64,000 bases of DNA. Origin: Streptomyces sulfonofaciens (GTDB lineage: Bacteria; Actinomycetota; Actinomycetes; Streptomycetales; Streptomycetaceae). The notes under the pieces were generated by a model, which saw nothing but the letters and a program-made list of their open reading frames with translations, did not search any database and was not told the DNA's origin. Positions 1 through 64,000 of the stretch are shown here, piece after piece. The translations under genes and the position numbers were made by a program. Within the stretch, counting starts at the first letter, position 1; every line of letters starts with the position of its first letter. The stretch spans positions 62,001 to 126,000 of the forward strand of contig NZ_BNCD01000012.1 of NCBI RefSeq assembly GCF_014656295.1. The letters are read 5' to 3'.

Positions 1-1
1 C

Positions 2-319
2 GGGCCCACGGCGGTCGGCACGGTTTTTCGGAGCACCGTCAAGGATGCGGGTATGAAGTCGAAGCGTGAAATGGTGATCACCGAATTCGAGGCCCCTTGG
101 CGGATCCGCTGGGCGGAGACCTCCAAGAACTCGGTGACCACCCCGGAGGGCGGCTACGACCTACAGGAAACCGCGAGCGGTGGGACACGGGTTCGCCTGT
201 TCAACTCCCTTGAGGGGCACGGAATCGGAAAGCTGCTGGTGGGCTTCGCGCTCAGCGCCGTCCGTAAGGACGCACCGGCCCTCGGCGAGCGGATCAAGAA
301 GGCCGTCGAAGCTTCCTGA
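2..319 (+). CDS. SRPBCC / polyketide-cyclase-like family protein (3' part, gene starts before the window)
   Basis: The reading frame is open from base 2 through the stop at 317-319, so only the C-terminal 105 residues are seen. An internal ATG at 53 could be mistaken for the start, but the codons before it read like the family (AVGTVFRSTVKDAG). The segment VITEFEAPWRIRW followed by a beta strand with VRLFNSLEGHG and a final amphipathic helix (LGERIKKAVEAS) is the usual end of START/SRPBCC proteins, which bind a hydrophobic ligand in a helix-grip pocket. The family identification is by pattern only, and no ligand or pathway can be inferred. It is followed by a 700-bp non-coding stretch, so it is the last gene of whatever unit lies upstream. 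Confidence 0.65.
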   Translation, partial: GPTAVGTVFRSTVKDAGMKSKREMVITEFEAPWRIRWAETSKNSVTTPEGGYDLQETASGGTRVRLFNSLEGHGIGKLLVGFALSAVRKDAPALGERIKKAVEAS

Positions 320-1028
320 TCGACTTCGGATGCGGTTGCCGGCGGTCAGGGACCGGACGTCCGATCGCGTCCGGTTGCGTCGCGGGTGACGAGCCCTGCC
401 TGCGGGCGGCAGGGCCGGCACCGGCCGGCAGGCATCGGTGGGACGGAGGCGACCGGGGCGGACGCCTGCGCCCGGTCGCACGGCAGGGCCGGATCGCCGA
501 TGGCCCCGCCTCCGTCGGCGAGCGACACCACCAGGTCGACCGTGCCACCGCTCGGGTGGGTCCCGGTGCCGGGCGGCCGAAGCCGGTGCAGTACGTCGAT
601 GCAGGCCCGATGAGCCGCGGTGCACCGTCTCGTCGGGCAGGCGCCGTTGCCGTGCGGAGGCCGGGGCGGAGGTGGAGACGAGTGCAGTGGCAACCATATG
701 GTTTACCGCTCAACCAAAATGGTTTATGCTTCAACTGGTTAGTGGTCGGCGAGTCAACTGCCGGGCACAGCAAGCCTGTTACTCAGCCCATGGCCGTACG
801 CGAGCGCTCAGGGAGTGTCAGTGGTGGACCCGAGCTGCTTGCGCAACCGGCGGGGCAGCGGCGAAGCCCCCGGTGCGGCGGAGGAGTACCCGACGCACCC
901 AACGTGCCCGTGGCCCTCGGCGCCCCGGAGTGCCGGACGGCCACTCATCGGGAGCCGCCGAAGGCAAGCGCCCGTCAACCGCGACCCGGCCGTCGGCCCG
1001 GGCCGCCCGAACCACCTGCGGAGGATCC
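320..1028. other. Long intergenic region before the MBL-fold gene
   Basis: No convincing gene was found in these 709 bases. Open frames on both strands are Arg/Pro/Ala-rich and lack ribosome binding sites. A minus-strand frame at about 346-693 has one protein-like stretch (VDLVVSLADGGGAIGD) that I cannot assign and that could be a remnant. The only clear structure is the A+T-rich repeat cluster at 692-741, annotated separately. A GGAGG at about 1020-1024 belongs to the next gene. Confidence 0.5.
692..741. promoter_or_regulatory. Three phased AACC/GGTT operator-like boxes
   Basis: A perfect 12-bp palindrome AACCATATGGTT (692-703) is followed by AACCAAAATGGTT (712-724) and AACTGGTT (733-740). 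Their left ends are 20 and 21 bp apart, about two helical turns. This A+T-rich patch stands out in GC-rich surroundings. The arrangement fits a cooperative repressor or activator site. It lies about 290 bp upstream of the MBL-fold gene, so it could serve that gene or an unannotated transcript. The binding protein is unknown. Confidence 0.5.
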
Positions 1029-2120
1029 ATGAACACCGAGTCCGGTGAAGCTGCGAACTCGAATCGGCGAGCGTTCCTGAGGCGTGCGTCCGTCGCCGCT
1101 GCCGTGCCTGTGGCGGGCACCCTGCTGGGCGGGGCGCTGGCTTCCCCCGCGGCGGCTGCCGAAGCATCCGACCTGCCCGACTACGCGCCGATCCCTTCGG
1201 CGTCGCTCGGGCCGGCGCTCAACGCGGACGGTTACTTCGTCGGCCAGATCAAGGGCAACCTCTACTGGGTCACCGATGCCTACTACCAGGCCATGTTCCT
1301 GACCACGCGGGAGGGTGTGGTGCTCGTCGACGCACCCCCCACGATCGGGCACAACCTGTTGCGCGCGATCGACGATGTGACGCGAGCCAACGGAATGCCG
1401 TCCCAGGTCACCCATCTGGTCTACTCACACTCCCACGCTGACCACATCGGGGCTTCCGCCCTCTTCGGCAAGCAGGTGATACGGGTAGGCCACAGCGAGA
1501 CACGTCGCATCCTGCGCAGGGCGGCGGACCCCAATCGCCCGGAACCCACGGAGACGTTCGACGACAACTACGTCCTCACGGTGGGCGGGGAACGCCTCGA
1601 ACTCGCCTACCACGGTCCGAACCACTCGCCCGACAACATCTACATCTACGCCCCCGGCCAGGCGACGTTGATGCTTGTGGACGTGCTCTTCCCCGGGTGG
1701 GTCCCCTTCAAGAACCTTGCCGTCTCCGAGGACATCCCCGACTGGATCAACGCCCATGACATTGCTCTGGGTTATCCCTGGAAGACGCTCGTCGGCGGGC
1801 ACCTCGGCCGACTCGGGGTTCGGGCCGACGCCGTTCTCCAGAAGCAGTACATCACCGATCTGAAGGCCGAGGTCACCTCCGTCATCGGATCGCTCGACCC
1901 GACGCCCTATTTCCAGAAGTACGGGACGACCGGCAACTCCTGGGCCATTTTCAAGACCTATCTCAATGCCGTCGCCGAGCAGGCGGCCGCCCCCGTCACC
2001 AGCAAGTACGTCGGCACATTGGCTGCTGCGGATGTCTTCACCGTCGACAACGCCTCCGTCCTGCTCGAATCGGTACGCATCGACAACGGCATTCTGGGTC
2101 CGTTCGGTATCCACGCGTAA
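1029..2120 (+). CDS. Tat-exported metallo-beta-lactamase-fold hydrolase
   Basis: The protein has 363 residues from the ATG at 1029, which follows a GGAGG ribosome site. The upstream in-frame extension is compositionally junk. The N-terminus carries a twin-arginine signal (RRAFLRR, then a hydrophobic stretch ending in ASPAAAAEA), so the enzyme is predicted to be exported folded. The metal-binding signature HSHADH of the MBL fold is near residue 133, and further His/Asp residues (HGPNHSP, then MLVDVLFPGW, then VGGHLGRLG) follow in the expected order. The family hydrolyses a wide range of esters, amides and lactones. The substrate is not visible here, and it is not a classical antibiotic-degrading lactamase on sequence evidence alone. 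A strong terminator follows at 2326-2366, making this a monocistronic unit. Confidence 0.85.
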   Translation: MNTESGEAANSNRRAFLRRASVAAAVPVAGTLLGGALASPAAAAEASDLPDYAPIPSASLGPALNADGYFVGQIKGNLYWVTDAYYQAMFLTTREGVVLVDAPPTIGHNLLRAIDDVTRANGMPSQVTHLVYSHSHADHIGASALFGKQVIRVGHSETRRILRRAADPNRPEPTETFDDNYVLTVGGERLELAYHGPNHSPDNIYIYAPGQATLMLVDVLFPGWVPFKNLAVSEDIPDWINAHDIALGYPWKTLVGGHLGRLGVRADAVLQKQYITDLKAEVTSVIGSLDPTPYFQKYGTTGNSWAIFKTYLNAVAEQAAAPVTSKYVGTLAAADVFTVDNASVLLESVRIDNGILGPFGIHA

Positions 2121-2325
2121 CCGCAGGGGAAATCCCAGGAGGTGATCGTCCGCATGGCGCAGGCGGCGCCGTCCGCGGACGGACGCGGTGCCCTTCGGGG
2201 CGATGCGGTGGCGGGATCCCGCATTCGGGCCCGTCAGCGGGCACTGGGGCGCACCGCACCGCCGGTCGAGCGGGTCGAGTACCTGGCTGATGTCCGCCGG
2301 AAAAAAAGATCCTGATATCGGTGTG

Positions 2326-2366
2326 CGCGAAACGGCGGCTGCCGCGCCGGCAGCCGCCGTTTCGCG
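2326..2366. terminator. Intrinsic terminator, 18-bp perfect stem
   Basis: The left arm 2326-2343 (CGCGAAACGGCGGCTGCC) pairs perfectly with the right arm 2349-2366 around a 5-nt loop. It lies about 200 bp past the MBL-fold gene and ahead of the NTF2-like gene. There is no clear U-tract, which is common in actinomycetes. Confidence 0.8.
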
Positions 2367-2507
2367 ATGCTCCAGACCGGCGATCACCGGTAACAGCGAG
2401 GCCGGGCCGTACCCAGGCGGGTCGCTGTCCTTTCTGAAGTGGAGCTACTCGGCGGCAGCGTCGGCGACAGCGATCGAGTAATCGGGCTCGCATTTCTCCG
2501 AACCATC

Positions 2508-2524
2508 GATACCTCCAGGGTATC
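2508..2524. promoter_or_regulatory. GATACC-N5-GGTATC operator candidate
   Basis: A perfect 6-bp inverted repeat with a 5-nt spacer (GATACCTCCAGGGTATC) sits about 70 bp upstream of the NTF2-like/MDR operon. Size and position suit a TetR- or MarR-type dimer site. No regulator gene is adjacent, so the partner is unknown. Confidence 0.4.
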
Positions 2525-2596
2525 CACCCTTGCCGGAACGCTCATAGCTCTTGATCGCCCCAGGTGGTCCAATTGGCACAGGAACACGAAAGGAAC

Positions 2597-3100
2597 ATGC
2601 GAATCATGAGCGACGAGCGCAAGGTGCAGGAGGTCCTGGCGCGCTATGTCCGCGCCACCGACCGCCGCGACGGCACGACGCAGGGCGCCCTCTTCACCGA
2701 CGACGCGACCGTGCAGATCTACGCCAAGACCGGACCCGACACCTACGAGGAGGTCGGCGAGCCGATCGTGGGCGGCGCGGGTGTGGAGTACGCGGTCGAC
2801 CACTTCATGGCGCCGCACCCCGAGGGCGGCTCGAGCCACCACACCACGTCGGACCACCTCATCGAGGTGGACGGCGACTCGGCGCACCTGAACGCGCAGT
2901 TCGTGGTCTTCGAGGTGCGCGCCACCCCGCGCCCGGCAGGCGGCTGGCCGGAGGGCGTCTTCGGCGCTCAAGGCACCGTGCGGCCCCTCGAGTCCGGCTA
3001 CTACGACACCGATCTGCGCCGCGTCGAAGGCGCGTGGAAGATCGTCAGGCACCGCATCCTGATGGACATGCCGATGGCGATCCCGGGGGCCGGAGCGTGA
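2597..3100 (+). CDS. SnoaL/NTF2-like (nuclear transport factor 2 family) protein
   Basis: The protein has 167 residues. The start is taken at ATG 2597 after AAAGGA; ATG 2606 (MSDERKVQEV) is an equally possible start. The pattern fits the cone-shaped NTF2 fold: a helical N-terminus (VQEVLARYVRATDRRDG), then DDATVQIYA, a His pair in SSHHTTSDHLIEVDGD and a C-terminal strand with GAWKIVRHRILMD. Members include ketosteroid isomerase-like, cyclase and dehydratase enzymes, and the actual reaction cannot be told. The stop overlaps the next start (GTGA), so it is translationally coupled to the MDR oxidoreductase and the two probably act on the same small molecule. Confidence 0.75.
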   Translation: MRIMSDERKVQEVLARYVRATDRRDGTTQGALFTDDATVQIYAKTGPDTYEEVGEPIVGGAGVEYAVDHFMAPHPEGGSSHHTTSDHLIEVDGDSAHLNAQFVVFEVRATPRPAGGWPEGVFGAQGTVRPLESGYYDTDLRRVEGAWKIVRHRILMDMPMAIPGAGA

Positions 3101-4020
3101 GAGCTGTCGTGTACCGCCGTTACGGCGGACCGGAAGTCCTGGAGCTCGCCGAGCTGCCGGAGCCGAAGACCCACGTGGACTCGGTCCTGATCCGGGTCAA
3201 GGCCGCCGGGCTGAACCGCGCGGACGCGGCGATCCAGGCCGGGGCCCTGGACGGCGCGGTGGAGACGTTCTTCCCGGTGGTTCCTGGCTGGGACGTCGCC
3301 GGCGTGGTGGAACGCTCAGGGCCCGGAGCGAAGGAGTTCGCACCGGGCGACGAGGTGGTCGCCTACGTCCGCGGTGACGTGCAGCGGGCGCACGGCGGCT
3401 TCTGCGAACTTCTCTCCGCGGACGTGCTGACGGTCGCGCACAAGCCGAGCACCATGTCCTTCACCGAGGCCGCGGGCCTGCCGCTGGCCGGCCTCACCGC
3501 CTTCCAGGGCGTGGTGCACGCACTGGGGGTGCAGCCAGGCGAAACGCTCCTGGTGCACGGGGCAGCCGGCGGTGTGGGATCGGTTGCCGTGCAGATCGCC
3601 CGTGCCCGGGGCGCCCGCGTCATCGGCACCGCCTCACCCGGCAACCATGACTACCTCCGTACGCTCGGGGCCGAAGCCATCGCGCACGGCGAGGGTCTGA
3701 CCGACCGGGTGCTCAGCCTGGCCCCGAACGGTGTGGAGGCCGTGTTCGACACGGTCGGCCACGGGACCCTCGCCACGTCGGCGGCAGCCACGCGCCCCGG
3801 CGCCCGAGTCGCGTCCATCGCCGACCCAGGTGCCCCCGGCTCCACGGACGTCTTCGCACGGATGGATCGCGCCGACCTCGCGGCGGTCACCGCGCTTGCC
3901 GAGGCCGGCCTGCTCTCCGTACGCGTCGGCGCCGTCTTCTCCCTGGAGAAGGCAGCCGAGGCACAGCGGGCCTTCGCCGCCGGGGACATCAGCGGCAAGG
4001 TCGTCCTCGACATCGGCTGA
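3097..4020 (+). CDS. NADP-dependent MDR-family oxidoreductase (quinone-oxidoreductase-like)
   Basis: The protein has 307 residues from a GTG that overlaps the previous stop by 4 bp. It begins RAVVYRRYGGPEVLELAELP, the usual opening of the zinc-free medium-chain reductases. It then shows a GroES-like N-domain (FFPVVPGWDVAGVVE) and a Rossmann segment LLVHGAAGGVGSVAVQIARA that binds NAD(P)H. No structural-zinc cysteine cluster is visible, which favours a quinone, enone or enoyl reductase over an alcohol dehydrogenase. It closes a two-gene operon with the NTF2-like protein. A GC-rich tract follows but no clear terminator hairpin was seen. Confidence 0.85.
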   Translation: MRAVVYRRYGGPEVLELAELPEPKTHVDSVLIRVKAAGLNRADAAIQAGALDGAVETFFPVVPGWDVAGVVERSGPGAKEFAPGDEVVAYVRGDVQRAHGGFCELLSADVLTVAHKPSTMSFTEAAGLPLAGLTAFQGVVHALGVQPGETLLVHGAAGGVGSVAVQIARARGARVIGTASPGNHDYLRTLGAEAIAHGEGLTDRVLSLAPNGVEAVFDTVGHGTLATSAAATRPGARVASIADPGAPGSTDVFARMDRADLAAVTALAEAGLLSVRVGAVFSLEKAAEAQRAFAAGDISGKVVLDIG

Positions 4021-4254
4021 GCCACGGCCCGGCGCCCCCCGCGCCCCCACGCCTCAAACGGCGCGACGCGTCCGGCGAACTCGGCCCCGTGGCCGTCGAG
4101 GCCCGTTCGGCAATCGAGCAGGTCGTGCCGGACCGGCAGCCGGACGCCGCGGCCGCGTTCCGAGCGGCGTGTCCCGGCGCGTCCCGCCGAACGGCCCGGC
4201 AGGGGGGACACCCGTCGGGCGGACGTCGGGTCGGAGGTTCCGGCCGGCAGCCCG

Positions 4255-4470
4255 GAGGGAGTCGAGCCGGCGCAGCAGGCGCGCTCCTTCCGGGGTCATG
4301 GTGTCCGGGTTGCGTGGGGGATCGGCCAAGAGCGGACATGCGCTGGAAGGCGTAGACGAGTGTGAGGGACGGATCGTCCGGTTCGGGCAGGCCCAGCTCG
4401 CGGAGCCGGTCTGCGGTCCATCGAGCAGCCCTCGGACGAGCGCGCCGGCCTCCGCGTCGAGGACACCGTC
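4255..4470 (-). pseudogene. Frameshifted remnant of an unidentified coding region
   Basis: Two minus-strand frames give protein-like segments only when spliced. One reads LDAEAGALVRGLLDG, then the neighbouring frame continues TADRLRELGLPEPDDPSLTL and VYAFQRMSAL, and the first frame resumes with ADPPRNPDTMTPEGARLLRR. At least two frame changes are needed. I do not recognise the family. It lies in the 945-bp region 4021-4966, which otherwise holds only the alcohol-dehydrogenase remnant at 4700-4860 and no intact gene. Confidence 0.35.
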
Positions 4471-4699
4471 GGCGCGCGTTGTCGGATGTGGACGGGGACC
4501 CCACTGTCGCCCGCACTCATCAGCACGCGGCTGGGACGCGTGAAAAAGGGCGGAGCGGAAGGAACCTCCCGGCAGCCACTCCATCCGGTTCGGACGCACG
4601 CGACCGGTACGCTCCGCCGCTTCCGCCCGGTCTTCCTGAACACCTGGCCGGCAACCCCTCGACGAACCGCGCGAACGCCGCCCGCGGCACCGCAGGTCG

Positions 4700-4860
4700 A
4701 GCGAGTCCCTCGACGCCGCCGATTCGTCGAGCGGGTGACGAAGGCGTCCAGGTCCAGGCGGCCCTGTAGGCAGAGCTCGACGAGCACGGGGAAACTCGCG
4801 GGACGGGAGGCAGCCGCCGTACCAGCCGCGCGACGAGTGGTTCCACTCGGTCTTGTCGTC
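4700..4860 (-). pseudogene. C-terminal remnant of a Zn-dependent alcohol dehydrogenase (mycothiol-dehydrogenase type)
   Basis: Reading leftwards, three frames supply consecutive pieces of one familiar C-terminus: GWYGGCLPSREFP (about 4827-4789), then VLVELCLQGRLDLDAFVTR (about 4787-4731), then RIGGVEGLA (about 4726-4700). This matches the end of S-(hydroxymethyl)mycothiol/NDMA-type dehydrogenases, where a WYGDCLP-like motif precedes DLYLQGRLDLDAFV and then IGLDDVEEAF. The catalytic N-terminal domain is absent and two frameshifts separate the pieces, so it is a decayed fragment. Identification is from memory of the family and would be settled by a translated search. Confidence 0.5.
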
Positions 4861-4966
4861 GGACTTCGAAATCACTCCTCCAGCGGCGGCATGACGTCGT
4901 CGTCGGTGAGCCGCGCGGCGACGGCTCAGGGAAACCCGGAATGTGACCGAACCGGGGCGCCCGGCA

Positions 4967-5422
4967 TCATTCGGTGGGAATGATGTTGGGCCGGTCCACC
5001 ACCTCTTCGACGACCGTCAGGGTCTGTGTCGATCTCACTCCCTGGATGCTCTGCAGCCTTTCGAATACAAAAGCGCGCAGGGCGTCCGTGTCGCGAACCC
5101 TCACGAGGAGCACGATGTCGAAGCCTCCCGTGAGGTATCCCGCGAACCGGACCTCGGGCAGGGCCGCCAGTTCACTGCTCATCTCCCGCCATCTGAACTG
5201 GCCGGCGGAGACCAGCACGAGAGCCGTGACTTCCAGGCCCAGCCTGTGTTCGTCGACATCAACCGTGAAGCTGCGGATCACTCCTGCCCGTTGAAGCCTC
5301 TCCAGACGTGAGTACACCGTGCCACGTGACACGTTCGCCTTTGCGGCCAGCTCGGATGCGGACAGGCGCCCGTCCGCGTTCAGTGCACGCAGCAGGGCCA
5401 GATCAATGTCGTCCAGGTCCAC
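4967..5422 (-). CDS. Lrp/AsnC family transcriptional regulator
   Basis: The protein has 151 residues. The N-terminal winged helix (DDIDLALLRALNADGRLSAS, recognition region NVSRGTVYSRLERLQRAGVI) is followed by the RAM ligand-binding domain (VTALVLVSAGQ and YLTGGFDIVLLVRVRDTDAL). Members sense amino acids or related acids and form octameric discs that wrap DNA. It starts only 19 bp after the stop of the P450-reductase fusion on the same strand, so the two are likely cotranscribed and it probably controls the P450 promoter. It ends facing the degenerate region. Confidence 0.9.
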   Translation of the reverse strand: MDLDDIDLALLRALNADGRLSASELAAKANVSRGTVYSRLERLQRAGVIRSFTVDVDEHRLGLEVTALVLVSAGQFRWREMSSELAALPEVRFAGYLTGGFDIVLLVRVRDTDALRAFVFERLQSIQGVRSTQTLTVVEEVVDRPNIIPTE

Positions 5423-5441
5423 GCGGATTCCTCGGCATGCC

Positions 5442-7628
5442 TCAGAGGTCGAGGGTCAGGTGTTCGCCTCTGCATCGGGACACACAGACGAGCATGAGGT
5501 CGCCTCGCTCCTTCTCTTCGTCGGAGAGCACCTGGTCGCGGTGATCCACCGCACCTTCCAGGACCGCAGTCTCGCACGATCCGCAGATACCTTCGCGGCA
5601 GGTGGACGGAACCATGACCCCTGCTTCTTCCAGCGTTTCAAGGAGTGTCCTGTCAGCCGGAACCATGAGTTCCTTCTGGGTGCGAGCCAGTCGGACGCTG
5701 AACGCCCGGCCGCCGGACGCTGCGGCGGCGGCGCCGGCCGGTGAGCCGAACCGCTCCACACGCAGGCTGATGCCGGAGTACCCGGTGACCGAGGCCGTGA
5801 GTTCGTCCAGCAGCCCTGAGGGGCCGCAGGCGTACACCTGACCGCCCTGTGGAAGGGCGCCCAGCCATTCCGTCAAGACCGGTCGGCCTCGGTCCTTGGT
5901 CGTCCATATCTCGGCTGCGGGGCCCAGCGCTTCCACTTCGTCGAGAAAGGGTATCGAGTCTCGGTCGCGGCCGATGTACAGGAGCTGCCACGACGCGCCG
6001 GACGCCGCCAAGGACCGGGCCATGGGAAGCAGCGGAGTGATGCCGATCCCTCCTGCTACCAGGAGGCAGGCGGGGGCGGTGGTCAGTGCGAAGGCGTTGC
6101 GGGGCGGCGCCGCTTCCAGGCGGGCGCCTGTCATGAGCTCTTCGACGAGGAATGCCGAGCCGCCGCGCGACTGAGCGGCCCTGCGTACGCCGAAACGCCA
6201 TGTGGATCGGTCGGCGGGGTCACCGCACAGTGAGTAGGACCTGCGAAACGTTCGCCCGGCGTGATCGAACGTGAGATCGACATGCGCTCCGGGGGTCCAT
6301 GGAGGCAGCTCGCCGCCCTTTTCACGCCCGACGGTGATGATCGCCGTGTCACCGCTGGATCTGTCGATGTCGAGAACGCGCAGCGGGACGGCAGGCGCGG
6401 AGTGAGCGGCAACGGCCAGAGCGCCGACCGACGGTCCGGACGCGTTTCCGAGCCTGACCTTCAACTGGGTCGGACCTCGGAACTCCCACCCCCGGATCAC
6501 CGGTTCTTCGGCGAGCTGGATGGCCGGGTAGGCCGTGAGGAGCTCTTCCAGCGCCGTGTGTGCCTGAGCACGTGCCAACATGGAGCCCACACATGCGTGC
6601 ACCCCCGCGCTGAAGGACAGATGCTGGTTGTGCCCACGCAGCAGACGGAACTCGTCCGGCTCGTCCCAGTGCGTGGGGTCCCGGTTCGCGGACGCGAGGA
6701 CGGCGAGGACGAGCGACCCCTCGTCCAGGAGCTGCCCCGCAACGCGGGTCGGCTTGGTCACCCGCCTGGTGACGGTTCCCACCGGAGCGCCGATCCGGAG
6801 AGCCTCCTCGATCAGGCGGGCGATCATGGTCTTGTCCCGGTCGATCTCCTGACGGACGGCAGGATCGGTCAGGTAGGCGATGAGGGCGTGCCCGAACAGG
6901 TCTCGCGGCTCCTGCATGCCGCCGATGATCAGCAGCTTGGTCGTTGCGGCGATCTCTTCGAACGTGGCACCGCTCGCCGTGAGGCCCGCCAGCAAAGTGC
7001 CCGGCTTCGGGCCGAGTCGCAGCCGGTCGCGCAGCATGTCGTCCACGGCGGCGCTTGCCTCGTCCGCTCGCCGCTGCTTGTCCGGGTCACGCTCGTAGTT
7101 GGCGGCGCCAGCGGCGATCCCGTCCACCCATTCCGTAAACACCGCGACGGGCATCTCGGGCAGCCCGGTCACCCTCTGCAGGACTCGAACAGCGAGGGTC
7201 TGGGCGAATCCGGTGACGAGGTCCACCACCTCGCCGGGACGGAATTCCGCGAGCAGACCGCGGACAGTGTCCCGGATGGCACCTTCCATGGTCCGTTTGA
7301 TCACCGAGGGGCGCAGGCCTTCCGTCAACGGCGCGCGCAGACGATCGTGATACGCGCCGTCGCTGTGCAGGAGGTTCGGTCCGATCGACTGTGACAGAGG
7401 GGAGTCATGGACCGCGGCGCTGAATGTCTCGGCGTCGCGGCATATGCGGTGGACGTCGTCCCACCTCGTGATCAGATAGGCATGGGCCGCGGGAACCCAC
7501 GCGACTGGCTCCTCGTCGCGGAGGCGCTGGTAGATGGTGAACGGGTCGTCGTCGAGGGCTTCGATCGTGATGGCCGCACCGAGCGAAGCCCGCTTGGCCG
7601 ACCCGGTCGTGGAAGTCGGGGTCCTCAT
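5442..7628 (-). CDS. Cytochrome P450 fused to a phthalate-dioxygenase-type reductase (self-sufficient P450)
   Basis: The protein has 728 residues. Residues 1-395 are a P450 with the heme loop FSAGVHACVG (Cys346) and a helix-K Glu-x-x-Arg in EEALR. The I-helix reads GGMQEPRD (236-243) instead of the usual A-G-x-D/E-T, so the proton-relay threonine is missing. Residues about 410-640 are a ferredoxin-reductase-like FMN/NAD(P)H module (RSYSLCG; VAGGIGITPLLPMA). The end is a plant-type [2Fe-2S] domain (CREGICGSC plus a final Cys in LVCVSRC). This order matches the CYP116B layout, in which electrons pass NAD(P)H-FMN-FeS-heme in one chain. The substrate is unknown. It is flanked by two Lrp/AsnC regulators and has a GATCG-rich promoter region upstream. 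Confidence 0.9.
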   Translation of the reverse strand: MRTPTSTTGSAKRASLGAAITIEALDDDPFTIYQRLRDEEPVAWVPAAHAYLITRWDDVHRICRDAETFSAAVHDSPLSQSIGPNLLHSDGAYHDRLRAPLTEGLRPSVIKRTMEGAIRDTVRGLLAEFRPGEVVDLVTGFAQTLAVRVLQRVTGLPEMPVAVFTEWVDGIAAGAANYERDPDKQRRADEASAAVDDMLRDRLRLGPKPGTLLAGLTASGATFEEIAATTKLLIIGGMQEPRDLFGHALIAYLTDPAVRQEIDRDKTMIARLIEEALRIGAPVGTVTRRVTKPTRVAGQLLDEGSLVLAVLASANRDPTHWDEPDEFRLLRGHNQHLSFSAGVHACVGSMLARAQAHTALEELLTAYPAIQLAEEPVIRGWEFRGPTQLKVRLGNASGPSVGALAVAAHSAPAVPLRVLDIDRSSGDTAIITVGREKGGELPPWTPGAHVDLTFDHAGRTFRRSYSLCGDPADRSTWRFGVRRAAQSRGGSAFLVEELMTGARLEAAPPRNAFALTTAPACLLVAGGIGITPLLPMARSLAASGASWQLLYIGRDRDSIPFLDEVEALGPAAEIWTTKDRGRPVLTEWLGALPQGGQVYACGPSGLLDELTASVTGYSGISLRVERFGSPAGAAAAASGGRAFSVRLARTQKELMVPADRTLLETLEEAGVMVPSTCREGICGSCETAVLEGAVDHRDQVLSDEEKERGDLMLVCVSRCRGEHLTLDL

Positions 7629-7712
7629 GGCGCAAGAGTGACCGCTGATGGACCGATCGAGCCGCGGAGCCCCTCAGTGATGATCGATCGGCTGAATTCT
7701 CCGCGAAGCGCT

Positions 7713-7724
7713 GAACGATCGTTC
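7713..7724. promoter_or_regulatory. GAACGATCGTTC palindrome upstream of the P450 fusion
   Basis: A perfect 12-bp palindrome lies 85 bp upstream of the P450-fusion start (minus strand), with further GATCG elements nearby (TGATCGATCG at 7681-7690 and CGATCGA near 7655-7661). The cluster is a plausible binding area for one of the two adjacent Lrp/AsnC proteins. Confidence 0.4.
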
Positions 7725-7808
7725 CGTATGGGCCGCGTTCTTCTGCACAAGCGGCAAGCAACCCCTGGGGACGGAGCACATCCGGCCGTCCGCGGGCGCC
7801 GGATGCCC

Positions 7809-8348
7809 TCAGACCTCCCGGTCGTCCGCCGGGCGCCTCCCACCCGGTGCGCGGTGGCCACGGCGGTAGGCCGGGGCCCGTCCCCCGGCGCGTGCGTGCG
7901 CTTCGAGCGGCGGAAGGGAACGAGTCTCGACCACAGTCGAAAGAATCACCACGCTCATGGAGCGCGCGATGTTCGGTGAGCGGTTGATGTCCAGCAGCGC
8001 CTGCTGGAGCTCCTCCTGGCTGCGGGCGGCCATCCGGCACAGGACGTCACCCGTTCCCGTGGTGGCGAAGGCTTCCACGACGGAGGGATGGCCCTCCAGC
8101 TCGCCCTGGACGGCGTCCAGGGCGCCTTGCGCGATCTCCAGCGTCACGAAGGCCTGCACGGTGTAGCCGGCGGCGCGCAGATCGACGTCCGGCCCGTAAC
8201 CGGTGACGATGCCCGCGCTCTCCAGTTTGTGGATGCGCGCCTGAACGGTCGCTCGTGCCACACCGGTCAGCCGGGACACTTCCAGATGTCCGGCCCGGGG
8301 GTGATCCCTGAGCGTCTTCAGCAGGGCCACATCGAGTTCGTCGAACAC
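7809..8348 (-). CDS. Lrp/AsnC family regulator, likely controller of the tyrosine operon
   Basis: The protein has 179 residues. It has a winged helix (DELDVALLKTLRDHPRAGHL, with a helix containing GVARATVQARIHKLESAGIV) and a RAM domain (TVQAFVTLEIAQGAL and EAFATTGTGDVLCRMA). The last 30 residues are a low-complexity Arg/Gly/Pro tail beyond the usual 150-residue length. It is divergent from the hpd operon with a 188-bp promoter region between them that contains phased TAGC boxes, a typical arrangement for local autoregulation and control of amino-acid catabolism. It could also affect the P450 fusion that follows it on the same strand. Confidence 0.88.
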   Translation of the reverse strand: MFDELDVALLKTLRDHPRAGHLEVSRLTGVARATVQARIHKLESAGIVTGYGPDVDLRAAGYTVQAFVTLEIAQGALDAVQGELEGHPSVVEAFATTGTGDVLCRMAARSQEELQQALLDINRSPNIARSMSVVILSTVVETRSLPPLEAHARAGGRAPAYRRGHRAPGGRRPADDREV

Positions 8349-8383
8349 GGCAAGTCACCCTCGTTCCCCATCGAAGTGCATGA

Positions 8384-9742
<1,359 letters not shown>

Positions 9743-9784
9743 CCGCCCAGGTCACGATACGACACCTCCTGCGAGGAGCATCTG

Positions 9785-10990
9785 ATGGCTCATTACCTCA
9801 GCGTCGGGAACCTCCCGCGCAAGCGCCACACCCAGCACCGCGGCCCGGCGGGCACGCTGTACTACGAGGAGCTGATGGGCGAGGAGGGCTTCTCCTCGAA
9901 CTCATCCCTGCTGTACCACGTCGGTATCCCGTCGGCTCTCACCGACGCCCGGCCGTGGGAACTGCCCGATCACTCGACCATCGCCAACCAGCCCCTCCTG
10001 CCACGGCATCTGCGGCTCCACGACCTCTTTCCCGGGCAGGCAGGGAAGTCCGTCGACGCGGTGACCGGTCGGCGCCTGGTCCTTGGCAACGATGACGTGC
10101 GGATCGCCTACGTTGCCGCCGACCGGCCCTCTCCGCTGTACCGGAACGCGACCGGCGACGAGTGCGTCTTCGTGGAGTCGGGCTCAGGGACGGTGGAAAC
10201 AGTCTTCGGCGACCTGCGGGTGGGAGCCGGCGACTACGTGATCCTGCCCCGGGCCACCACACACCGGTGGGTGCCCCACGGCCCGTACCCCCTGTGGCTG
10301 TACGTGATCGAGGCGAACAGCCACATCACCCCGGCAAGGCGGTTCCTGTCGCATCACGGGCAGTTCCTGGAGCACGCGCCGTACTGCGAGCGCGACCTGC
10401 GGGTGCCCGCCGACCCGCGCGTGGTGGAGGAGCAGGACGTCGAGGTCTACGTCAAGCACCGCGGATCCGGTCCCGGCGGGCTGGCAGGAACCGTGCACGT
10501 CGTGCCGGACCACCCCTTCGACGTGGTCGGGTGGGACGGGTGTCTCTACCCGTACGCGCTCAACATCTCGGACTACGAGCCGATCACCGGGCGCATCCAC
10601 CAGCCGCCGCCGGCCCACCAGGTCTTCGAGGGGGCGGGCTTCGTCATCTGCAACTTCGTGCCCCGCAAGGTGGACTACCACCCGCTGGCCGTCCCCGTGC
10701 CCTACTACCACTCCAACGTCGACTCCGACGAGGTGATGTTCTACGTCGGCGGTGACTACGAGGCCCGCAAGGGATCCGGAATCGGTCCCGGCTCGGTGTC
10801 CCTGCACCCGGGAGGCCACGCGCACGGACCTCAGCCCGGCGCCGTCGAGCGCAGTCTGGGGGCCGAGTTCTTCGACGAGCTGGCGGTCATGGTCGACACG
10901 TTCCGACCGCTGGAACTGGGTGAGGTCGGTCAGGCCGCCGACGACGGGGTGTACGCCTGGTCCTGGTCTCAGGGGCAGGTGTCGCCATGA
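9785..10990 (+). CDS. hmgA: Homogentisate 1,2-dioxygenase
   Basis: The protein has 401 residues, with GAGGAG ahead of ATG 9785. It opens the homogentisate ring to maleylacetoacetate. It is a cupin-fold protein. Features seen include GDECVFVESGSGTVETVFGD, the HPGGHAHGPQPGAVE segment near the C-terminus with iron-ligand histidines, and ERSLGAEFFDELAVMVDTF, which also occurs in the well-known enzymes. It is slightly shorter than proteobacterial HmgA (about 430), as is usual for actinobacterial forms. It sits 42 bp after hpd and overlaps the next start by 4 bp (ATGA). Confidence 0.93.
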   Translation: MAHYLSVGNLPRKRHTQHRGPAGTLYYEELMGEEGFSSNSSLLYHVGIPSALTDARPWELPDHSTIANQPLLPRHLRLHDLFPGQAGKSVDAVTGRRLVLGNDDVRIAYVAADRPSPLYRNATGDECVFVESGSGTVETVFGDLRVGAGDYVILPRATTHRWVPHGPYPLWLYVIEANSHITPARRFLSHHGQFLEHAPYCERDLRVPADPRVVEEQDVEVYVKHRGSGPGGLAGTVHVVPDHPFDVVGWDGCLYPYALNISDYEPITGRIHQPPPAHQVFEGAGFVICNFVPRKVDYHPLAVPVPYYHSNVDSDEVMFYVGGDYEARKGSGIGPGSVSLHPGGHAHGPQPGAVERSLGAEFFDELAVMVDTFRPLELGEVGQAADDGVYAWSWSQGQVSP

Positions 10991-11853
10991 CGCCCTCGTC
11001 CACCCCCGCACACCTGGCTCCCGCGCAGGAGCCTCTGCCGGGACATTTCCGCGGACTCTTCGACGACGCGGCGCTGTTCCCACCCGGAAACGCCCCCATG
11101 ACCACGGCGGTCACGCGTCACTTCGAGCACCGGACAGCCTGGTACGGCCCCATGGTGGGGCCCTTCGTCTGCACCGACCGCCGGTGGCGCGAACTGGCTT
11201 ACGGACTCGCCGTGCCGGGTCCCATGTTGCCGTTGTCGCTGGTGGTGCGGGAGTGGGAGGCGCTGCCCGAGACGCCGGCCGCCGTACGGGCCCATCCGCG
11301 AGTCCGGCTTGAGGCGGTGGAGTTCCTGCTGGAACCCGCGCACTCGGGCTACGGTCCGGCGTACTTCGCCGCCGAGCTGCCCCGCACAGCGACCGTCTAC
11401 GCCGAGGTGCCCCTTGGTGCGGAAGTGCCCGCGGACGTGCGGATGGCAGCCGAGGCCGGGTGGCGCGTCAAGTTCCGTACGGGCGGTACCGAGCCAGGGG
11501 CCTTCCCCAGCGAGTCGGCCCTGGCCAAGGGTCTGGTGCAGGCCGTTCGGGCGGGAGTTCCCTTCAAGCTCACCGCGGGCCTGCACCAGGCCATCCGCCA
11601 CACCGGCGCCGCCACCGGGTTCGAGCATCACGGCTTCCTCAACGCACTCGCGGCCACCGCCGCGGCCGGTGACGGCGCGGACGCACACACCGTCGCCCGC
11701 GTACTGGCCGACAGAACGGCCGACAGGGTTCGAGCCGCCTGCACACCGGCCCGCCTCGCCGCCGCACGCACCTGGTTCACCTCCTTCGGCACCTGCAGCA
11801 TCGACGAACCCATGACCGGCCTCGGCGCTCTGACACTGATCGGAAAGGACTGA
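10987..11853 (+). CDS. Conserved protein of unknown function inside the homogentisate operon
   Basis: The protein has 288 residues and is translationally coupled to hmgA (ATGA overlap) and to fahA (1-bp gap). No named domain is recognised. Conserved-looking segments are GLFDDAALFPPGNAP near the N-terminus, VEFLLEPAHSG in the middle, and a C-terminal block KFRTGGTEPGAFPS then GVPFKLTAGLHQAIRHTG and FEHHGFLN with many charged and His residues. The alternating strand/helix pattern suggests a barrel-like enzyme. By position it occupies the slot of maleylacetoacetate isomerase, the one pathway step for which no recognisable gene is present. That role is inference; it could equally be an accessory protein. 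Confidence 0.8.
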   Translation: MTPSSTPAHLAPAQEPLPGHFRGLFDDAALFPPGNAPMTTAVTRHFEHRTAWYGPMVGPFVCTDRRWRELAYGLAVPGPMLPLSLVVREWEALPETPAAVRAHPRVRLEAVEFLLEPAHSGYGPAYFAAELPRTATVYAEVPLGAEVPADVRMAAEAGWRVKFRTGGTEPGAFPSESALAKGLVQAVRAGVPFKLTAGLHQAIRHTGAATGFEHHGFLNALAATAAAGDGADAHTVARVLADRTADRVRAACTPARLAAARTWFTSFGTCSIDEPMTGLGALTLIGKD

Positions 11854-11854
11854 C

Positions 11855-13138
11855 ATGCCGACCCGCCCGACCACACGGCCGAGCCGCTCATGGGTGCCCA
11901 TGCGCCCGGACCACCCCTTCGGACCGCAGACCCTGCCGTACGGCTCGTTCACCGGACCTGACAGCCTGCCGCACGTCGGTGTGGCGATCGGGGACCACAT
12001 CCTGGATGTGACGGTGGCCTGGCGGATGCTGGCCGTCACCGACGAGGACCTCTTCGCCGCGGGCTCACTCGACCGGTTCCTCGCGGCCGGCCCGGCGACC
12101 TGGAGCCACGTCCGGACCGCACTCATCGAGTGGCTCTGCGACGCCTCGTACCGGGAATCCGTATCCCCGTTCCTGCTGCCCGCCCACGACGTGTCGATGC
12201 TGCTGCCGTTCACGGTCGCGGACTACGCCGACTTCTACGCCTCCGAACACCATGCCGCGAATCTGGGCAGGATGTTCCGGCCCGGTTCAAAACCCCTGAC
12301 GCCGAACTGGAAGCACATGCCGATCGGCTATCACGGCCGGGCCGGGACCGTCGTGGTGTCCGGCACCCCGGTGATCCGCCCCCGAGGGCAGCGGCGCTCC
12401 GCGGCGGGGGACGTCACCGTCGGGCCCAGCCTGCGGCTGGATATCGAAGCGGAACTCGGCTTCGTCGTCGGCGTGCCGACCGCCATGGGGGAGACCGTCG
12501 CCCTCGACGACTTCGACAGCCACGTCTTCGGAGTCTGCCTGGTCAACGACTGGTCGGCCCGCGACCTTCAGGCCTGGGAGTACGTCCCGCTCGGGCCGTT
12601 CCTCGGCAAGTCCTTCGCCACGTCCGTCTCGCCCTGGGTCGTCCCGCTGTCCGCTCTCCGGTCGGCACGCGTCGCTCCCCCGCCCCGGGATCCGAAACCG
12701 GTCCCCTACCTCGACGACAGCCAGGAGGCCGCCTGGGGCCTGGACGTACGGCTGGAGGTCGCTCTCAACGGGACCACGATCAGTGAGCCGGGTTTCGCCC
12801 AGATGTACTGGACGGCAGCGCAGCAGCTCGCCCACATGACGGTCAACGGCGCCCGACTGCGCACCGGGGACCTCTTCGCTTCGGGCACCATCAGCGGCCC
12901 CACCAAGGACAGCCGCGGTTCCCTCATCGAGCTGACGTGGAACGGTCTCGAACCCCTGACCGTGCCCGGAGGCCGCCGCACCTTTCTGGAGGACGGCGAC
13001 GAGGTGGTCATCACCGCCACCGCTCCCGGCCCGGCCGGCACCCGTGTCGGCCTGGGCGAGGTCAGAGGCACCGTGCTGCCACCGCCGGCACCGCCCGCCC
13101 GGTCAGGGGCACCATCCGCCCATGAAGGGACCCGATAG
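11855..13138 (+). CDS. fahA: Fumarylacetoacetase
   Basis: The protein has 427 residues. It hydrolyses fumarylacetoacetate to fumarate and acetoacetate, the last step of tyrosine breakdown. An N-terminal SH3-like domain ([20 protein letters not shown]) precedes the FAH barrel with [18 protein letters not shown], the acidic metal site in [11 protein letters not shown], and [19 protein letters not shown] then [14 protein letters not shown], which is diagnostic of true fumarylacetoacetases. The C-terminus has [13 protein letters not shown]. The proline-rich last 20 residues are an extra tail. The stop overlaps the next GTG by one base (TAGTG). Confidence 0.95.
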
Positions 13139-13962
13139 TGGACAAGGTTGTTTCCTCCGCCGGTGAAGCCATCGCCGGCATCGGCCACCGGGCGTCCTTG
13201 GCGGTGGGCGGATTCGGACTCTGCGGAATCCCCAGCGCACTGATCCACGCCCTGCACGAGGCGGGTGTGGGCGATCTGGAGATCGTCTCCAACAACTGCG
13301 GTGTGGACGACTGGGGCCTGGGGATTCTGCTCCGTGACCGCCGCATCCGCAGGGTCGTCGCTTCGTACGTGGGAGAGAACAAGGAGTTCGCACGGCAGTA
13401 CCTGGCTGGCGAGCTGGAGGTCGAGCTCACCCCGCAGGGCACCCTCGCGGAACGACTGCGGGCCGGCGGCGCGGGCATCCCCGGCTTCTACACCCTCACC
13501 GGCACCGGCACGCAGGTCGCCGACGGCGGCCTGCCGTGGCGCTACCACCCCGACGGCAGCGTCGCCGTGGCCTCCCCGCCCAAGGAGACCAGGGACTTCC
13601 ACATCGAGGGGAACACCCGCAGCTACGTGCTGGAGGAAGCCATCGTCGCCGACTTCGGCCTCGTCCGGGCCTGGAAGGGCGACCGCCACGGCAACCTCGT
13701 GTTCCGCCGCAGCTCCCGGAACTTCAACCCCCTGTGTGCCATGGCCGGACGCGTCACCATCGCCGAGGTCGAGCATCTGGTGGAGCCCGGTGAACTGGCC
13801 CCGGACGCGATCCACCTCCCCGGCATCTACGTCCATCGCGTCCTGCCCCTCACACCCGAACAGGCTGGAGACAAACGCATCGAGCGCCGCACCAACAGGC
13901 AGCGCCCGGCCCCGGACGGGCTGTCCGCGGCGGGCGACGCCCCACAGGACAGGAGACCGTGA
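13138..13962 (+). CDS. scoA: 3-oxoacid CoA-transferase subunit A
   Basis: The protein has 274 residues from a GTG overlapping the fahA stop. This is the alpha subunit of a family I CoA transferase. Seen are [16 protein letters not shown] (the CoA-binding glycine turn near the N-terminus), [16 protein letters not shown], and a [19 protein letters not shown] segment typical of SCOT-like enzymes. With subunit B it should move CoA from succinyl-CoA to the acetoacetate released by FahA, feeding acetoacetyl-CoA to thiolysis. A 40-residue polar C-terminal tail exceeds the usual length of about 230. It overlaps scoB by 4 bp. Confidence 0.92.
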
Positions 13963-14603
13963 CCGTGACCTTGACCCGAGAGCAGATGGCCGCCCGTGCC
14001 GCCCGGGAACTCCGTGACGGCGCCTACGTCAACTTGGGCATCGGCCTGCCCACACTCGTACCGAATCACATCGCCGAAGACATCGAGATCGTGCTGCACT
14101 CGGAGAACGGCATCCTGGGCGTCGGCGCCTACCCGTACGAGGGAGACGAGGACCCCGACCTGATCAACGCCGGCAAGGAGACCGTCAGTGTGCGCCGGGG
14201 CGCCTCCTTCTTCGATTCGGCGACGTCCTTCGGGATGATCCGCGGCGGCAAGGTCGACACCGCGATCCTCGGCGCCATGCAGGTCTCCGCCGACGGCGAC
14301 ATCGCCAACTGGGTGATCCCCGGCAAGATGGTCAAGGGCATGGGCGGGGCCATGGACCTCGTCCACGGAGCCAAAAAGGTCATCGTGCTCATGGAGCACA
14401 CCTCCAAGGGCGGCGCCCACAAGGTCGTCCGGGAGTGCTCCCTGCCGCTGACCGGCCGCCGCGTCGTCCAACGGATCATCACCGATCTCTGCGTCTTCGA
14501 CGTCACCGCCTCCGGGCTCGTCCTGCGCGAACTCGCCCCCGGTGTCACGGTCGACGAGGTCCGGACCCTGACGGAACCGGACTTCGCCGCCTGCCTCGGC
14601 TGA
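13959..14603 (+). CDS. scoB: 3-oxoacid CoA-transferase subunit B
   Basis: The protein has 214 residues. GTG 13959 overlaps the scoA stop; GTG 13965 has better spacing from AGGAG and is an alternative. The catalytic glutamate lies in SENGILGVG, the hallmark of subunit B, preceded by [31 protein letters not shown] and [19 protein letters not shown] are also conserved in this family. It forms the transferase with ScoA. It ends the tightly coupled part of the operon, 70 bp before the dehydrogenase gene. Confidence 0.93.
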
Positions 14604-14673
14604 CTCCGCCCGGGAGCACGCCCCCAGGTCCCTTTCCCCTTTGCCTTCTCTGCCCGCCCTTTGAAGAGGAATC

Positions 14674-15900
14674 ATGAAAAACCTGCTTGCCCAATTCGAG
14701 AACGAAGCACCAGAGATCGTCTTCGAGTGGAACGACTCCGAAACGCCCGCCAAGGGGTGGGTCGTGATCAACTCTCTGCGCGGTGGCGCCGCCGGAGGCG
14801 GAACGCGTATGCGCCAGGGACTGGACCGCCGCGAGGTCGAGTCCCTGGCGAAGACCATGGAGATCAAGTTCACCGTGGCGGGACCGCCGATCGGCGGAGC
14901 GAAGTCCGGTATCGACTTCGATCCTTCGGACCCCCGCAAGCATGAGGTGCTGCGCCGCTGGTACAAGGCGGTCACCCCGCTGCTGAAGGAGTACTACGGC
15001 ACCGGCGGTGACCTGAACGTCGACGAGATGCAGGATGTCGTGCCGATCACAGAAAGCCACGGACTGTGGCATCCGCAGGAAGGAGTGGTCAACGGCCATT
15101 TCGGAGGAGGCACACGAGAACTCATCCAGCGCGTCGGCCAGCTCCGCGAGGGCGTGTCCAAAGCCGTCGAGGACCCGCGCTTCACCCCCGACGCGCTGCG
15201 CAGGTACACCGTGGCCGACCTCGTCACAGGCTGGGGCGTGGCAGAGTCCGTGCGGCACTACTACGCCACCTACGGCGGTGACATCACAGACAAGCGCGTC
15301 ATCGTCCAGGGCTGGGGCAATGTCGGGGCCGCCGCCGCCTACTACGCGGCGCAACAGGGCGCGCGCGTGGTCGGCGTGATCGACCGCAACGGCGGGGTGG
15401 TCAACCCCGACGGATACAACTTCTTCGAGATCCGCGAACTGTTCCTGGCCAGAGACGGCAACACGCTGCGAGCCGACGGCCTCGTGCCCTTCGGTGACAT
15501 CAACACAACCATCTGGGACACGGGCGCGGAGATCTTCCTGCCGTGCGCCGCCTCACGCCTGGTCGACCAGGAGCAGGTCGATCGTCTGGCCGCTCACGGC
15601 CTGGAAGTCATCGCCAGTGGCGCCAACGTGCCCTTCGCCGACGCGGAGATCTTCTACGGACCGGTCTACGAACACGCGGACCACAGCGTCGCCGTCATTC
15701 CGGACTTCATCGCGAACTGCGGCATGGCCCGCACCTACGCCCTTCTGATGCAGAACGACCTCGAGATCACCGACGAGGCGATCTTCAACGACGTGTCATC
15801 CACGATCGCCACCGCACTGCGTCAGTGCCACGCACGCTCACAGGCACCCGTCCGAGTCGCCGGCACCGCCTTCGAGATCGCCCTCAACCAGCTCCTGTGA
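14674..15900 (+). CDS. Glu/Leu/Phe/Val-type amino-acid dehydrogenase
   Basis: The protein has 408 residues, with GAGGAATC before ATG 14674. The catalytic domain holds the lysine in PPIGGAKSGIDFD and the aspartate in GTGGDLNVDE. A Rossmann domain follows (VIVQGWGNVGAAAAYYAAQQ, then VVGVIDRNGG). The length fits the octameric Phe/Leu-type branch rather than large glutamate dehydrogenases. It catalyses reversible oxidative deamination of an amino acid with NAD(P)+. Because it closes the hpd-hmgA-fahA-sco operon and no aminotransferase is present, deamination of tyrosine or phenylalanine to the 2-oxo acid that feeds Hpd is a reasonable inference. Substrate specificity cannot be read from sequence with confidence. 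Confidence 0.88.
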   Translation: MKNLLAQFENEAPEIVFEWNDSETPAKGWVVINSLRGGAAGGGTRMRQGLDRREVESLAKTMEIKFTVAGPPIGGAKSGIDFDPSDPRKHEVLRRWYKAVTPLLKEYYGTGGDLNVDEMQDVVPITESHGLWHPQEGVVNGHFGGGTRELIQRVGQLREGVSKAVEDPRFTPDALRRYTVADLVTGWGVAESVRHYYATYGGDITDKRVIVQGWGNVGAAAAYYAAQQGARVVGVIDRNGGVVNPDGYNFFEIRELFLARDGNTLRADGLVPFGDINTTIWDTGAEIFLPCAASRLVDQEQVDRLAAHGLEVIASGANVPFADAEIFYGPVYEHADHSVAVIPDFIANCGMARTYALLMQNDLEITDEAIFNDVSSTIATALRQCHARSQAPVRVAGTAFEIALNQLL

Positions 15901-16149
15901 GCCAGGCGCCCGCCGACCCGGGAACTCAGCCACGACGAAATCCCAGTACGTGAGGCACCAGGCACGGAACCTCCCACGACCGTGCGCACCCCGGCCGTCT
16001 CGCGGCCCCTCCCAGGCCACCCCTGATGTTGTCGATCGACTGGCCGTCGACATGGGCAGTCCGTCCGGACCTGAGCGGCCTGACCCCCGGCGGCGCCCTG
16101 CTGGGGAAGCGGACACGCCTTCGCGGCAATCCCGCAGCAAAGGCCGACA

Positions 16150-16405
16150 ATGATCCTGCTCAATGCGCCCGCCACCGAGGTCGACGTCCTGACCCGGCTG
16201 GTGCGCGCGACAACCTTCATCCACACCGGTGTCGACCTCAAGCACTCCGGCCTCTTCCTCGAAGGGCACCGGCGGCCGCCGCGCCACCCGGACCGCCGGC
16301 CGCAACCTCCTGCTCCACATGACTCCCTACGGCATCCGGACCAGGGCAGAGAAAGAGGACTGGGTCTCCGTCATCACCGCGATGGAAGCGCGGTCCTGGC
16401 CCTGA
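16150..16405 (+). pseudogene. Frameshifted small ORF of unknown family
   Basis: The first frame from ATG 16150 reads MILLNAPATEVDVLTRLVRA and then TTFIHTGVDLKHSGLFLEG before turning into Pro/Arg-rich nonsense. A +1 frame shift near 16260 restores a protein-like reading (RTAGRNLLLHMTPYGIRTR, then EKEDWVSVITAMEARSWP) to a stop at 16403-16405. The spliced product is about 84 residues, and I do not recognise it. Either a real frameshift mutation or a sequencing error would explain it. The rest of the 15901-16546 gap shows nothing further. Confidence 0.45.
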
Positions 16406-16546
16406 CGCGGGGCTCGGACCGCTGTTCCGGGTGGCGGTCCCGGTGCGGATGCCTGTCTCCAGTGCCCGGTCGGAAGCGCGGGTGCCTCGTCGTATCCGCT
16501 CTCCCAGCCCGACATGGCATCGAACCGCCCGTGACAAGCATCCGGT

Positions 16547-17395
16547 TCACTCCGTCCGCCACCAGTCGCGCAGCCGGTCCGCCTCGGCCGCAGCCTGGGC
16601 ACGCCCTGCCTCGGCCGCGCGTGCGGTGGCCGACGGATCCGCCATGGTCCGGATGCCTTTGGCCAGCGACGCGCGGCTCCTCTCGTCCGGGACCACCGTG
16701 ACCACCTCGGCGCCCGTCTTCCGCACGAGGGCCGTCTCGACGTCCAGGGACGGCATGACCACCGGAGCCAGTACGAGGACTCTGCCCGCGCGTTCCGGCG
16801 GCGAAGTGATCAGATCGACGTTGGTGCAGGACCGTGCGCCGCCGTCCACCCATGTCCGCCCGCCGAGGAGAACGGGGGCCACGGCCCCGGGCGCGGCCGT
16901 GGACGTGGCGACCCCGGTCGCGGGCGTCAGCCCGTCGCCCTGCTGCCACACCCGTGGCCGGCCGGTCGCGGCGTCGACGCAGACCATCCGCAGCAGGCGC
17001 GGCCAGGGGGTGTCCGGTAGCCACTGCGCCCACTCGGCCGCGACCTCGTCGGCGGCCCGGGGCGGTATGCCCTTCGCGGCGGCCTGTGCCACCTGCCGGA
17101 TCTCCTCCTCGGTGGGATGTCCGCCTCCCGCGGTCCGGCCCACGCGGGCCAGCAGAGCGGGATCCGTGCCATGAGACTGACGGGAGTGCCACAGGGCCCG
17201 GTCGCGCATGGCGTCGAGGAAGTCGCTGAGCGGCTCCCCGCTCGACAACCAGGTGCCCAGCGCTGCGCCCGCGGAGGTCCCCAGGATCTCCGTGGCCGCC
17301 CGCACATCCACCCGCCGGTGCAGCAGCCCCTCACTCAGCCCGCCGAGCCATGCCGCCCCCACTGGGCCGCCCCCGCCCAATACCAGTGTCCGCAT
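16547..17395 (-). CDS. Patatin-like phospholipase family protein
   Basis: The protein has 282 residues. The patatin signature is complete: the oxyanion loop GGGGPVGAAW at the N-terminus, the nucleophile motif GTSAG, and the catalytic aspartate in WVDGGA. Such enzymes hydrolyse acyl groups from lipids using a Ser-Asp dyad. The C-terminus is a charged Ala-rich helix. No export signal is visible, so a cytoplasmic role is likely. It stands alone on the minus strand after vdcD, preceded by an A+T-rich promoter with an 18-bp tandem repeat. Confidence 0.9.
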   Translation of the reverse strand: MRTLVLGGGGPVGAAWLGGLSEGLLHRRVDVRAATEILGTSAGAALGTWLSSGEPLSDFLDAMRDRALWHSRQSHGTDPALLARVGRTAGGGHPTEEEIRQVAQAAAKGIPPRAADEVAAEWAQWLPDTPWPRLLRMVCVDAATGRPRVWQQGDGLTPATGVATSTAAPGAVAPVLLGGRTWVDGGARSCTNVDLITSPPERAGRVLVLAPVVMPSLDVETALVRKTGAEVVTVVPDERSRASLAKGIRTMADPSATARAAEAGRAQAAAEADRLRDWWRTE

Positions 17396-17430
17396 CAGTG
17401 ATCCTCACTTGTTGGCTTTTGACTGCCCGT

Positions 17431-17465
17431 TGATATATATGTGCCGCCTGATACATGTATGCCGC
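17431..17465. promoter_or_regulatory. Tandem 17-bp repeats upstream of the patatin gene
   Basis: Two near-identical units, TGATATATATGTGCCGC (17431-17447) and TGATACATGTATGCCGC (17449-17465), repeat with an 18-bp period; the second contains the palindrome ATACATGTAT (17451-17460). They lie 36-70 bp upstream of the patatin start on the minus strand. A repressor or activator site overlapping the promoter is likely, but no adjacent regulator gene is present. Confidence 0.45.
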
Positions 17466-17594
17466 TCCTGCGGCGCGTACGGTGCTCGCGGTCGGCCGTC
17501 CAGGTCCGGCCCTTCTCACCCGGGGCCGATGCCTCGTGCGTGTCGCTTCGGCGAGAGGCGGCGCGGACCGGTCGGCTCGCGGCACGGCCGTGCG

Positions 17595-17843
17595 TCAGGC
17601 GAGGGGCGACCGCAGGGGCGGAACCGTCGGAACTTCGGACGCGTTCTCGATCTCGTCCGCGGTCATCCTGAAGCCGTCGGGATAAGCGTCGCGGCTGCTG
17701 CGCCGGGCCGGTTCGCTCGTCCGCCACATGTACAGGCACCGCCCGCACTGCAGCACGTCCCAGACGCCCGGGACGGGCGAGGCGAAGATGTGCTCGACGG
17801 TTTCGTCCGCACATCGCGGGCACACACGCGGGGGAGCGGTCAT
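17595..17843 (-). CDS. vdcD: Non-oxidative hydroxyarylic acid decarboxylase subunit D (VdcD-like)
   Basis: The protein has 82 residues from ATG 17843, which has GGAG at good spacing; an ATG at 17870 is less likely. Two CxxC pairs (CPRCAD and QCGRC) suggest a zinc ribbon. The motifs ASPVPGVWDVLQCGRC and YMWRTSEPARR are those of VdcD/BsdD, the small partner of UbiD-type vanillate and 4-hydroxybenzoate decarboxylases. It lies 40 bp after the large subunit gene on the same strand. Its molecular role in the family is not well defined. Confidence 0.85.
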   Translation of the reverse strand: MTAPPRVCPRCADETVEHIFASPVPGVWDVLQCGRCLYMWRTSEPARRSSRDAYPDGFRMTADEIENASEVPTVPPLRSPLA

Positions 17844-17883
17844 GTCGTGCTCCGATTTCCGGGGAGTCAAGGGGTGTCCGAGG

Positions 17884-19308
17884 TCAGCCGCGGTCAGCGA
17901 GCCGCTGGAGCCGGTCGAGCCACTCGGCCGCCTCCGGCAGATCGCGCACCTGGTTGCCGTAGTGGCCGCGGTCGTCGGGAGGGACCGGGGTGGTCGCGTC
18001 CATGATGAGCTTGTCGACCAGGCCCGGTGACTGGGCCTGGGGGGCGAGTTGCATGACGGGAAGGTTGGGGACGGTGATCAGGTCCCCGGAGGGGTTCATC
18101 TTGGTGGACAGCGCCCACATCACCTGGGGCAGGTTGAAGGGGTCGACGTCCTCGTCCACGACGATCACGGTCGAGGCGTAGCCGAGGCCGTGGGGCGTCG
18201 TGAGCACTCGCATGCCGACCGCCTTGGCGAAGCCCCCGTACCGCTTCTTCGTGGAGACGATGACGACCAGCCCGTGCGTGTACATGGCGTTGACCGCCTG
18301 CACCTCGGGAAAGTCGGCCTTCAGTTGCTGGTACAGGGGTACGCAGGTGTTCGCCGCGATCAGGTAGTCGCACTCGGTCCACGGCATGCCGAGGAAGAGG
18401 TGTTCGAAGACGGGGTCGGTGCGGTGGGAGATGCGGTCGACCCGGATCACCGGCATGCTCCGGCCACCTGAGTAGTGGCCGGTGAACTCGCCGAAGGGAC
18501 CCTCGATCTCCCGCCTGCGGCCCTCGACGACGCCTTCGATGACGACCTCGCTGCCCCAGGGCACCGGCAGCCCGGTCAGTGGCGCCCTCGCGATCGGCGC
18601 GGGCGCCCCGCGCAGCGCACCGGCGAGTTCGTACTCGTTCTCCTCGTACAGCATCGGCGTCGACGCGACGATGGAGATCACCGGGTCGTTACCGAGCGCG
18701 ATGGCCACGGGGAGGTCCTCGCCCCTTTCCTCGGCCGTGCGCAGGTGCAGCGCGATGTCGTGCACCGGAACCGGTTGCAGGGCCAGCTTCCGGCGGCCCT
18801 TGACCTCGATGCGGTAGATGCCGACGTTCTGCTTGCCGCTGTGCTCCGGGTCGTCGGGGTCCTTCGAGACGACGGCGGCCTTGTCGATGTAGAAGCCGCC
18901 GTCGCCGTCGTTGAGCCGGATCAGTGGAAGCACCTGGAAGATGTCGACGTCGTCGCCCTCCAGGGTGTTCTCCGCCCACAGGGGGTTCTCACGCCACTCC
19001 GGTTCGACGGGGAACCGCTCCCAGCGGCGGATGAACTCCTCCACCTGCTCCTTCGTCCCGGTCTTCTTGGGGAGACCGAGGGCAAGCGCGTGATTGGCCC
19101 ACGAACCGTGCACGTTCATGGCGATGCGGGCGTTCGTGAAGCCCCTGATGTTGTCGAAGTACAGGGCCGGAGCCGCATCACCCAGACGTGGCACGGCGTT
19201 TGCGGCGGCCGCGACGTCCGGCTCCGGCAGCACCTCGTCGGTGATGCGGAGGAGCTGGCCCTGCCCGTCCAGCGCGTCGAGGAAGCCGCGCAGGTCGTCA
19301 TGAGGCAT
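17884..19308 (-). CDS. vdcC: UbiD-family hydroxyarylic acid (vanillate-type) decarboxylase, subunit C
   Basis: The protein has 474 residues from ATG 19308 (MPHDDLRGFLDAL aligns with the family start); a GTG at 19323 adds five residues. It is a UbiD-fold decarboxylase that needs prenylated FMN and removes CO2 from aromatic acids such as vanillate or 4-hydroxybenzoate. Seen are NVHGSWANHALALGL, the NVGIYRIEVKG prFMN region, EGPFGEFTGHYSGG with catalytic-site Glu/Arg/Asp neighbours, and TPHGLGYASTVIVVDEDVD. It is in an operon with vdcD, but the usual VdcB/UbiX flavin prenyltransferase is not in this window. Confidence 0.92.
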   Translation of the reverse strand: MPHDDLRGFLDALDGQGQLLRITDEVLPEPDVAAAANAVPRLGDAAPALYFDNIRGFTNARIAMNVHGSWANHALALGLPKKTGTKEQVEEFIRRWERFPVEPEWRENPLWAENTLEGDDVDIFQVLPLIRLNDGDGGFYIDKAAVVSKDPDDPEHSGKQNVGIYRIEVKGRRKLALQPVPVHDIALHLRTAEERGEDLPVAIALGNDPVISIVASTPMLYEENEYELAGALRGAPAPIARAPLTGLPVPWGSEVVIEGVVEGRRREIEGPFGEFTGHYSGGRSMPVIRVDRISHRTDPVFEHLFLGMPWTECDYLIAANTCVPLYQQLKADFPEVQAVNAMYTHGLVVIVSTKKRYGGFAKAVGMRVLTTPHGLGYASTVIVVDEDVDPFNLPQVMWALSTKMNPSGDLITVPNLPVMQLAPQAQSPGLVDKLIMDATTPVPPDDRGHYGNQVRDLPEAAEWLDRLQRLADRG

Positions 19309-19626
19309 ACGGAGTCCATTCACCCGAGGAATCGGGGCAGAGAGCGGGGCCCGTGCCGCGGGCGGCGCGGATACCGGCCCAGCGCCTCACGGCCGGTGCG
19401 GGCAGGTCGTTACGTCAGGGATGCGCGAGGTGACGTGGCTGACCGTGTCCTTCGCCGACCGCGGGGCTGTGGAGAGCGGTACGTGCGGCGCTGTCCGCGG
19501 CTCGGCCGAGTGCGGGAGAACTCGTCCCGCCGCAGCAGAGCAGGACCCCGGGCACGGCACCCGCCGTACCTGGTACGCCCGCGATCAGCCGCACGGTGCT
19601 CGACTCCCTCGGTCTTGTGGTGGAGT

Positions 19627-19655
19627 GGGAGTGATGACCCTTTCGGTCACCTCCC
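19627..19655. promoter_or_regulatory. Imperfect hairpin/operator in the vdcC upstream region
   Basis: GGGAGTGATGACC (19627-19639) pairs with GGTCACCTCCC (19645-19655) around CTTTC, with a bulge in the left arm. It is followed by TTTGACC and a smaller stem CCTGC-N4-GCAGG. It lies about 320 bp upstream of vdcC and 300 bp beyond the flavoprotein start side, in a 640-bp region (19309-19950) that otherwise shows no gene. It could be an operator for the decarboxylase genes or a weak terminator. Confidence 0.3.
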
Positions 19656-19950
19656 TTTGACCTTAGACCTGCTCTGGCAGGCTCTTCTTGTCCATTCAGG
19701 TCACGCGACAGACCGAAACGGACACGACCGAAACGGCGGCGCCGGCCCCCCCGGAACGCCCGTACCGGAGCACCGCCGGGGTCACGGCCCGGGGCTCTCC
19801 CGCTCCCGTCCTTCGCCCGCCCCGGGGTCGAGAACGGATGGCTCCTCCTGGCGACGAGCACCCTCCTCGAACCCGATGCGGATCCCGCCCGGCCCCCGCG
19901 CCCCGATCCGGTCCTCCGCGATCCCGCCCCGCCGCCGTGCCGGTGCGTTC

Positions 19951-21153
19951 TCAGAGGTTGGAGAAGCGGCCGGCCTGGTCGAGGAGCCGGTCCGCGTCGT
20001 CGAGCGCGGGATAGATCCACTGCGTGTTGATGTCCTGCTTGAGGCGCTTGGCCTCCTCGCCGACCATCTCGACCACCCTCTCCCAGCCACGGGTGGAGAC
20101 CGCGCCGGCCGGCCCGAGGTCCAGGGTCGTGGTGTAGGGGTCCGGCGCGAAGGGCAGGGGGTCGGCTCCCAGGAGGTCGGCCGCCACGTTGTGCCCGGCG
20201 AACTTCCCCATCGGCAGGGCGTGCTGGCAGCTCAACATCGTGGTGTGCCCGTCCTCCGCAGGCGCGGCGGCGACGTCTCCGGCCGCGTAGACGTCCAGAA
20301 CCCCGGCCACCCGCAGGTACGCGTCCACGCTCAGCCGCCCCGCCCGGTCCCGCTCTGCCGGGATCTGGGCGGTCAGCGGGCTTGCGGCGATGCCGGCCGT
20401 CCACACGACCGTCGCCGCGGGGATCACCTCGCCGTCCGAGAGCGTGACCGCTTCGGGCGTCGCCGAGGCCACGGTGCGCCCCAGCCGACGTTCGATCTTC
20501 AACTCGTCCACGGCACCCTCGATGGCCCTGCGGGGCCCGGCCCCGAGCTCCGGGCCGAGCGCCTCGCCGCGGTCGACCAGCACGATCCGCACCTCTTCGC
20601 CCGCATCCTGCCGGTCGGCGATCGCGCGCAGCCGCTCGCCGAGGCCGGTGGCCACCTCCAGCCCGGTGAACCCCGCGCCCACGACGACCGCCGTGTACCG
20701 GCCCGCGGACGCGGCACGCCGGGGCAGCCGCCGCAGGTGGTGGTCGAGCGCGGCGGCCGCGGGCAGGGTGTCGACGTCGAAGAGGTGCTGCGCGCCGGGG
20801 AAGCCGGGGCGCACCAACTGGCTGCCGGTCGCCAGGACCAGCTTGTCGTACCGCAGGGTCAGCTCCCCGCCCGTGCGCTCGACGGCCCGGACGGTACGGG
20901 CCCGGGTGTCGATGCCCGTCACCGTCGCGGTGACACGGCGGACGCCGATCGGGCCGAGGACGCGGTCGAGAGGCACCCGCATGCTCTCCGGGTCGTCCTC
21001 GTACAGGCGGGGCCGCACCACCAGGTCGTCGCCCCCGCTGACCAGGGTCACCCCGAGATCCTCACCGCCGCCGATCTCCCGCGCGGCCCGTACGGCTCCC
21101 GCGGCGGTCCACACGCCTGCGAAGCCGCCGCCGACCACCAGGACACTCTTCAT
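19951..21153 (-). CDS. NAD(P)/FAD-dependent oxidoreductase (type II NADH dehydrogenase-like)
   Basis: The protein has 400 residues. The start is set at ATG 21153 after GGAGAG because the FAD-binding motif begins at once (SVLVVGGGFAGVWTA). A second nucleotide-binding motif (VVVGAGFTGLEVATGLGERL) binds NAD(P)H, and the C-terminal AGDVAAAP is the FAD ribityl-binding motif. Segments YDKLVLATGS and VVWTAGIAAS are typical of the NDH-2/CoxR-like group that passes electrons to quinones. There is no obvious membrane-anchoring helix at the C-terminus. It is a monocistronic unit, divergent from the ABC operon with 455 bp between them. Confidence 0.88.
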   Translation of the reverse strand: MKSVLVVGGGFAGVWTAAGAVRAAREIGGGEDLGVTLVSGGDDLVVRPRLYEDDPESMRVPLDRVLGPIGVRRVTATVTGIDTRARTVRAVERTGGELTLRYDKLVLATGSQLVRPGFPGAQHLFDVDTLPAAAALDHHLRRLPRRAASAGRYTAVVVGAGFTGLEVATGLGERLRAIADRQDAGEEVRIVLVDRGEALGPELGAGPRRAIEGAVDELKIERRLGRTVASATPEAVTLSDGEVIPAATVVWTAGIAASPLTAQIPAERDRAGRLSVDAYLRVAGVLDVYAAGDVAAAPAEDGHTTMLSCQHALPMGKFAGHNVAADLLGADPLPFAPDPYTTTLDLGPAGAVSTRGWERVVEMVGEEAKRLKQDINTQWIYPALDDADRLLDQAGRFSNL

Positions 21154-21526
21154 CGTCTCTCCCCAGCCTCCGAAGGCCGCTCCACGGCCCCTCACCACCA
21201 GTGACCGGGTGCCCCGCCCATGTGTGACAGGCGCGGCCGACGCACTTCGCCGGGCGCGTTCACCCGTCGGTGCCGGGGCGGGTGGGGACCGCGAACCCGC
21301 TGTGTCCGGTGGCGTCGATCGCCGACACGTCGTTCTCCATGTGCACCACCTCGTCCTGTGGGGATGTCTGAAGACGGGGGCCGACTGCACGGGTGACGCG
21401 GGAACAGCGGGTCTTCGGCTACGGGAACCGGTGACCGCGCGACCGCGGCAACCGGCTCCCCGCCCGCACCGGTGAGGGGCCGTCACACGGACGACCGCGA
21501 GGCCGTGCGGATTCCGGCCGCCTTCC

Positions 21527-21544
21527 GTTCAATGAACGTTCAAC
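21527..21544. promoter_or_regulatory. GTTCA/TGAAC palindromic operator upstream of the ABC operon
   Basis: The sequence GTTCAATGAACGTTCAAC holds a perfect 10-bp palindrome TGAACGTTCA (21533-21542) plus an overlapping half-site TTCA. It sits 65-80 bp before the ABC ATPase start in the 21154-21608 gap, which has no gene. TetR-type exporter repressors often use such sites, but no regulator gene lies next to it. Confidence 0.5.
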
Positions 21545-21608
21545 CTGCCGTCCCCGCCTGTGATGTGTGCCGTCCCTAGGGTCCTTGAAGCAGTGGAAGA
21601 AGGGACTC

Positions 21609-22550
21609 ATGGATACACTCCGCGCAATCCGGGCTCGCGGGATCACCAAGTGTTTCGGCGACGTCGTCGCACTCGACGGCATCGATCTGGATGTGACGCA
21701 GGGGCAGATCCACGGTCTGGTGGGACCGAACGGCGCCGGCAAGACGACCCTGCTCGGCCTCCTGCTGGGCCTGGCCGTCGCCGACGGCGGCAGCCTGGAG
21801 ATCCTGGGCACGCCGGTCGGCCGGGCGCTCGCGGCACCCGACGGCGTCGCCGGCTTCGTGGACGGGCCCGGCCTCTACCCCTCGCTCACCGCCAGGCAGA
21901 ACCTCGCCGCACTCGCCGCACTCCGCGGCCACGACGCGCGGACGGCGGGGATCGAGGACGTGCTCGACCAGGTCGGGCTCACCGACGTCGCCGACGACCG
22001 GGCCCGCGGCTTCTCCCTGGGCATGCGCCAGCGGCTCGGGCTCGCGGCCGCCCTGCTCACCAGGCCCCGGCTGCTCGTGCTCGACGAGCCGTCCAACGGC
22101 CTCGACCCGGCGGGCAAGAAGCACGTTCACGGTGTGCTCGGCCGGCTCGCGTCGGAGGGGACCGCCGTCGTGCTCTCCAGTCACCGCATGGACGACCTGG
22201 AGGCGCTGTGCTCCGAGGTCACCATCCTCGCCACCGGACGGGTCGCCTTCTCCGGCCCGCTGGGCAAGCTGGCCGCCGAGAACCGTGAACTCGACTACCG
22301 GCTGCTCACCTCCGACCCCGAGGCCGCCCGCCGGCTGGCCGCCGACACGGCCGGGGTCCGGGTCGCCGACGCCGTGGGGGCGGGGCACGACGCCGAGGTG
22401 CTCGTCGTGCGCGCGCTGGTGCCCGCCCTCGACGAACTGGTGGTGCGGCTCGTGCAGGCGGGCATCGCGCTGCGCGAACTCGCCCCCGTTGTCTCGCCGC
22501 TGGAGGCGGCGTTCCTCGCCCTCACCGAGCAGCAGGAGACCGGCCGATGA
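21609..22550 (+). CDS. ABC transporter ATP-binding protein
   Basis: The protein has 313 residues from ATG 21609 (AAGGGA upstream; an in-frame ATG at 21567 has no ribosome site). Walker A is GPNGAGKTT, the signature FSLGMRQRLGLAAALL and Walker B LLVLDEPSNGLDP, followed by the switch His in LSSHRMDDLE. The C-terminal 90 residues form the DUF4162-like tail found in drug- and antibiotic-export ATPases of the ABC-2 group. It overlaps the permease gene by 4 bp and energises it. Confidence 0.95.
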   Translation: MDTLRAIRARGITKCFGDVVALDGIDLDVTQGQIHGLVGPNGAGKTTLLGLLLGLAVADGGSLEILGTPVGRALAAPDGVAGFVDGPGLYPSLTARQNLAALAALRGHDARTAGIEDVLDQVGLTDVADDRARGFSLGMRQRLGLAAALLTRPRLLVLDEPSNGLDPAGKKHVHGVLGRLASEGTAVVLSSHRMDDLEALCSEVTILATGRVAFSGPLGKLAAENRELDYRLLTSDPEAARRLAADTAGVRVADAVGAGHDAEVLVVRALVPALDELVVRLVQAGIALRELAPVVSPLEAAFLALTEQQETGR

Positions 22551-23926
22551 CCGTGACCACCGCCGACGACCCGGCGACCACCGCCGACGACCGCGCCGCC
22601 GTCGCCCGCCGCGTCTCGGTGGCGCGCTGCTACCGCTTCGAGCTGGTCAAGCTGGTCTCGCAATGGCGGATCCGGCTGCTGGTCCTCGCCTGCTGGATCG
22701 CGCCGGCGCTCTTCGTCGCCGCCGTGAGCCAGCAGAGCTCGCTGCCCGTCGACACCCTCTTCGGCCGCCTGATGCACGCCACGGGCTGGGCCGGACCGCT
22801 GGTGACGCTCGGTTTCGCGGGAAGCTGGGCGCTGCCGCTGCTGACCTCGGTGGTCGCCGGCGACGTGTTCGCCTCCGAGGACCGGCTCGGTACCTGGCGC
22901 CATCTGCTCGTTGCGGTCCGCTCGCCCCGAGCGATCTTCGCGGCGAAGGCACTGGCCAGTCTCACCGTCATTCTGCTGCTCGTGGCCGGGTTGGCCTGTT
23001 CCAGCGCGGTCGGCGGAGTCCTGACGGTCGGCAACCAGCCGCTGGTCGGCCTCGACGGCCACCTCCTGACGTCGGCGGACGCCGCCGGCAAGGTCCTGCT
23101 CGCCTGGGCCTGCGTACTCGCCCCGACGCTGGCCCTCGCCGCGATCGGACTCCTCGGTTCCGTCATGCTGGGGCGATCCCCGATGGGACTGCTGCTGCCG
23201 GCGCTCGTCGCCCTCGCGATGCAGCTCGCGCAGATGCTGCCGCTCCCGGTCGCCGGGCGGCTCGCCCTGCCCGGCTACGCCTTCATCGCCTGGAACGGGC
23301 TGTTCACCAGCCCGGCGCAGGTCGGTCCGCTCCTGATCGGCGTCGTGGTCGCCCTGGTGTGGGCCGTGACCGCGACGGCGCTGGCCTGTCTGCTCTTCGT
23401 GCGGCGCGACTTCACCAACCCGAGCTACGACGGCTCGGGCAGCAGGGCGGTCGCCGTCGGGGTCCTGCCGCTCGTCGGACTGGTCGCCGCGGCGGTCGCG
23501 GTCGTCGCCGCCACGACCTCGGCCACGGGCTCCGGTATCGAGCAGGACAAGGTCCAGCGCTCGGTCGCCACGGCGTTCGCCCACCTCTACCGCATGCAGA
23601 CCGAGCAGCTCCATCGCCCCCACGTCACCGAGGCGCAACTGAGGGCCACGGCGGCGTGCACCAAGGGCGGCGTCCAGGACGGCGCCCAGGGGCCGGGCAA
23701 CGACTGGCGCTGCGTCGTCTCCTGGCACCTCCCCGACGTCGAGGCCACGGGGACGGCCATCTACCAACTCGACGTCACTCCGGACGGGCGGTTCGTGGCC
23801 GATGGCGACGGACCGAAGGAAGTGAACGGCTACTTCCTGGTGCGGACCCCCACCGGGGACGCACCGAACCCGCTGTGGCAGTTCGACGGAAACGTCGAAC
23901 TGCTGGCCAACACCCCGAAGGGATAA
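22547..23926 (+). CDS. ABC-2 type permease with a C-terminal extracytoplasmic domain
   Basis: The protein has 459 residues from ATG 22547 overlapping the ATPase stop. Six to seven hydrophobic helices span residues about 40-335 (for example LLVLACWIAPALFVAAV, LLVAGLACSSAVGG, LALAAIGLLGSVMLG, VGVLPLVGLVAAAVAVVAAT), with an ABC-2 coupling segment ASEDRLGTWRHLL. After the last helix come about 120 soluble residues with two cysteines (TAACTKGG and DWRCVVSW). This part is predicted outside the membrane and resembles small secreted beta-rich domains. That extension is unusual for ABC-2 permeases. The next gene starts 4 bp later. Confidence 0.88.
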   Translation: MTVTTADDPATTADDRAAVARRVSVARCYRFELVKLVSQWRIRLLVLACWIAPALFVAAVSQQSSLPVDTLFGRLMHATGWAGPLVTLGFAGSWALPLLTSVVAGDVFASEDRLGTWRHLLVAVRSPRAIFAAKALASLTVILLLVAGLACSSAVGGVLTVGNQPLVGLDGHLLTSADAAGKVLLAWACVLAPTLALAAIGLLGSVMLGRSPMGLLLPALVALAMQLAQMLPLPVAGRLALPGYAFIAWNGLFTSPAQVGPLLIGVVVALVWAVTATALACLLFVRRDFTNPSYDGSGSRAVAVGVLPLVGLVAAAVAVVAATTSATGSGIEQDKVQRSVATAFAHLYRMQTEQLHRPHVTEAQLRATAACTKGGVQDGAQGPGNDWRCVVSWHLPDVEATGTAIYQLDVTPDGRFVADGDGPKEVNGYFLVRTPTGDAPNPLWQFDGNVELLANTPKG

Positions 23927-23930
23927 CTCC

Positions 23931-26687
23931 ATGCAGGTAACGCGCCGTCGTCGGCGTGTCGAGGAGAATCGTTCCGGCCTCCTCGGTAGACGCATCGGCC
24001 GCCGGGTGCCCCTGGTGACGGCAGGCATCACCGCCGTCGCCGTCGTCGCCGCCGGCACCGCTTTCGCCCAGACGCGCCAGTTCGGCAGCGAGCAGGTGGG
24101 CCAGACCACCGATCAGGGCCAGGTCCTCCCCAGCGACCAGTACATCGCCCCGTACGGCGACCGCCTGGTCATCAACAACGGCAAGATCATGTCGTCCACG
24201 ATCAGCCCGGACGGCACCCACCTCGCGGCCTCGGTCACCGACGGCGGGGCGGCGCTGTCCATAGTGGACCTGAAGAACTGGAAGGTGCAGCAGCTCGTCG
24301 GCAACTCCGCGTCGTCGACCCCGCGCATCAGCGGCAACGACGTGGGACAGGAAGGCCCCACGTACTCGCCCGACGGCTCGCAACTGTGGTTGGGCCAGAC
24401 CGACGGCTACACCCGGTTCACCGTGAACCCGGACGGCAGCGTCGCCAACCCGACGTCCATCAAGATCCCGGCGGACGGGCCCAAGCACGCACTGGTGGGC
24501 GAGCCGGTGTTCTCGGCCGACGGCTCCACCGTGTACTCCGCCGTCAATGGCCAGAACCGGGTGGTCGCCCTCGACGCGGCGACCGGAGCCGTCCAGCGGA
24601 GCTGGGCCGTGGGCAACGCCCCGCGCGACATGGTGCAGATCGGCAGCAGGCTCTACGTCAGCAACGAGGGCGGGCGTCCGGCCAAGCCCGGCGACACCAC
24701 GATCAACTCCTACAACACCCCCGTGCCGGCCGACCCGGTGACCGCCGCCACCACCACCGGCACGGTCAGCGTCATCGACCTGGCGAACCCGTCCGCCTCC
24801 GTCGCGAGCATCGACGTCGGGCTGCACCCGACCGCCCTGTACGCCAGGAAGGGCGCGCTGTTCGTCACCAACACCGCCACCAACGACGTGTCGGTCATCG
24901 ACACCGCCAAGAACAAGGTCGTGCAGACCATCGCCACCCGGCCGTGGCCCGAGGCGTCGGTGGGCTACGAGCCCGACGCGGTGACGCTCACCGACGACGG
25001 CCACCTGCTGGTGACGCTCGGCCGCGCCAACGCGGTCGCCGTCTACCGGTACACGAGCCCGCAGGAACCGGTCGGCTACGTCGGCCTGCTTCCGACGGAC
25101 TACTTCCCGGCGGAGATCGCCACCGTCGGCAAGCAGGTGCTGGTCTCCAACACCCGGGGTATCGACGCCCGCCGCCCCACCAACAGCGCCGGGCACGGCA
25201 CTCACGACACGACGTCGAGCGTGCAGCGCTTCACCCTGCCGAGCGACAAGGTCATCAAGTCCGAGACGGCCAAGGTCTTCAAGCAGAACGGCTGGGACAA
25301 GGGCTCGGTCGACCTGGCCGGGAGCAAGGGCCATGCGAAGCCGGTGCCGGTTCCCGCGCGGCTCGGCGACCCCTCGACGATCAAGCACGTCTTCATGATC
25401 GTCAAGGAGAACCGCACCTACGACCAGGTCCTCGGTGACCTCCCGCAGGGCAACGGCGACCCGTCGCTGACGGAGTTCGGCGAGAACGTGACGCCGAACC
25501 AGCACGCCCTGGCCCAGCAGTTCGGGCTGTACGACAACACGTACGACATCGGTACGAACTCCGCCGAGGGCCACAACTGGTTGATGCAGGCGGACGACCC
25601 GGAGTACACCGAGTCCTCGGCCGGTGAGTACCTGCGCAGCTACGACACCGAGGACGACGCCCTCGGCCACCAGCGGAGCGGCTTCATCTGGACCGGTGCC
25701 CAGGCGGCCGGGAAGTCCGTGCGGGACTTCGGCGAGTTCCAGCAGTTCCTGACCAAGCCGTCGGGCGCGAGCTGGCAGAACCTGTACTGCGACAGCAAGA
25801 ACATGGCGTCGAGCGGTCAGGACACCGCCTACCCCCTGGTCTCGTCCTCGCCGATCCCGTCGCTCAACGACGTGTCGGTGCACGGCTTCCCCAAGTTCGA
25901 CACCAGCGTCCCGGACGTCTACCGGGAGCAGATCTGGAAGCGTGACTTCGAGAAGAACGGCCCGGCGAACCTGAACATGTTCTGGCTCTCCAGCGACCAC
26001 ACCGGCGGTCCGGCGAACGCGGCCGCCCAGGTCGCGGACAACGACCTCGCGGTCGGCAGGATCGTCGACGAGATCTCGCACAGCAAGTACTGGAAGGACT
26101 CGGCGATCTTCGTCGTCGAGGACGACTCCCAGGCCGGCCTCGACCACGTCGACGGCCACCGTGCCCCGATCCAGATCATCAGCCCCTACGCCAGGCACGG
26201 CGTCGTCGACAGCCACTACTACTCCCAGATCACGATGATCCGGACCATCGAGCAGATCCTCGGGATCCACCCGATGAACCAGAAGGACAGCGCGGCGACG
26301 CCGATGAGCGGGGCGTTCACCAAGAAGGCGGACCTCACGCCGTTCAAGGCGCTGCCCAACCGGACCTCGCTGACCGCGGGCCTTGCGACGCCGCCCGCCT
26401 GCGGCGTGGACACCCCGGCGCCCCAGGACCCCTCGGCGGCGGCCGTGCCGTCGGCGAAGGTGCCGGCGGACAAGCAGCAGGTGGCGGCGGAGTGGGACGA
26501 GTGGAAGTCCCACCAGCGGCTGACCGGGATCCACGCCCAGGCCGACTTCGCGAACCCCGCGCAGATGAACCACTTCACGTGGTACCAGACGCACGAGTGG
26601 ACGAAGCCGTACCCGGGCGAGGACAAGATCTTCGCGCCGAAGGACGTCCCGGGCGCCTACATCCCGTCGCCCGAGTCCGATGACTGA
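23931..26687 (+). CDS. YncE-like beta-propeller fused to an alkaline-phosphatase-superfamily phosphoesterase
   Basis: The protein has 918 residues. A signal peptide or N-terminal anchor is present after RRRRRVEENR (VPLVTAGITAVAVVAAGTAFA). Residues about 60-470 show repeated propeller blades such as GTVSVIDLANPS and NDVSVIDTAKNKVVQTI. Residues about 480-790 are the phosphoesterase part: KHVFMIVKENRTYDQVLGDL holds the nucleophile region, followed by DNTYDIGTNSAEGHNWLMQ and FVVEDDSQAGLDHVDGHRAP with metal-ligand Asp/His residues. It is predicted to act on phosphate esters outside the cell. It is cotranscribed with the ABC-2 exporter, so the transporter may move its substrate or a cell-wall component. 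A strong terminator follows. Confidence 0.9.
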   Translation: MQVTRRRRRVEENRSGLLGRRIGRRVPLVTAGITAVAVVAAGTAFAQTRQFGSEQVGQTTDQGQVLPSDQYIAPYGDRLVINNGKIMSSTISPDGTHLAASVTDGGAALSIVDLKNWKVQQLVGNSASSTPRISGNDVGQEGPTYSPDGSQLWLGQTDGYTRFTVNPDGSVANPTSIKIPADGPKHALVGEPVFSADGSTVYSAVNGQNRVVALDAATGAVQRSWAVGNAPRDMVQIGSRLYVSNEGGRPAKPGDTTINSYNTPVPADPVTAATTTGTVSVIDLANPSASVASIDVGLHPTALYARKGALFVTNTATNDVSVIDTAKNKVVQTIATRPWPEASVGYEPDAVTLTDDGHLLVTLGRANAVAVYRYTSPQEPVGYVGLLPTDYFPAEIATVGKQVLVSNTRGIDARRPTNSAGHGTHDTTSSVQRFTLPSDKVIKSETAKVFKQNGWDKGSVDLAGSKGHAKPVPVPARLGDPSTIKHVFMIVKENRTYDQVLGDLPQGNGDPSLTEFGENVTPNQHALAQQFGLYDNTYDIGTNSAEGHNWLMQADDPEYTESSAGEYLRSYDTEDDALGHQRSGFIWTGAQAAGKSVRDFGEFQQFLTKPSGASWQNLYCDSKNMASSGQDTAYPLVSSSPIPSLNDVSVHGFPKFDTSVPDVYREQIWKRDFEKNGPANLNMFWLSSDHTGGPANAAAQVADNDLAVGRIVDEISHSKYWKDSAIFVVEDDSQAGLDHVDGHRAPIQIISPYARHGVVDSHYYSQITMIRTIEQILGIHPMNQKDSAATPMSGAFTKKADLTPFKALPNRTSLTAGLATPPACGVDTPAPQDPSAAAVPSAKVPADKQQVAAEWDEWKSHQRLTGIHAQADFANPAQMNHFTWYQTHEWTKPYPGEDKIFAPKDVPGAYIPSPESDD

Positions 26688-26716
26688 CGGTTGACGGCTG
26701 ACGCGGACTGTTCGTG

Positions 26717-26762
26717 TCGAGGGGCCCCCGGTCGGCATCACCGCCGGCCGGGGGCCCCTCGA
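26717..26762. terminator. Intrinsic terminator, 15-bp perfect stem
   Basis: The arm TCGAGGGGCCCCCGG (26717-26731) pairs perfectly with 26748-26762 around a 16-nt loop, 30 bp past the phosphoesterase stop. It ends the ABC operon; the 26763-27026 stretch that follows shows no gene. Confidence 0.85.
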
Positions 26763-27026
26763 CGCCTCCACGCAGCAGATGGCGGGCGCGGACCGCCGCA
26801 GCGGATACCGGCCTGAGCACCGGCGGTGGGCGGGGAGCGGCCGCGCCGCGCCCGCCCGGGCCGCGGGCCGAGCGGGCCCGCCGCCACGGCCGCCGCCCCG
26901 CGGGCCGCGGGGGGTCCGATCAGGCGGTACCCAGGGCCGTGCGCAGGACCGCGACGGCCTGGTTGACGGCCGCTTCGGCGGCGTGGGTGCCGCGCGCCTT
27001 TCCTGCTCCAGGGCGCGCCCGCACCC

Positions 27027-27437
27027 TCACTCGCTGCCGCGGCGCCCGCGTCGGGCGATCACCGTCGCGACGCCGATGGCCGCGGCAACCGGCCATTCGA
27101 CCGCGCCGGCGACGGCGAGTGCGCCGAGACCGCCGTAGAAGGCCAGCCGCTCCGGCGGCGGCATCCTGACGTCCGGCAGCGCGGATTCGGCGGCATGCAC
27201 GTTGGCGGAGAGGTCCGCCCTGGTCACGTAGGGGACGGGGATCGAGGGGTGCGCCGTGTGCATGTGCAGGCGCTGCTCCTCCCCGGCCTCCCCGGACCGG
27301 CCGCGGCGCCCCGCGGTGCGGGTGCCGGTCCCGGACTTCTCGCGGGCGCTGGTCGTGGACTTCCTGGGGCCGGACGTGCGCGGCGCGGCCTTGCCCGTCG
27401 CCTTGCTCTTCCGGCCGGCGCTCGCGGTGCTCGTCAT
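27027..27437 (-). CDS. Small Lys/Arg-rich protein with a C-terminal membrane segment
   Basis: The protein has 136 residues from ATG 27437, preceded by GGAGG at 7 bp. Residues 1-55 are rich in Lys, Arg, Ser, Thr and Ala, resembling the basic tails of actinobacterial histone-like proteins (SKATGKAAPRTSGPRKST). Residues about 90-135 contain a hydrophobic stretch (LAFYGGLGALAVAGAVEWPV and AAAIGVATVI) followed by positive residues. It is divergent from the giant P-type ATPase gene with 146 bp between them, and similar small proteins often sit there, so a partner role is possible. No function is known to me. Confidence 0.7.
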   Translation of the reverse strand: MTSTASAGRKSKATGKAAPRTSGPRKSTTSAREKSGTGTRTAGRRGRSGEAGEEQRLHMHTAHPSIPVPYVTRADLSANVHAAESALPDVRMPPPERLAFYGGLGALAVAGAVEWPVAAAIGVATVIARRGRRGSE

Positions 27438-27485
27438 ACGACTCGCCTCCTCGATGCAACGTCTCATGAACGCGTACCAGGGCCG

Positions 27486-27510
27486 CATGGGTGCAAACAC
27501 ATGGGTGCAA
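27486..27510. promoter_or_regulatory. Direct repeat CATGGGTGCAA in the ATPase divergent promoter
   Basis: Two exact copies of CATGGGTGCAA (27486-27496 and 27500-27510) with a 14-bp period lie about 75-100 bp upstream of the ATPase start and 50-75 bp upstream of the divergent small gene. The placement suits a shared regulatory site, perhaps for a metal-sensing regulator. The cognate protein is not encoded next to it. Confidence 0.45.
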
Positions 27511-27583
27511 TCCAGCACATATCACTACATTCGGTTTATCCAAGGGTACGCTCGGCTCATCGGCGAGGTGTGGGCGGTGGTAC

Positions 27584-30500
27584 ATGAAGGCCCCGGCAAT
27601 CGGGCTGCTGAGCGGGTTCGCCACCGCCTGCGCCCGGATCACCGGTCGCTCCGCGGCCGACACCGCCGCCGGCTCCCGTGTGGTGCACTTCGGGGACGGG
27701 CGCCGCCACATCCTGGTGCGAGGACTGCGGGGCCCGCGGGCGGAGCGGATCGTCGAGGAGCTGGAGCGGCGGCTTGCCGCTCACCCCGCCGTGCGGTGGG
27801 CCGCCGTGAACACCCCGCTCCAGGCGGTGGTGGTCGCCGTCGCGGGGGCCGGCGGCGGTACGGAGGGCGACGTCGCGCTCCTCGACGAGCTGCTCGGTGT
27901 CGTCGAGGAGGTCGAACGCGCACATGGCGCCGACGGCGAGTCGCTGCCCGCCTCGCACCCGGCCGCGCCCCGGCCCACCGGCAGGGCCGTCTGGTCGCTG
28001 GCCCTGCAGGCAGCCGCGCTGCCCTTCGCCGCGGTCAGCCGTGTCGTGCGCTTCTCGCCGCTGCCGCCCGAGGTCGCGGCCGTCATCTCGGAGATCGACT
28101 ACGAGCCCCGGCTGCGCCGCCTGGCCGATGCGGCCCTCGGCCACGAGAACGTCGGAGTGGTGCTCGCCGCGCTCAGCGCCGTCCTCCAGGCAGGTGCGGG
28201 CGGAGTCCTCGGCCTGACCGTCGACGTCGTCCGGCACGGGCTGTGGGTCGCGGAGCTCAACGGCGCACGCACCGCCTGGCGCAAGGCGGAAGCCGGCCTG
28301 ACGGGAGCCAGCGAGCGCGCGGCCGCCGGCTCGCCGCCCAAGGTGCCGGCACGTGGGGCGCCGCTGCGGGACGGCCCCGTGGAGCGGTACGCGGCCAGGT
28401 CGGGCTACGTCGCCGGCACCGGGTTCGCCGGGGTCCTCGCGATCGGCCGCCGCCCGCGCGCAGCGGTGGCCGCGGCGCTCGCCGCGATCCCCAAGGCGCC
28501 GGTACTGGCGCGGGAGGGCTTCGCCGGAATCCTCGGCGGTGCCCTGAGCGCGCGCGGCACACCGGTGCACACGCCGCAGGCGCTGCGCCTGCTCGACCGG
28601 ATCGGGGCGCTCGTGCTGGACACCGGCGCCCTGGCCGACGGCGCCTACCGGCTTGCCGACCTCGTGCCGCTGGACGACGGTGCCCCGGTCGGGCAGCTCG
28701 CGGCGACCGGGCACCGGCTGTTCGACCCGGGCGCCCCCGGCCGGCTCGCCGAGGCCGACGGCTGGCGGCTCGGCCCGCTCGGGGAGCTGCCGGTCCGCGG
28801 ACGCACCGGCAGGTCCGAGGCCGCCGCGCTCGCGGAGGACGACGCCCGTCTGCTCGCCCTCGCCGAGGGGGACCGGCTGGTGGCCGTCGTCAAAGCCGTC
28901 CCCGAAGTGCCCGACGCCGCCCGGCTGCTGGTGGCCGCCGCCCACCGCTCCCGGCTGCGCGTCGTCGCCTGCGGGCCCCGGGCCCGCGCCGTCGTCCCCG
29001 GTGCCGACGAGATCGCGCCGGACGGCGAGACACCCGCCGCCACCGTCCGCCGGCTTCAGTCGGGCGGGCGCGGCGTGCTGCTGGTCTCCTCCGACCGCGC
29101 GGCCCTCACCTGCGCCGACCTCGGCGTCGGTGTGGCCGGTGCGGACGGTCTGCCGGCCTGGGGAGCGCACGTGCACGTCTCGTCCGCCCGAGAGGGCCTG
29201 CTGCTCGCCGAGGCGTGCGGTCCCGCACGGACGGTCTCCCGGCGAGCCGTACGCCTCGCCCAGGCCGCGGCCGGAATCGGCGCCGTGACGGCGCTGGCCG
29301 GACCGGAGTACCGCCCGGCCGCGCGCAGCATGGCAGCCGTCAACGGCGCCGCCGCGCTCGGTATGGCCTACGGCGTCTGGACCGGCGTCCAGGTGCTGCG
29401 CCGCCCGCCGGATCCGCTGCCCGCCCGGGAGCCCTGGCACGCGATGCCGGTCGAGACCGTGCTGGCGCGCACCGGAAGCCGACCCCACGGCCTGACCGAC
29501 GCGGAGGCCGCGCGGCGCGCCGCCCCCGGTCAGGACGGGCCCCGGCAGCCCTCCCTCGTACGGTCCGTCGCCGCCGAACTGGCCAACCCCCTCACCCCCG
29601 TGCTGCTCGGCGGCGGCGCGCTGTCCGCGGCGGTCGGGGGCCTCGTGGACGCGGCCATCGTCATCGGTGTGACGCTGCTGTCCGGCGTGATCGGCGGCAC
29701 GCAGCGCCACTTCACCGAGCGCGAGGTGCGCAGGCTGCACAAGCAGTCCCAGACGACCGCCCTCGTCGTGCGCGACGGGCAGGAGCGCACGGTGCCCGCC
29801 GGTGAACTCGTCGTGGGCGACGTCATCCGGCTCGGCGGAGGCGATCTGGTGCCCGCCGACTGCCGGTTGGCGGACGGCCGCGGCATGGAGGTGGACGAGT
29901 CCGCGCTCACCGGTGAGTCCATGCCGGTCACCAAGAGCCCGGAGCCCGTGCTCGCCGCCGACGTCGCCGAGCGGGCCAGCATGGTCTACGAGGGCACCAC
30001 CGTCGCCACCGGGCACGGTACGGCCGTCGTCATCGCCACGGGAGCCGACACCGAGGCGGGACGGAGCGCGCGGACGGCCCGCGGTGCCGCGCCCGCCGTG
30101 GGCGTGGAGCGCAGGCTGGCCCGTATCACCCGCACCGTGCTGCCCGTTGCGCTTGGCTCGGCGGGCGCCGTCATGGCCGCCGGGTTCCTGCACGGCCGCG
30201 CGGTGCGCCAGAGCATCGGAGCCGGTGTGGCCCTCGCCGTCGCCAGCGTGCCCGAGGGCCTGCCGTTCCTGGTCTCCGCCGCCCAGCTCGCCGCCTCCCG
30301 CCGCCTCGCGGCGCAGGGGGTGCTGGTGCGCGACCCGCGCACCATCGAGGCGGCGGGCCGCACCGACGTGCTGTGCTTCGACAAGACCGGCACCCTCACC
30401 CAGGGCCGCATCGAACTCACCGGCGTCGACGCCGGCGCGGACAGCCGGCCGCTCACGCACCTGCGGTCCGCGCAGCGCGCGGTGCTGGCCGCCGCCCTGC

Positions 30501-31969
30501 GCGCCACCCCGCGGGCCCGCGGCGGCCGGCCGCAGGAGCACTTCACCGACCGTGCCGTCACCGAGGGCGCGCGGCGCGCCCGCGTGCACGCCTGTGGCGG
30601 CGCGCCCCACTGGCACGCGGAATCCCATCTGCCCTTCGAGCCCAGCCGCGGCTTCCACGCCGCCCTCGGCCGCGCGGGACGGACCAGGCTGCTGTCCGTC
30701 AAGGGCGCCCCGGAGGAGGTCGCCAGGCGCTGCGCCACCGACGGGGGCCGCCCGATCGACACCGCGGCACTACTGGCCCGCGCAGAGGACCTGGCCCTGG
30801 CCGGGAACCGGGTGCTCGCGGTCGCGGAGCGCCGGGAGGCGGCCCCCGGAGAACTCGACGACGAGGCCGTGACCGGCCTCGACTTCCTCGGTTTCCTGCT
30901 GCTCAGCGAGGAGGTGCGCAGCGGCGCGGCCGACTCGGTGCGCGCACTGGCGGACGCCGGTGTGCAGATCGTCATGATCACCGGTGACCACCCGCAGACC
31001 GCCGAGGCCATCGCGCGCGAACTGAAGGTGCTCGACGGCCGCCGGGTCGTCACCGGCGCCGAGCTGGACGCACTCGACGACGACGCCCTGGACGCGCTGC
31101 TCCCCGCGGTCGGCGTCGTGGCCCGCGGTACTCCCGCCCACAAGGTCCGCGTCGTGCAGGGCTTCCAGCGCCTGGGCCGCACCGTGGCCATGACCGGCGA
31201 CGGCTCCAACGACGCACCCGCGATCCGGCTCGCCGACGTCGGGATCGCGCTGGGCCGGCGGGGCACACCGGCCGCCCGCGCCGCCGCCGATCTCGTCGTC
31301 ACCGACGACCGCCTGGAGACGATCCTGGCCGCGCTCGTCGAAGGCCGTGCGATGTGGGCCTCGGTCCGCCGGGCCCTCGCCATCCTCGTGGGCGGCAATC
31401 TCGGGGAGATCGCCTTCACCCTGGCCGGCTCGGCGGTCAGCGGTTCCTCGCCGCTGACGGCCCGTCAGCTCCTGCTCGTCAACCTGTTCACCGACCTGGC
31501 CCCCGCCATCGCCGTCGCCCTGCGCAGTCCCGAGGCGGGTACGGCGCAACGGCTGCTGCAGGAGGGCCCCGAGGCGTCACTTGGCACCGTTCTCACCCGT
31601 GAGATCACCGTGCGGGCGACCGCCACCGCGGCCGGCGCGGGCGCGGCGTGGCTGGCCGGGCGGGCCACCGGCCGTCCGGCGAGGGCCAGGAGCATCGCCC
31701 TGGCGGCCCTCGTGGGCACCCAACTCGCCCAGACCCTGCTGGTCGGGGGGCGCAGCCTGGCGGTCGTCGGATCCGTGGCCGTCTCCGCCCTCGCGCTCGT
31801 CGCCGTCATCCAGACGCCCGGCGTCAGCCACTTCTTCGGCTGCGTCCCGCTCGGCCCGCTCGCCTGGTCGACGGCGCTGGTGTGCAGCGCGGCGGCCACG
31901 GCCGGGTCCCTCCTGTTCGCCCCGGTGGCCCCGGGGCACCGCCCGGCCCCCACCACCGCCACGCCCTGA
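27584..31969 (+). CDS. Giant cation-translocating P-type ATPase (mycobacterial CtpI-like)
   Basis: The protein has 1461 residues from ATG 27584. The core contains the actuator motif DESALTGES (about 776), the phosphorylation site FDKTGTLTQ (Asp about 933), the hinge motif MTGDGSNDAPAIRLADVG (about 1202), and PEGLP in helix M4, where heavy-metal pumps have CPx. PEGLP points to calcium- or other light-cation-like pumps. The first 600 residues are a long non-catalytic region with repeated Ala/Val-rich helices, as in mycobacterial CtpI/CtpH. The C-terminus has several membrane helices. The transported ion is unknown. It may be coregulated with the divergent small membrane protein through the shared direct repeat. 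Confidence 0.92.
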   Translation: MKAPAIGLLSGFATACARITGRSAADTAAGSRVVHFGDGRRHILVRGLRGPRAERIVEELERRLAAHPAVRWAAVNTPLQAVVVAVAGAGGGTEGDVALLDELLGVVEEVERAHGADGESLPASHPAAPRPTGRAVWSLALQAAALPFAAVSRVVRFSPLPPEVAAVISEIDYEPRLRRLADAALGHENVGVVLAALSAVLQAGAGGVLGLTVDVVRHGLWVAELNGARTAWRKAEAGLTGASERAAAGSPPKVPARGAPLRDGPVERYAARSGYVAGTGFAGVLAIGRRPRAAVAAALAAIPKAPVLAREGFAGILGGALSARGTPVHTPQALRLLDRIGALVLDTGALADGAYRLADLVPLDDGAPVGQLAATGHRLFDPGAPGRLAEADGWRLGPLGELPVRGRTGRSEAAALAEDDARLLALAEGDRLVAVVKAVPEVPDAARLLVAAAHRSRLRVVACGPRARAVVPGADEIAPDGETPAATVRRLQSGGRGVLLVSSDRAALTCADLGVGVAGADGLPAWGAHVHVSSAREGLLLAEACGPARTVSRRAVRLAQAAAGIGAVTALAGPEYRPAARSMAAVNGAAALGMAYGVWTGVQVLRRPPDPLPAREPWHAMPVETVLARTGSRPHGLTDAEAARRAAPGQDGPRQPSLVRSVAAELANPLTPVLLGGGALSAAVGGLVDAAIVIGVTLLSGVIGGTQRHFTEREVRRLHKQSQTTALVVRDGQERTVPAGELVVGDVIRLGGGDLVPADCRLADGRGMEVDESALTGESMPVTKSPEPVLAADVAERASMVYEGTTVATGHGTAVVIATGADTEAGRSARTARGAAPAVGVERRLARITRTVLPVALGSAGAVMAAGFLHGRAVRQSIGAGVALAVASVPEGLPFLVSAAQLAASRRLAAQGVLVRDPRTIEAAGRTDVLCFDKTGTLTQGRIELTGVDAGADSRPLTHLRSAQRAVLAAALRATPRARGGRPQEHFTDRAVTEGARRARVHACGGAPHWHAESHLPFEPSRGFHAALGRAGRTRLLSVKGAPEEVARRCATDGGRPIDTAALLARAEDLALAGNRVLAVAERREAAPGELDDEAVTGLDFLGFLLLSEEVRSGAADSVRALADAGVQIVMITGDHPQTAEAIARELKVLDGRRVVTGAELDALDDDALDALLPAVGVVARGTPAHKVRVVQGFQRLGRTVAMTGDGSNDAPAIRLADVGIALGRRGTPAARAAADLVVTDDRLETILAALVEGRAMWASVRRALAILVGGNLGEIAFTLAGSAVSGSSPLTARQLLLVNLFTDLAPAIAVALRSPEAGTAQRLLQEGPEASLGTVLTREITVRATATAAGAGAAWLAGRATGRPARARSIALAALVGTQLAQTLLVGGRSLAVVGSVAVSALALVAVIQTPGVSHFFGCVPLGPLAWSTALVCSAAATAGSLLFAPVAPGHRPAPTTATP

Positions 31970-32070
31970 AGGCCGCCGGCCGTCGCGTCTGCGAGGCGAC
32001 GCCGGGCGTGGGGGCGGCGCCGACCGGCCGGGGCCGCCGCGCTGCCGGCGCGGGACATCGGGGGTCATAT

Positions 32071-32094
32071 GCCCGCCCGGGGGAGCGGGCGGGC
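32071..32094. terminator. Hairpin terminator after the P-type ATPase
   Basis: GCCCGCCC (32071-32078) pairs with GGGCGGGC (32087-32094) around an 8-nt loop, about 100 bp after the ATPase stop and just beyond the 3' end of the minus-strand NTF2-like pseudogene, so it can serve both directions. Confidence 0.6.
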
Positions 32095-32106
32095 ACGGGG
32101 GCCGCC

Positions 32107-32531
32107 TCAGTCGCGGAGCGCCGCCGCCTCGCCGAGTGCCCGCACGACGGCGAGGGAGTCGAGACGGCCGCCGGTGGACGATCCTGCGGTCCCTGACCGT
32201 GCTGATCGACACGAACCCGTTGCGGTGCTCCGCGCCGGTGCCCACGCTCTTCCCCTCGACGGCGCGCTCCAGGACCACCACCGACTGCTCCCGGCCGTGG
32301 AGGGCGCGCAGGTCGTGGCGCGCGTCAGCCGGATCAGGTCGCCGTAGCACGGGTACAGCTCCGTCAGGGCGGCCCGGCCGTCGACCCGCCGGGGCAGGAG
32401 GGCACGGTGGCCACGTACTCGGTCACCGCGTCCGCGGCGAAGAAGTGCCCCCGTCCGCTCACCCTGGCCGCGCCGCCGCGCGTCCGCCCCCCGACGACCT
32501 GCGCGACACGTTGCGCCGCGAACCGCGCGCG
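32107..32531 (-). pseudogene. Frameshifted NTF2-like (SnoaL-type) gene
   Basis: Consecutive pieces of one protein are spread over three minus-strand frames: MRARFAAQRVAQVV near 32531, GHFFAADAVTEYVATVPS (about 32450), then VDGRAALTELYPCYGDLIRL, then ALHGREQSVVVLERAVEGK with GTGAEHRNGFVSISTVRDR, and finally RLDSLAVVRALGEAAALRD before the stop at 32107. The order and content are those of a small NTF2-fold protein of about 135 residues. At least three frame changes are required, so it is not translatable as one product. The remaining bases from 32532 to 32817 show no gene. Confidence 0.6.
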
Positions 32532-32817
32532 CATCCCGGAGCACCCGGTCCCGGTGGTCCCGGCGCTCGCGCCCCGAAGCGGGAAGGGAACAGCGGGAAG
32601 CCGCACGGGGCGAGGCGGATGCGGCCGGCGCCGGGTGGCCGCGTCCGCCCGCGGGCCGGGCGTGGTGCCCCGGCCCCGGGATGGGTAACGTCGACAGGAA
32701 CGTGCGACAGCGCCGGGGCAGGCGGGCACGGCGGATCCCGGCCTGCTGAAGGCATTCGGCGGCGGACTCCGCACGGCCTGCGTCCCGGACACGTGACGTG
32801 GCAACGAGAGGACGCCG

Positions 32818-33888
32818 ATGCCGGCCGAGACGAAGCGCACCCACCCGGGTCCCATGAGCGGCGACGGCCGAAGCCCGCTGCCGCTGCCCGCCAACCGGCC
32901 GGCGAACCGTCCGTACCGGGGAGGCAGCGGGATCGCCCGGTTCCGCGGTATCGACCTGCCCGACGACCGTCGCCCCGAGGACTTCCTGGCCTCGACGACC
33001 GAGGTCTTCGCGGGCGGGGGCGTCGGGCTCACCGTCCTGCCCGACGGGCGGACGCTGCGCGCGGCCGTCGAGGAGGACCCGGCGACCTGGCTCGGGCCCG
33101 CACACGTCCAGCGGTTCGGCACGGACACGAAGCTGCTGGTGAAACTACTGAGCACGGACGAGCGGCTGTTCGTCCACTACCATCCCGATGCGCGTTTCGC
33201 CGAGCGCCACCTGGGCCGGGACACCGGCAAGACGGAGGCGTGGATCGTCCTGGACACCGTCGGCGACGGGTACGCGCTCATCGGCTTCACCGACGACGTC
33301 ACCGCGTCCCGGGTCGAGTCGTGGGTGGCCCGCCAGGACCGGGACGAGATGCTCGCGGCCATGCGGAAGGTGCCGCTGCGACCGGGGGACACGCTGCTCG
33401 TCCCGGCCGGGACCCCCCACGCGATCGGCCCGGGGGTGACGCTCGTCGAACTCCAGGAGCCGACCGACCTCTCCCTGTTGCTGGAGTACGAGTCCTTCGG
33501 GCTGACGGTAGACGAGGCGTTCCTCGGCCTTCCGCCCGCCACCGCGCTCGCGGGACTGGACCGGGGCGCGCTGGACGACACCCGGCTCGCCGGCCTGCGC
33601 AACGCCCCCGGCGGGGGCTCCGGGGCCGCGGAGGAACTGCTGACGCGTGGTGCCGCACCGTTCTTCCGGGCCCTCCGCCGCAGGGTCGACGGCACCGGTC
33701 ACATCGACCCGGGCTTCGGTGTACTCGTCGTCGAGGAGGGCGAGGGATGGCTCGAAGCACACGGACAGCGGCTCCCGCTGACCACCGGCGCCTGCGTCCT
33801 GCTCCCGTACGGGGCGGGCCCGATCACGCTCGGCGGGCAGCTCTCCGCGATCCACTGCGCACCTCCCGCGCCGGACGCGCCCCACTGA
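32818..33888 (+). CDS. manA: Type I mannose-6-phosphate isomerase (cupin)
   Basis: The protein has 356 residues; the start is ATG 32818, with ATG 32854 (MSGDGRSPLPL) as an alternative. It interconverts mannose 6-phosphate and fructose 6-phosphate using zinc. Seen are the zinc-site segment VHYHPDARFAERHLGRDTG followed by KTEAWIVLD, where the GKTEAW motif is diagnostic of class I enzymes. Next come GDTLLVPAGTPHAIG with a metal-ligand His, and a second cupin repeat at the C-terminus. It is somewhat shorter than the common forms of about 390 residues. It stands alone and is followed by a strong bidirectional terminator. A sugar-metabolism or inducible carbohydrate role is likely. Confidence 0.8.
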   Translation: MPAETKRTHPGPMSGDGRSPLPLPANRPANRPYRGGSGIARFRGIDLPDDRRPEDFLASTTEVFAGGGVGLTVLPDGRTLRAAVEEDPATWLGPAHVQRFGTDTKLLVKLLSTDERLFVHYHPDARFAERHLGRDTGKTEAWIVLDTVGDGYALIGFTDDVTASRVESWVARQDRDEMLAAMRKVPLRPGDTLLVPAGTPHAIGPGVTLVELQEPTDLSLLLEYESFGLTVDEAFLGLPPATALAGLDRGALDDTRLAGLRNAPGGGSGAAEELLTRGAAPFFRALRRRVDGTGHIDPGFGVLVVEEGEGWLEAHGQRLPLTTGACVLLPYGAGPITLGGQLSAIHCAPPAPDAPH

Positions 33889-33960
33889 CCGGTGCGGCGG
33901 CCGGACGATCAGGACCGCGGCGAGAGCGGCGGCGGCCCCCTTGCGCGACCCCTGTCCCGG

Positions 33961-33998
33961 CGGGCCCCGGGGAGGCGCCCGCGCCTCCCCGGGGCCCG
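33961..33998. terminator. Bidirectional terminator, 18-bp perfect stem
   Basis: CGGGCCCCGGGGAGGCGC (33961-33978) pairs perfectly with 33981-33998 across a 2-nt loop. It lies between the convergent mannose-6-phosphate isomerase and the P450 of the cyclodipeptide cluster. Confidence 0.8.
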
Positions 33999-34125
33999 TG
34001 AGGCGCCCGCGCCCGCGGCCGAGCGCTGCCCGGCGGAACCCGCCGCGCCCCTCGGCACGCGCAGTCGACGGCACCGGGCAGGACGGCCCCGGCGGCGGCC
34101 GAGGACGGCGGCCCGGTCCACCGCC

Positions 34126-35355
34126 TCACCATGTGACCGGTACGCCCTCGGGAACGCGGAAGGCCACGTCCCGCCGCCACCGCACCCGGTCGGCGGGCAC
34201 GGCGAGCCGCACCTCGGGAGCGGCCCTGCCCGCCAGCACCCCCACCACCGCCCCCAGTTGCATCCGCGCCAGACGGTTGCCGGGACAGTGGTGCTTTCCG
34301 TGGCTGAAGCCGAGGTGGGGGCCGTCGGCGCGGGACGGGACGAAGCTGTCCGGATCGGGGAAGGCGGCCGGGTCGTGGTTGGCGGATTCCAGCGAGAGAA
34401 GAACGCACTCCCCGGCCCGGACGGTCATGCCGTCGATCTCCACGTCCCTGGTCGCCACGCGTTTGGCGCCGCCGGTCGCCATGGGGGTGTGGCGCAGCAG
34501 CTCCTCCACGGCCGCCGGGACGAGGGCGGGATCCGCACGCAGCGCCGCCAGCGCCTCGGGGTGCCGCGCCAGCGTCACCAGGGCGTTGGCCAGGAAGCTG
34601 GACGAGGTGCGGTAGCCGGCGATGAAGAAGGACGTGGCGAGTTCGGCCAGGTCGTCCGGGCGCAGGCGGCCTTCGCCGTCCGCCTGGGCCAGGCGTTTGA
34701 CCAGGTGCTCGCCGGGAGCGTCGCAGAGGTGCGGCAGGCGGTCGAGGAAGAACCGGTGCACGGCGTTGATCGCGGCGGTCTGCTCCTGCCGGGTGGGGCC
34801 CCGCCAGGTGAGGATCGTGTCGCACCACGCGTCCAGCCGCTCCCGCGCGTCCACCTCGAGCGGGCCGAGCAGCACGCGGCAGGCCACCGCGAAGGGCAGG
34901 CGTACGGCGAGTGCGGGGTAGAGGTCGGCGGGCGGGCCGTGGGCGATCAGCTCCGCCATGGTGTCCTCGGCCTGTCCGCGCGTCCACTCCTCGTGCCGGC
35001 GAACGGCGCGCAGCCCGAGGGCGTCGGCCATCAGCTTGTGCAGCCCGACTTCCCGCAGTCTCGTCACGGAGTCACCGCTGCCGCCCTCGGCGCGCAGCGG
35101 GACCGGTTCCTGGCGTGGCGCGTCCGGCTCCAGAGCCGCCGCCATGCTCAGCCCGGGCTCGGCGAGGAGTCTGCGCACCACGTCGTAGCGGGTGGCGAGC
35201 CAGACACGGTCGCCGGTCACGGTGACGACCGGGTGCAGCGGTGCGCGCGCGGCACGCAGGTGTGCGTAGCGCGGCGAGAGCTCCTGTCCCCAGTCGCCGA
35301 AGGGGAAGGCGAGGGGCGGGCGGCCGGGCCGTGTCCGGTCGAACGGTTCGGTCAC
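34126..35355 (-). CDS. Cytochrome P450, tailoring enzyme of the cyclodipeptide cluster
   Basis: The protein has 409 residues. The heme-binding loop is GFSHGKHHCPGNR (Cys357); the helix-K motif ELLR is at 285-288; the I-helix reads FFIAGYRTSSS (Thr250). The length and motifs are those of bacterial class I P450s that need separate ferredoxin and reductase, none of which is adjacent. The start ATG overlaps the stop of the cyclodipeptide synthase gene (ATGA), so the two proteins are made together. By analogy with CYP121 in Mycobacterium and other CDPS-linked P450s, it probably couples, hydroxylates or cross-links a diketopiperazine. The exact reaction cannot be deduced. Confidence 0.93.
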   Translation of the reverse strand: MTEPFDRTRPGRPPLAFPFGDWGQELSPRYAHLRAARAPLHPVVTVTGDRVWLATRYDVVRRLLAEPGLSMAAALEPDAPRQEPVPLRAEGGSGDSVTRLREVGLHKLMADALGLRAVRRHEEWTRGQAEDTMAELIAHGPPADLYPALAVRLPFAVACRVLLGPLEVDARERLDAWCDTILTWRGPTRQEQTAAINAVHRFFLDRLPHLCDAPGEHLVKRLAQADGEGRLRPDDLAELATSFFIAGYRTSSSFLANALVTLARHPEALAALRADPALVPAAVEELLRHTPMATGGAKRVATRDVEIDGMTVRAGECVLLSLESANHDPAAFPDPDSFVPSRADGPHLGFSHGKHHCPGNRLARMQLGAVVGVLAGRAAPEVRLAVPADRVRWRRDVAFRVPEGVPVTW

Positions 35356-36119
35356 GGCCGCTCCTCCCCGGGCCGGGGCGCGTCCGCCGCGGGCGGCCGC
35401 TCGGCGTCCTCGCGGGGCCGGACGAGGGCGAACGCCTGGTGGGGCGAGGCGAACAGGCTCCCGAAGCCGAGCGGGACGAGGGGGAGCATGCGGTGGTAGA
35501 CGTGCACCGACGACGGCACCCCCAGAATGCCCGGTGTGTCCGTGACCAGCGGCATCTCGGCCATCAGATACCGCATGCCCTCCTCGACCTGGGCCGGCGT
35601 GGGTGCGGTCGGGTCGAAAGCGGAGGACCTGGCCCTCAGTTGTGAGGCCAGCGCGCTCTCGGTGGCCCGGCGGAAGACGCTGCGGACCGCCGCGTCACTC
35701 TCGACCGTCTCCTCGCAGCGGGCGAGGAGTTCCCGGTACCGGGGGTGGTGGACGAACTCGGACAGGGTGCGGACGTGGTGCCGCTCCGCCGGGGCGCCGC
35801 TGGCCTGCCAGGCCCGCGCGATACGGCGGCAGGTCTGGCGCGTGGCGCGCTGGGCCTGTATGTCCGCCTGTTCGGGTGTGGCGCCCAGAGCCCTGTAGGT
35901 GTGGACGAGCGCGCTGTCGGCGACGATCGCGTCCACCCGTGCGAAGACCCCGTCGGCCCAGCGCAGCAGACGGCTCAGCCGCGCCTGGCTGAAGTAGCCG
36001 TTGCCGGGGCTCACGCCGATCAGGACGTGGTCGGCCCGGGCGTAGATCGCCCGGCAGTTGGCGGTGTACGGCTCGACGGTGAACTCTGCCGGATCGCTCT
36101 CTTCTGCGGTGTGATCCAT
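35352..36119 (-). CDS. tRNA-dependent cyclodipeptide synthase (NYH subfamily)
   Basis: The protein has 255 residues from ATG 36119, with GGAGAG at good spacing. It uses two aminoacyl-tRNAs to form a 2,5-diketopiperazine through an acyl-enzyme on a serine. The hallmark LIGVSPGNGYFS places the nucleophile at Ser37 and Asn40, exactly the AlbC numbering. Tyr184 and Glu188 in RYLMAEMP match AlbC Tyr178/Glu182, and VYHRM provides the Tyr-His pair (208-209, AlbC 202-203). Asn40/Tyr/His define the NYH subfamily, whose members often incorporate Phe, Leu, Tyr or Trp. The product is unknown. It forms a two-gene operon with the P450. Confidence 0.93.
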   Translation of the reverse strand: MDHTAEESDPAEFTVEPYTANCRAIYARADHVLIGVSPGNGYFSQARLSRLLRWADGVFARVDAIVADSALVHTYRALGATPEQADIQAQRATRQTCRRIARAWQASGAPAERHHVRTLSEFVHHPRYRELLARCEETVESDAAVRSVFRRATESALASQLRARSSAFDPTAPTPAQVEEGMRYLMAEMPLVTDTPGILGVPSSVHVYHRMLPLVPLGFGSLFASPHQAFALVRPREDAERPPAADAPRPGEERP

Positions 36120-36609
36120 GTCTCTCCTGCGCATCGATGCGGAGAACCCGGCCCGTGGCGCGCACCGGCGGCCGAGTCCGCGGACGGCTCTCACACCACG
36201 TAAGGGCTCGAACGCACAGCGTTGCAACGCGCTTGCGGTGGCCCGCGGAAGCGCGCTCCTCCGCCGGGAGCATCCGGCTCACCCCTCGGCTGCCACAGCA
36301 AGCGCCCGGAGCACACGGGCATCACCTCGTGCGGGCCGCGGCACCGCCCCGGCCTCGTCGCGGACCCTTCGAACGCCGCCGCCGGCGCCGGCACCTGCTC
36401 CCCGGGAGTCCGCAGCATGTCCGAAACGCTTAAGCGGCGCTGCCCCGCACCCGGGCGGAACGCTCCACTCCCGTCACTCGCGCCCCGGCCCCCTCGACCA
36501 GGATCGATCCGCCCCGACGGGGTGCCGAGCCGGCGGACCGGGGGCCCTGCGACCGCTCCGCAAGGCGGATCGACCGCTCTTGACGGCCTCTTGACTGACC
36601 GGGACCGTC
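36120..36609. other. Intergenic region between the CDPS cluster and the riboswitch
   Basis: No gene was found in these 490 bases. They separate the divergent cyclodipeptide operon (minus) from the riboswitch-controlled transporter (plus) and must hold the CDPS promoter. I could not find a convincing -35/-10 pair for it. Confidence 0.4.
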
Positions 36610-36638
36610 TTGCGGCTGCAACCGGACGTGCATAGCCT
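36610..36638 (+). promoter_or_regulatory. Putative vegetative promoter of the riboswitch transcript
   Basis: TTGCGG (36610-36615) and TAGCCT (36633-36638) are separated by 17 bp, matching the TTGnnn / TAnnnT pattern of the main actinomycete sigma factor. Transcription would start near 36645, directly at the 5' edge of the cobalamin riboswitch. Confidence 0.45.
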
Positions 36639-36639
36639 G

Positions 36640-36850
36640 ACGAGGCCGTGGTGTTCGGGAAGACCGGTGGCGGCTCCGTGCAGCGGAGCCGAGTCCGGGG
36701 CGGCCCTCGCCACTGTGATCGGGTCCCGCGCCACGCCATGGCGATGGGAGACCGCGTTCCATTACGGCCACTGGCCGGCCCGCAGTACGGGCGGCCGGGA
36801 AGGCGGAGCGCCGGTGCACCCGTAAGCCAGGAGACCGGCCACGGCATCTC
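36640..36850 (+). promoter_or_regulatory. Cobalamin (B12) riboswitch
   Basis: The conserved B12 box AAGCCAGGAGACCGGCC lies at 36824-36840, preceded by GGTGCACCCGTAAG. The 5' part has GGTGTTCGGGAAGACCGGTG (near 36650-36670). The middle has the GCGGCCCTCGCCACTGTGA element (near 36698-36717), and GGGAAGGCGG follows at about 36797. The order and spacing match the class-I cobalamin aptamer. The element ends about 35 bp before the GTG start of the transporter, so when B12 binds it most likely hides the ribosome site or stops transcription. The gene is therefore expected to be on when cobalamin is scarce. Confidence 0.88.
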
Positions 36851-36883
36851 AGGAAACGTCCACGAGGTGCTGGAGTTCAGTCG

Positions 36884-38011
36884 GTGACACACCCTTCCTC
36901 TGCTCGAACAACCCTTTCGCCCGCGACCGGCGGGCCCGCCCCCCTGCTCCGCTGGCGGCGCGAGGACACCGTGCGCACGGTCGTACTGCTCGCCGCGGTC
37001 GCCGGGCTGCACGTCGTCGCGTTCGGGGTGCTGCTTCTGCTGGTGGTGCCGGGGCACTACGAGATCGGGTCGAAGACATTCGGTTTCGGGCTCGGCATCA
37101 CCGCCTACACCCTCGGCATGCGGCACGCCTTCGACGCCGACCACATAGCCGCCATCGACAACACCACCCGCAAGCTCATGGCCGACGGCAAGCGGCCGCT
37201 GTCCGTGGGCTTCTGGTTCGCCCTCGGGCACTCCAGCGTGGTGGTCGTCCTGTCGGCCCTCGTCGGCGGCGGTGCCGCACTCGCCGGAACACTGCTCGAC
37301 GACGACTCGGCGACCCACCAGACGCTCGGCGTCGTCGGTACCACCGTCTCCGGCTCCTTCCTCTACCTCATCGCCGCGTTCAACCTGGTGGCGCTCGCCG
37401 GGATCTGGCGGGTCTACCGCTCGATGCGCTCGGGCGACATCGACGAGGAGCGGCTCGAACGGCACCTCGACGAGCGCGGGTTCATGAACCGCATCCTCGG
37501 CCGCTTCACCCGGTCCGTGTCCCGGCCCGGCCAGATGTACCCGCTCGGCTTCCTCTTCGGCCTCGGCTTCGACACGGCCACGGAGGTCACGCTCCTGGTA
37601 CTGGCCGGAGGCGGCGCCGCAGCGGGCATCCCGTGGTACGCGATCATCGTTCTGCCGCTGCTCTTCGCGGCGGGCATGAGCCTGTTCGACACCCTCGACG
37701 GCACGTTCATGAACGTCGCCTACCAGTGGGCCTTCTCCAACCCGGTCCGCAAGGTGTACTACAACCTCACCATCACGGGGCTGTCCATCGCCGTCGCGTT
37801 CGTCATCGGCACCATCGAACTGGTCGGCGTGCTTCACGAGAAGCTGCACCTCGACGACGCCGCCACGAGCTGGATCGCGGACATCGACCTGGACAATGTC
37901 GGCTATGTCATCGCGGGCCTCTTCGTCGTGGTGTGGGCCCTGGCCCTGGGCTACTGGAAGGTGGCAGGCGTGGAGAAGCGCTGGGCGGCACGGGTGGCCG
38001 AGCGAAGCTGA
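36884..38011 (+). CDS. NiCoT-family cobalt/nickel permease under cobalamin control
   Basis: The protein has 375 residues from a GTG at 36884. About eight membrane helices are predicted. The family signature HAFDADHIAAIDN (HX4DH) in helix II binds the metal, and FALGHSSVVV, GLGFDTATEV and FDTLDGTFMNVAYQWAF are the other conserved NiCoT (HoxN/NixA) motifs. The upstream cobalamin riboswitch argues that it imports cobalt for B12 synthesis rather than nickel for urease or hydrogenase. It is monocistronic and ends at a strong hairpin. Confidence 0.95.
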   Translation: MTHPSSARTTLSPATGGPAPLLRWRREDTVRTVVLLAAVAGLHVVAFGVLLLLVVPGHYEIGSKTFGFGLGITAYTLGMRHAFDADHIAAIDNTTRKLMADGKRPLSVGFWFALGHSSVVVVLSALVGGGAALAGTLLDDDSATHQTLGVVGTTVSGSFLYLIAAFNLVALAGIWRVYRSMRSGDIDEERLERHLDERGFMNRILGRFTRSVSRPGQMYPLGFLFGLGFDTATEVTLLVLAGGGAAAGIPWYAIIVLPLLFAAGMSLFDTLDGTFMNVAYQWAFSNPVRKVYYNLTITGLSIAVAFVIGTIELVGVLHEKLHLDDAATSWIADIDLDNVGYVIAGLFVVVWALALGYWKVAGVEKRWAARVAERS

Positions 38012-38024
38012 GCCCGTCCGCCCT

Positions 38025-38057
38025 CCCGGCCCGTCCGGCACCCGCGGACGGGCCGGG
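38025..38057 (+). terminator. Intrinsic terminator after the cobalt permease
   Basis: CCCGGCCCGTCCG (38025-38037) pairs perfectly with CGGACGGGCCGGG (38045-38057) across a 7-nt loop, 14 bp past the stop. Confidence 0.8.
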
Positions 38058-38191
38058 GGCCGGGGCCAGGGCTGCCACCGCGCCGGCGGGCCCCGGCGCC
38101 CCGCTCGCACCGGGTCATCGCCCGCTGACGCACGTCCTCAGCAGGCTCTAGGCTGTCAGCCGCCACCGGCCTCACCCCAGGAGGGCACGCG

Positions 38192-38740
38192 ATGTTGGAT
38201 CCCGTCCGGAAGCACCCCTACCCCGACGCCCTCCGCCCGGAGGAGGCACCTGCACCGCACGCACTGCTCGCGCCGGTGATCGGGTTCCTGGGCACCTGGG
38301 TCGGCCGGGGCCGCGGCGAGTACCCGACGCTCGACGAGGGTTTCACCTACGCGCAGGAGGTCACCTTCCGTCATGACGGACGCCCCTTCCTGCAGTACGA
38401 GGCGCGTGCCTGGCTGCTCGACGAGGACGGCACCCCGCTGCGGCCGTCGGCCCGCGAGAGCGGCTGGTGGCGGTTGCAGCCCGACGGGCGCCTTGAGGCG
38501 TTGATCACCCAGCCCACCGGTATCGCGGAGATCTCCACCGGCCGCGCGGGCGGCAATGCGGTCGACCTCACCACCGATCAGGTCGCCCTCGCTCCCACCG
38601 CCAAGGAGGTCAACGCCACCCGCCGCCGTTACACCCTGACGGACGGGGACATGCTCGACTTCGTCCACGACCTCGCCGCGGTCGGCCAGCCTCTGCAGCA
38701 CCACCTGTCGGCACGTCTCCACCGCGGGGGCGCAAGCTAG
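38192..38740 (+). CDS. FABP-family heme-binding protein (nitrobindin, peroxynitrite isomerase)
   Basis: The protein has 182 residues with AGGAGG upstream of ATG 38192. The nitrobindin motif [14 protein letters not shown] opens the beta barrel, and [10 protein letters not shown] at the C-terminus carries the His that binds heme iron. Members bind ferric heme and isomerise peroxynitrite to nitrate. It has its own promoter space and lies convergent to the flavin reductase gene, with a bidirectional terminator between. No link to the isonitrile cluster is suggested by orientation. Confidence 0.88.
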
Positions 38741-38801
38741 GCCGCGCCGCCGCGGTGGCCGGGCGGGGCGATCGGCGCCTCCCGCGGCGGGCCGAGCGCG
38801 C

Positions 38802-38844
38802 GGGCCCTGTGGGGGTGGTGGCCGCCACCACCCCCACAGGGCCC
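38802..38844. terminator. Bidirectional terminator, 20-bp perfect stem
   Basis: The arm 38802-38821 (GGGCCCTGTGGGGGTGGTGG) pairs perfectly with 38825-38844 over a 3-nt loop. It separates the convergent nitrobindin gene and the end of the isonitrile operon and marks the 3' border of that cluster. Confidence 0.85.
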
Positions 38845-38865
38845 CGGCCGGGTCATGGACTCCTT

Positions 38866-39372
38866 TCAGGCGGACGTGTCGATCCGTGCGGGCCCACGGT
38901 CGAGCACGGAGTTGAAGGCACCGCGATAGAAGAGCAGCGGCTGGGCGTCGGGCCGCCGGGCGGCATGTTCGACGCGCCCCAGGAACACGAGGTGGTCGCC
39001 GCCGTCGTGGTCGGCCCACGGCGAGCAGAAGAGGGTCGCAAGCGAGCCGCTCAGGGCGGGGGCCAGGCCCCCGGGCGCGGGCTGCCACGGGGGAGGAGGC
39101 GCGGCGGCCCCCAGCCTTCCCGCGAACCGGAGCGCGAGGTCACGCTGCTCCTCGGACAGCACGTTGACCGTGAACGGGCGGCCGGGCAGCAGACGGGCGG
39201 CCTTCGATGCCCGGTCGAGGCAGACCAGGACGAGCGGCGGGTTCAACGAGACGGAGGTGAAGGCGTTGACAGTGGCACCGTGGAGCGTCCCGCCCACCGC
39301 GCAACCGACGACGGTGACGCCGGTGGCGAAGTGGCCGAGGCAGGCGCGGAGTTGCTGTGGATCGATCGCCAC
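38866..39372 (-). CDS. Flavin reductase (HpaC-like), likely partner of the HpaB-type hydroxylase
   Basis: The protein has 168 residues from GTG 39372, which has AAGGAG six bases upstream; a GTG at 39393 is less well placed. The flavin-reductase-like split barrel shows LGHFATGVTVVGC, NAFTSVSLNPPLVLVCL and FTVNVLSEEQRDLALRFAG, standard motifs of the HpaC/RutF group that supply reduced flavin. It is the last gene of the minus-strand operon and would deliver FADH2 or FMNH2 to the HpaB homologue 4 kb upstream. Separation of the two components within one operon is unusual but functional. Confidence 0.88.
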   Translation of the reverse strand: MAIDPQQLRACLGHFATGVTVVGCAVGGTLHGATVNAFTSVSLNPPLVLVCLDRASKAARLLPGRPFTVNVLSEEQRDLALRFAGRLGAAAPPPPWQPAPGGLAPALSGSLATLFCSPWADHDGGDHLVFLGRVEHAARRPDAQPLLFYRGAFNSVLDRGPARIDTSA

Positions 39373-39414
39373 CGTGTCTCCTTGTCGTGGCACGGGAACG
39401 GATGGTGTTCCATC

Positions 39415-40293
39415 TCAGCCGGTCCAGCCCTCGGCGGGGCGGTCGAACCAGAGGTGCACCTGGCCGGTGCCGATGGCGCTCTCGTAGTCGCCGTAGCGGC
39501 GGGCAGGGGCGGTGCACCGCGAGCCGCCGAGGGCGCCCGCGAGCATCAGGTAGTGGCCGAAGCGGCCCTCGGGGGCGTGCCTGTGGTACTCCGGCATCGT
39601 GGTGATGACCTGGTCGTGGCGGCCTGCTTCCAGCCAGGCGATACGCTGCTCGTCGGCGGCCCGGGCCTCGGCGGTCAGGATGTTCGACGGCTTCCCGGCC
39701 ATCCGTTCGCGGAGTTCGGACAGGGGCCAGAACCTGTGCGACAGGCCGCCGGAGGCGATCAGCAGGACGTTCCGGGCGAGGCCGGCGACGGCCTCGGCGA
39801 GGGCCTTACCGACGCGCAGGAAGTCCTCGGTGGTCGCGGTCTGGCAGACCGATACCGAGAGCCACGGCACGCCGGAGCGGCCGAGGTGGCTCCAGAGGTT
39901 GAGGGTGGCGTAGTGCAGGGGGAGGTGGGGGTCGTCGTTGGCGGTCAGCCAGAGCGAGTCCTTCCGCCCTGTCGACGCCACGGCGTGGGCCAGTTCCGGG
40001 TCTCCGGGGATGGCGTACGGAATCCGGCTGAGTTCGCTGGGCATCTCGTCGGACGTGAAGTGCCCCGAGCGGTCGGCATGGGCGGTGATGATCGTCTCGG
40101 TGGTGGTGGCCCAGTGGGTGTCGAGCACGATCACGGCGTCGTGGCCGGCCGTGTCGACCACCTCGCGGCGCAACCGGGCGAGGCCGGTGACGAGGGTGAA
40201 GTCGCGGCCGCCGTTGGCCTCGACGCGCAGGGGCTCGGGGAACATGATGACGGGGGCGTGGGAGAGCAGTCCCGCGCCGGTGATGGCGCCCAT
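39415..40293 (-). CDS. Class III extradiol ring-cleavage dioxygenase (HpaD/LigB type)
   Basis: The protein has 292 residues from ATG 40293. It belongs to the LigB fold used by 3,4-dihydroxyphenylacetate 2,3-dioxygenase. The metal ligands appear in LLSHAPVIMF (His), and in DTHWATTTET, ASGGLSHRFWPL and the C-terminal EYHRHAPEGRFGHYLMLAGA, the last two typical of the HpaD subgroup. Such enzymes use Fe(II) and O2 to split a catechol ring next to the hydroxyls. In this cluster the natural substrate would be the catechol made by the HpaB homologue. It is 34 bp downstream of the quinone-oxidoreductase gene. Confidence 0.9.
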   Translation of the reverse strand: MGAITGAGLLSHAPVIMFPEPLRVEANGGRDFTLVTGLARLRREVVDTAGHDAVIVLDTHWATTTETIITAHADRSGHFTSDEMPSELSRIPYAIPGDPELAHAVASTGRKDSLWLTANDDPHLPLHYATLNLWSHLGRSGVPWLSVSVCQTATTEDFLRVGKALAEAVAGLARNVLLIASGGLSHRFWPLSELRERMAGKPSNILTAEARAADEQRIAWLEAGRHDQVITTMPEYHRHAPEGRFGHYLMLAGALGGSRCTAPARRYGDYESAIGTGQVHLWFDRPAEGWTG

Positions 40294-40327
40294 GGGCGGT
40301 TCGCCTTTCTGCCGGGGAGGGGCCGGG

Positions 40328-41326
40328 TCACGGGACGAGGAGCAGCTTGCCGGTGGTGCGGCGGGCGGCGAGGTCGGCGTGCGCGTCGCGGGCACGGGCG
40401 AGCGGGTACGTGCCGCCGACGGTGATGCGCAGGGTGCCGTCGGCGATCCCGGCGAAGACCTCACCGGCGCGCCAGGTGAACTCCTCGACGGTGGCCCGGA
40501 AGTGCTCGAGGTAGGGGCGGGTGACGGTCAGCGATCCGCCCCACAGCAGCCGCATCACGTCGACGGGCGGCACGGGGCCGCTGGCGCCGCCGAAGAGGAC
40601 CAGCGTGCCCCGGCGGCGCAGGCTGTCCAGACTGGCGTCGAAGGTGGCGGCGCCGACACCGTCGTACGCCGCGTGCACGCCCTCGTCGCCGGTCAGCCGC
40701 CGGACCTCGGCCGCGACGTCCGGGCGGCGGTCGTAGCGGATGACCTCGTCCACGCCGTTGGCCGTCGCCAGGCTTTCCTTCTCGTCGGTGGAGACCGTGC
40801 CGATCACACGCACTCCGCGTCGCTTGAGCAACTGGGTGAGGAGCAGCCCCACGCCGCCCGCGGCGGCGTGCACCAGCACCGTCTCGCCCTCCCGGGCCCG
40901 GTAGGAGTCGTTGACCAGGTAGTGGGCCGTCATGCCCTGGACGAGTGCGGCGGCGGCGGTGTGCAGGTCGATGCCGTCGGGGACGACGACGGCCTTCTCC
41001 TCGGGGACGAGGACCTGTCCCGCGTAGCTGCCGGGGACCGTGGTCCAGGCGACCCGGTCGCCCACCGCGAACCGGGTGATGCCGGGACCGACGGCCAGCA
41101 CCGTGCCGGAGCCCTCCTCCCCGGGCACGGCGGGCAGGGACAGCGGATAGCGGCCCTCGCGGCGGTAGATGTCGATGAAGTTGACCCCCGCGGCGGCGAG
41201 CGCCACCAGGATCCGGCCTTCCCCGGGCTCGCCGGGGGCGGGCCTGTCGACGGGCAGCAGGACGTCGGGTCCGCCGGTCTCCCGGATCTCTATCGCGGGG
41301 ACGAGGGCGGCGGTCTGCGTGGTCAT
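40328..41326 (-). CDS. MDR-family quinone-oxidoreductase-like enzyme of the isonitrile cluster
   Basis: The protein has 332 residues from ATG 41326 (AAGGAG upstream), overlapping the stop of the amidotransferase gene (TGATG). Features of zinc-free quinone oxidoreductases are seen: PAVPGEEGSGTVLAVG, GSYAGQVLVPEEKAVVVPDG, GMTAHYLVNDSY and the Rossmann motif VLVHAAAGGVGLLLTQLLKR. It reduces quinones or activated double bonds with NADPH. In context it may reduce an ortho-quinone formed from the catechol or a double bond in the ring-opened product. Which of these is right cannot be decided from sequence. Confidence 0.9.
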   Translation of the reverse strand: MTTQTAALVPAIEIRETGGPDVLLPVDRPAPGEPGEGRILVALAAAGVNFIDIYRREGRYPLSLPAVPGEEGSGTVLAVGPGITRFAVGDRVAWTTVPGSYAGQVLVPEEKAVVVPDGIDLHTAAAALVQGMTAHYLVNDSYRAREGETVLVHAAAGGVGLLLTQLLKRRGVRVIGTVSTDEKESLATANGVDEVIRYDRRPDVAAEVRRLTGDEGVHAAYDGVGAATFDASLDSLRRRGTLVLFGGASGPVPPVDVMRLLWGGSLTVTRPYLEHFRATVEEFTWRAGEVFAGIADGTLRITVGGTYPLARARDAHADLAARRTTGKLLLVP

Positions 41327-43215
41327 CAGTTCACTCCTTGCAGGCTGAGGCGGTCGGTGTCCAGGTCGAGATCCACCCGGTAGGCGCGGAGCCACGCGCC
41401 GAGGCGGACGGTGGACTCCAGGAGGATGCGCTGGAACTCGGAGAGGCTGTCGGACGTCGTCCGGTCGGTGAGCCGGCGCACCGCGACCGGGTCCAGGTAG
41501 TCGGCGAGCGGGGTGTCGTCGCCGAGGGCCTCGGCGGTGAGGTCCCCGATGAGGGCGCGGTCGTAGGCGGGGTCCTGGATGGAGGGGTAGGCCGCCTTGG
41601 TGCGGCGCAGCACGGACTGCGGCAGCAGATCGGCGACGGCCTCGCGGAGCAGGCCCTTTTCCTGGCCGGTGACGGTCTTCATGCCCCAGGGGACGTTGAA
41701 GAGGTACTCGACGAGACGGTGGTCGCAGAACGGAACCCGCCCTTCCAGGCCGTTCGCCATGCCCATCCGGTCCTTCTTGTCGAGCAGGATGGGCAGCCAC
41801 CGGGTGAGCGTGAGATAGCCGAGTTCACGGGTGCGCCGCTCCTCGGGGCCCTCGCCGTCGAGACGGGGCACCTCGGCCAGCGCGCTCCGGTAGAGGTCGG
41901 CCTGGTACGTGGCGAGGTCGATTCCCTCCACGAACCCGGGACGGAACAGCGCCCGGGGATCGAGGCCGCGGTGGGCGCCGAGCTTCAGCCAGGGAAAGGT
42001 CTCCGCGGCCCGTGCCCCGGGGTCGGAGAACCAGAGGTAGCCGCCGAAGACCTCGTCGGCGCCCTCGCCCGAGAGCGCCACGGGGGCGTGCTCGCGGACG
42101 GCGCCGAAGAGCTGGTGCAGCGAGACGTCCAGGTCGGCGAAGTTGAACGGCAGGTCCCAGGCCGCCAGCACGGTCCTGCGCACGGCCGGGTCGAGCAGCC
42201 GGGAGCGGTCCAGGGTGATCGTGCGGTGGTCGCTGCCGACGTGCTCGGCGACCGCGCGGGCGTAGGGGCCGTCCGGGGTGGGGCGGATGGCATCGCCCCG
42301 GAAGTTCTCGCTGTGGCCGGTGAAGTCGACGGCGAAGGTGGAGATCCGCCCGCCCCCGGCGGCACGGGTACGCTGCGCCAGGGCGGTCACCGTACTGGAG
42401 TCCAGACCACCGGAGAGCAGTGAGACCAGGGGGACGTCCGCGATCATCTGCCGGGGCACGATGTCGTCCAGCAGCTCCCGGACGGTGGCGGTGGTGGTGG
42501 GCAGGTCGTCGGTGTGCGGGCGGGCCTCCAGGGCCCAGTACCGCTCCTCGCGCAGGCCGCCGCGGCCCACCGTCAGCAGATGGCCGGGTTTGAGTTCGCG
42601 CATGCCGCGGAACGGCACGCGGCCGGGGGTGCGCAGGAAGAGCAGTGCGTCGCACAGCTCCTCGGCGCCGGCACTCGGCGTGACCAGGGGGTTCGCCAGG
42701 ATGGCCTTGGGTTCCGAGCCGAAGAGCACACCCTGCGGGGTCGGGTGGTAGTAGAGGGGTTTGACGCCGATGCGGTCGCGGACGAGGAGCAGTTCCTCGC
42801 GGGCGGTGTCCCAGATCGCGATGGAGTACATGCCGTTGAGACGGTGCACGAAGTCGGCACCCCACTGGAGGTAGGCGCGCAGCGCCACCTCGGTGTCGCC
42901 GGCCGTGCTGAACCGGTGTCCGTACAGGGCGAGTTCGCCGCGCAGTTCCCGGTAGTTGTAGATCTCGCCGCCGTAGGAGATCACGGCCCGCGGCAGGTCG
43001 CCGCGCGGGCCGCGCTCCGGGCTGGCCATGGGCTGGGCGCCGTGCTCCAGGTCGATGATCGCCAGCCGCCGGTGGCCGAGCGCCGCATGGGTGTCCAGCC
43101 AGCCGCCGCCGGCGTCGGGGCCGCGGCGGATCAGGGTCCGCACCATGGCGTCGAGCGTGCCGGCCTCGGCGCTCAGGTCGCGGGAGAAGTCGACCCAGCC
43201 GGTGATGCCGCACAT
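41326..43215 (-). CDS. Asparagine synthetase-like glutamine-dependent amidotransferase
   Basis: The protein has 629 residues from ATG 43215 with AAAGGAGC upstream. The N-terminus is MCGITGW, so Cys2, the glutaminase nucleophile, is intact. The ATP-pyrophosphatase loop SGGLDSST and the GEGADEVFGGY motif mark a functional AsnB-type synthetase domain. It transfers ammonia from glutamine to an adenylated carboxylate. Housekeeping AsnB proteins are similar in length, so sequence alone does not prove a special substrate. The location inside a biosynthetic operon suggests amidation of a pathway carboxylic acid, for example one freed by ring cleavage. Confidence 0.92.
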   Translation of the reverse strand: MCGITGWVDFSRDLSAEAGTLDAMVRTLIRRGPDAGGGWLDTHAALGHRRLAIIDLEHGAQPMASPERGPRGDLPRAVISYGGEIYNYRELRGELALYGHRFSTAGDTEVALRAYLQWGADFVHRLNGMYSIAIWDTAREELLLVRDRIGVKPLYYHPTPQGVLFGSEPKAILANPLVTPSAGAEELCDALLFLRTPGRVPFRGMRELKPGHLLTVGRGGLREERYWALEARPHTDDLPTTTATVRELLDDIVPRQMIADVPLVSLLSGGLDSSTVTALAQRTRAAGGGRISTFAVDFTGHSENFRGDAIRPTPDGPYARAVAEHVGSDHRTITLDRSRLLDPAVRRTVLAAWDLPFNFADLDVSLHQLFGAVREHAPVALSGEGADEVFGGYLWFSDPGARAAETFPWLKLGAHRGLDPRALFRPGFVEGIDLATYQADLYRSALAEVPRLDGEGPEERRTRELGYLTLTRWLPILLDKKDRMGMANGLEGRVPFCDHRLVEYLFNVPWGMKTVTGQEKGLLREAVADLLPQSVLRRTKAAYPSIQDPAYDRALIGDLTAEALGDDTPLADYLDPVAVRRLTDRTTSDSLSEFQRILLESTVRLGAWLRAYRVDLDLDTDRLSLQGVN

Positions 43216-43247
43216 GGTCCGCTCCTTTCTCGTTCGTGGTCGGTGTC

Positions 43248-44834
43248 TCAGTCCTGTTCCGGCGCGAGCCAGGGGCCCCGCCGCCAGCCGTCGGTGTCGT
43301 AGTCGTCCAGGCACTCCTGGACCAGCGCCTCGTAGCGGTCGAGGCTGCCGCGGCCGGTGGCCCAGCGCAGGGCGTCCAGCCGGACCTGCTCGCCGTTGCC
43401 GGAGTAGTTGCGCTCGTACAGCTCGTGGCGCGCCCCGAACTCGGTGCCGATGGCATCCCAGACCAGCTTGAAGAGCTTGATCCGCTCCAGTGCGGACGAG
43501 TCGGAGCCCCGGTAGTAGCGGTCGATGAGCGGACGCAGTTCGGGGTCGGCGAGGTCGCGGACGCTGGAGGGGACGACCAGCGGCGAGCCCCCGAGCAGGG
43601 TCTCGAAGAGCTCGTGCACCCGGCTCCAGACATGGGCGTTGGCCATGCGCATCGACGAGGCGTGCTCCAGACGCGGCAGGACGGTGCCGCCGGGGCCGGG
43701 TTCGGTGTCGTGGGCCATGGCGGAGGTGAGCGCCCACACCAGGTCCCGCAGGGTGACGAGTTCGCCGAGACCCGCCTGGACACCGCGGAACACGTCGGTG
43801 CCGTTCGCCCTGGCGGCCCGGGAGAGGAGCCCGGCCATCAGCTCCAGCTTGACGCCCAGCCGGATCCCCGACTGGAAGTTGTAGAGCTGGGGGAAGCCGG
43901 ACCTGGCGTAGAAGCCGGTGGCCCGCTCGATGTCGCGGTGGACGAGCACGTCCTCCCAGGGAATCAGGGCCTCGTCCAGCAGCAGCACGCTGTCGTTCTC
44001 GTCGAACCGGCTGCTGAGGGGATGGTCGAAGGGGCTTCCGGCGCGCCGCTCGTACGGGGTGCGGCAGACGAGCCGCACGCCGGGGTTGTCCATCCGGACG
44101 AAGAAGACGAGGGCGAAACGCTCCGCCTTGCCCTTCTCCAGCCGGGCCGAGCCGACCGGCGCGACGAAACCGGCGTTGGTCAGCGCTGAGCCGGTGGCCA
44201 GCATCTTCGCCCCGCTGACCACCACCCCGGCGTCCGTCTCCCGCACCGCGTGCACGAAGACGTCCTCCATGTCGTGGACGGCGCGCTTGCGGTCGATCGG
44301 CGGGTTGATGATGACGTGGTTGAGGTGCAGCGCCTTGCTCGCGAACCTCCGGTACCAGGCGCCGGCGTTGGCGGCGAACGGGCCGTAGTAGTCCGCGCCG
44401 ACGCCGAGCCCTGCCATGAAGGCGGCCTTGTACTCGGGGGTGCGGCCCAGGAAGCCGTAGCTCATCCGCGCCCAGGTGGCGATCGCCTCCCTGGCCTGGA
44501 CGAGTTCGGCTGCGGAACGGCTCGGCTTGAAGAAGCGGTGGGTGCGGATGCCGAGGTCCGGGTCCACGCCGGTGAGCACGTCGGCGGTAGCGGGGTCGTG
44601 CAGGGCGTCGTAGAGCCGGGCGATGGAGCGGGCCGCGTTGCGGAACGCCGGGTGCCTGGTCACGTCCTCGACCCGTTCACCGTCCACGTGGACCGAGCGG
44701 CCGTCGCGCAGGCTCTCCAGGTACTCCTCGCCGGTCATCAGGGAGTTGGTCCCGGTCGCCGGGGCGCCCGGTCCGGCCGTCAGGGCGCCGCATCCGGCCG
44801 TCAGGGCGCCGGTGTCCGTCCGCGGGCGCGTCAT
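43248..44834 (-). CDS. 4-hydroxyphenylacetate 3-hydroxylase (HpaB) family flavin monooxygenase
   Basis: The protein has 528 residues. The start at 44834 overlaps the preceding stop (ATGA). The first 32 residues include a short repeat, GALTAGCGALTAGPGA, before the normal family start MTGEEYLESLRDGR. Core HpaB motifs follow: RMSYGFLGRTPEYKAAFMAG, NPPIDRKRAVHD, VSGAKMLATGSALTN, and NYSGNGEQVRLD near the C-terminus. These enzymes use free FADH2 and O2 to add a hydroxyl ortho to a phenol. In this setting the substrate is expected to be a tyrosine-derived isonitrile, giving a catechol. The matching reductase is at the operon end. Confidence 0.93.
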   Translation of the reverse strand: MTRPRTDTGALTAGCGALTAGPGAPATGTNSLMTGEEYLESLRDGRSVHVDGERVEDVTRHPAFRNAARSIARLYDALHDPATADVLTGVDPDLGIRTHRFFKPSRSAAELVQAREAIATWARMSYGFLGRTPEYKAAFMAGLGVGADYYGPFAANAGAWYRRFASKALHLNHVIINPPIDRKRAVHDMEDVFVHAVRETDAGVVVSGAKMLATGSALTNAGFVAPVGSARLEKGKAERFALVFFVRMDNPGVRLVCRTPYERRAGSPFDHPLSSRFDENDSVLLLDEALIPWEDVLVHRDIERATGFYARSGFPQLYNFQSGIRLGVKLELMAGLLSRAARANGTDVFRGVQAGLGELVTLRDLVWALTSAMAHDTEPGPGGTVLPRLEHASSMRMANAHVWSRVHELFETLLGGSPLVVPSSVRDLADPELRPLIDRYYRGSDSSALERIKLFKLVWDAIGTEFGARHELYERNYSGNGEQVRLDALRWATGRGSLDRYEALVQECLDDYDTDGWRRGPWLAPEQD

Positions 44835-45694
44835 CGGACCAGCCCCGGGTTGGCCAGCGGCGGGTTGCCGAGGACCTGCACACGGCGCAGGTGCCGCGGT
44901 GCACCGCTGGTGAACGCGTTGCGGCCGTGCAGCAGCGTGTAGTTGTCGGCCACCACCAGGTCACCGGTCCGCCAGACGTGTGCGTAGAGATGGGCGGGGT
45001 CGTAGAGGGCGGAGCGCAGGCTGCGGTGCAGTTCGGCCAGTTCCGCCTCGTCGGCGAGACCGGAGAACTCCAGGTCGGGATGGTTGACGAAGTCCTCGCC
45101 GGCCTCGGCGGTGGGCTCGTGGTAGCGGATCACCGGCGTGCCGTTGACCGGGTGGGCCGTCACCACGGGGGAGACGGTCGTGCTGTTGTAGTACTCCATT
45201 TCCCGGTGGTACGTGCCGGTGGCACGGGACCACAGGCGGCGCGTGGCCGGATCGGCGTCGGCGAGCACCGCCGGGGTGTCGCAGAACGTGGTCTCGCCCG
45301 CGTGGTCCGCGCCGGGCGCGTGCACGCACTGGAAGATCTGGAACTCGGGTATGTGCTCCCGGTACATGCCGTCCCAGTGCATCGGCATATGGCTGTGGTC
45401 GAAGATGTGGTCGGCCGGGTCCTCCTGCTGGACGAGTTCCAGCACGGTGCCGAACGGCCACCTGGCGGGCTCCCCCCAGCGCTCGGCGTAGGCGGAGAGT
45501 CCGGCCGGCTCGGCGAACGCCGCGAAGCCGCGCAGCAGCAGCAGACGGTGTTCGCGTACCAGGTCGCGCAGCGGCGGGACGGGGAGCTCGGCCAGTGGAC
45601 GGCCGGGGTCGGGAGCGTGGACGGCCACCCCGAAGGGTTCGAGGGCGGTGACCGCCAGACGCGGATCGCCGAGCAGGTCGTGGTCAACGGGCAT
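44831..45694 (-). CDS. isnB: TauD/TfdA-family Fe(II)/2-oxoglutarate oxygenase (PvcB/IsnB-like)
   Basis: The protein has 287 residues. The facial triad is present: His106 and Asp108 in MHWDGMY, and His256 in LLHGRNAF, with an Arg cluster (RHLRR) for 2-oxoglutarate. The length and the neighbour (an isonitrile synthase whose 3' end overlaps by 11 bp) match PvcB/IsnB, which acts on the isonitrile amino acid. In that family the usual outcome is oxidative decarboxylation to a vinyl isonitrile, though other outcomes exist. The substrate is inferred from the neighbour, not proven. Confidence 0.88.
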   Translation of the reverse strand: MPVDHDLLGDPRLAVTALEPFGVAVHAPDPGRPLAELPVPPLRDLVREHRLLLLRGFAAFAEPAGLSAYAERWGEPARWPFGTVLELVQQEDPADHIFDHSHMPMHWDGMYREHIPEFQIFQCVHAPGADHAGETTFCDTPAVLADADPATRRLWSRATGTYHREMEYYNSTTVSPVVTAHPVNGTPVIRYHEPTAEAGEDFVNHPDLEFSGLADEAELAELHRSLRSALYDPAHLYAHVWRTGDLVVADNYTLLHGRNAFTSGAPRHLRRVQVLGNPPLANPGLVR

Positions 45695-46691
45695 GGCGGA
45701 GGACTCCAGTCGCCGGGGCGGGTACGGGGGCGGCGGTGCGGGGCCGAGCGAGCACTAAGTGGCTGGGGCGGCCGCGGACCGTCACCAGCCGGGCTCCCGC
45801 GGCCTCGGCCTCGGCTCGTTTCATCAGCGTGAAGCGTCCGTCGCCGGTGTCGACGGCGGCGCTGTGCCAGGGCGTGAGCCAGACGTCGGGAGTGTCGGCG
45901 AGCAGCAGTCCGATCTTCCGCGTGCTGCACGGCTGCGGGTGGATCGAGAGGCGGACGGCGTCCGGGAACAGCTCGGCCAGCAGCTCGTCCCAGGCGCGGC
46001 TGCGGGCGATGACGCCGTAGGCCAGCTCGCGGCTTCGGCGCTGCAGGGCCGAGCGGCTGCCGGTGTGTCCGGGGACGGACAGGTCCTCCAGCATGAACCG
46101 GGTGATGCCCCGGTACATGTGGACCAGGTCGCCGCCCCGGCGCACCTCGGCCCGCAGCGCGTCCGTGTGCGGCCCGCGGCCGGCCGTGAGCTCGGCGCGC
46201 ATCCGCGCGTGGTCGGCGCCCGGATAGACGTCGTCCAGGGTGAACTGGGACAGGTGGACGGCGCCGATCCGGGCGATCATGCGGTTCAGCTCGTGGACGT
46301 AGCGGGTGACGTTGTCGTCGCCCACCCCGATCAGGTCGTTGAAGACCCGTCCGTCGGAGCATACGCGGATGCGGGCACCGGGCGGGTAGACCTCCGCGAT
46401 GCGCTCGCAGAGCGACTCCAGGAACCGCAGCGCGAGTTCCTCGGCCAGGTCGGGCAGTGGCCCGAGGACCTTGGCCGGGTTGGGGGACTTGGTGGGGAAG
46501 GCCGGGAGCAGGAAGTCGATCGGCCGGCCGTGTGCCATGGCCGTCGCGACCGCGTCGCGGTGGTGTCGTACGCACCGCAGGCAGACCCGGCCGGCGCAGC
46601 CGCCGTCGCGCAGCCTGCGCTGGAGGACCAGCACCTCGCGGATCACCTCGATGGCGGCCAGTTCGGTGTCGAGCATGGCTGTTTCGTGCAC
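45684..46691 (-). CDS. isnA: Isonitrile synthase (PvcA/IsnA/DIT1 family)
   Basis: The protein has 335 residues; the start is GTG 46691 just after AGGAGG (MHETAMLDTELAAIEVI). The family core is clear: LLPAFPTKSPNPAKVLGPLP, followed by DLAEELALRFLESLCERIAE, then ARIRVCSDGRVFNDLIGVGD, then VHLSQFTLDDVYPG and MYRGITRFMLED. These are the hallmarks of the L-tyrosine/L-tryptophan isonitrile synthases that convert the amine into an isocyano group using ribulose 5-phosphate as the carbon donor. The HpaB and catechol dioxygenase partners favour tyrosine. Several Cys residues lie near the N-terminus (GGCAGRVCLRC). It leads the biosynthetic operon, 107 bp after the SARP gene. Confidence 0.93.
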   Translation of the reverse strand: MHETAMLDTELAAIEVIREVLVLQRRLRDGGCAGRVCLRCVRHHRDAVATAMAHGRPIDFLLPAFPTKSPNPAKVLGPLPDLAEELALRFLESLCERIAEVYPPGARIRVCSDGRVFNDLIGVGDDNVTRYVHELNRMIARIGAVHLSQFTLDDVYPGADHARMRAELTAGRGPHTDALRAEVRRGGDLVHMYRGITRFMLEDLSVPGHTGSRSALQRRSRELAYGVIARSRAWDELLAELFPDAVRLSIHPQPCSTRKIGLLLADTPDVWLTPWHSAAVDTGDGRFTLMKRAEAEAAGARLVTVRGRPSHLVLARPRTAAPVPAPATGVLRHAR

Positions 46692-46798
46692 AGGGCCTCC
46701 TGTCGTGGATTTCCTCCACTCTCGGCACCGGGCGCACATGAAACGCACAAAGCCCTCGTGGCGCGGTACGGCACGGTGGTTCGGGCGGTCCCGACCGG

Positions 46799-49726
46799 TC
46801 AGCAACCGAGGTCGGCCAGTTCGCGCCGGGTGCGCTTCTCCCAGTCGGGCATGCGCAGCGCCCGGAACGCGGTCAGGGCCGCGTTGAAGCGCCCCAGCGC
46901 CCGCTCCCGACCGTCGAGAGCGGCGTACGCGCGGCCCAGCAGGAAGGCGGTGACCGCCTCGCCGCGGACCTCGCCGAGTTCCGCGAACATCTTCGAGGCC
47001 TGCGCCAGCGGGCCGAGCGCCGCAGCGGCCCGCTCCGGACTGCCCGGCCCCTGGGCGAGTCGTAACCGTCCGATGGTCGTGAGCGCGTACGCCTCGCCGG
47101 GTCGGTGCCGAACCCCGCGGTAGTGGGGAAGTGACCGGCTCAGATGGCCGGCTGCCGCCCCGTAGCGGCCGAGCGCCAACTCGGCGACGGCCAGTGCCTG
47201 CAGGACATCGGCGAGAGCGAGCGGCTCGCCCAACCGCTCCGCCGCCTCCAGTGCTCTCCTGAGGACCTGCTCCGCCTCGGCCTCGCGGTGCCCGCTGATG
47301 AGCGCGGATCCCAGACTGCGCAGCGCCAGTACCGTTCCGCGCAGGTCACCCAGCGCGCTCAGCACGGACACGGCCGCGGCCGCGTCGGCGCGGGCCGCCT
47401 CGGCCCTGCCCCGGTCCGCGGTCGCGAAGCTGCAGTAGACGCGGAGGTAGGCGGCCTGACGCCGCTCTCCCAGCGCGTCCGACACTTCGATGGCGGACGT
47501 GAACCAGCGCAGCGCCTCCGCCGCCCTGCCGCGTCCGGCACCGGCACGGGCCAGTGAGCCCTGCGCCATGGCGATGCGTCTGCGATCGCCGTCGGCCGTC
47601 GCCCGGTGGAGCGCCGCCCGCGCCATGCGCTCCCAGTCATCCCACCAGTTGCACAGGTGGCATATGTCGTCCATGGCGGAGGCGAGATCGCTCGCCCGTT
47701 CGCCGTGACCGGCCCGGGCGGCGAACTCGACGGTGGCCACGAGGCCGCTGCGTTCGTGCTCCAGCCAGGCGATGTCCGCCTCCGCCGCCCCCCGGACCAG
47801 TTGCCCTCCCGCACGGCGGATGCGGTGCAGCCAGCCGTCCAGGACGCGTGCGACCGTCTCCCGCTGCCGCGCCGGGGGCTCCTCCGCGGCGGCGCGTTCC
47901 GCGGCGTAGGCGCGTAGCAGATCGTGCATGCGGTAGCGCGGCCGGCCCGCGGGGTCGATGAGGTCGGCCTGGACGAGATTGGCGTGCACGAGGGTGTCGA
48001 GGACGTCGTTCGTCCAGTCGTCCGGTTCCTCCTGTCCGGCCGCGCGGGACATCAGCGCCGCGGGGGCCCAGTGGGGGAACTCGCTGACGGGCAGCAGGCC
48101 GAGCGCGCGGAACAGCCGGGCGGAGTCCGGGGCCAGCCCGTGGTAGGCGGTGCCGACACAGGCGCGCACGGCCAGGTCGTCGGCGTGCAGCTCGCCCAGG
48201 CGGCGCTGCTCGTCGGCCAGCCGGTCGGCCAGCCAGCGCACCGGTCGGTGCGGGTTCCCGGCGAGCCGGGCACCGGCCACCCTGAGTGCCAGGGGGAGGC
48301 CCGCGCAGTCCGCCAGCAGGTGCTCGGTCGCCTCGGGCTCGGCCGCCAGGCGCCCGGCGCCCGCGATGCTGCTCAGCAGGGCGTGTCCGTCGGTGTCGTT
48401 CAGCGGTTCCACGTCGAGCAGGTGTGCGCCCGGCACCGCGGTGAGGCGTGCCCGACTGGTGATCAGGACGGCGCAGCCGTCACCCCCGGGCAGCAGGGGC
48501 CGGATCTGGGACGGGTCCCGGGCGTTGTCCAGCACGACCAGCACCCGGCGGCCCGCGAGCCTGGACCGGAACAACGCGGCGCGCTGGGATTCGCCCTCGG
48601 GGATCGCCGATCCCGGCACCCCGATGCTGAGCAGCAGATCCGCGAGGACGGCGGCGGAGGCGCGGCCCTCTTCACGGGTGCCGTCGAACTGGACGTAGAG
48701 CTGTCCGTCGGGGAAGGTGCCGCGGAGCCGGTGGGCGATGTGGGTGGCCGCGACGGTCTTGCCCATCCCCGGCAGGCCGGTGAGGATCACCGTCGGCACC
48801 ACGGGCGGTGAGCCTTCGGTGTTCGAGGGGACCAGCAGCGTGGCCGCGAGGGCGAGTAACCGCTCTCGTCCCACGAAGTCCGCCGTCGCGGTGGGTAACT
48901 GACAGACCGGCCACACACCAGCGGAGCGCCGTTCGGCGGCCGGGCCGGCGGACGAAGGGACGTACGGGGGCAGATCGCGCGCGAGGACGGCCCGGTGCAC
49001 CTGCCGCAGTTCCGCTCCGGGGTCGAGCCCGAGTTCGTCGCGGAGTGTGCGACGGGCCAGCGCGTAGGAGCGCAGCGCGTCCCCCGGCCGCCCGCACTGG
49101 TACTGGGCGGTCATCAGCAGCACCCACAGCCGCTCGCGCAGCGGGTGGGCCGCCGTCTGCGCCTTCAGCGCGGGCACCACGTCCTCGTGTTCGCCCAGGG
49201 CCAGGCGGACCGCGGCGTAGTCCTCCAGGACGGAGAGCCTGGTCTCCTCCAACCTCGACGCCTCCGTGTACAGCGTGTCGTGATGCTCCAGGCCGTCGAA
49301 GGCGCCACCTCGCCACAGGCCCAGAGCGGCGCGCAGCCGTTCGGCCGCGGCCCCGTGATCGCCGTGGGCCATGGCCGCCCGGCCCCGCGCCACCAGCTCG
49401 TCGAACCGCCACAGATCCAGCTCGCCCGGCTGCACCCGCAGGGTGTACCCCCGATGGCCGTGGCTGAGCCGGTCACCTCCGGAGGCCGCGTTGAGCACCT
49501 GGCGCAGCCGAGCCGCGTAACTGCGCACGTTCGCGTAGGCGGAGGCGGGCGGGCTGCCGGCCCACAGCATGTCGCAGAGCTGCTCCATGGTGACGGGGGC
49601 GTTCGCTCTCAGCACGAGGGCTGCCACGACGGTGCGCGGCTTGGGTCCGCCGAGCGGGATCGTCCCGTCGGCGCCGATGGCCTCGACACGTCCCAAGGTC
49701 CTGAATTCCACACGGCACAGCTCCAC
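46799..49726 (-). CDS. SARP-family (AfsR/DnrI-type) regulator with NB-ARC and TPR domains
   Basis: The protein has 975 residues; the start is chosen at GTG 49726 after GGAGGGG because the family opening (VEFRTLGRVEAIGADG) follows. Residues about 10-95 are an OmpR-like winged helix, 100-245 a bacterial transcriptional activation domain (ELDLWRFDELVARGRAAM to LGLDPGAELRQVH), 290-560 an NB-ARC ATPase (P-loop ILTGLPGMGKT; LVVLDNARDPSQIRPLLPGG), and 600-975 TPR-like helices. Large SARPs activate antibiotic gene clusters. It stands directly upstream of and in line with the isonitrile operon and is its probable activator. Confidence 0.92.
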   Translation of the reverse strand: MELCRVEFRTLGRVEAIGADGTIPLGGPKPRTVVAALVLRANAPVTMEQLCDMLWAGSPPASAYANVRSYAARLRQVLNAASGGDRLSHGHRGYTLRVQPGELDLWRFDELVARGRAAMAHGDHGAAAERLRAALGLWRGGAFDGLEHHDTLYTEASRLEETRLSVLEDYAAVRLALGEHEDVVPALKAQTAAHPLRERLWVLLMTAQYQCGRPGDALRSYALARRTLRDELGLDPGAELRQVHRAVLARDLPPYVPSSAGPAAERRSAGVWPVCQLPTATADFVGRERLLALAATLLVPSNTEGSPPVVPTVILTGLPGMGKTVAATHIAHRLRGTFPDGQLYVQFDGTREEGRASAAVLADLLLSIGVPGSAIPEGESQRAALFRSRLAGRRVLVVLDNARDPSQIRPLLPGGDGCAVLITSRARLTAVPGAHLLDVEPLNDTDGHALLSSIAGAGRLAAEPEATEHLLADCAGLPLALRVAGARLAGNPHRPVRWLADRLADEQRRLGELHADDLAVRACVGTAYHGLAPDSARLFRALGLLPVSEFPHWAPAALMSRAAGQEEPDDWTNDVLDTLVHANLVQADLIDPAGRPRYRMHDLLRAYAAERAAAEEPPARQRETVARVLDGWLHRIRRAGGQLVRGAAEADIAWLEHERSGLVATVEFAARAGHGERASDLASAMDDICHLCNWWDDWERMARAALHRATADGDRRRIAMAQGSLARAGAGRGRAAEALRWFTSAIEVSDALGERRQAAYLRVYCSFATADRGRAEAARADAAAAVSVLSALGDLRGTVLALRSLGSALISGHREAEAEQVLRRALEAAERLGEPLALADVLQALAVAELALGRYGAAAGHLSRSLPHYRGVRHRPGEAYALTTIGRLRLAQGPGSPERAAAALGPLAQASKMFAELGEVRGEAVTAFLLGRAYAALDGRERALGRFNAALTAFRALRMPDWEKRTRRELADLGC

Positions 49727-50230
49727 TGCGACAACCCCTCCGTCCCTGGCGGGGGAGCATTTCCCGCAGGGGCGGGCCTTTCGCCGCGGCGAAGCACACA
49801 GTTTGACGCGCAGGTGGTCGTGGCGGCACCGGCGGAAGCCTGATCGGGGGGTCACGGGCGCCCGAGCGCATGGGAGCGGGTCAAGGGCCGGGCCCGGGCG
49901 ACACGGAGGAGCGCCCCACCGGGGGCGCGGCCTGGCGCTCCCGCGTACCGGGGCGCTCGGCGCCGGGGCCGAACGGATATCGGCGGCGGGTCCATGGGGA
50001 GCCGAGAGCTGTTCACACGTTCGGCGAAGCCGCCCCGAAGGTGCCGTGCAGGTGTGGACCGTCTTCCCGCAGGCGTCTGTGGTGTGGGCGTACGCGCTCT
50101 TGACGGGCCTGCCCGACAAGACGCCCGACCGAACGCGGCAGGTGTCCGTGCCGGGCCCGGCCGTTGTGCACGCGACGGTGGCGCCCGGCAGCCGCAGCCG
50201 CCGAACGCCACCCGGTGCACGCGCGCGTGG
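49727..50230. other. Promoter-bearing gap upstream of the SARP gene
   Basis: No gene was found in 504 bases between the LVIVD-protein 3' end and the SARP start. The region must contain the promoter for the regulator and possibly the whole cluster. I saw no convincing SARP heptamer repeats or -10/-35 pair by eye. Confidence 0.4.
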
Positions 50231-51724
50231 TCAGCGGCGGGTGCCGGAGAAGTAGTCGGGCTGCGTCTGGACGTTCAGTTCGCCCAGGTGTATCCGCTTC
50301 GCCGGGTCGGTCCGCCGGTCGTCGAGCTTCAGCACGTCGAAGCCCTTGGCGATGTCGTTGGAGTAGATGTAGCCGTTGTAGTAGTAGGCGGACCAGGAGC
50401 CGCCGAGGGTGAGGGTGTCCGTCGAGAGCGGACCGCGCTCGAAGTAGCCGATCTCCTTGGGCTTGGTGGAGTCGGTGAAGTCCCATACCGAGACACCGCC
50501 CTGGTACCAGGCCTGGACCATGAGGTCGCGGCCCTTGACCGGGATCAGCGAGCCGTTGTGCGCGACGCAGTTCTCGGTGTCCGCCTGGTGGCGGGGGATC
50601 TTGTAGTAGCCGCGGAAGACGAGCCTGCGCCCGTCGCCCTTGCCGACGATGTCGTAGATGCCGTCGGCACCGCGGTCCGGGCCGATCGCCGTGTTGCAGG
50701 TCGCCGCCCCGCCACCGCCCAGTTCGTCGGTGAACACGACCTTGTCCGCCTTCTGGTTGAAGGTGGCCGAGTGCCAGAAGGAGAAGTTGACGTTGTCCTC
50801 GACCCGGTCGATCACCCTGGGCGCCGCCGGGTTCCTGATGTCGAACAGGATGCCGTCGCCCATGCAGGCGCCGGCCGCGAGGTCCTCGGAGGGCAGCACC
50901 GTGATGTCATGGCACCCGGTCGTCTTGGCGACCCCCGGGTTCGTGGGGGCGCCGGGGTTGCCGCCGTCCGGGAAGAGCACGGGGAAGTCGACGACCGCCG
51001 CCTGGGCAGGGGCCTTGCGCGGCACCTTGATGACGGAGATGCCGTCGTGCGGGGGCTGGCAGTCGGGGAACGCCGCGCTGGGCGAGTACGAGGACACGTA
51101 GATGTACACGTCGTCGCGCTCGGGGACCAGCGTGTGGGTGTGGGAGCCGCAGGACGTCTCGACGGCCGCGACGTAGCGCGGGTTGCGCTTGTCGCTGATG
51201 TCGAAGATCTTCATGCCCTCCCAGGACGACTTCTCCGTCGCCGGCTGGGAGGTGCTGTTGCAGGAGTTGTCGCTGCGCGAGGAGTCCGTGGACAGGAAGA
51301 GCAGGTCACCGGAGACGGAGACGTCGTTCTGCGAGCCCGGGCACAGGACCTGGGCGACGGTCTTCGGGGACTCCGGGTGGCTGATGTCGAAGATCCGGAA
51401 ACCGCTGTAGTTGCCGGCGAAGGCGTAGGTGCCCTGGAAGGCGAGGTCGGTGTTGTAGTCGGTCAGCGCATCCTTGGGGATGTTGGTCAGATGCGTGATG
51501 TTGGAGCTGTGGACGACCTCGTCCACAGCGGGTATCTCGCCGTCCCGGATGGCCGTCTCGGCTTCGGCGGCCTGCGCGGCGGAGACGTCGTGCCGTGTCC
51601 CGGCGTCGCCGGGGTCGGGTGTGGCGAGCGCGGGCCCGGCCGCGAGCAGCGTCACGAGGAGCCCGGTGGCGGCCGCGGCCACTCCCAGGCGTCTGTGCCG
51701 CGTTCGGATGGTGTACGGGATCAC
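50231..51724 (-). CDS. Secreted LVIVD-repeat beta-propeller protein
   Basis: The protein has 497 residues from GTG 51724 with AGGAGG six bases upstream. The signal peptide is RLGVAAAATGLLVTLLAAGP followed by ALATP. The rest consists of LVIVD-type propeller blades (FRIFDISHPESPKTVAQV, MKIFDISDKRNPRYVAAV, ILFDIRNPAAPRVIDRV, VSVWDFTDSTKPKEIG), with paired cysteines suggesting disulfides. The biochemical role is unknown; such proteins may bind metal or surface ligands. It is divergent from a DUF305 lipoprotein gene, a pairing I believe recurs in Streptomyces, so they may act together. Confidence 0.9.
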   Translation of the reverse strand: MIPYTIRTRHRRLGVAAAATGLLVTLLAAGPALATPDPGDAGTRHDVSAAQAAEAETAIRDGEIPAVDEVVHSSNITHLTNIPKDALTDYNTDLAFQGTYAFAGNYSGFRIFDISHPESPKTVAQVLCPGSQNDVSVSGDLLFLSTDSSRSDNSCNSTSQPATEKSSWEGMKIFDISDKRNPRYVAAVETSCGSHTHTLVPERDDVYIYVSSYSPSAAFPDCQPPHDGISVIKVPRKAPAQAAVVDFPVLFPDGGNPGAPTNPGVAKTTGCHDITVLPSEDLAAGACMGDGILFDIRNPAAPRVIDRVEDNVNFSFWHSATFNQKADKVVFTDELGGGGAATCNTAIGPDRGADGIYDIVGKGDGRRLVFRGYYKIPRHQADTENCVAHNGSLIPVKGRDLMVQAWYQGGVSVWDFTDSTKPKEIGYFERGPLSTDTLTLGGSWSAYYYNGYIYSNDIAKGFDVLKLDDRRTDPAKRIHLGELNVQTQPDYFSGTRR

Positions 51725-51897
51725 TTCGTCCTCCTTGTGTCCGTTCAGGACCGAACGAGGTCATGCTGCTGGCAGTATCGTCCTTACATGTACATCTCAA
51801 TAGATGGCAGGAGAGTCACGTTGGGGGACTTCGCCCCGTCCGGCGGGGAAGTGTCCTGCCGTGCCGCTCACCGCGCCACGTGCCGCAGGAGGCCGCC

Positions 51898-52545
51898 GTG
51901 TTGATCCCGAGCAGACGTCCGCATGCCGTCGGTGCGGCGCTCCTTGCCGCCCTGCTGCTCACCGCCGGCTGCGACTCCGGAGCCCGGGGGACCGGCGCGA
52001 AGGAGCACGGGACGGCGGGTACCGTGGTGGCGCCGGGGAAGCCGGGTGAGCCGGCGAAGAGGCTCTCTCCCGAGCAGGCGGCGAAGGCGGTCCCTGACAA
52101 CAGGCCGAACAGCGCCGACCTGGCGTACGCCGAGATGATGATCGTGCACCACCGCCAGGCACTGAGGATGACCCGGCTCGCCGGGGAACACGCGCACTCG
52201 GACGCGGTCGAGAGGATCGCCCGGCGCATAGCGGCCTCCCAGCAGCCCGAGATCGAGGCGATGCAGGGCTGGCTGGAAAGCAATGGCGCATCCGGGAGCA
52301 CGGGCGGCCATATGCACATGGACATGCCCGGGATGGCCACCGAGGCCCAACTCGAACGGCTCGAGGACGCGCGGGGAGAGGCGTTCGACGACCTCTTCCT
52401 CAAGCTGATGATCACCCACCACCAGGGCGCGGTCACGATGGCCACCGACGTCCTGTCCCGGGGCAGGAACGTGCGGATCGCGGAGATGGCCACCGATCTG
52501 ATCGCGCAGCAGACCCGCGAGATGAGCAGGATGCGCGCGTTGTGA
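51898..52545 (+). CDS. DUF305 family lipoprotein
   Basis: The protein has 215 residues; the start is GTG 51898 after AGGAGG. The N-terminus is a lipoprotein signal with lipobox LTAGC. Two DUF305 repeats follow, each with the conserved His pair: MMIVHHRQALRMTRLAGEHA and LMITHHQGAVTMATDVL, plus MHMDMPGM, a Met/His-rich patch suggestive of copper binding. It is predicted to sit on the outer face of the membrane. It is divergent from the LVIVD-repeat gene and ends at terminators shared with the convergent cupin operon. Confidence 0.88.
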   Translation: MLIPSRRPHAVGAALLAALLLTAGCDSGARGTGAKEHGTAGTVVAPGKPGEPAKRLSPEQAAKAVPDNRPNSADLAYAEMMIVHHRQALRMTRLAGEHAHSDAVERIARRIAASQQPEIEAMQGWLESNGASGSTGGHMHMDMPGMATEAQLERLEDARGEAFDDLFLKLMITHHQGAVTMATDVLSRGRNVRIAEMATDLIAQQTREMSRMRAL

Positions 52546-52621
52546 CGCGGGGGCGGCCCACTCACCCGCCCGTGTCGAGACCGGCGCCCTCCTCCTCCCA
52601 CGCGCGTGCCCCAGGCCGTGA

Positions 52622-52685
52622 GCGGGCGGCCTCCGACCCGCCCGCCCCGGACGTCCCACCGCCCGGACGGGCCCGGAAGGGCCCG
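52622..52685. terminator. Two hairpins between convergent DUF305 and cupin genes
   Basis: GCGGGCGG (52622-52629) pairs with CCGCCCGC (52638-52645), and CGGGCCC (52668-52674) pairs with GGGCCCG (52679-52685) across GGAA. Each can face one of the converging transcripts. Confidence 0.6.
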
Positions 52686-52709
52686 CCCGGACCGGGCAGC
52701 GGTGCTTCG

Positions 52710-53144
52710 TCAGGAGCCGGCCCGCTCCCAGACAGGGGGGATGCCAGGGGCGAGCACGGTGTGGTCGGGTGCCTCGCGCAGAGCCTGCTCAGCGCCGCCC
52801 GGCGAGTACACCGCGATGATCCTCAACTGCCGCCAGCCGGTGTTGAAGGTGGAGTGCACCGTTCCCTTCGGCACGAACACGAAGTCCCCGGCCCGCACCG
52901 GGAACTCGCCCGAGTCCCCCACGGTCTGGACGCCCTCCCCGTCGATGAAGTACAGGACCTCGTCGGAGTACGGGTGGGTGTGGAGGTCGTGCCCCCTGGC
53001 GGGGTTGACCGTCACCTCGCCCGCGGTCAAGGGCGCGCCCGCGAAGAGGTCCGCGCTCACCCCCCACTTGATGCTGCCCCAGTCGAACACCTCGGTCGGC
53101 AGCCGCGACTGCACGGTGTGCACCCGCGTCTCGCGCTCGCTCAT
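52710..53144 (-). CDS. Small cupin-domain protein
   Basis: The protein has 144 residues from ATG 53144 with GAGGAGA upstream. A single cupin barrel is seen with metal ligands in DLHTHPYSDEVLYFIDGEG and a second motif in GDFVFVPKGTVHSTFN. It is the last gene of the minus-strand operon that also encodes the PEP-hydrolase-like and UPF0261 proteins (44 bp after the former). It may process or bind the same small organic acid. No specific reaction can be named. Confidence 0.85.
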   Translation of the reverse strand: MSERETRVHTVQSRLPTEVFDWGSIKWGVSADLFAGAPLTAGEVTVNPARGHDLHTHPYSDEVLYFIDGEGVQTVGDSGEFPVRAGDFVFVPKGTVHSTFNTGWRQLRIIAVYSPGGAEQALREAPDHTVLAPGIPPVWERAGS

Positions 53145-53188
53145 GTCTGGTCTCCTCACGCCTGTGTGAGCCCTTCGGCCGTGCACGC

Positions 53189-54016
53189 TCAGGGCTGGAA
53201 GGTGATGGACTTGAATGCCTCGGTCTGCCGGCGGATGCCCACTTCGGTGGGCAGGCGCTCGATCGAGCTTGCGCCGAAGAAGCCCACGACCCCCCGTGTG
53301 CGCGCCAGCACGTGCTGTGCGTCCGCGGGCTCCGCGATGGGGCCGCCGTGGCACAGGACCAGGATGTCGGGGTTGACCGCGGCGGCGGCGTCCCGCATGG
53401 CCTGGACGCGTGCGACGCACTCGTCGAGCGAGAGGGCGGTGCTCGCGCCGATGGTGCCCTTGGTGGTCAGGCCCATGTGCGGGACGATGACGTCGGCGCC
53501 GGCCTCGGCCATGGCGGTCGCCTGCGCGGTGTCGAACACGTACGGCGAGGTGAGCAGCCCGCGCTCGTGCGCCGCCGCGATCATCTCGACCTCCAGCTCG
53601 AAGCCCATCCCGGTCTCCTCCAGGTTCTGCCGGAAGACACCGTCGATCAGCCCGACCGTCGGGAAGTTCTGCACACCGGCGAATCCGGCGTCCCTGACCT
53701 GGTCGAGGAAGCGGCCCATCACCCGGAACGGGTCCGTCCCGTTGACGCCCGCGAGCACGGGCGTGTCCTTGACCACGGGCAGCACCTCGTCGGCCATCTC
53801 CATCACGATCGCGTTCGCGTCACCGTAGGCCAGCAGGCCCGCCAGCGATCCCCGGCCGGCCATCCGGTAGCGGCCGGAGTTGTAGACGATGAGCAGGTCG
53901 ATGCCGCCGGCCTCGGCCGACTTGGCGGAGATGCCCGTTCCCGCGCCGCCGCCGATGACCGGGCGTCCCGCCGCCACCGTCGCCCTGAGCCGTTCGAGTG
54001 CCGTGTTCCGGTCCAT
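53189..54016 (-). CDS. Phosphoenolpyruvate-hydrolase-family TIM-barrel protein
   Basis: The protein has 275 residues from ATG 54016. It is a single TIM barrel with [60 protein letters not shown] and [15 protein letters not shown], motifs of the PEP hydrolase / C-terminal UPF0261 family that is related to PEP-utilising and isocitrate-lyase-like enzymes. It is encoded right after a UPF0261 (Tm-1-like) protein; in other organisms both halves occur as one fused protein. The role is poorly characterised, probably acting on a C-C or C-P bond of a small acid. Confidence 0.88.
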
Positions 54017-54188
54017 GATCGCCTTCCCTTCCGCCCACACCGTGTGGGCGCCCGCTGCTGAGGCCCCGCCGGGCCAGGCCCGCCGCACCGGCTTTCCCGG
54101 CCGCACCGGTCCGGTCGGCCGCACCGGCCCCGATGCCTGTACCAGCCTGGCCGCGCTCCCACGGCCTCGCCCGCTCGCGGCCGCCGCC

Positions 54189-55412
54189 TCAGCGCGCCGA
54201 GGTGATGAGCCGGTGCAGGCGTTGTGCGGCATCGCGCCCGAATCCGGGGTCGTTGATGTGCGCGTCCACCTCGACGGTCCGGGCCGGCGATCCGGAGAGG
54301 GCACCGTGCAGCGCGGCGAAGAGCTCACCGTCCGCCGCGGCGTCCCGGAACGGGCCGCCCTCCTTGTCGATGCCGCTCACACCGCGCAGCGGGAGGAGCA
54401 CGGTGACCGGGCCGCGGGCCCGGGCCAGCTTCGTGCCGATGCGCCGGCCGAGCTCGGCGTTCTCCTGCGGCGTGGTGCGCATCAGCGTGACGGTCGGGTT
54501 GTGGATCACGAAGGTCCGGTCGGCGAAGCCGGCGGGCACGGTCTCGCGCGGGCCGAAGTTGGCCATGTCGAGTGCGCCGAGCGAGACCACCTGCGGGATC
54601 CCCCGCTCGCCGGCCGCCTCCAGCCGGTGCGGACCCGCGCTCAGCACACCTCCGACGAGGTCGTCGGCGAGTTCGGTGGTGGTTAGGTCGAGCACCCCGG
54701 CGAGACGGCCGTCACGCGCGAGTTTCTCCAGCGCGCGCCCGCCGGCACCGGTGGCGTGGAAGACGAGTGGTTCGTAGCCGAGGCTCACCAGCTCCGCCCT
54801 CGCCTCGTCGACGGCCGGGGTGGTCAGACCGAACATCGACAGACCGACGAGCGGTCGCCGCTCGCAGGCCGGAGCCGTGCGGCGGGCCTCATGCTCCGCC
54901 GCCATCGCGGCGATCGCCGCGGCGGCGTTGCCGAAGATCTGCGCCGAGACCGAGTTGATCCCGGCGACGTCGACCACCGAGTGCATGAGCGTCACGTCGG
55001 CCTCGCCGACGTAGGGCGAGACATCGCCCGAGGCCATCGTGGAGACCAGCAGTTTCGGGACCCCGACCGGCAGGGCGCGCATGGCGCGGGAGGCGACCGA
55101 CGAACCTCCGGAGCCGCCGACGGCCAGCACGGCGTCGAGCCTGCCCTCGGCGTGCAGCGCGAGGACCACCGCCTCGGCCCCGGCGGCCATCGCCTCCATG
55201 GCCGCGCCGCGGTCGTCCGCCCGGCGAAGGGCCGCGAGGTCGGCGCCCCGCGCGCGGGCGACCTCGGCGGGACCGACGTCCGCGTCCGAGGCCGAGAACG
55301 GGCCGACGTCGACCGTGACGGTGTCCGCCCCGTGCGCGCGTACCCGCTCGGCGATCCAGGCGTACTCCTCGCCCTTGGTGTCCATCGTGCCGATGAGAAC
55401 GACCGTGGCCAT
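54189..55412 (-). CDS. UPF0261 / Tm-1-like ATP-binding domain protein
   Basis: The protein has 407 residues from ATG 55412. It opens [21 protein letters not shown], the UPF0261 signature that recurs in the plant virus-resistance protein Tm-1. [20 protein letters not shown] and a second Rossmann-like half ([40 protein letters not shown]) follow. ATP binding is known for Tm-1, but the bacterial role is unclear. It is the first gene of a three-gene operon (UPF0261, PEP-hydrolase-like, cupin) divergent from the MocR-type regulator, with a shared perfect inverted repeat. Confidence 0.9.
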
Positions 55413-55478
55413 CCTTCCCGCCTCCTGCTCTTCCGCGCGCTTCGTGCTTCGCATTCTCGGCGTGGCGGGGGGACCCCG

Positions 55479-55508
55479 CGTGGTCCACTTGGGGCCGAGT
55501 GGACCACG
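55479..55508. promoter_or_regulatory. 11-bp perfect inverted repeat, likely MocR operator
   Basis: CGTGGTCCACT (55479-55489) is mirrored by AGTGGACCACG (55498-55508) with an 8-nt spacer. The repeat lies 67-96 bp upstream of the UPF0261 start and just upstream of the MocR-type start (20 bp). It is the only strong symmetric element in the region, so autorepression and control of the divergent operon are likely. Confidence 0.7.
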
Positions 55509-55527
55509 GTCGAAGGGCGGGCGAGCG

Positions 55528-56913
55528 GTGCGGACGAACGCGGACACCGAGCGTGTGGCCCGGCTGCTGGGCGCGTGGCGCCGGAGCGGGGCACCGGTGG
55601 GCGTGGCACTGCGGGACGCGCTCGCGGAGCTGATCGACGGCTCGTACCTGCCCACCGGGCGGCGCATGCCCGGCCAGCGCGACCTGGCGGCCGTGCTCGG
55701 GGTGGCCAGGGGCACGGTGGTCAGGGCCTACACGGAACTGGCCGCGAGCGGCCGCCTGGCGTCCCGGCGCGGCTCGGGCACCTATGTGCGCGGCGCGGCG
55801 GGCCCGGCCCGGCCGGCAGAGGGGCGGCTGAGCTCGTTCGGCGGCGGACGGGACGTCGTCGACCTCTCCTCCGGGGCGCTGCCGGGTTCGGAACTGGTGG
55901 GCCGGGTGATGCAGCAGGTCGGCCGGCAGTTGCGCGCACACCACCTCCAGGGGACGGGCTACCACCCCGCCGGGCTCGCGGAGTTGCGGGCGGCGCTCGC
56001 CGCCCGGTGCACGGAGCGCGGCCTGCCCACGCGTGCGGACCAGGTGATGGTCACCGCCGGTTCCCAGCAGGCCGTCTGGCTGATCGCGACCGCCCTCGCA
56101 GGGCCCGGTACGTCGACCCTCGTCGAGGAGCCCAGCTACCGGGGCGCGCTGGAGGCCCTGGCGGCCGCCGGCGGCCGTGTGCGGGGCGTCCCGTGCACCC
56201 CGGCCGGCATCGACCTGGACCTGCTCCAGGCCGCGGTCGCCGACGCCGACCTGCTCTACGTGCAGACCGCGCTGCACAACCCGACCGGCGTCCACACGCC
56301 CCAGCCGCAGCGCAGGCAGCTCGCCGAGACAGCGGCCAGGCACGGCACCCTCGTGATCGACGACCAGTCACAGGCCGACCTCGCCTGGTTCCGGTCGGAA
56401 CCGCTGCCGGGGCTCGAAAGGATGGCCGACCCCGATCGTCTGCTGATCGTGGGAACGCTGTCGAAGCTCTTCTGGGGCGGGCTGCGGGTCGGGTGGGTCC
56501 GCGGGCCCCGGGAGATCGTCGGGCGGCTGGCGGAGCTGCGCGGCAGCGTGGACCTCGGCGGCCCGGTCACCGACCAACTGGCGGCGCTCCACCTGTTGCC
56601 GCACGCGGACCGGCAGCGGGAGCTGCGCCGCGCGTTCCTCCTGCGGCAGTTCGAGGACACCCGCGAGATCCTGCGCACCGTGCTGCCCGGGTGGCGCTGG
56701 GACACCCCCGCCGGAGGGTCGGGCATCTGGACCGACACCGGCCGGGACGCGGTCGTGCTCGCGCAACGGGCCCTGGCGCGGGGCATCCGGCTCACCGCCG
56801 GCCCCGCGTTCTCCCCGCACGGCGGTCACCGCACCTTCGTACGGCTGCCCGTGTGGCAACCGCAGGGCAGGTTCGCCGGCGCGGCCAGGGTCATCGCCGA
56901 TCTCGCCGGGTAG
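55528..56913 (+). CDS. MocR-type GntR/aminotransferase-fusion regulator
   Basis: The protein has 461 residues from GTG 55528. Residues about 15-90 are a GntR winged helix (VALRDALAELIDGSYLPTGR, then MPGQRDLAAVLGVARGTVVR), joined to a fold-type I aminotransferase domain (QLRAHHLQGTGYHPAGLAEL; VMVTAGSQQAVWLIA; the PLP-lysine region in VGTLSKLFWGGLRVGWV). MocR proteins bind pyridoxal phosphate or a related amine as an effector and usually control a neighbouring operon. The divergent UPF0261 operon and the inverted repeat next to its start support that role. Confidence 0.92.
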   Translation: MRTNADTERVARLLGAWRRSGAPVGVALRDALAELIDGSYLPTGRRMPGQRDLAAVLGVARGTVVRAYTELAASGRLASRRGSGTYVRGAAGPARPAEGRLSSFGGGRDVVDLSSGALPGSELVGRVMQQVGRQLRAHHLQGTGYHPAGLAELRAALAARCTERGLPTRADQVMVTAGSQQAVWLIATALAGPGTSTLVEEPSYRGALEALAAAGGRVRGVPCTPAGIDLDLLQAAVADADLLYVQTALHNPTGVHTPQPQRRQLAETAARHGTLVIDDQSQADLAWFRSEPLPGLERMADPDRLLIVGTLSKLFWGGLRVGWVRGPREIVGRLAELRGSVDLGGPVTDQLAALHLLPHADRQRELRRAFLLRQFEDTREILRTVLPGWRWDTPAGGSGIWTDTGRDAVVLAQRALARGIRLTAGPAFSPHGGHRTFVRLPVWQPQGRFAGAARVIADLAG

Positions 56914-57046
56914 GGTTCCCGTCCCGTCCGCATCCCGTCGGCGCTCTCGTGCGAATCCCGTCGGCGCTCCCGTGCGCGAGGGGCCGGGAGCGTCGTCGGC
57001 CGCGACCGCTGGTGCGGATGATCGGACCGCTCTACTGTCGGTGCCC

Positions 57047-57865
57047 ATGACGTTCTCGATCGTGGCACGGTCCGGTCCGGCCTTCGGTGTGGCGGTGGCG
57101 AGCAAGTTCCTGGCGGTCGGCGCCGTGGTGCCGGCGGCGGAGGCCGGCGTCGGCGCGGTGGCCACCCAGGCGGCCGCCAACCTGCGCTACCGGCCCCAGG
57201 GGCTCGCGCTGCTGCGCACGGGCGTGCAGCCCGCGGACGTGGTCGCGGCTCTCGTGGCAGCGGACCGGGAGCACGCACACCGCCAACTGGGGGTCGTCGG
57301 CCCGGAGGGCCCCGGAGCCACCTTCACCGGCGGAGAGTGTCTGGAGTGGGCCGGTGGAAGGGCCGGCGACGGCTACGCGGTCCAGGGCAACATCCTCACC
57401 GGACCGGAAGTGGTCGAGGCCATGGAGCGGGCCTGGCTGTCCTCGCCGGAGCAGCCGCTCGACCGGCGGCTGGCCGCCGCGCTGGCGGCCGGCGACGCAG
57501 CGGGCGGTGACCGCCGCGGCCGCCAGAGCGCGGCGCTGTACGTGCTCTCCCCGGGCGCCGGGTACGGCGGCGGCAGCGACGTTGCCTGCGACCTCCGGGT
57601 GGACGACCACCCCGACCCCGTCGGCGAGCTGAGGCGCCTGCTGGACGTCCACGAGCTGCTGTTCGGCACGCCCGACCCGGACGCCCTGCTCGATCTGACG
57701 GGTGAGCTGGAAAAGGAGGTCGAGGGACTGGTGGCCGCGCGTGGACATGTCTCGCTGGAGACATGGGCCGGTGTGCAGAATCTGGAGAACCGGCTGGTTC
57801 CCGGCAAGATCGACCCGGTGGTTCTGGCCAGTCTGCGGAACGGGGACGTCCGCGAGGAGGCGTGA
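57047..57865 (+). CDS. DUF1028 family protein
   Basis: The protein has 272 residues from ATG 57047. DUF1028 hallmarks are seen: MTFSIVARSGPAFGVAVASK, VGAVVPAAEAGVGAVATQAA, GDGYAVQGNILTGPEVVEAM and LLDVHELLFG. The fold resembles Ntn-hydrolase-like proteins but the activity is unknown. It stands alone, with 130 bp to the MocR gene before it. It is not obviously part of the divergent operon, though it may share the regulator. Confidence 0.88.
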   Translation: MTFSIVARSGPAFGVAVASKFLAVGAVVPAAEAGVGAVATQAAANLRYRPQGLALLRTGVQPADVVAALVAADREHAHRQLGVVGPEGPGATFTGGECLEWAGGRAGDGYAVQGNILTGPEVVEAMERAWLSSPEQPLDRRLAAALAAGDAAGGDRRGRQSAALYVLSPGAGYGGGSDVACDLRVDDHPDPVGELRRLLDVHELLFGTPDPDALLDLTGELEKEVEGLVAARGHVSLETWAGVQNLENRLVPGKIDPVVLASLRNGDVREEA

Positions 57866-58441
57866 GGCGCGACGAGAGGGGTCCGTTACCGCTGATGCCA
57901 GGTCAGCGGTGTCGCGGCCGGCGCGAGGTGCGGCCCACCCCGCTTTGCTCTGTCCACGGGGCGTACGCCTGGGCGCACGGCAGTCGGTAATGCGCCAATC
58001 ACCCGTACGAGGTACCACTTTACCGTGGCTTGACCTCCGGCCGTGAGGTAATCTCCAGGCAAAGAGGTGTTCGTGGTAACACCAAAAGGGACTGCCTCGC
58101 CGCGTTGACGTGGTGACACGCGTGTGGTCCGGTCGACGGTCACATGTGTGCGGGGGAGACGTGCTGGTGGAGTGGCGGCGGAACACACCCCGTTCCGTAC
58201 CCCGATCGGCACTGCTGCCCCGGGTTGCAGGCGTTCCCGCTCCCACCGTCATGCGGTGGTGACACGCTCCGTGTCATAGGCGCGAGCGCCGTCTCCCACC
58301 TCGGACCACCTCTTCGCGTCGACGATGACGCCGAAAACACCGGTTGCCATGTCCTTCGGGCACGCCGGCACACGTCCCTTCCACTGATGACCTGAACACA
58401 CCGTGCCCGCACACGCTTGCGGGCGCAGGAGAAAGGCCACC
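57866..58441. other. Gap upstream of the carbonic anhydrase
   Basis: No gene was found in 576 bases. The stretch 58000-58130 is less GC-rich, with TTGACC (58029-58034) and TTGACG (58105-58110) as possible -35 elements and the palindrome ACACGCGTGT at 58116-58125. I could not pair these with a good -10 at 17 bp. A regulatory leader of the carbonic anhydrase operon is likely. Confidence 0.35.
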
Positions 58442-59035
58442 ATGAAGTCCCTGGTTGACAACGCACGTTCCTTCACGGCGCACGTGAGGGAGCGTGCCGA
58501 GGAGTTCCGCGCCCTTGAGGCCGGTCAGCGCCCCGATGCGCTGTTCATCACCTGTTCCGACTCGCGCGTGGTGCCCTGCCTGATCACCGGCGCGCGGCCG
58601 GGCGAACTGTTCGAGCTACGGACGGCGGGCAACATCGTGCCCGAGTACCGCAGCGACCACCCCACCGGCGAGACGGCCACCATCGAGTACGCGGTACGGG
58701 TACTGGGAGTCCGCGACGTCATCGTGTGCGGGCACTCCCACTGCGGCGCGGTCAGCGCCCTGGTGAGCGGGGACGACCTCTCCGGCGTGCCCGCCGTACA
58801 GGGCTGGCTGGAGCGTGCGGCGTCCCGGCCCGAGACGACCGGCCCGTGCGCGCCGGACCTCGCCGAGGCCGTGCAGCGGCACGCGATCGCCCAACTGGAG
58901 AAGCTGCGCACCCACCCCTGCATCGCGGAGCGGGTCGAGGAGGGCGCCTTGGCGGTGCACGCCTGGTACTACGAGGTGCACACCGGAGTCGTGAAGGAGT
59001 ACGGGGCGGACGGCACCTCGTTCCGGCCGCTGTGA
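58442..59035 (+). CDS. Beta-class carbonic anhydrase
   Basis: The protein has 197 residues from ATG 58442, with AGGAGA upstream. The zinc-site motifs CSDSRVVP (Cys, Asp, Arg) and HSHCGAVSAL (His, Cys) are intact, so it should interconvert CO2 and bicarbonate. It lies 73 bp before a SulP-family transporter gene on the same strand, an arrangement seen for bicarbonate uptake or pH control. The expected cellular role is to supply bicarbonate for carboxylases. Confidence 0.95.
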   Translation: MKSLVDNARSFTAHVRERAEEFRALEAGQRPDALFITCSDSRVVPCLITGARPGELFELRTAGNIVPEYRSDHPTGETATIEYAVRVLGVRDVIVCGHSHCGAVSALVSGDDLSGVPAVQGWLERAASRPETTGPCAPDLAEAVQRHAIAQLEKLRTHPCIAERVEEGALAVHAWYYEVHTGVVKEYGADGTSFRPL

Positions 59036-59108
59036 CCCGCAACCGCCCGCTGCGCGGGCAGCCGCGTTCCCCCTCCCTTCCGCTTCCGCCGTGCGAGGAA
59101 GTCCACTG

Positions 59109-60566
59109 ATGCTCTCCGTGTTCAAGAAGCCCGCAGACCTGCGGCGCGATGTCCTGGCCTCCCTGGTCGTCTTCCTGGTCGCTCTGCCCCTGTGCGTGGG
59201 AGTGGCCGTGGCCTCGGGGGTGCCCGCCGAACTCGGCCTGATCACCGGCATCGTCGGTGGCCTGGTCGTGGGCTGCCTGCCCGGCAGCACCCTCCAGGTC
59301 AGCGGTCCGGCGGCCGGCCTGACCGTCCTGGTGTTCGAGGCCGTGCAGGAACTGGGCCTCGGTGCCCTGGGCGCCGTCGTCCTGGGCGCCGGTCTTGTCC
59401 AAGTCGCCCTGGGCGCACTGGGATTCGGCCGCCTCTTCCGTGCGATAACGGTGGCCGTGGTGCACGGCATGCTCGCCGGGATCGGGCTCGTCCTGATCTT
59501 CGGTCAGCTCTACACCATGGCCGACGTCGAGCAGCCGCGCTCCGGGATCGACAAGATCGCGGGGCTGCCCCACCTGGTCGGCGAGATCGCCACGTCGAGC
59601 GGCGCCCTGACCGCGTTCGCCGTCGGGGCGGCCACCATCGCCGTCCTCGTCCTGTGGCGGAAACTCCCGGCCCGGGCCCAACTGGTCCCCGCGCCGCTCG
59701 CCGCCGTCGCCCTCGCCACGGCCGCGACCGCGGTCGCCGGCTGGTCCGTCCCCCGTGTCGAGGTGCAGGGGCTCCTGTCGGCCGTCCAGCCGCCCGGCGG
59801 GGCCGACTTCGCCTCGCTGGGCAGCCTCGCCGCCCTCGGCACCGTGGTCGCCTTCGCCCTCATCGCCTCGGCGGAGAGCCTCTTCAGCGCCGCCGCCGTC
59901 GACCGCATGCACGACGGCGCGCGCACCGACTACAACAAGGAGCTGATGGCCCAGGGCGTGGGCAACACCATCTGCGGCATGCTCGGCGCCCTTCCCCTGA
60001 CCGCCGTCATCGTGCGCAGCTCCGCCAACATCCAGGCCGGAGCCAGGACGAAGCTCTCGCGCATCCTGCACGGACTGTGGCTCGTGCTCTTCGCCGCGCT
60101 CCTGCCGGCCGCGATCGGCGTCATCCCCCTGGCCGCACTGGCCGGGGTCCTCGTGCACGCCGGCTGCAAGCTCATCCCCGTCAAGGAGCTCCGGCCCCTG
60201 TGGCGGGCGCACCGCGGCGAGGCACTCGTCCTCGCCGCCACCGCGACGGCCATCATCACCACCAACATGTTCGAAGGCGTCCTCCTCGGCATCCTGCTCG
60301 CCGTGGTCAAATCCGCCTGGGAGACCTCCCACATCCACCTCGACGTCCACGAGACCACCGACGGCCGTCTCATCGTCACGATCACCGGTTCCGCCACCTT
60401 CCTCCGCCTGCCCCGGATGCTTGAAACCCTAGAAGCGCTCCCCGGCGACCGCCCGGTCGAACTCGACCTCTCCGAGCTGCGTCACCTCGACCACGCCTGC
60501 CGCACCACCCTGGAGAACTGGGCGCACCAGCGGGGGACCACGATCGGCTCGTTCGCGAGAGCCTGA
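59109..60566 (+). CDS. SulP-family anion transporter with STAS domain
   Basis: The protein has 485 residues from ATG 59109 (GAGGAAG upstream; the in-frame GTG 59091 is less likely). It begins with the SulP signature LVVFLVALPLCVGVAVASGV and PAELGLITGI. About 10-12 helices follow, with GTVVAFALIASAESLFSAAA, GNTICGMLGALPLTAVIVRS and AGVLVHAGCKLIPVKEL. The C-terminal STAS domain (IHLDVHETTDGRLIVTITGS; PVELDLSELRHLDHACRTTL) is present. Because it follows carbonic anhydrase, bicarbonate is a more likely substrate than sulfate. The two are probably cotranscribed. Confidence 0.9.
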   Translation: MLSVFKKPADLRRDVLASLVVFLVALPLCVGVAVASGVPAELGLITGIVGGLVVGCLPGSTLQVSGPAAGLTVLVFEAVQELGLGALGAVVLGAGLVQVALGALGFGRLFRAITVAVVHGMLAGIGLVLIFGQLYTMADVEQPRSGIDKIAGLPHLVGEIATSSGALTAFAVGAATIAVLVLWRKLPARAQLVPAPLAAVALATAATAVAGWSVPRVEVQGLLSAVQPPGGADFASLGSLAALGTVVAFALIASAESLFSAAAVDRMHDGARTDYNKELMAQGVGNTICGMLGALPLTAVIVRSSANIQAGARTKLSRILHGLWLVLFAALLPAAIGVIPLAALAGVLVHAGCKLIPVKELRPLWRAHRGEALVLAATATAIITTNMFEGVLLGILLAVVKSAWETSHIHLDVHETTDGRLIVTITGSATFLRLPRMLETLEALPGDRPVELDLSELRHLDHACRTTLENWAHQRGTTIGSFARA

Positions 60567-60763
60567 CCGGCCGCCCGCCAGGTGCGTGTGCCCGGGAGCG
60601 CCCCGCTCGCGGCGCGCACGCGGGACCGCCCGCGACCACCACCCCCTTGCTCCTTCACCGCAGCTCCTCCGCGCCGTCCTCGTCCGACACCGGGCGGGGG
60701 CGGCGGCGGAGGACCGGAAGTCCCGCAGCATCCGCGACCGCACCGAGCTCACAGGAGGCAACG

Positions 60764-60964
60764 GTGTTCGATCTCAGGGCAGAGGCAGAAATGCGGCTGT
60801 ACTCGGAGAAGCTGGCCAAGGAACTCGCCCTGAAGAGGCAGTGTGCGCAGGGCGGTGGGCACACCGCCGACCTCCGGGAAACACCTTCGGCCGGCGAACA
60901 GCTCGCCACCCCCGAGGACGCCGACTCCGGCCGGGGCACGAGCGATTCCCCGCCCAGGCCGTAG
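60764..60964 (+). CDS. Small charged protein of unknown function
   Basis: The protein has 66 residues from a GTG with AGGAGG five bases upstream. A charged helix (LRAEAEMRLYSEKLAKELAL) precedes a polar Pro/Ser/Gly-rich tail. No family was recognised. It lies 200 bp after the transporter and could be cotranscribed. The excellent ribosome site and helical start support a real gene, but the composition is otherwise weak evidence. Confidence 0.5.
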   Translation: MFDLRAEAEMRLYSEKLAKELALKRQCAQGGGHTADLRETPSAGEQLATPEDADSGRGTSDSPPRP

Positions 60965-61142
60965 GCGGTGACGGGTGCCGGACCCCGTGCCGCCGGGCGC
61001 GGGTCGCCCGCCGGCGGGGTCTCGACTCCCGACCGGGGTCCCGGTGCCTCCCGCCGCGCCCGGTCCACCATCGCCCGGGTGGGGCCGGAGGTCGAGCGGG
61101 CCGAACATCCGAACGGCGCGTCACCTCACCACGGGGCACAGA

Positions 61143-61523
61143 TCATCCTGCTGTCGGGTCCTGCGGGACCTGCCTTCGCTTGAACCCGTGGCTCCGCTCC
61201 ACTTTCGCCACATGCAGTGTGTAGCTCCGGTACCACTCGGCTCGCCCGCGCTCTTGAGCCGCGCGGTGCTCGGCGTTGTTCCGCCACTGGGCGAGGGCGT
61301 CGGCGTCGCGGAAGTACCCGACGGTGATGCCCAGCCCGCCAGGAGTCTGCGCGTGGTCCATCCCCAGGAACCCGGGGACGTCCTTCACCAGGTCCTCCAT
61401 GCGTGCGTTGGTCTCGCTGTAGCCGCTCTGGTCCTGGGTGCGCACCGTGGTGAAGACGGCCACGTAGTAGGGGGGTTCAAAGGCTTCGACAGGTGGGACA
61501 GGCCCTTGCGAGCGATCGCTCAT
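61143..61523 (-). CDS. Antibiotic biosynthesis monooxygenase (ABM)-domain protein
   Basis: The protein has 126 residues from ATG 61523. A single dimeric alpha/beta-barrel ABM unit is seen: YYVAVFTTVRTQDQSGYSET, then a helix containing RMEDLVKDVPGFLGMDHA, then GITVGYFRDADALAQWRNNA and HRAAQERGRAEWYRSYTLHV. Such small proteins are monooxygenases or stress proteins. The final basic tail is unusual. It stands alone on the minus strand; no tailoring cluster is adjacent, so a stress role is as likely as biosynthesis. Confidence 0.85.
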   Translation of the reverse strand: MSDRSQGPVPPVEAFEPPYYVAVFTTVRTQDQSGYSETNARMEDLVKDVPGFLGMDHAQTPGGLGITVGYFRDADALAQWRNNAEHRAAQERGRAEWYRSYTLHVAKVERSHGFKRRQVPQDPTAG

Positions 61524-61810
61524 GGCGCCACCGTAAAGCGCGGTGCGGCCAACGATCCAGCGTCTGCCCTGAACGGGACACACGACGGACTTCGCTCCTG
61601 ACCGAAGCTGTCTGCGCTCTCCTCCCGCTCCCGGAGACGGCCACTCGCCGGCCGGCTCACTGAAGGCGCGAGGAGCGGGGGACACCGGGGTGAACACTGC
61701 CTGACACGGCACCTGGGCGCGTATCGACTCCTGATGAGTCTGAGGAATTCGCCTCGCGGCAAAGGCTGATCGCACGGCTGGCGGGCGATCGCACCGGACG
61801 CACATACCGG

Positions 61811-62287
61811 TCAGCCCGTGGGCAGGCCGATCCCGTCGCGTTCGAGTACGGAGCGGAGCTCCGAAAGGACCTGTACGGCGGCCGGCCCCGAGGGGCCGCC
61901 GAGGACGCCTGCGGTCAGCTCGGTCAGCGTCTCGGTGCAGGTCGCCTCCGCCGCCTCGACGAGTCGCAGGCCGTCATCGGTCAGGTCCAGCAGTGATGAG
62001 CGGCGATCCGATGGATTGGTTCGCCGAATGACCCAGGCCCGCTTCTCCAGACGGTCGGTGCCCTTGCTGGTCGCACCGATCCCGATGGCGAACTCGGCGG
62101 CGAGGTCCGCCACCCGGGACCCGGGGTGGTCGCGCAGGAAGCGCAGGAACTCGAACTGCGAGGTGACGATTCCGTGCCGTTGGCGAAGACGGTCGTTCAG
62201 CGCGTTGTAGAGGCGCGTCTCACAGCGGACGAGATCGGCGAAGAAGTCCTGGAGGTCGACCCGGCCACCGCTTGACTTGGATGCCAT
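61811..62287 (-). CDS. MarR family transcriptional regulator
   Basis: The protein has 158 residues. Its winged helix is clear (QFEFLRFLRDHPGSRVADLA, then IGIGATSKGTDRLEKRAWV, then wing RRTNPSDRRSSLLDLTDDG), with N- and C-terminal dimerisation helices. It is divergent from an HSL-type esterase gene and the shared 67-bp promoter carries an almost perfect palindrome. It is expected to repress both genes until a lipophilic or phenolic ligand is bound. Confidence 0.92.
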   Translation of the reverse strand: MASKSSGGRVDLQDFFADLVRCETRLYNALNDRLRQRHGIVTSQFEFLRFLRDHPGSRVADLAAEFAIGIGATSKGTDRLEKRAWVIRRTNPSDRRSSLLDLTDDGLRLVEAAEATCTETLTELTAGVLGGPSGPAAVQVLSELRSVLERDGIGLPTG

Positions 62288-62334
62288 GGCATATATCCTA
62301 ACCTACATGCCTAGGAATATAGTTCCTTGGCATG
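62281..62334. promoter_or_regulatory. MarR operators in the divergent promoter
   Basis: CATGCCTAGGAA (62306-62317) and TTCCTTGGCATG (62323-62334) form an inverted repeat with 11 of 12 pairs around TATAG. A second perfect palindrome ATGCCATGGCAT (62281-62292) overlaps the regulator's own start codon. Together they cover the promoter between the MarR gene and the esterase gene. The shared core GCC/GGC suggests one protein binds both. Confidence 0.75.
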
Positions 62335-62354
62335 TAACTGCTGTGGAGGCGGCA

Positions 62355-63278
62355 ATGAGCAGGCAACAGCGCGCGGAGATCGACGCGATGGTCCGGCGGC
62401 CCCAGCCCGAGGGCCCGCGGTCGGTGGAGGAGCTCCGTGCCGGGTTCAGGGCGATGATGGCCGAAATGATCGTCCCGGCTGGGATCCGCACCCGGAATGC
62501 GACGCTCGGCGACCGGCCCGCGGTGCTCGTCGAACCGGCCGGCTCTGCGAAGGCCGGGACGATCCTGTACTTTCACGGCGGCTCCTACGTGGTCGGCTCA
62601 CCGGAGACGGCGATGTCGCTGACGGGGAACCTGGTGACCAGAACAGGGTTCAGGGCGTTCTCGCTGGATTACCGGCTTGCCCCTGAGCACCCGTTCCCGG
62701 CCGCGATCGAGGACGGGCTGAGTGCCTACCGCGCACTTCTCGACAGCGGCGAGGACCCTTCGGCGATTGCGTTCGCCGGGGACTCCGCAGGTGGTGGCCT
62801 CACTGTCGCCACCTGCCTCGCCGCACGCGGCGCGGGCCTGCCCGTGCCCGCCGCGATCGTGGCGTTCTCCCCCGGACTCGACATGACCCGGACGGGCGGG
62901 AGCATGGACCGCAAGGCGGGCGTCGACCCGTTCTTCACGCGTGAGGGCCTGGCCCGCACCGGGGCCATGTACCTTGCGGGACAGGACCCGCGCCAACCCA
63001 TGCTCAGCCCCGCCACCCTCGCCGACCTGACCGGTTTCCCCCCGATACTTCTGCAGGCGGGCACCAACGAAGTACTCCTGGACGACTCCACACGCATGGC
63101 CACGCGCGCGCGGGAAGCCGGTGTGGACGTCGTCCTGGACATCACCGCTGACGTCCCCCACGTCTTCCAGGCGTTCGCCGGCGTCCTGGACGAGGCCGAC
63201 GAGGCACTGGAGCGCGCCGCTCTCTTTCTCAGCCAGCGCATCCGCACGGGGGGCACGGCACACACGCCGGCAAGCTGA
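62355..63278 (+). CDS. HSL-family alpha/beta hydrolase (esterase)
   Basis: The protein has 307 residues from ATG 62355 (GGAGG at good spacing). Hormone-sensitive-lipase motifs are present: the oxyanion HGGSYVVGS, the nucleophile elbow GDSAGGG, and a catalytic Asp (near LDDSTRMATRAREAG) and His (DVPHVFQAF). The N-terminal cap helix (QRAEIDAMVRRP) is that of this family. It hydrolyses short-chain esters. Control by the adjacent MarR protein through the palindrome suggests induction by a toxic or aromatic ester. Confidence 0.92.
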   Translation: MSRQQRAEIDAMVRRPQPEGPRSVEELRAGFRAMMAEMIVPAGIRTRNATLGDRPAVLVEPAGSAKAGTILYFHGGSYVVGSPETAMSLTGNLVTRTGFRAFSLDYRLAPEHPFPAAIEDGLSAYRALLDSGEDPSAIAFAGDSAGGGLTVATCLAARGAGLPVPAAIVAFSPGLDMTRTGGSMDRKAGVDPFFTREGLARTGAMYLAGQDPRQPMLSPATLADLTGFPPILLQAGTNEVLLDDSTRMATRAREAGVDVVLDITADVPHVFQAFAGVLDEADEALERAALFLSQRIRTGGTAHTPAS

Positions 63279-63347
63279 AGGCGGCAGACGAACTCATCCG
63301 GGTTCTGCCGCGACGAGCGGCGCGGGGGGTGGCGCCGGAGGCGTGCC

Positions 63348-64000
63348 TCAGGGCGTCGGCACCGTGTCCGGCAGTCCCGCCGCCGCGGGCACCGCGTCCG
63401 CGCGGCCCGTCACCGGCGAGGTGGTGGCGACCGCGAGCAGTGACGCCACCGCCACCGCCACGAACAGCACCCGCGTCCCGCCGAACCCGTCGAGCAGCCA
63501 GCCGCCGATGTACGGGCCGAGGATGCCGCCGACGCGCCCGAAGCCGAGCATGAAGCCCGCGCCCGTGCCGCGCGCCTGGACCGGGTAGGTCACCGCACAG
63601 ACGTTGTTGAGCAGGAACTGCCCGCCGATGATGAACAGGCCCGCCGCCCCGACACCGATCATGTTGCCCGCCGTCGTCGCGGTGAACGCCACGGCCAGTG
63701 TCGAGATCGCGCCGAGTCCGCACCACACCATCAGAGCGCGGCGCACGCCGAGGTACCGGTCCGCGACGAGGCCGCCCACCACGGCGCCCACGATCGACAT
63801 GCCCTGGAGTACGGCGCCGAAGACGTATCCGGTGGCGAAGCCCTCACCGCGGTCGATCATCAGCTCCGGAGTCCACGACGAGAGGCCGTACACGCTGAAC
63901 AGCAGGAGGAACGAGGACGCCCACAGCGCGATGGTCCGCTTGCGGAAGGCCGGGGCGAGCACGAGGCGCCAGTTGGCCTTCTCCGCCTTGGCCACGACGA
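63348..64000 (-). CDS. MFS transporter, C-terminal half (gene starts beyond the window)
   Basis: The frame is open to the last base of the window, so the 5' part is missing. The visible 217 codons cover the loop between the two halves (EKANWRLVLAPAFRKRTIAL) and six helices, including YGLSSWTPELMIDRGEGFA, the second-half MFS loop VADRYLGVRRALMVW, and LGFGRVGGILGPYIGGWLLD. The style resembles the aromatic-acid/sugar-phosphate MFS branches. The substrate is unknown. It is convergent with the esterase gene, whose 3' end lies 70 bp away. Confidence 0.88.
   Translation of the reverse strand, partial: VVAKAEKANWRLVLAPAFRKRTIALWASSFLLLFSVYGLSSWTPELMIDRGEGFATGYVFGAVLQGMSIVGAVVGGLVADRYLGVRRALMVWCGLGAISTLAVAFTATTAGNMIGVGAAGLFIIGGQFLLNNVCAVTYPVQARGTGAGFMLGFGRVGGILGPYIGGWLLDGFGGTRVLFVAVAVASLLAVATTSPVTGRADAVPAAAGLPDTVPTP

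Follow-up and report, generated by a model that had tools for sequence, protein, structure and literature searches.

Chemical synthesis of stereodefined indole-indole bonds is difficult, and bacterial diketopiperazine (DKP) dimerases form such bonds. The naseseazine and aspergilazine systems each consist of a cyclodipeptide synthase (CDPS) gene and a P450 gene, and their P450s, NascB, NzeB/NasF5053 and AspB/NasS1868 (CYP1190B), are referred to here as the Nas group. The radical mechanism of NascB and NzeB (PMC6200733, PMC7954767) is the model for the P450 chemistry proposed below. Ferredoxins from spinach or E. coli support NascB. TtpB1, from the tetratryptomycin pathway of Saccharopolyspora antimicrobica, is a dimerase of cyclo(Trp-Trp) (cWW) (PMC7954767). 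Rv2275 and CYP121, which form mycocyclosin, are likewise encoded by a CDPS-P450 two-gene cluster. Actinomadura oligospora ATCC 43269 has a 'pathway 2' made up of CDPS2-Aoli43269, a P450 and the cyclodipeptide oxidase CDO2 (PMC7487605). CDPS2-Aoli43269 'synthesized exclusively cWW', and the P450 gene is nearby; cWW was a very poor substrate for CDO2, for which the authors suggest that the P450 may act first (PMC7487605).

The window (the whole stretch of 64,000 nucleotides of Streptomyces sulfonofaciens analysed here) contains a CDPS-P450 pair. Judged by its sequence, the pair is an untested relative within the known CDPS-P450 dimerase pathways and is not unprecedented. The two genes probably form an operon in which the CDPS makes cyclo(Trp-X), with Trp favoured as X, and the P450 couples two such molecules to a dimeric Trp diketopiperazine. 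Near-identity to a characterised pair, which the earlier note had named as a refuting result, was not found in the sequences and open-access literature searched.

Gene pair and flanking region

Positions of the pair, its key codons and its neighbours are given in Table 1. Sequence inspection finds the CDPS stop and the P450 GTG start overlapping as GTGA; the overlap reported in the earlier note is there, and the two genes are predicted to be translationally coupled. GC3 is 0.92 and 0.91 for the two genes, and neither frame has an internal stop or a TTA codon. Promoter and terminator consensus scans gave no matches.

Table 1. Positions of the gene pair, its key codons and neighbouring features in the window
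Feature	Position	Strand	Basis or remark
CDPS gene	35352..36119	(-)	255 aa, NYH subfamily; ATG at 36119, stop TGA at 35354-35352
P450 gene	34126..35355	(-)	409 aa, Trp-diketopiperazine dimerase lineage; start GTG at 35355
AGGAGAG, likely CDPS ribosome-binding site	36122..36128	(-)	sequence
GGAGGAG, likely P450 ribosome-binding site, within the end of the CDPS gene	35361..35367	(-)	sequence
CDPS codons 37-40 (nucleophile S37 to N40)	36000..36011	(-)	AlbC alignment; coordinates counted from ATG
CDPS codons 184-188 (Y184, E188)	35556..35570	(-)	alignment to AlbC Y178, E182
CDPS codons Y208-H209 (NYH signature)	35493..35498	(-)	alignment to AlbC Y202-H203
P450 Cys357, haem ligand (Cys348 of NasF5053)	34285..34287	(-)	alignment
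P450 Arg249, I helix AGYRT (Pro240 in NasF5053)	34609..34611	(-)	alignment
P450 Ala398, at the place of NasF5053 Phe387	34162..34164	(-)	alignment
Cupin/mannose-6-phosphate-isomerase-like gene	32818..33888	(+)	
Cobalamin riboswitch (Rfam RF00174)	36632..36857	(+)	57.7 bits against a cut-off of 31.5
NicO nickel/cobalt transporter gene	36884..38011	(+)	
THAP4-like haem-binding protein gene	38192..38740	(+)	
Flavin reductase gene	38866..39393	(-)	

The pair is flanked on one side by a cupin/mannose-6-phosphate-isomerase-like gene and on the other by a NicO transporter gene. A comparison with the flanks of 40 relatives shows that the NicO side is common, and shows nothing else. The cobalamin riboswitch lies directly upstream of the NicO gene; many relatives also have parts of this region. 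Genes for a THAP4-like haem-binding protein and a flavin reductase are also near the pair; both are absent from the related loci. Besides the CDPS and the P450, no gene is common to the window and the related loci. A Fer4_15 family search found no such ferredoxin on the contig of the pair and five elsewhere in the genome, in keeping with the earlier description of a minimal pair that lacks an adjacent redox partner. Since NascB works with foreign ferredoxins, the lack of a neighbouring partner is ordinary.

Cyclodipeptide synthase and its predicted precursor

The CDPS scores 219 bits over the full profile of Pfam PF16715 (cut-off 27) and 227 bits over that of NCBIfam TIGR04539 (cut-off 45), both far beyond chance. 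Its S37, N40, Y184, E188 and Y208-H209 align with AlbC S37, N40, Y178, E182 and Y202-H203, giving the signature SNYEYH at the catalytic and NYH positions. These residues are invariant in an alignment of 20 sequences, save for H209, which is nearly invariant. The AlphaFold model (pLDDT 87) has AlbC and Rv2275 as its best PDB folds, and the best PDB sequence match is Rv2275. The window CDPS is the sole CDPS in its genome and is predicted to be an intact NYH-type enzyme; alignment and both profiles agree with the earlier note on this point.

The signature differs in some other Streptomyces CDPSs. In those of genomes G153 and G031 (loci L007 and L009), Tyr-Gln replaces Tyr-His (SNYEYQ); they have the pocket motif LGMPLFLA and form a separate clade of their own. 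A third (genome G285) has Glu for Gly35 of pocket P1 and Tyr-Asn for Tyr-His, and adjoins a partial P450 match; it is possibly decayed or misaligned.

The AlbC positions behind the published pocket motifs were inferred as 33, 35, 65, 67, 119, 185, 186 and 200 for P1 and 152, 155, 156, 159, 204, 206 and 207 for P2. Residues 22-237 of the AlbC reference sequence agree with the PDB sequence. Two checks were made on these positions. One A. oligospora CDPS (L071) gives LGVAIFLC and HFVGKLP, the exact published cFY motifs of CDPS 66, and the S. aureocirculatus CDPS (L041) gives LGIPLFFV, as in the cWA/cWP enzyme CDPS 73, with five of seven P2 letters. For the fourth P1 residue the published text says position 119; the motif checks point to 67.

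The pocket motifs of the window CDPS are LGIALLVH (P1) and ASASRLP (P2). Gondry et al. linked an Ile-Ala or Val-Ala pair in the third and fourth places of P1 to Trp, the exception being one Val-Ala enzyme that prefers Phe (PMC5816076). In the Trp-accepting groups the third P1 residue is Ile or Val, and the fourth is Ala in cW2X and Pro in cW1X (PMC5816076). LGIALLVH has the Ile-Ala of cW2X, yet its place in the tree is on the Pro-bearing side, and its positions 6-8 are near neither group.

The CDPS tree places the window in a clade (support 99/97) with four others, from Streptomyces sp. JHD 1 (L039), Microtetraspora sp. NBRC 13810 (L040), A. oligospora (L044) and Actinomadura sp. J1-007 (L045); every one adjoins a P450 of the dimerase lineage. 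A. oligospora carries two CDPSs, L044 and L071. L071 has the cFY motifs, so L044 is, by exclusion and motif, CDPS2-Aoli43269; an assignment of the clade member as the cFY enzyme CDPS 66 was rejected, CDPS 66 being the other copy. It follows that the sole tested CDPS of this clade makes cWW, and the phylogeny proposed in the earlier note has thus grouped the window enzyme with a characterised cWW synthase. The two enzymes are only 49-50% identical (48.5% by tblastn), and their pockets differ: the window has Ala67, Val186 and His200 in P1, and ASASRLP against TRVAHLP in P2. Given this low identity and these differences, Trp in P1 is likely by analogy with relatives, and cWW is the leading candidate for the product rather than an established one.

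P450 lineage, active site and proposed reaction

The nine best PDB sequences for the P450 are all Trp-DKP dimerases: entries for NasF5053/NzeB, AspB and NascB, with about 50% identity across the whole protein and E values of about 1e-111. TtpB1 comes next after the Nas group at about 1e-79, about 100 bits further away, and CYP121 is far behind at 1e-45. With the AlphaFold model (pLDDT 81, 14 sequences in the alignment), Nas/Nze/Asp enzymes again rank first (Z 44-46, 47-49% identity), and CYP121 and the nucleobase-coupling PtmB are lower (Z about 38, about 30% identity). The fold comparison covers the best 50 matches listed; TtpB1 is not among them, which is no evidence against likeness to TtpB1. 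In the P450 tree, the window, its relatives and the Nas group share one 100/100 branch, opposite the P450s found beside other Streptomyces CDPSs. Sequence identity to CYP121 and nucleobase-coupling P450s is about 30%. For the gene pair, the NCBIfam profiles for CDPS-associated P450 (TIGR04538, 60 bits, cut-off 500) and cyclodityrosine synthase (NF052540, 160 bits, cut-off 300) both score below cut-off. By sequence, tree and fold, the window P450 is in the DKP-dimerase (Nas/Nze/Asp) lineage and is not CYP121-like. The comparison suggested in the earlier note thus sets it with the dimerases, away from CYP121 and the nucleobase-transfer enzymes.

The ExxR motif is present, and the APRQEP loop common to Nas dimerases is retained. 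The equivalents of NasF5053 E73, L77, D85, G286, K289 and F388 are kept. Two Trp-DKP contacts are changed: Q65 is Leu and F387 is Ala. In NasF5053, the side chain of F387 lies against the proline portion of the extended substrate (PMC7721796); with Ala at this position, a bulkier second residue would probably fit. The PDB has a structure of the NasF5053 F387G mutant (8ho1). On the I helix, Arg249 stands in place of Pro, and none of the assayed Nas dimerases has such an Arg. The positions that steer the reaction in NasF5053, 65, 86, 284 and 288, are L, S, A and A in the window; 284 and 288 are those of NascB, and 65 and 86 (Leu and Ser) are unlike all three enzymes compared in PMC7721796, so that the linkage is not predictable.

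In the proposed pathway, the CDPS would take Trp from Trp-tRNA into P1, hold it on Ser37, add a second aminoacyl group from another tRNA and release cyclo(Trp-X). X would most likely be Trp; Pro, Ala and other residues are the further candidates. Electrons for the P450 would presumably come from the cell's own ferredoxins. If it works like NascB and NzeB, the P450 would abstract hydrogen from a ring or amide nitrogen of one cyclo(Trp-X), and the radical would couple to the indole of a second molecule through a C-C or C-N bond. Dimerisation, like Trp in P1, is predicted from the relatives. The earlier note expected a cross-linked, dimerised or hydroxylated product, which was too open: the P450 groups with dimerases, and the dimerised option is the one retained. 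It also held the product to be unpredictable. This stands for the second amino acid and the linkage; the placement of the P450 with DKP dimerases and of the CDPS with a cWW synthase makes the precursor class and reaction type predictable.

Related pairs, distribution and alternative readings

Four pairs close to that of the window were found by scanning named genomes, and they are those of the CDPS clade above. Their CDPSs are 47-54% and their intact P450s 55-62% identical to the window proteins. The A. oligospora P450 (61.5% identical) directly follows its CDPS, as in the window, and has the same Arg and Ala signature residues. A. oligospora differs in having the cyclodipeptide oxidase, a nitroreductase-like protein with a DUF6092 subunit; no DUF6092 subunit is found in the window's genome. 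Among the related loci, an oxidase next door is found only in the two Actinomadura. Actinomadura sp. J1-007 has two CDPS-P450-oxidase clusters of this subclade (L045/L069 and L070), about 110 kb apart; the P450 gene of each has frame breaks that may stem from errors in sequencing.

Tree support for the P450 subclade is moderate (82/84), yet the grouping is backed by two positions common to its members. Arg is found at NasF5053 position 240 in all six subclade P450s intact there (Pro in the Nas group, Ser in others), and Ala at position 387 in five of five whose frame reaches it (Phe in the Nas group). A published assay was not found for any subclade P450 in the open-access literature. With this pair and its relatives the Nas lineage gains a small subclade in which two active-site changes are fixed and whose precursor, to go by the one CDPS tested, is a different one; the CDPS partners of the Nas dimerases are only 35-40% identical to the window CDPS. 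Tentatively, and with more doubt than confidence, the subclade can be seen as a functionally distinct dimerase branch, in which the Arg-for-Pro change and the opened F387 pocket would be adaptations to cWW, giving a linkage or oligomer unlike those of Nas, Asp and Ttp enzymes; this covers the window, Streptomyces G297, Streptomyces sp. JHD 1, Microtetraspora and the two Actinomadura P450s. Its members are a small set of enzymes to test for new linkages, and they provide a natural experiment in the roles of the I-helix residue and F387. The subclade is also relevant to the point raised in PMC7487605 about the A. oligospora oxidase, whose near-inactivity on cWW may mean that the P450 comes first.

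A P450 at E <= 1e-80 occurs in three of 393 Streptomyces genomes, namely that of the window, G031 and G297. G031 carries a Nas-type pair with a P450 50% identical to the window's. Among 395 class and 395 family genomes, no members were found besides G031 and the window's own genome. In plasmid records all P450 matches were below 60% identity, with about 36% for the matches listed.

Coupling of two cyclo(Trp-X) molecules with X as Trp is the preferred reading, and the alternatives depart from it in precursor, reaction or activity. A rather unlikely alternative differs in X only: the CDPS would make cyclo(Trp-Pro) or cyclo(Trp-Ala), and the P450 a dimer resembling naseseazine or aspergilazine. 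Characterised synthases in the sister clade have these cyclodipeptides as products (CDPS 73 makes cWA/cWP; CDPS 74 and 75 make cWP), and the window P2 starts with the small residues A, S, A, as do the published cWP motifs ARAVMVP and ASVGKID; the exclusive cWW product of the one tested enzyme in the window's own clade, and Ala where F387 contacts Pro, argue against it. Hydroxylation, aromatisation or an intramolecular bond of the mycocyclosin type are reactions known for other CDPS-linked P450s, and the I-helix Arg is unlike the assayed dimerases. Such an outcome is nonetheless improbable: identity, tree and fold all disfavour it, CYP121 (about 30% identical) being far behind in score and fold, and the CDPS is without the cYY motif VGVTMLFN of a CYP121-type pair (L028). 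Another reading has the P450 couple guanine or hypoxanthine to cyclo(Trp-X), as GutD or PtmB do. Two-gene clusters are known in which cWW is coupled to a nucleobase, and the fold matches of the P450 include, lower down, PtmB with cWW. This reading too is improbable, as identity to PtmB and to P450s beside cWW-type CDPSs is about 32%, against about 50% to the dimerases, and the nucleobase-type P450s are on the opposite side of the tree with different I-helix and loop sequences.

The least probable reading, and a far-fetched one, is that the pair is a relic which no longer gives a product. The pair type is rare in the genus, and one of the J1-007 copies has the P450 frame breaks noted above. The nearest P450 to the window's, that of G297 (79% identical; L035, about 11251-13300), is an orphan in a genome without a CDPS; an insertion sequence with a transposase lies directly upstream, and all that is left of a CDPS is about 70 bases similar to its 3' end. 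Against decay in the window itself, both frames are open, the catalytic residues are complete and the ribosome-binding sites are good. Between the window and G297 P450s, dN is 0.135 and dS 0.367, which suggests, at the sequence level, constraint over most of their common history.

Follow-up and report, generated by a model that had tools for sequence, protein, structure and literature searches.

A cobalamin riboswitch stands directly before a gene for a NiCoT permease in the window (the whole 64-kb stretch of DNA analysed), and a riboswitch-controlled cobalt importer is an already known kind of system. The first-pass annotation had described a complete cobalamin aptamer with its B12 box and had proposed a covariance-model search as the check. 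That search, run with cmscan over the whole window, returned a single Rfam match at gathering threshold, RF00174, scoring 57.7 bits (gathering score 31.5; E 1.1e-11). The match spans model positions 1-189 of 189 without truncation, lies at the expected place and takes in the B12 box (Table 1), so the claim is upheld in full. The aptamer, of which cobalamin is the probable ligand, is closed by a P1 helix of seven pairs, and a gap of 26 nt separates its end from the GTG start of the permease. The encoded protein of 375 aa matches PF03824 NicO (E 5e-96), NCBIfam TIGR00802 (372.7 bits, cut-off 333.05) and the NCBIfam equivalog NF052500 'Nickel transporter NicT' (523.6 bits, cut-off 450). All four NiCoT signature motifs, in TM2, TM3, TM5 and TM6, are legible as RHAFDADHI, FALGHSSVV, LGFDTATE and GMSLFDTLD when the translation is read against the table in PMC7689651. 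The earlier assignment to the NiCoT family is thereby borne out by PF03824, TIGR00802 and the four motifs.

Table 1. Features of the riboswitch-NiCoT locus, in window coordinates unless another locus is named.
Feature	Coordinates	Strand	Basis or remark
Promoter (putative): TTGCGG (36610-36615), 17 nt spacer, TAGCCT (36633-36638)	36610-36638	+	sequence reading; -10 position conserved
Cobalamin riboswitch aptamer	36632-36857	+	RF00174, whole model
P1 5' strand GCCGUGG, partner 36839-36845	36645-36651	+	99.8-100% of cells paired, 104 distinct leaders
Loop L5 core CCUCG, predicted kiss with L13 (36863-36867)	36705-36709	+	conserved, complementary to L13
B12 box AAGCCAGGAGACC	36824-36836	+	found upstream of 80/80 best relatives
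P1 3' strand CCACGGC, partner 36645-36651	36839-36845	+	alignment pairing, sequence reading
Anti-sequestor 5' strand CGGCAUCUC, overlaps P1 3' strand; predicted partner 36864-36872 without ligand	36842-36850	+	MFE fold
P13 hairpin UCCA (36859-36862), loop L13 CGAGGUGC, UGGA (36871-36874)	36859-36874	+	predicted to hide Shine-Dalgarno; 99.3% of cells paired
Shine-Dalgarno GGAG, 8 nt ahead of GTG start	36872-36875	+	sequence reading; lies inside P13
NiCoT permease (HoxN/HupN/NixA family), proposed cobalt importer	36884-38011	+	PF03824, TIGR00802, NF052500
ArsR example	L011:4323-4694	-	homologous position at 39/80 relatives

The neighbouring genes described here lie on the minus strand. Divergent from the riboswitch are a cyclodipeptide synthase gene (35352-36119, PF16715) and a P450 gene (34126-35355), which are not common to the 80 best relatives, save for P450 matches at nine loci. 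The segment 38866-46670 is likely an isonitrile natural-product cluster, in which Pfam matches identify a DIT1/PvcA-type isonitrile synthase (45684-46670), a TauD oxygenase, an HpaB-type hydroxylase, a LigB extradiol dioxygenase and a flavin reductase, together with an asparagine-synthase-like frame (41326-43737) recognised by reading alone.

The riboswitch is shared by a large group of streptomycete NiCoT genes. Among the best 80 of 590 relatives found by a scan of genome contigs, a B12 box lies 31-170 nt before the matched start in all 80. A less selected sample, drawn from 199 Streptomyces genomes, comprised 98 NiCoT genes of nearly full length, with fragments and weak matches (E above about 5e-74) left out. 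Allowing one mismatch, a B12 box precedes 37 of the 97 genes with the exact TM2 motif and is missing from the other 60; a further gene with one TM2 residue changed (L171) also carries the box, giving 38 of 98. In the NiCoT protein tree the 37 riboswitch genes cluster, the label changing twice where shuffled labels change 29.9 times on average. A few long-branched genes lacking the riboswitch fall near this cluster, and the tree neither shows nor excludes a single origin of the riboswitch-NiCoTs.

A sigma-70 consensus scan of 36400-38300 returned no promoter-like site and missed the TTGCGG/TAGCCT pair, and support for the promoter was taken from positional conservation in place of the scan. Of 105 distinct upstream regions, 104 have a TAnnnT element, the conserved -10 form of S. 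lividans promoters (PMC8079986), 12-13 nt ahead of the P1 5' strand, compared with a mean of 4.7 and a maximum of 11 in shuffled controls. This fixed spacing places the start of the transcript near P1, probably at about 36645 on the very edge of the helix, and bears out the earlier proposal that the -35/-10 pair fits transcription starting at the aptamer edge.

Conservation continues through the segment that follows the B12 box. The window leader is 75-88% identical to 115 other NiCoT leaders (shuffled 66%), the L5 sequence GCGGCCCUCGCCACUGU is present in 115 of 116 NiCoT leaders and in 7/7 leaders of cbiM genes, and the P13 sequence UCCACGAGGUGCUGGAG in 107 of 116 and 7/7, respectively. We aligned 104 distinct leaders, picked with a regular expression that contains L13 itself, so that the conservation of L13 in this alignment derives in part from selection; the expression cost only one leader, L077, which was left out as the 5' half of its aptamer is missing. 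In L077 a B12 box and P13 do precede a NiCoT gene, and the truncation may be an assembly artefact or the product of recombination. Across the alignment P1, L5-L13 and P13 together form standard pairs in 99.7% of cells, the five complementary L5-L13 pairs being kept in 99.8% and invariant, without covariation. The competing hairpin CGGCAUCUC/GAGGUGCUG forms standard pairs in 95.4% of cells, and slid controls reach 17-54%. No pair in P1, L5-L13, P13 or the anti-sequestor changes on both sides, and covariation therefore speaks neither for nor against these pairings. Individual pairs of the anti-sequestor are lost in some relatives, one of them in 23 of 97 cells and a second in 15 of 104. When the post-box segment is folded alone, 66 of the 77 distinct platforms pair the GAGG of L13 upstream, 11 do not favour the anti-sequestor, and one forms P13, a rarity to be expected if P13 needs the kissing loop. 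For the window leader, the minimum-energy fold stands only a little apart from shuffled sequence (z -2.0); folded by itself, the platform is unremarkable (z -0.37).

The comparison was extended to other cobalamin riboswitch families, where the leader of the strain's own cobD gene has L5 UCCCG with a CGGGA hairpin. In L292 a CGGGA adjoins the aptamer; the other UCCCG leaders hold a 4-mer complement at most, or none, which makes a co-change of L5 with L13 across families suggestive only, in a comparison where 13 of 31 loci were unparsed and four (L290, L303, L305 and L308) gave a wrong L5. L284, L292 and L307 represent a further cobalamin riboswitch family of Streptomyces, whose members have UCCCG as L5, carry UCCACGAGGAUGGAGC as a short hairpin in the platform and precede a different gene.

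These elements suggest a two-state switch in which translational feedback is the most likely mode of control. From a transcript begun at about 36645, the aptamer would bind cobalamin when the cofactor is ample and P1 would be complete. In this ligand-bound state L5 (CCUCG) is predicted to kiss L13 (CGAGG) and so to stabilise P13 (UCCA/UGGA), within which the Shine-Dalgarno GGAG would be closed and the NiCoT permease not made. When cobalamin is scarce, the P1 3' strand and the bases next to it (CGGCAUCUC) would instead pair with L13 (GAGGUGCUG) and block P13, leaving the Shine-Dalgarno open for synthesis of a permease that would import Co2+ for corrin synthesis. The predicted switch agrees with the scheme set out in PMC10653944, where an L5-L13 contact stabilises P13 and closes the ribosome binding site. 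Other cobalamin riboswitches act by termination, for example that of P. megaterium metE (PMC10653944), and the leader might likewise be controlled by intrinsic or Rho-dependent transcription termination rather than at the Shine-Dalgarno; we consider this unlikely, as no terminator-like site was found in 36400-38300 and the conserved P13 includes the Shine-Dalgarno. Less probable still is a decayed or constitutive riboswitch in this strain, at a locus that moved beside unrelated biosynthesis genes and kept its leader by inertia. The cyclodipeptide synthase, a THAP4-like gene, flavin reductase, LigB, HpaB and manA indeed occur at none of the loci of the best 80 of 590 relatives, and the window lacks an ArsR gene and operator that many relatives have. 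Against decay, however, the aptamer is full length, L5, L13, P13, P1 and the -10 element are all intact, and the leader retains the identity to its 115 counterparts given above.

The substrates of NiCoT permeases are not predictable from sequence identity, and genome context is the best guide to them (PMC7689651). RHAFDADHI is common to each of the 97 NiCoTs that have the TM2 motif, whether a riboswitch precedes the gene or not, so TM2 does not mark cobalt transport. The genome of the strain holds two other RF00174 riboswitches, before cobD-cobQ and before cobN (genes named by reading their translations), and a Pfam search of it found neither CbiM nor CbtA. Streptomyces has two classes of CbiM. 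The same riboswitch as that of the NiCoT genes precedes class-2 cbiM in 7/7 loci examined, and a B12 box precedes class-1 cbiM in 0/7. Class-2 leaders share L5 and P13 with the NiCoT leaders and are 78-84% identical to the window leader (shuffled 66%). Class-2 CbiM occurs in 65 of 199 genomes, riboswitch-NiCoT in 38 and both in none (Fisher p 4.7e-8). For NiCoTs of the sister group, which lack the riboswitch, no such exclusion with class-2 cbiM is seen (10 of 47 genomes, p 0.07). As 96 of the 199 genomes have neither riboswitch-type importer, the rule is one of exclusion and not of either-or. It holds only for the class-2, riboswitch-type CbiM; when CbiM of any class is counted no exclusion is seen, with 4 of the 38 genomes that have a riboswitch-NiCoT and 14 of the remaining 161 lacking it.

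A single old split does not explain this exclusion. In an rpoB tree of 80 genomes the labels are interleaved and the NiCoT label undergoes at least 10 changes on the starred branches. The tips were chosen by label (31 of 38 NiCoT, 40 of 65 cbiM and 9 of 96 with neither), and the tree serves solely to argue against a single old split; G085, G102, G136, G179, G188 and G190 are absent from the list and G079 was classed later. An independent-pairs sign test on the same tree (median p 0.008) was set aside, as label-chosen tips favour it.

Nur boxes are nickel-regulation sites, which a nickel importer of Streptomyces would be expected to have. They lie upstream of 32 of the 60 riboswitch-less NiCoTs, where 0.6 would be expected, and these paralogues are probably nickel importers. 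The strain's own second NiCoT (G000:C2:605397-606296; L005, L182) lacks a riboswitch and has a perfect Nur-box match upstream, and is probably the nickel importer of the strain. Upstream of the window gene no Nur box was matched with up to two mismatches, and in the riboswitch group 3 of 37 genes have a Nur-like match, against 0.2 expected from shuffled sequence; these matches lie upstream of the aptamer, at 367-381 nt in the coordinates of the search. Taken together, the four context tests point to cobalt as the substrate of the riboswitch group and to nickel for many of the NiCoTs outside it. The permease might still import nickel for the most part, in line with its NCBIfam name, and the riboswitch would then serve a different balance, one of nickel and B12 enzymes. 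The NF052500 equivalog score, the uninformative TM2 motif and the general difficulty of telling NiCoT substrates from sequence (PMC7689651) would all allow it, but it sits poorly with both the exclusion of riboswitch-type cbiM and the distribution of Nur boxes, perfect at the second NiCoT and lacking at the window gene, and we regard it as improbable. Cobalt as the substrate is the reading we prefer, and the name 'Nickel transporter NicT' is probably misleading for this protein. The earlier claim that the riboswitch assigns the permease to cobalt import thus gains support, as an inference from genome context, in the cbiM exclusion, the Nur boxes, the absence of CbiM and CbtA, the B12 box at all of the best 80 of 590 relatives and the placement of the genome's two other cobalamin riboswitches. 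Overall, we are fairly confident that this locus imports cobalt through a single gene, kept under B12 feedback by a translational switch, and that its riboswitch serves either NiCoT or class-2 CbiM importers.

A second layer of control may exist in the relatives. A divergent gene for an ArsR/SmtB-type regulator adjoins the NiCoT gene at 39 of the best 80 of 590 relatives, two of these being weak partial matches. The protein scores 75.5 bits against NF033788 (cut-off 55), its best solved relative is NmtR (PDB 2LKP, E 2e-13), and His2, His17 and Cys20 are invariant in 48 aligned copies. Between the two genes and over the -35 box lies a candidate operator, TGTGATCtTcgATACCTGCgCAGnTgtGCAGCtaTGCAGG. 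A matrix for it, built on 40 ArsR-bearing loci and hence trained on part of the set it scored, gives at least 10 in 52 of 52 ArsR-bearing leaders, below 2 in 45 of 53 others and -60 in the window. Among the 199 genomes 23 have the ArsR gene, 22 of them at riboswitch-NiCoT loci (22 of 38) and one at G024. At this last locus (L312, G024:C58) ArsR, operator and riboswitch are intact, but a transposase-like frame interrupts the NiCoT frame a short way past its start. No close copy of the regulator was found in the window genome, where the best match has 46% identity over 79 residues. In the ArsR-type Ni/Co sensors described in PMC7055735 metal binding releases the DNA and allows efflux, and an ArsR/SmtB regulator of metal uptake would therefore be unusual. 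A wider proposal is that one riboswitch cassette, a promoter-proximal aptamer with its platform, has been re-used for two unrelated and never co-occurring cobalt importers, the NiCoT version being, or having been, doubly gated, through a divergent NmtR-like ArsR whose operator covers the -35 box and through translational control by B12, and the window strain having lost or never had the metal-sensor layer. We hold this to be evenly poised between right and wrong.

The B12 riboswitch set against the Nur box, combined with exclusion from genomes with riboswitch-controlled cbiM, offers a cheap and testable rule for telling cobalt from nickel importers in streptomycetes, and the pairing of ArsR with NiCoT provides a concrete case in which to ask whether an SmtB-type sensor can control an importer jointly with a riboswitch. 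A literature search, as far as its sources extended, found no description of a Streptomyces NiCoT riboswitch, of its exclusion with cbiM or of the adjoining ArsR gene. In S. lividans TK24, RF00174 precedes cbiM and cobD-cobQ-cobN (PMC8079986, Table 3), and the window resembles the RF00174-cbiM locus of that strain in Rfam family, genus and cobalt-transport role. It differs in its client, which is a single-gene secondary permease of the NiCoT family rather than a cbiM transport operon, and the L5/P13 likeness to cbiM leaders comes from the class-2 leaders read here, not from the S. lividans leader. As in the E. coli btuB and env8HyCbl riboswitches, where an L5-L13 kiss stabilises P13 and hides the ribosome binding site (PMC10653944), the same contact is predicted here. 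Unlike that scheme, the window L5 core is CCUCG in place of the UCCCG consensus, with L13 as its exact complement, and P13 itself holds the Shine-Dalgarno. The relatives' ArsR shares with NmtR, the Ni/Co sensor of M. tuberculosis, membership of the ArsR/SmtB family and an invariant His2 near the N-terminus; unlike NmtR, it adjoins an importer rather than an efflux ATPase and has the invariant H17 and C20, and it is absent from the window. Other NiCoTs under cobalamin riboswitches or in B12 operons have been assigned to cobalt by such context (PMC7689651, PMC2667541). Table 2 of PMC2667541, covering 40 Actinobacteria, lists two nickel, one cobalt and 11 unassigned NiCoTs; unlike that table, the present analysis assigns a large streptomycete group through its exclusion with cbiM. 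What the comparison adds is this substrate assignment, the apparent exchange of one importer for another under a common riboswitch, and a puzzling layer of metal sensing, which the window strain lacks.
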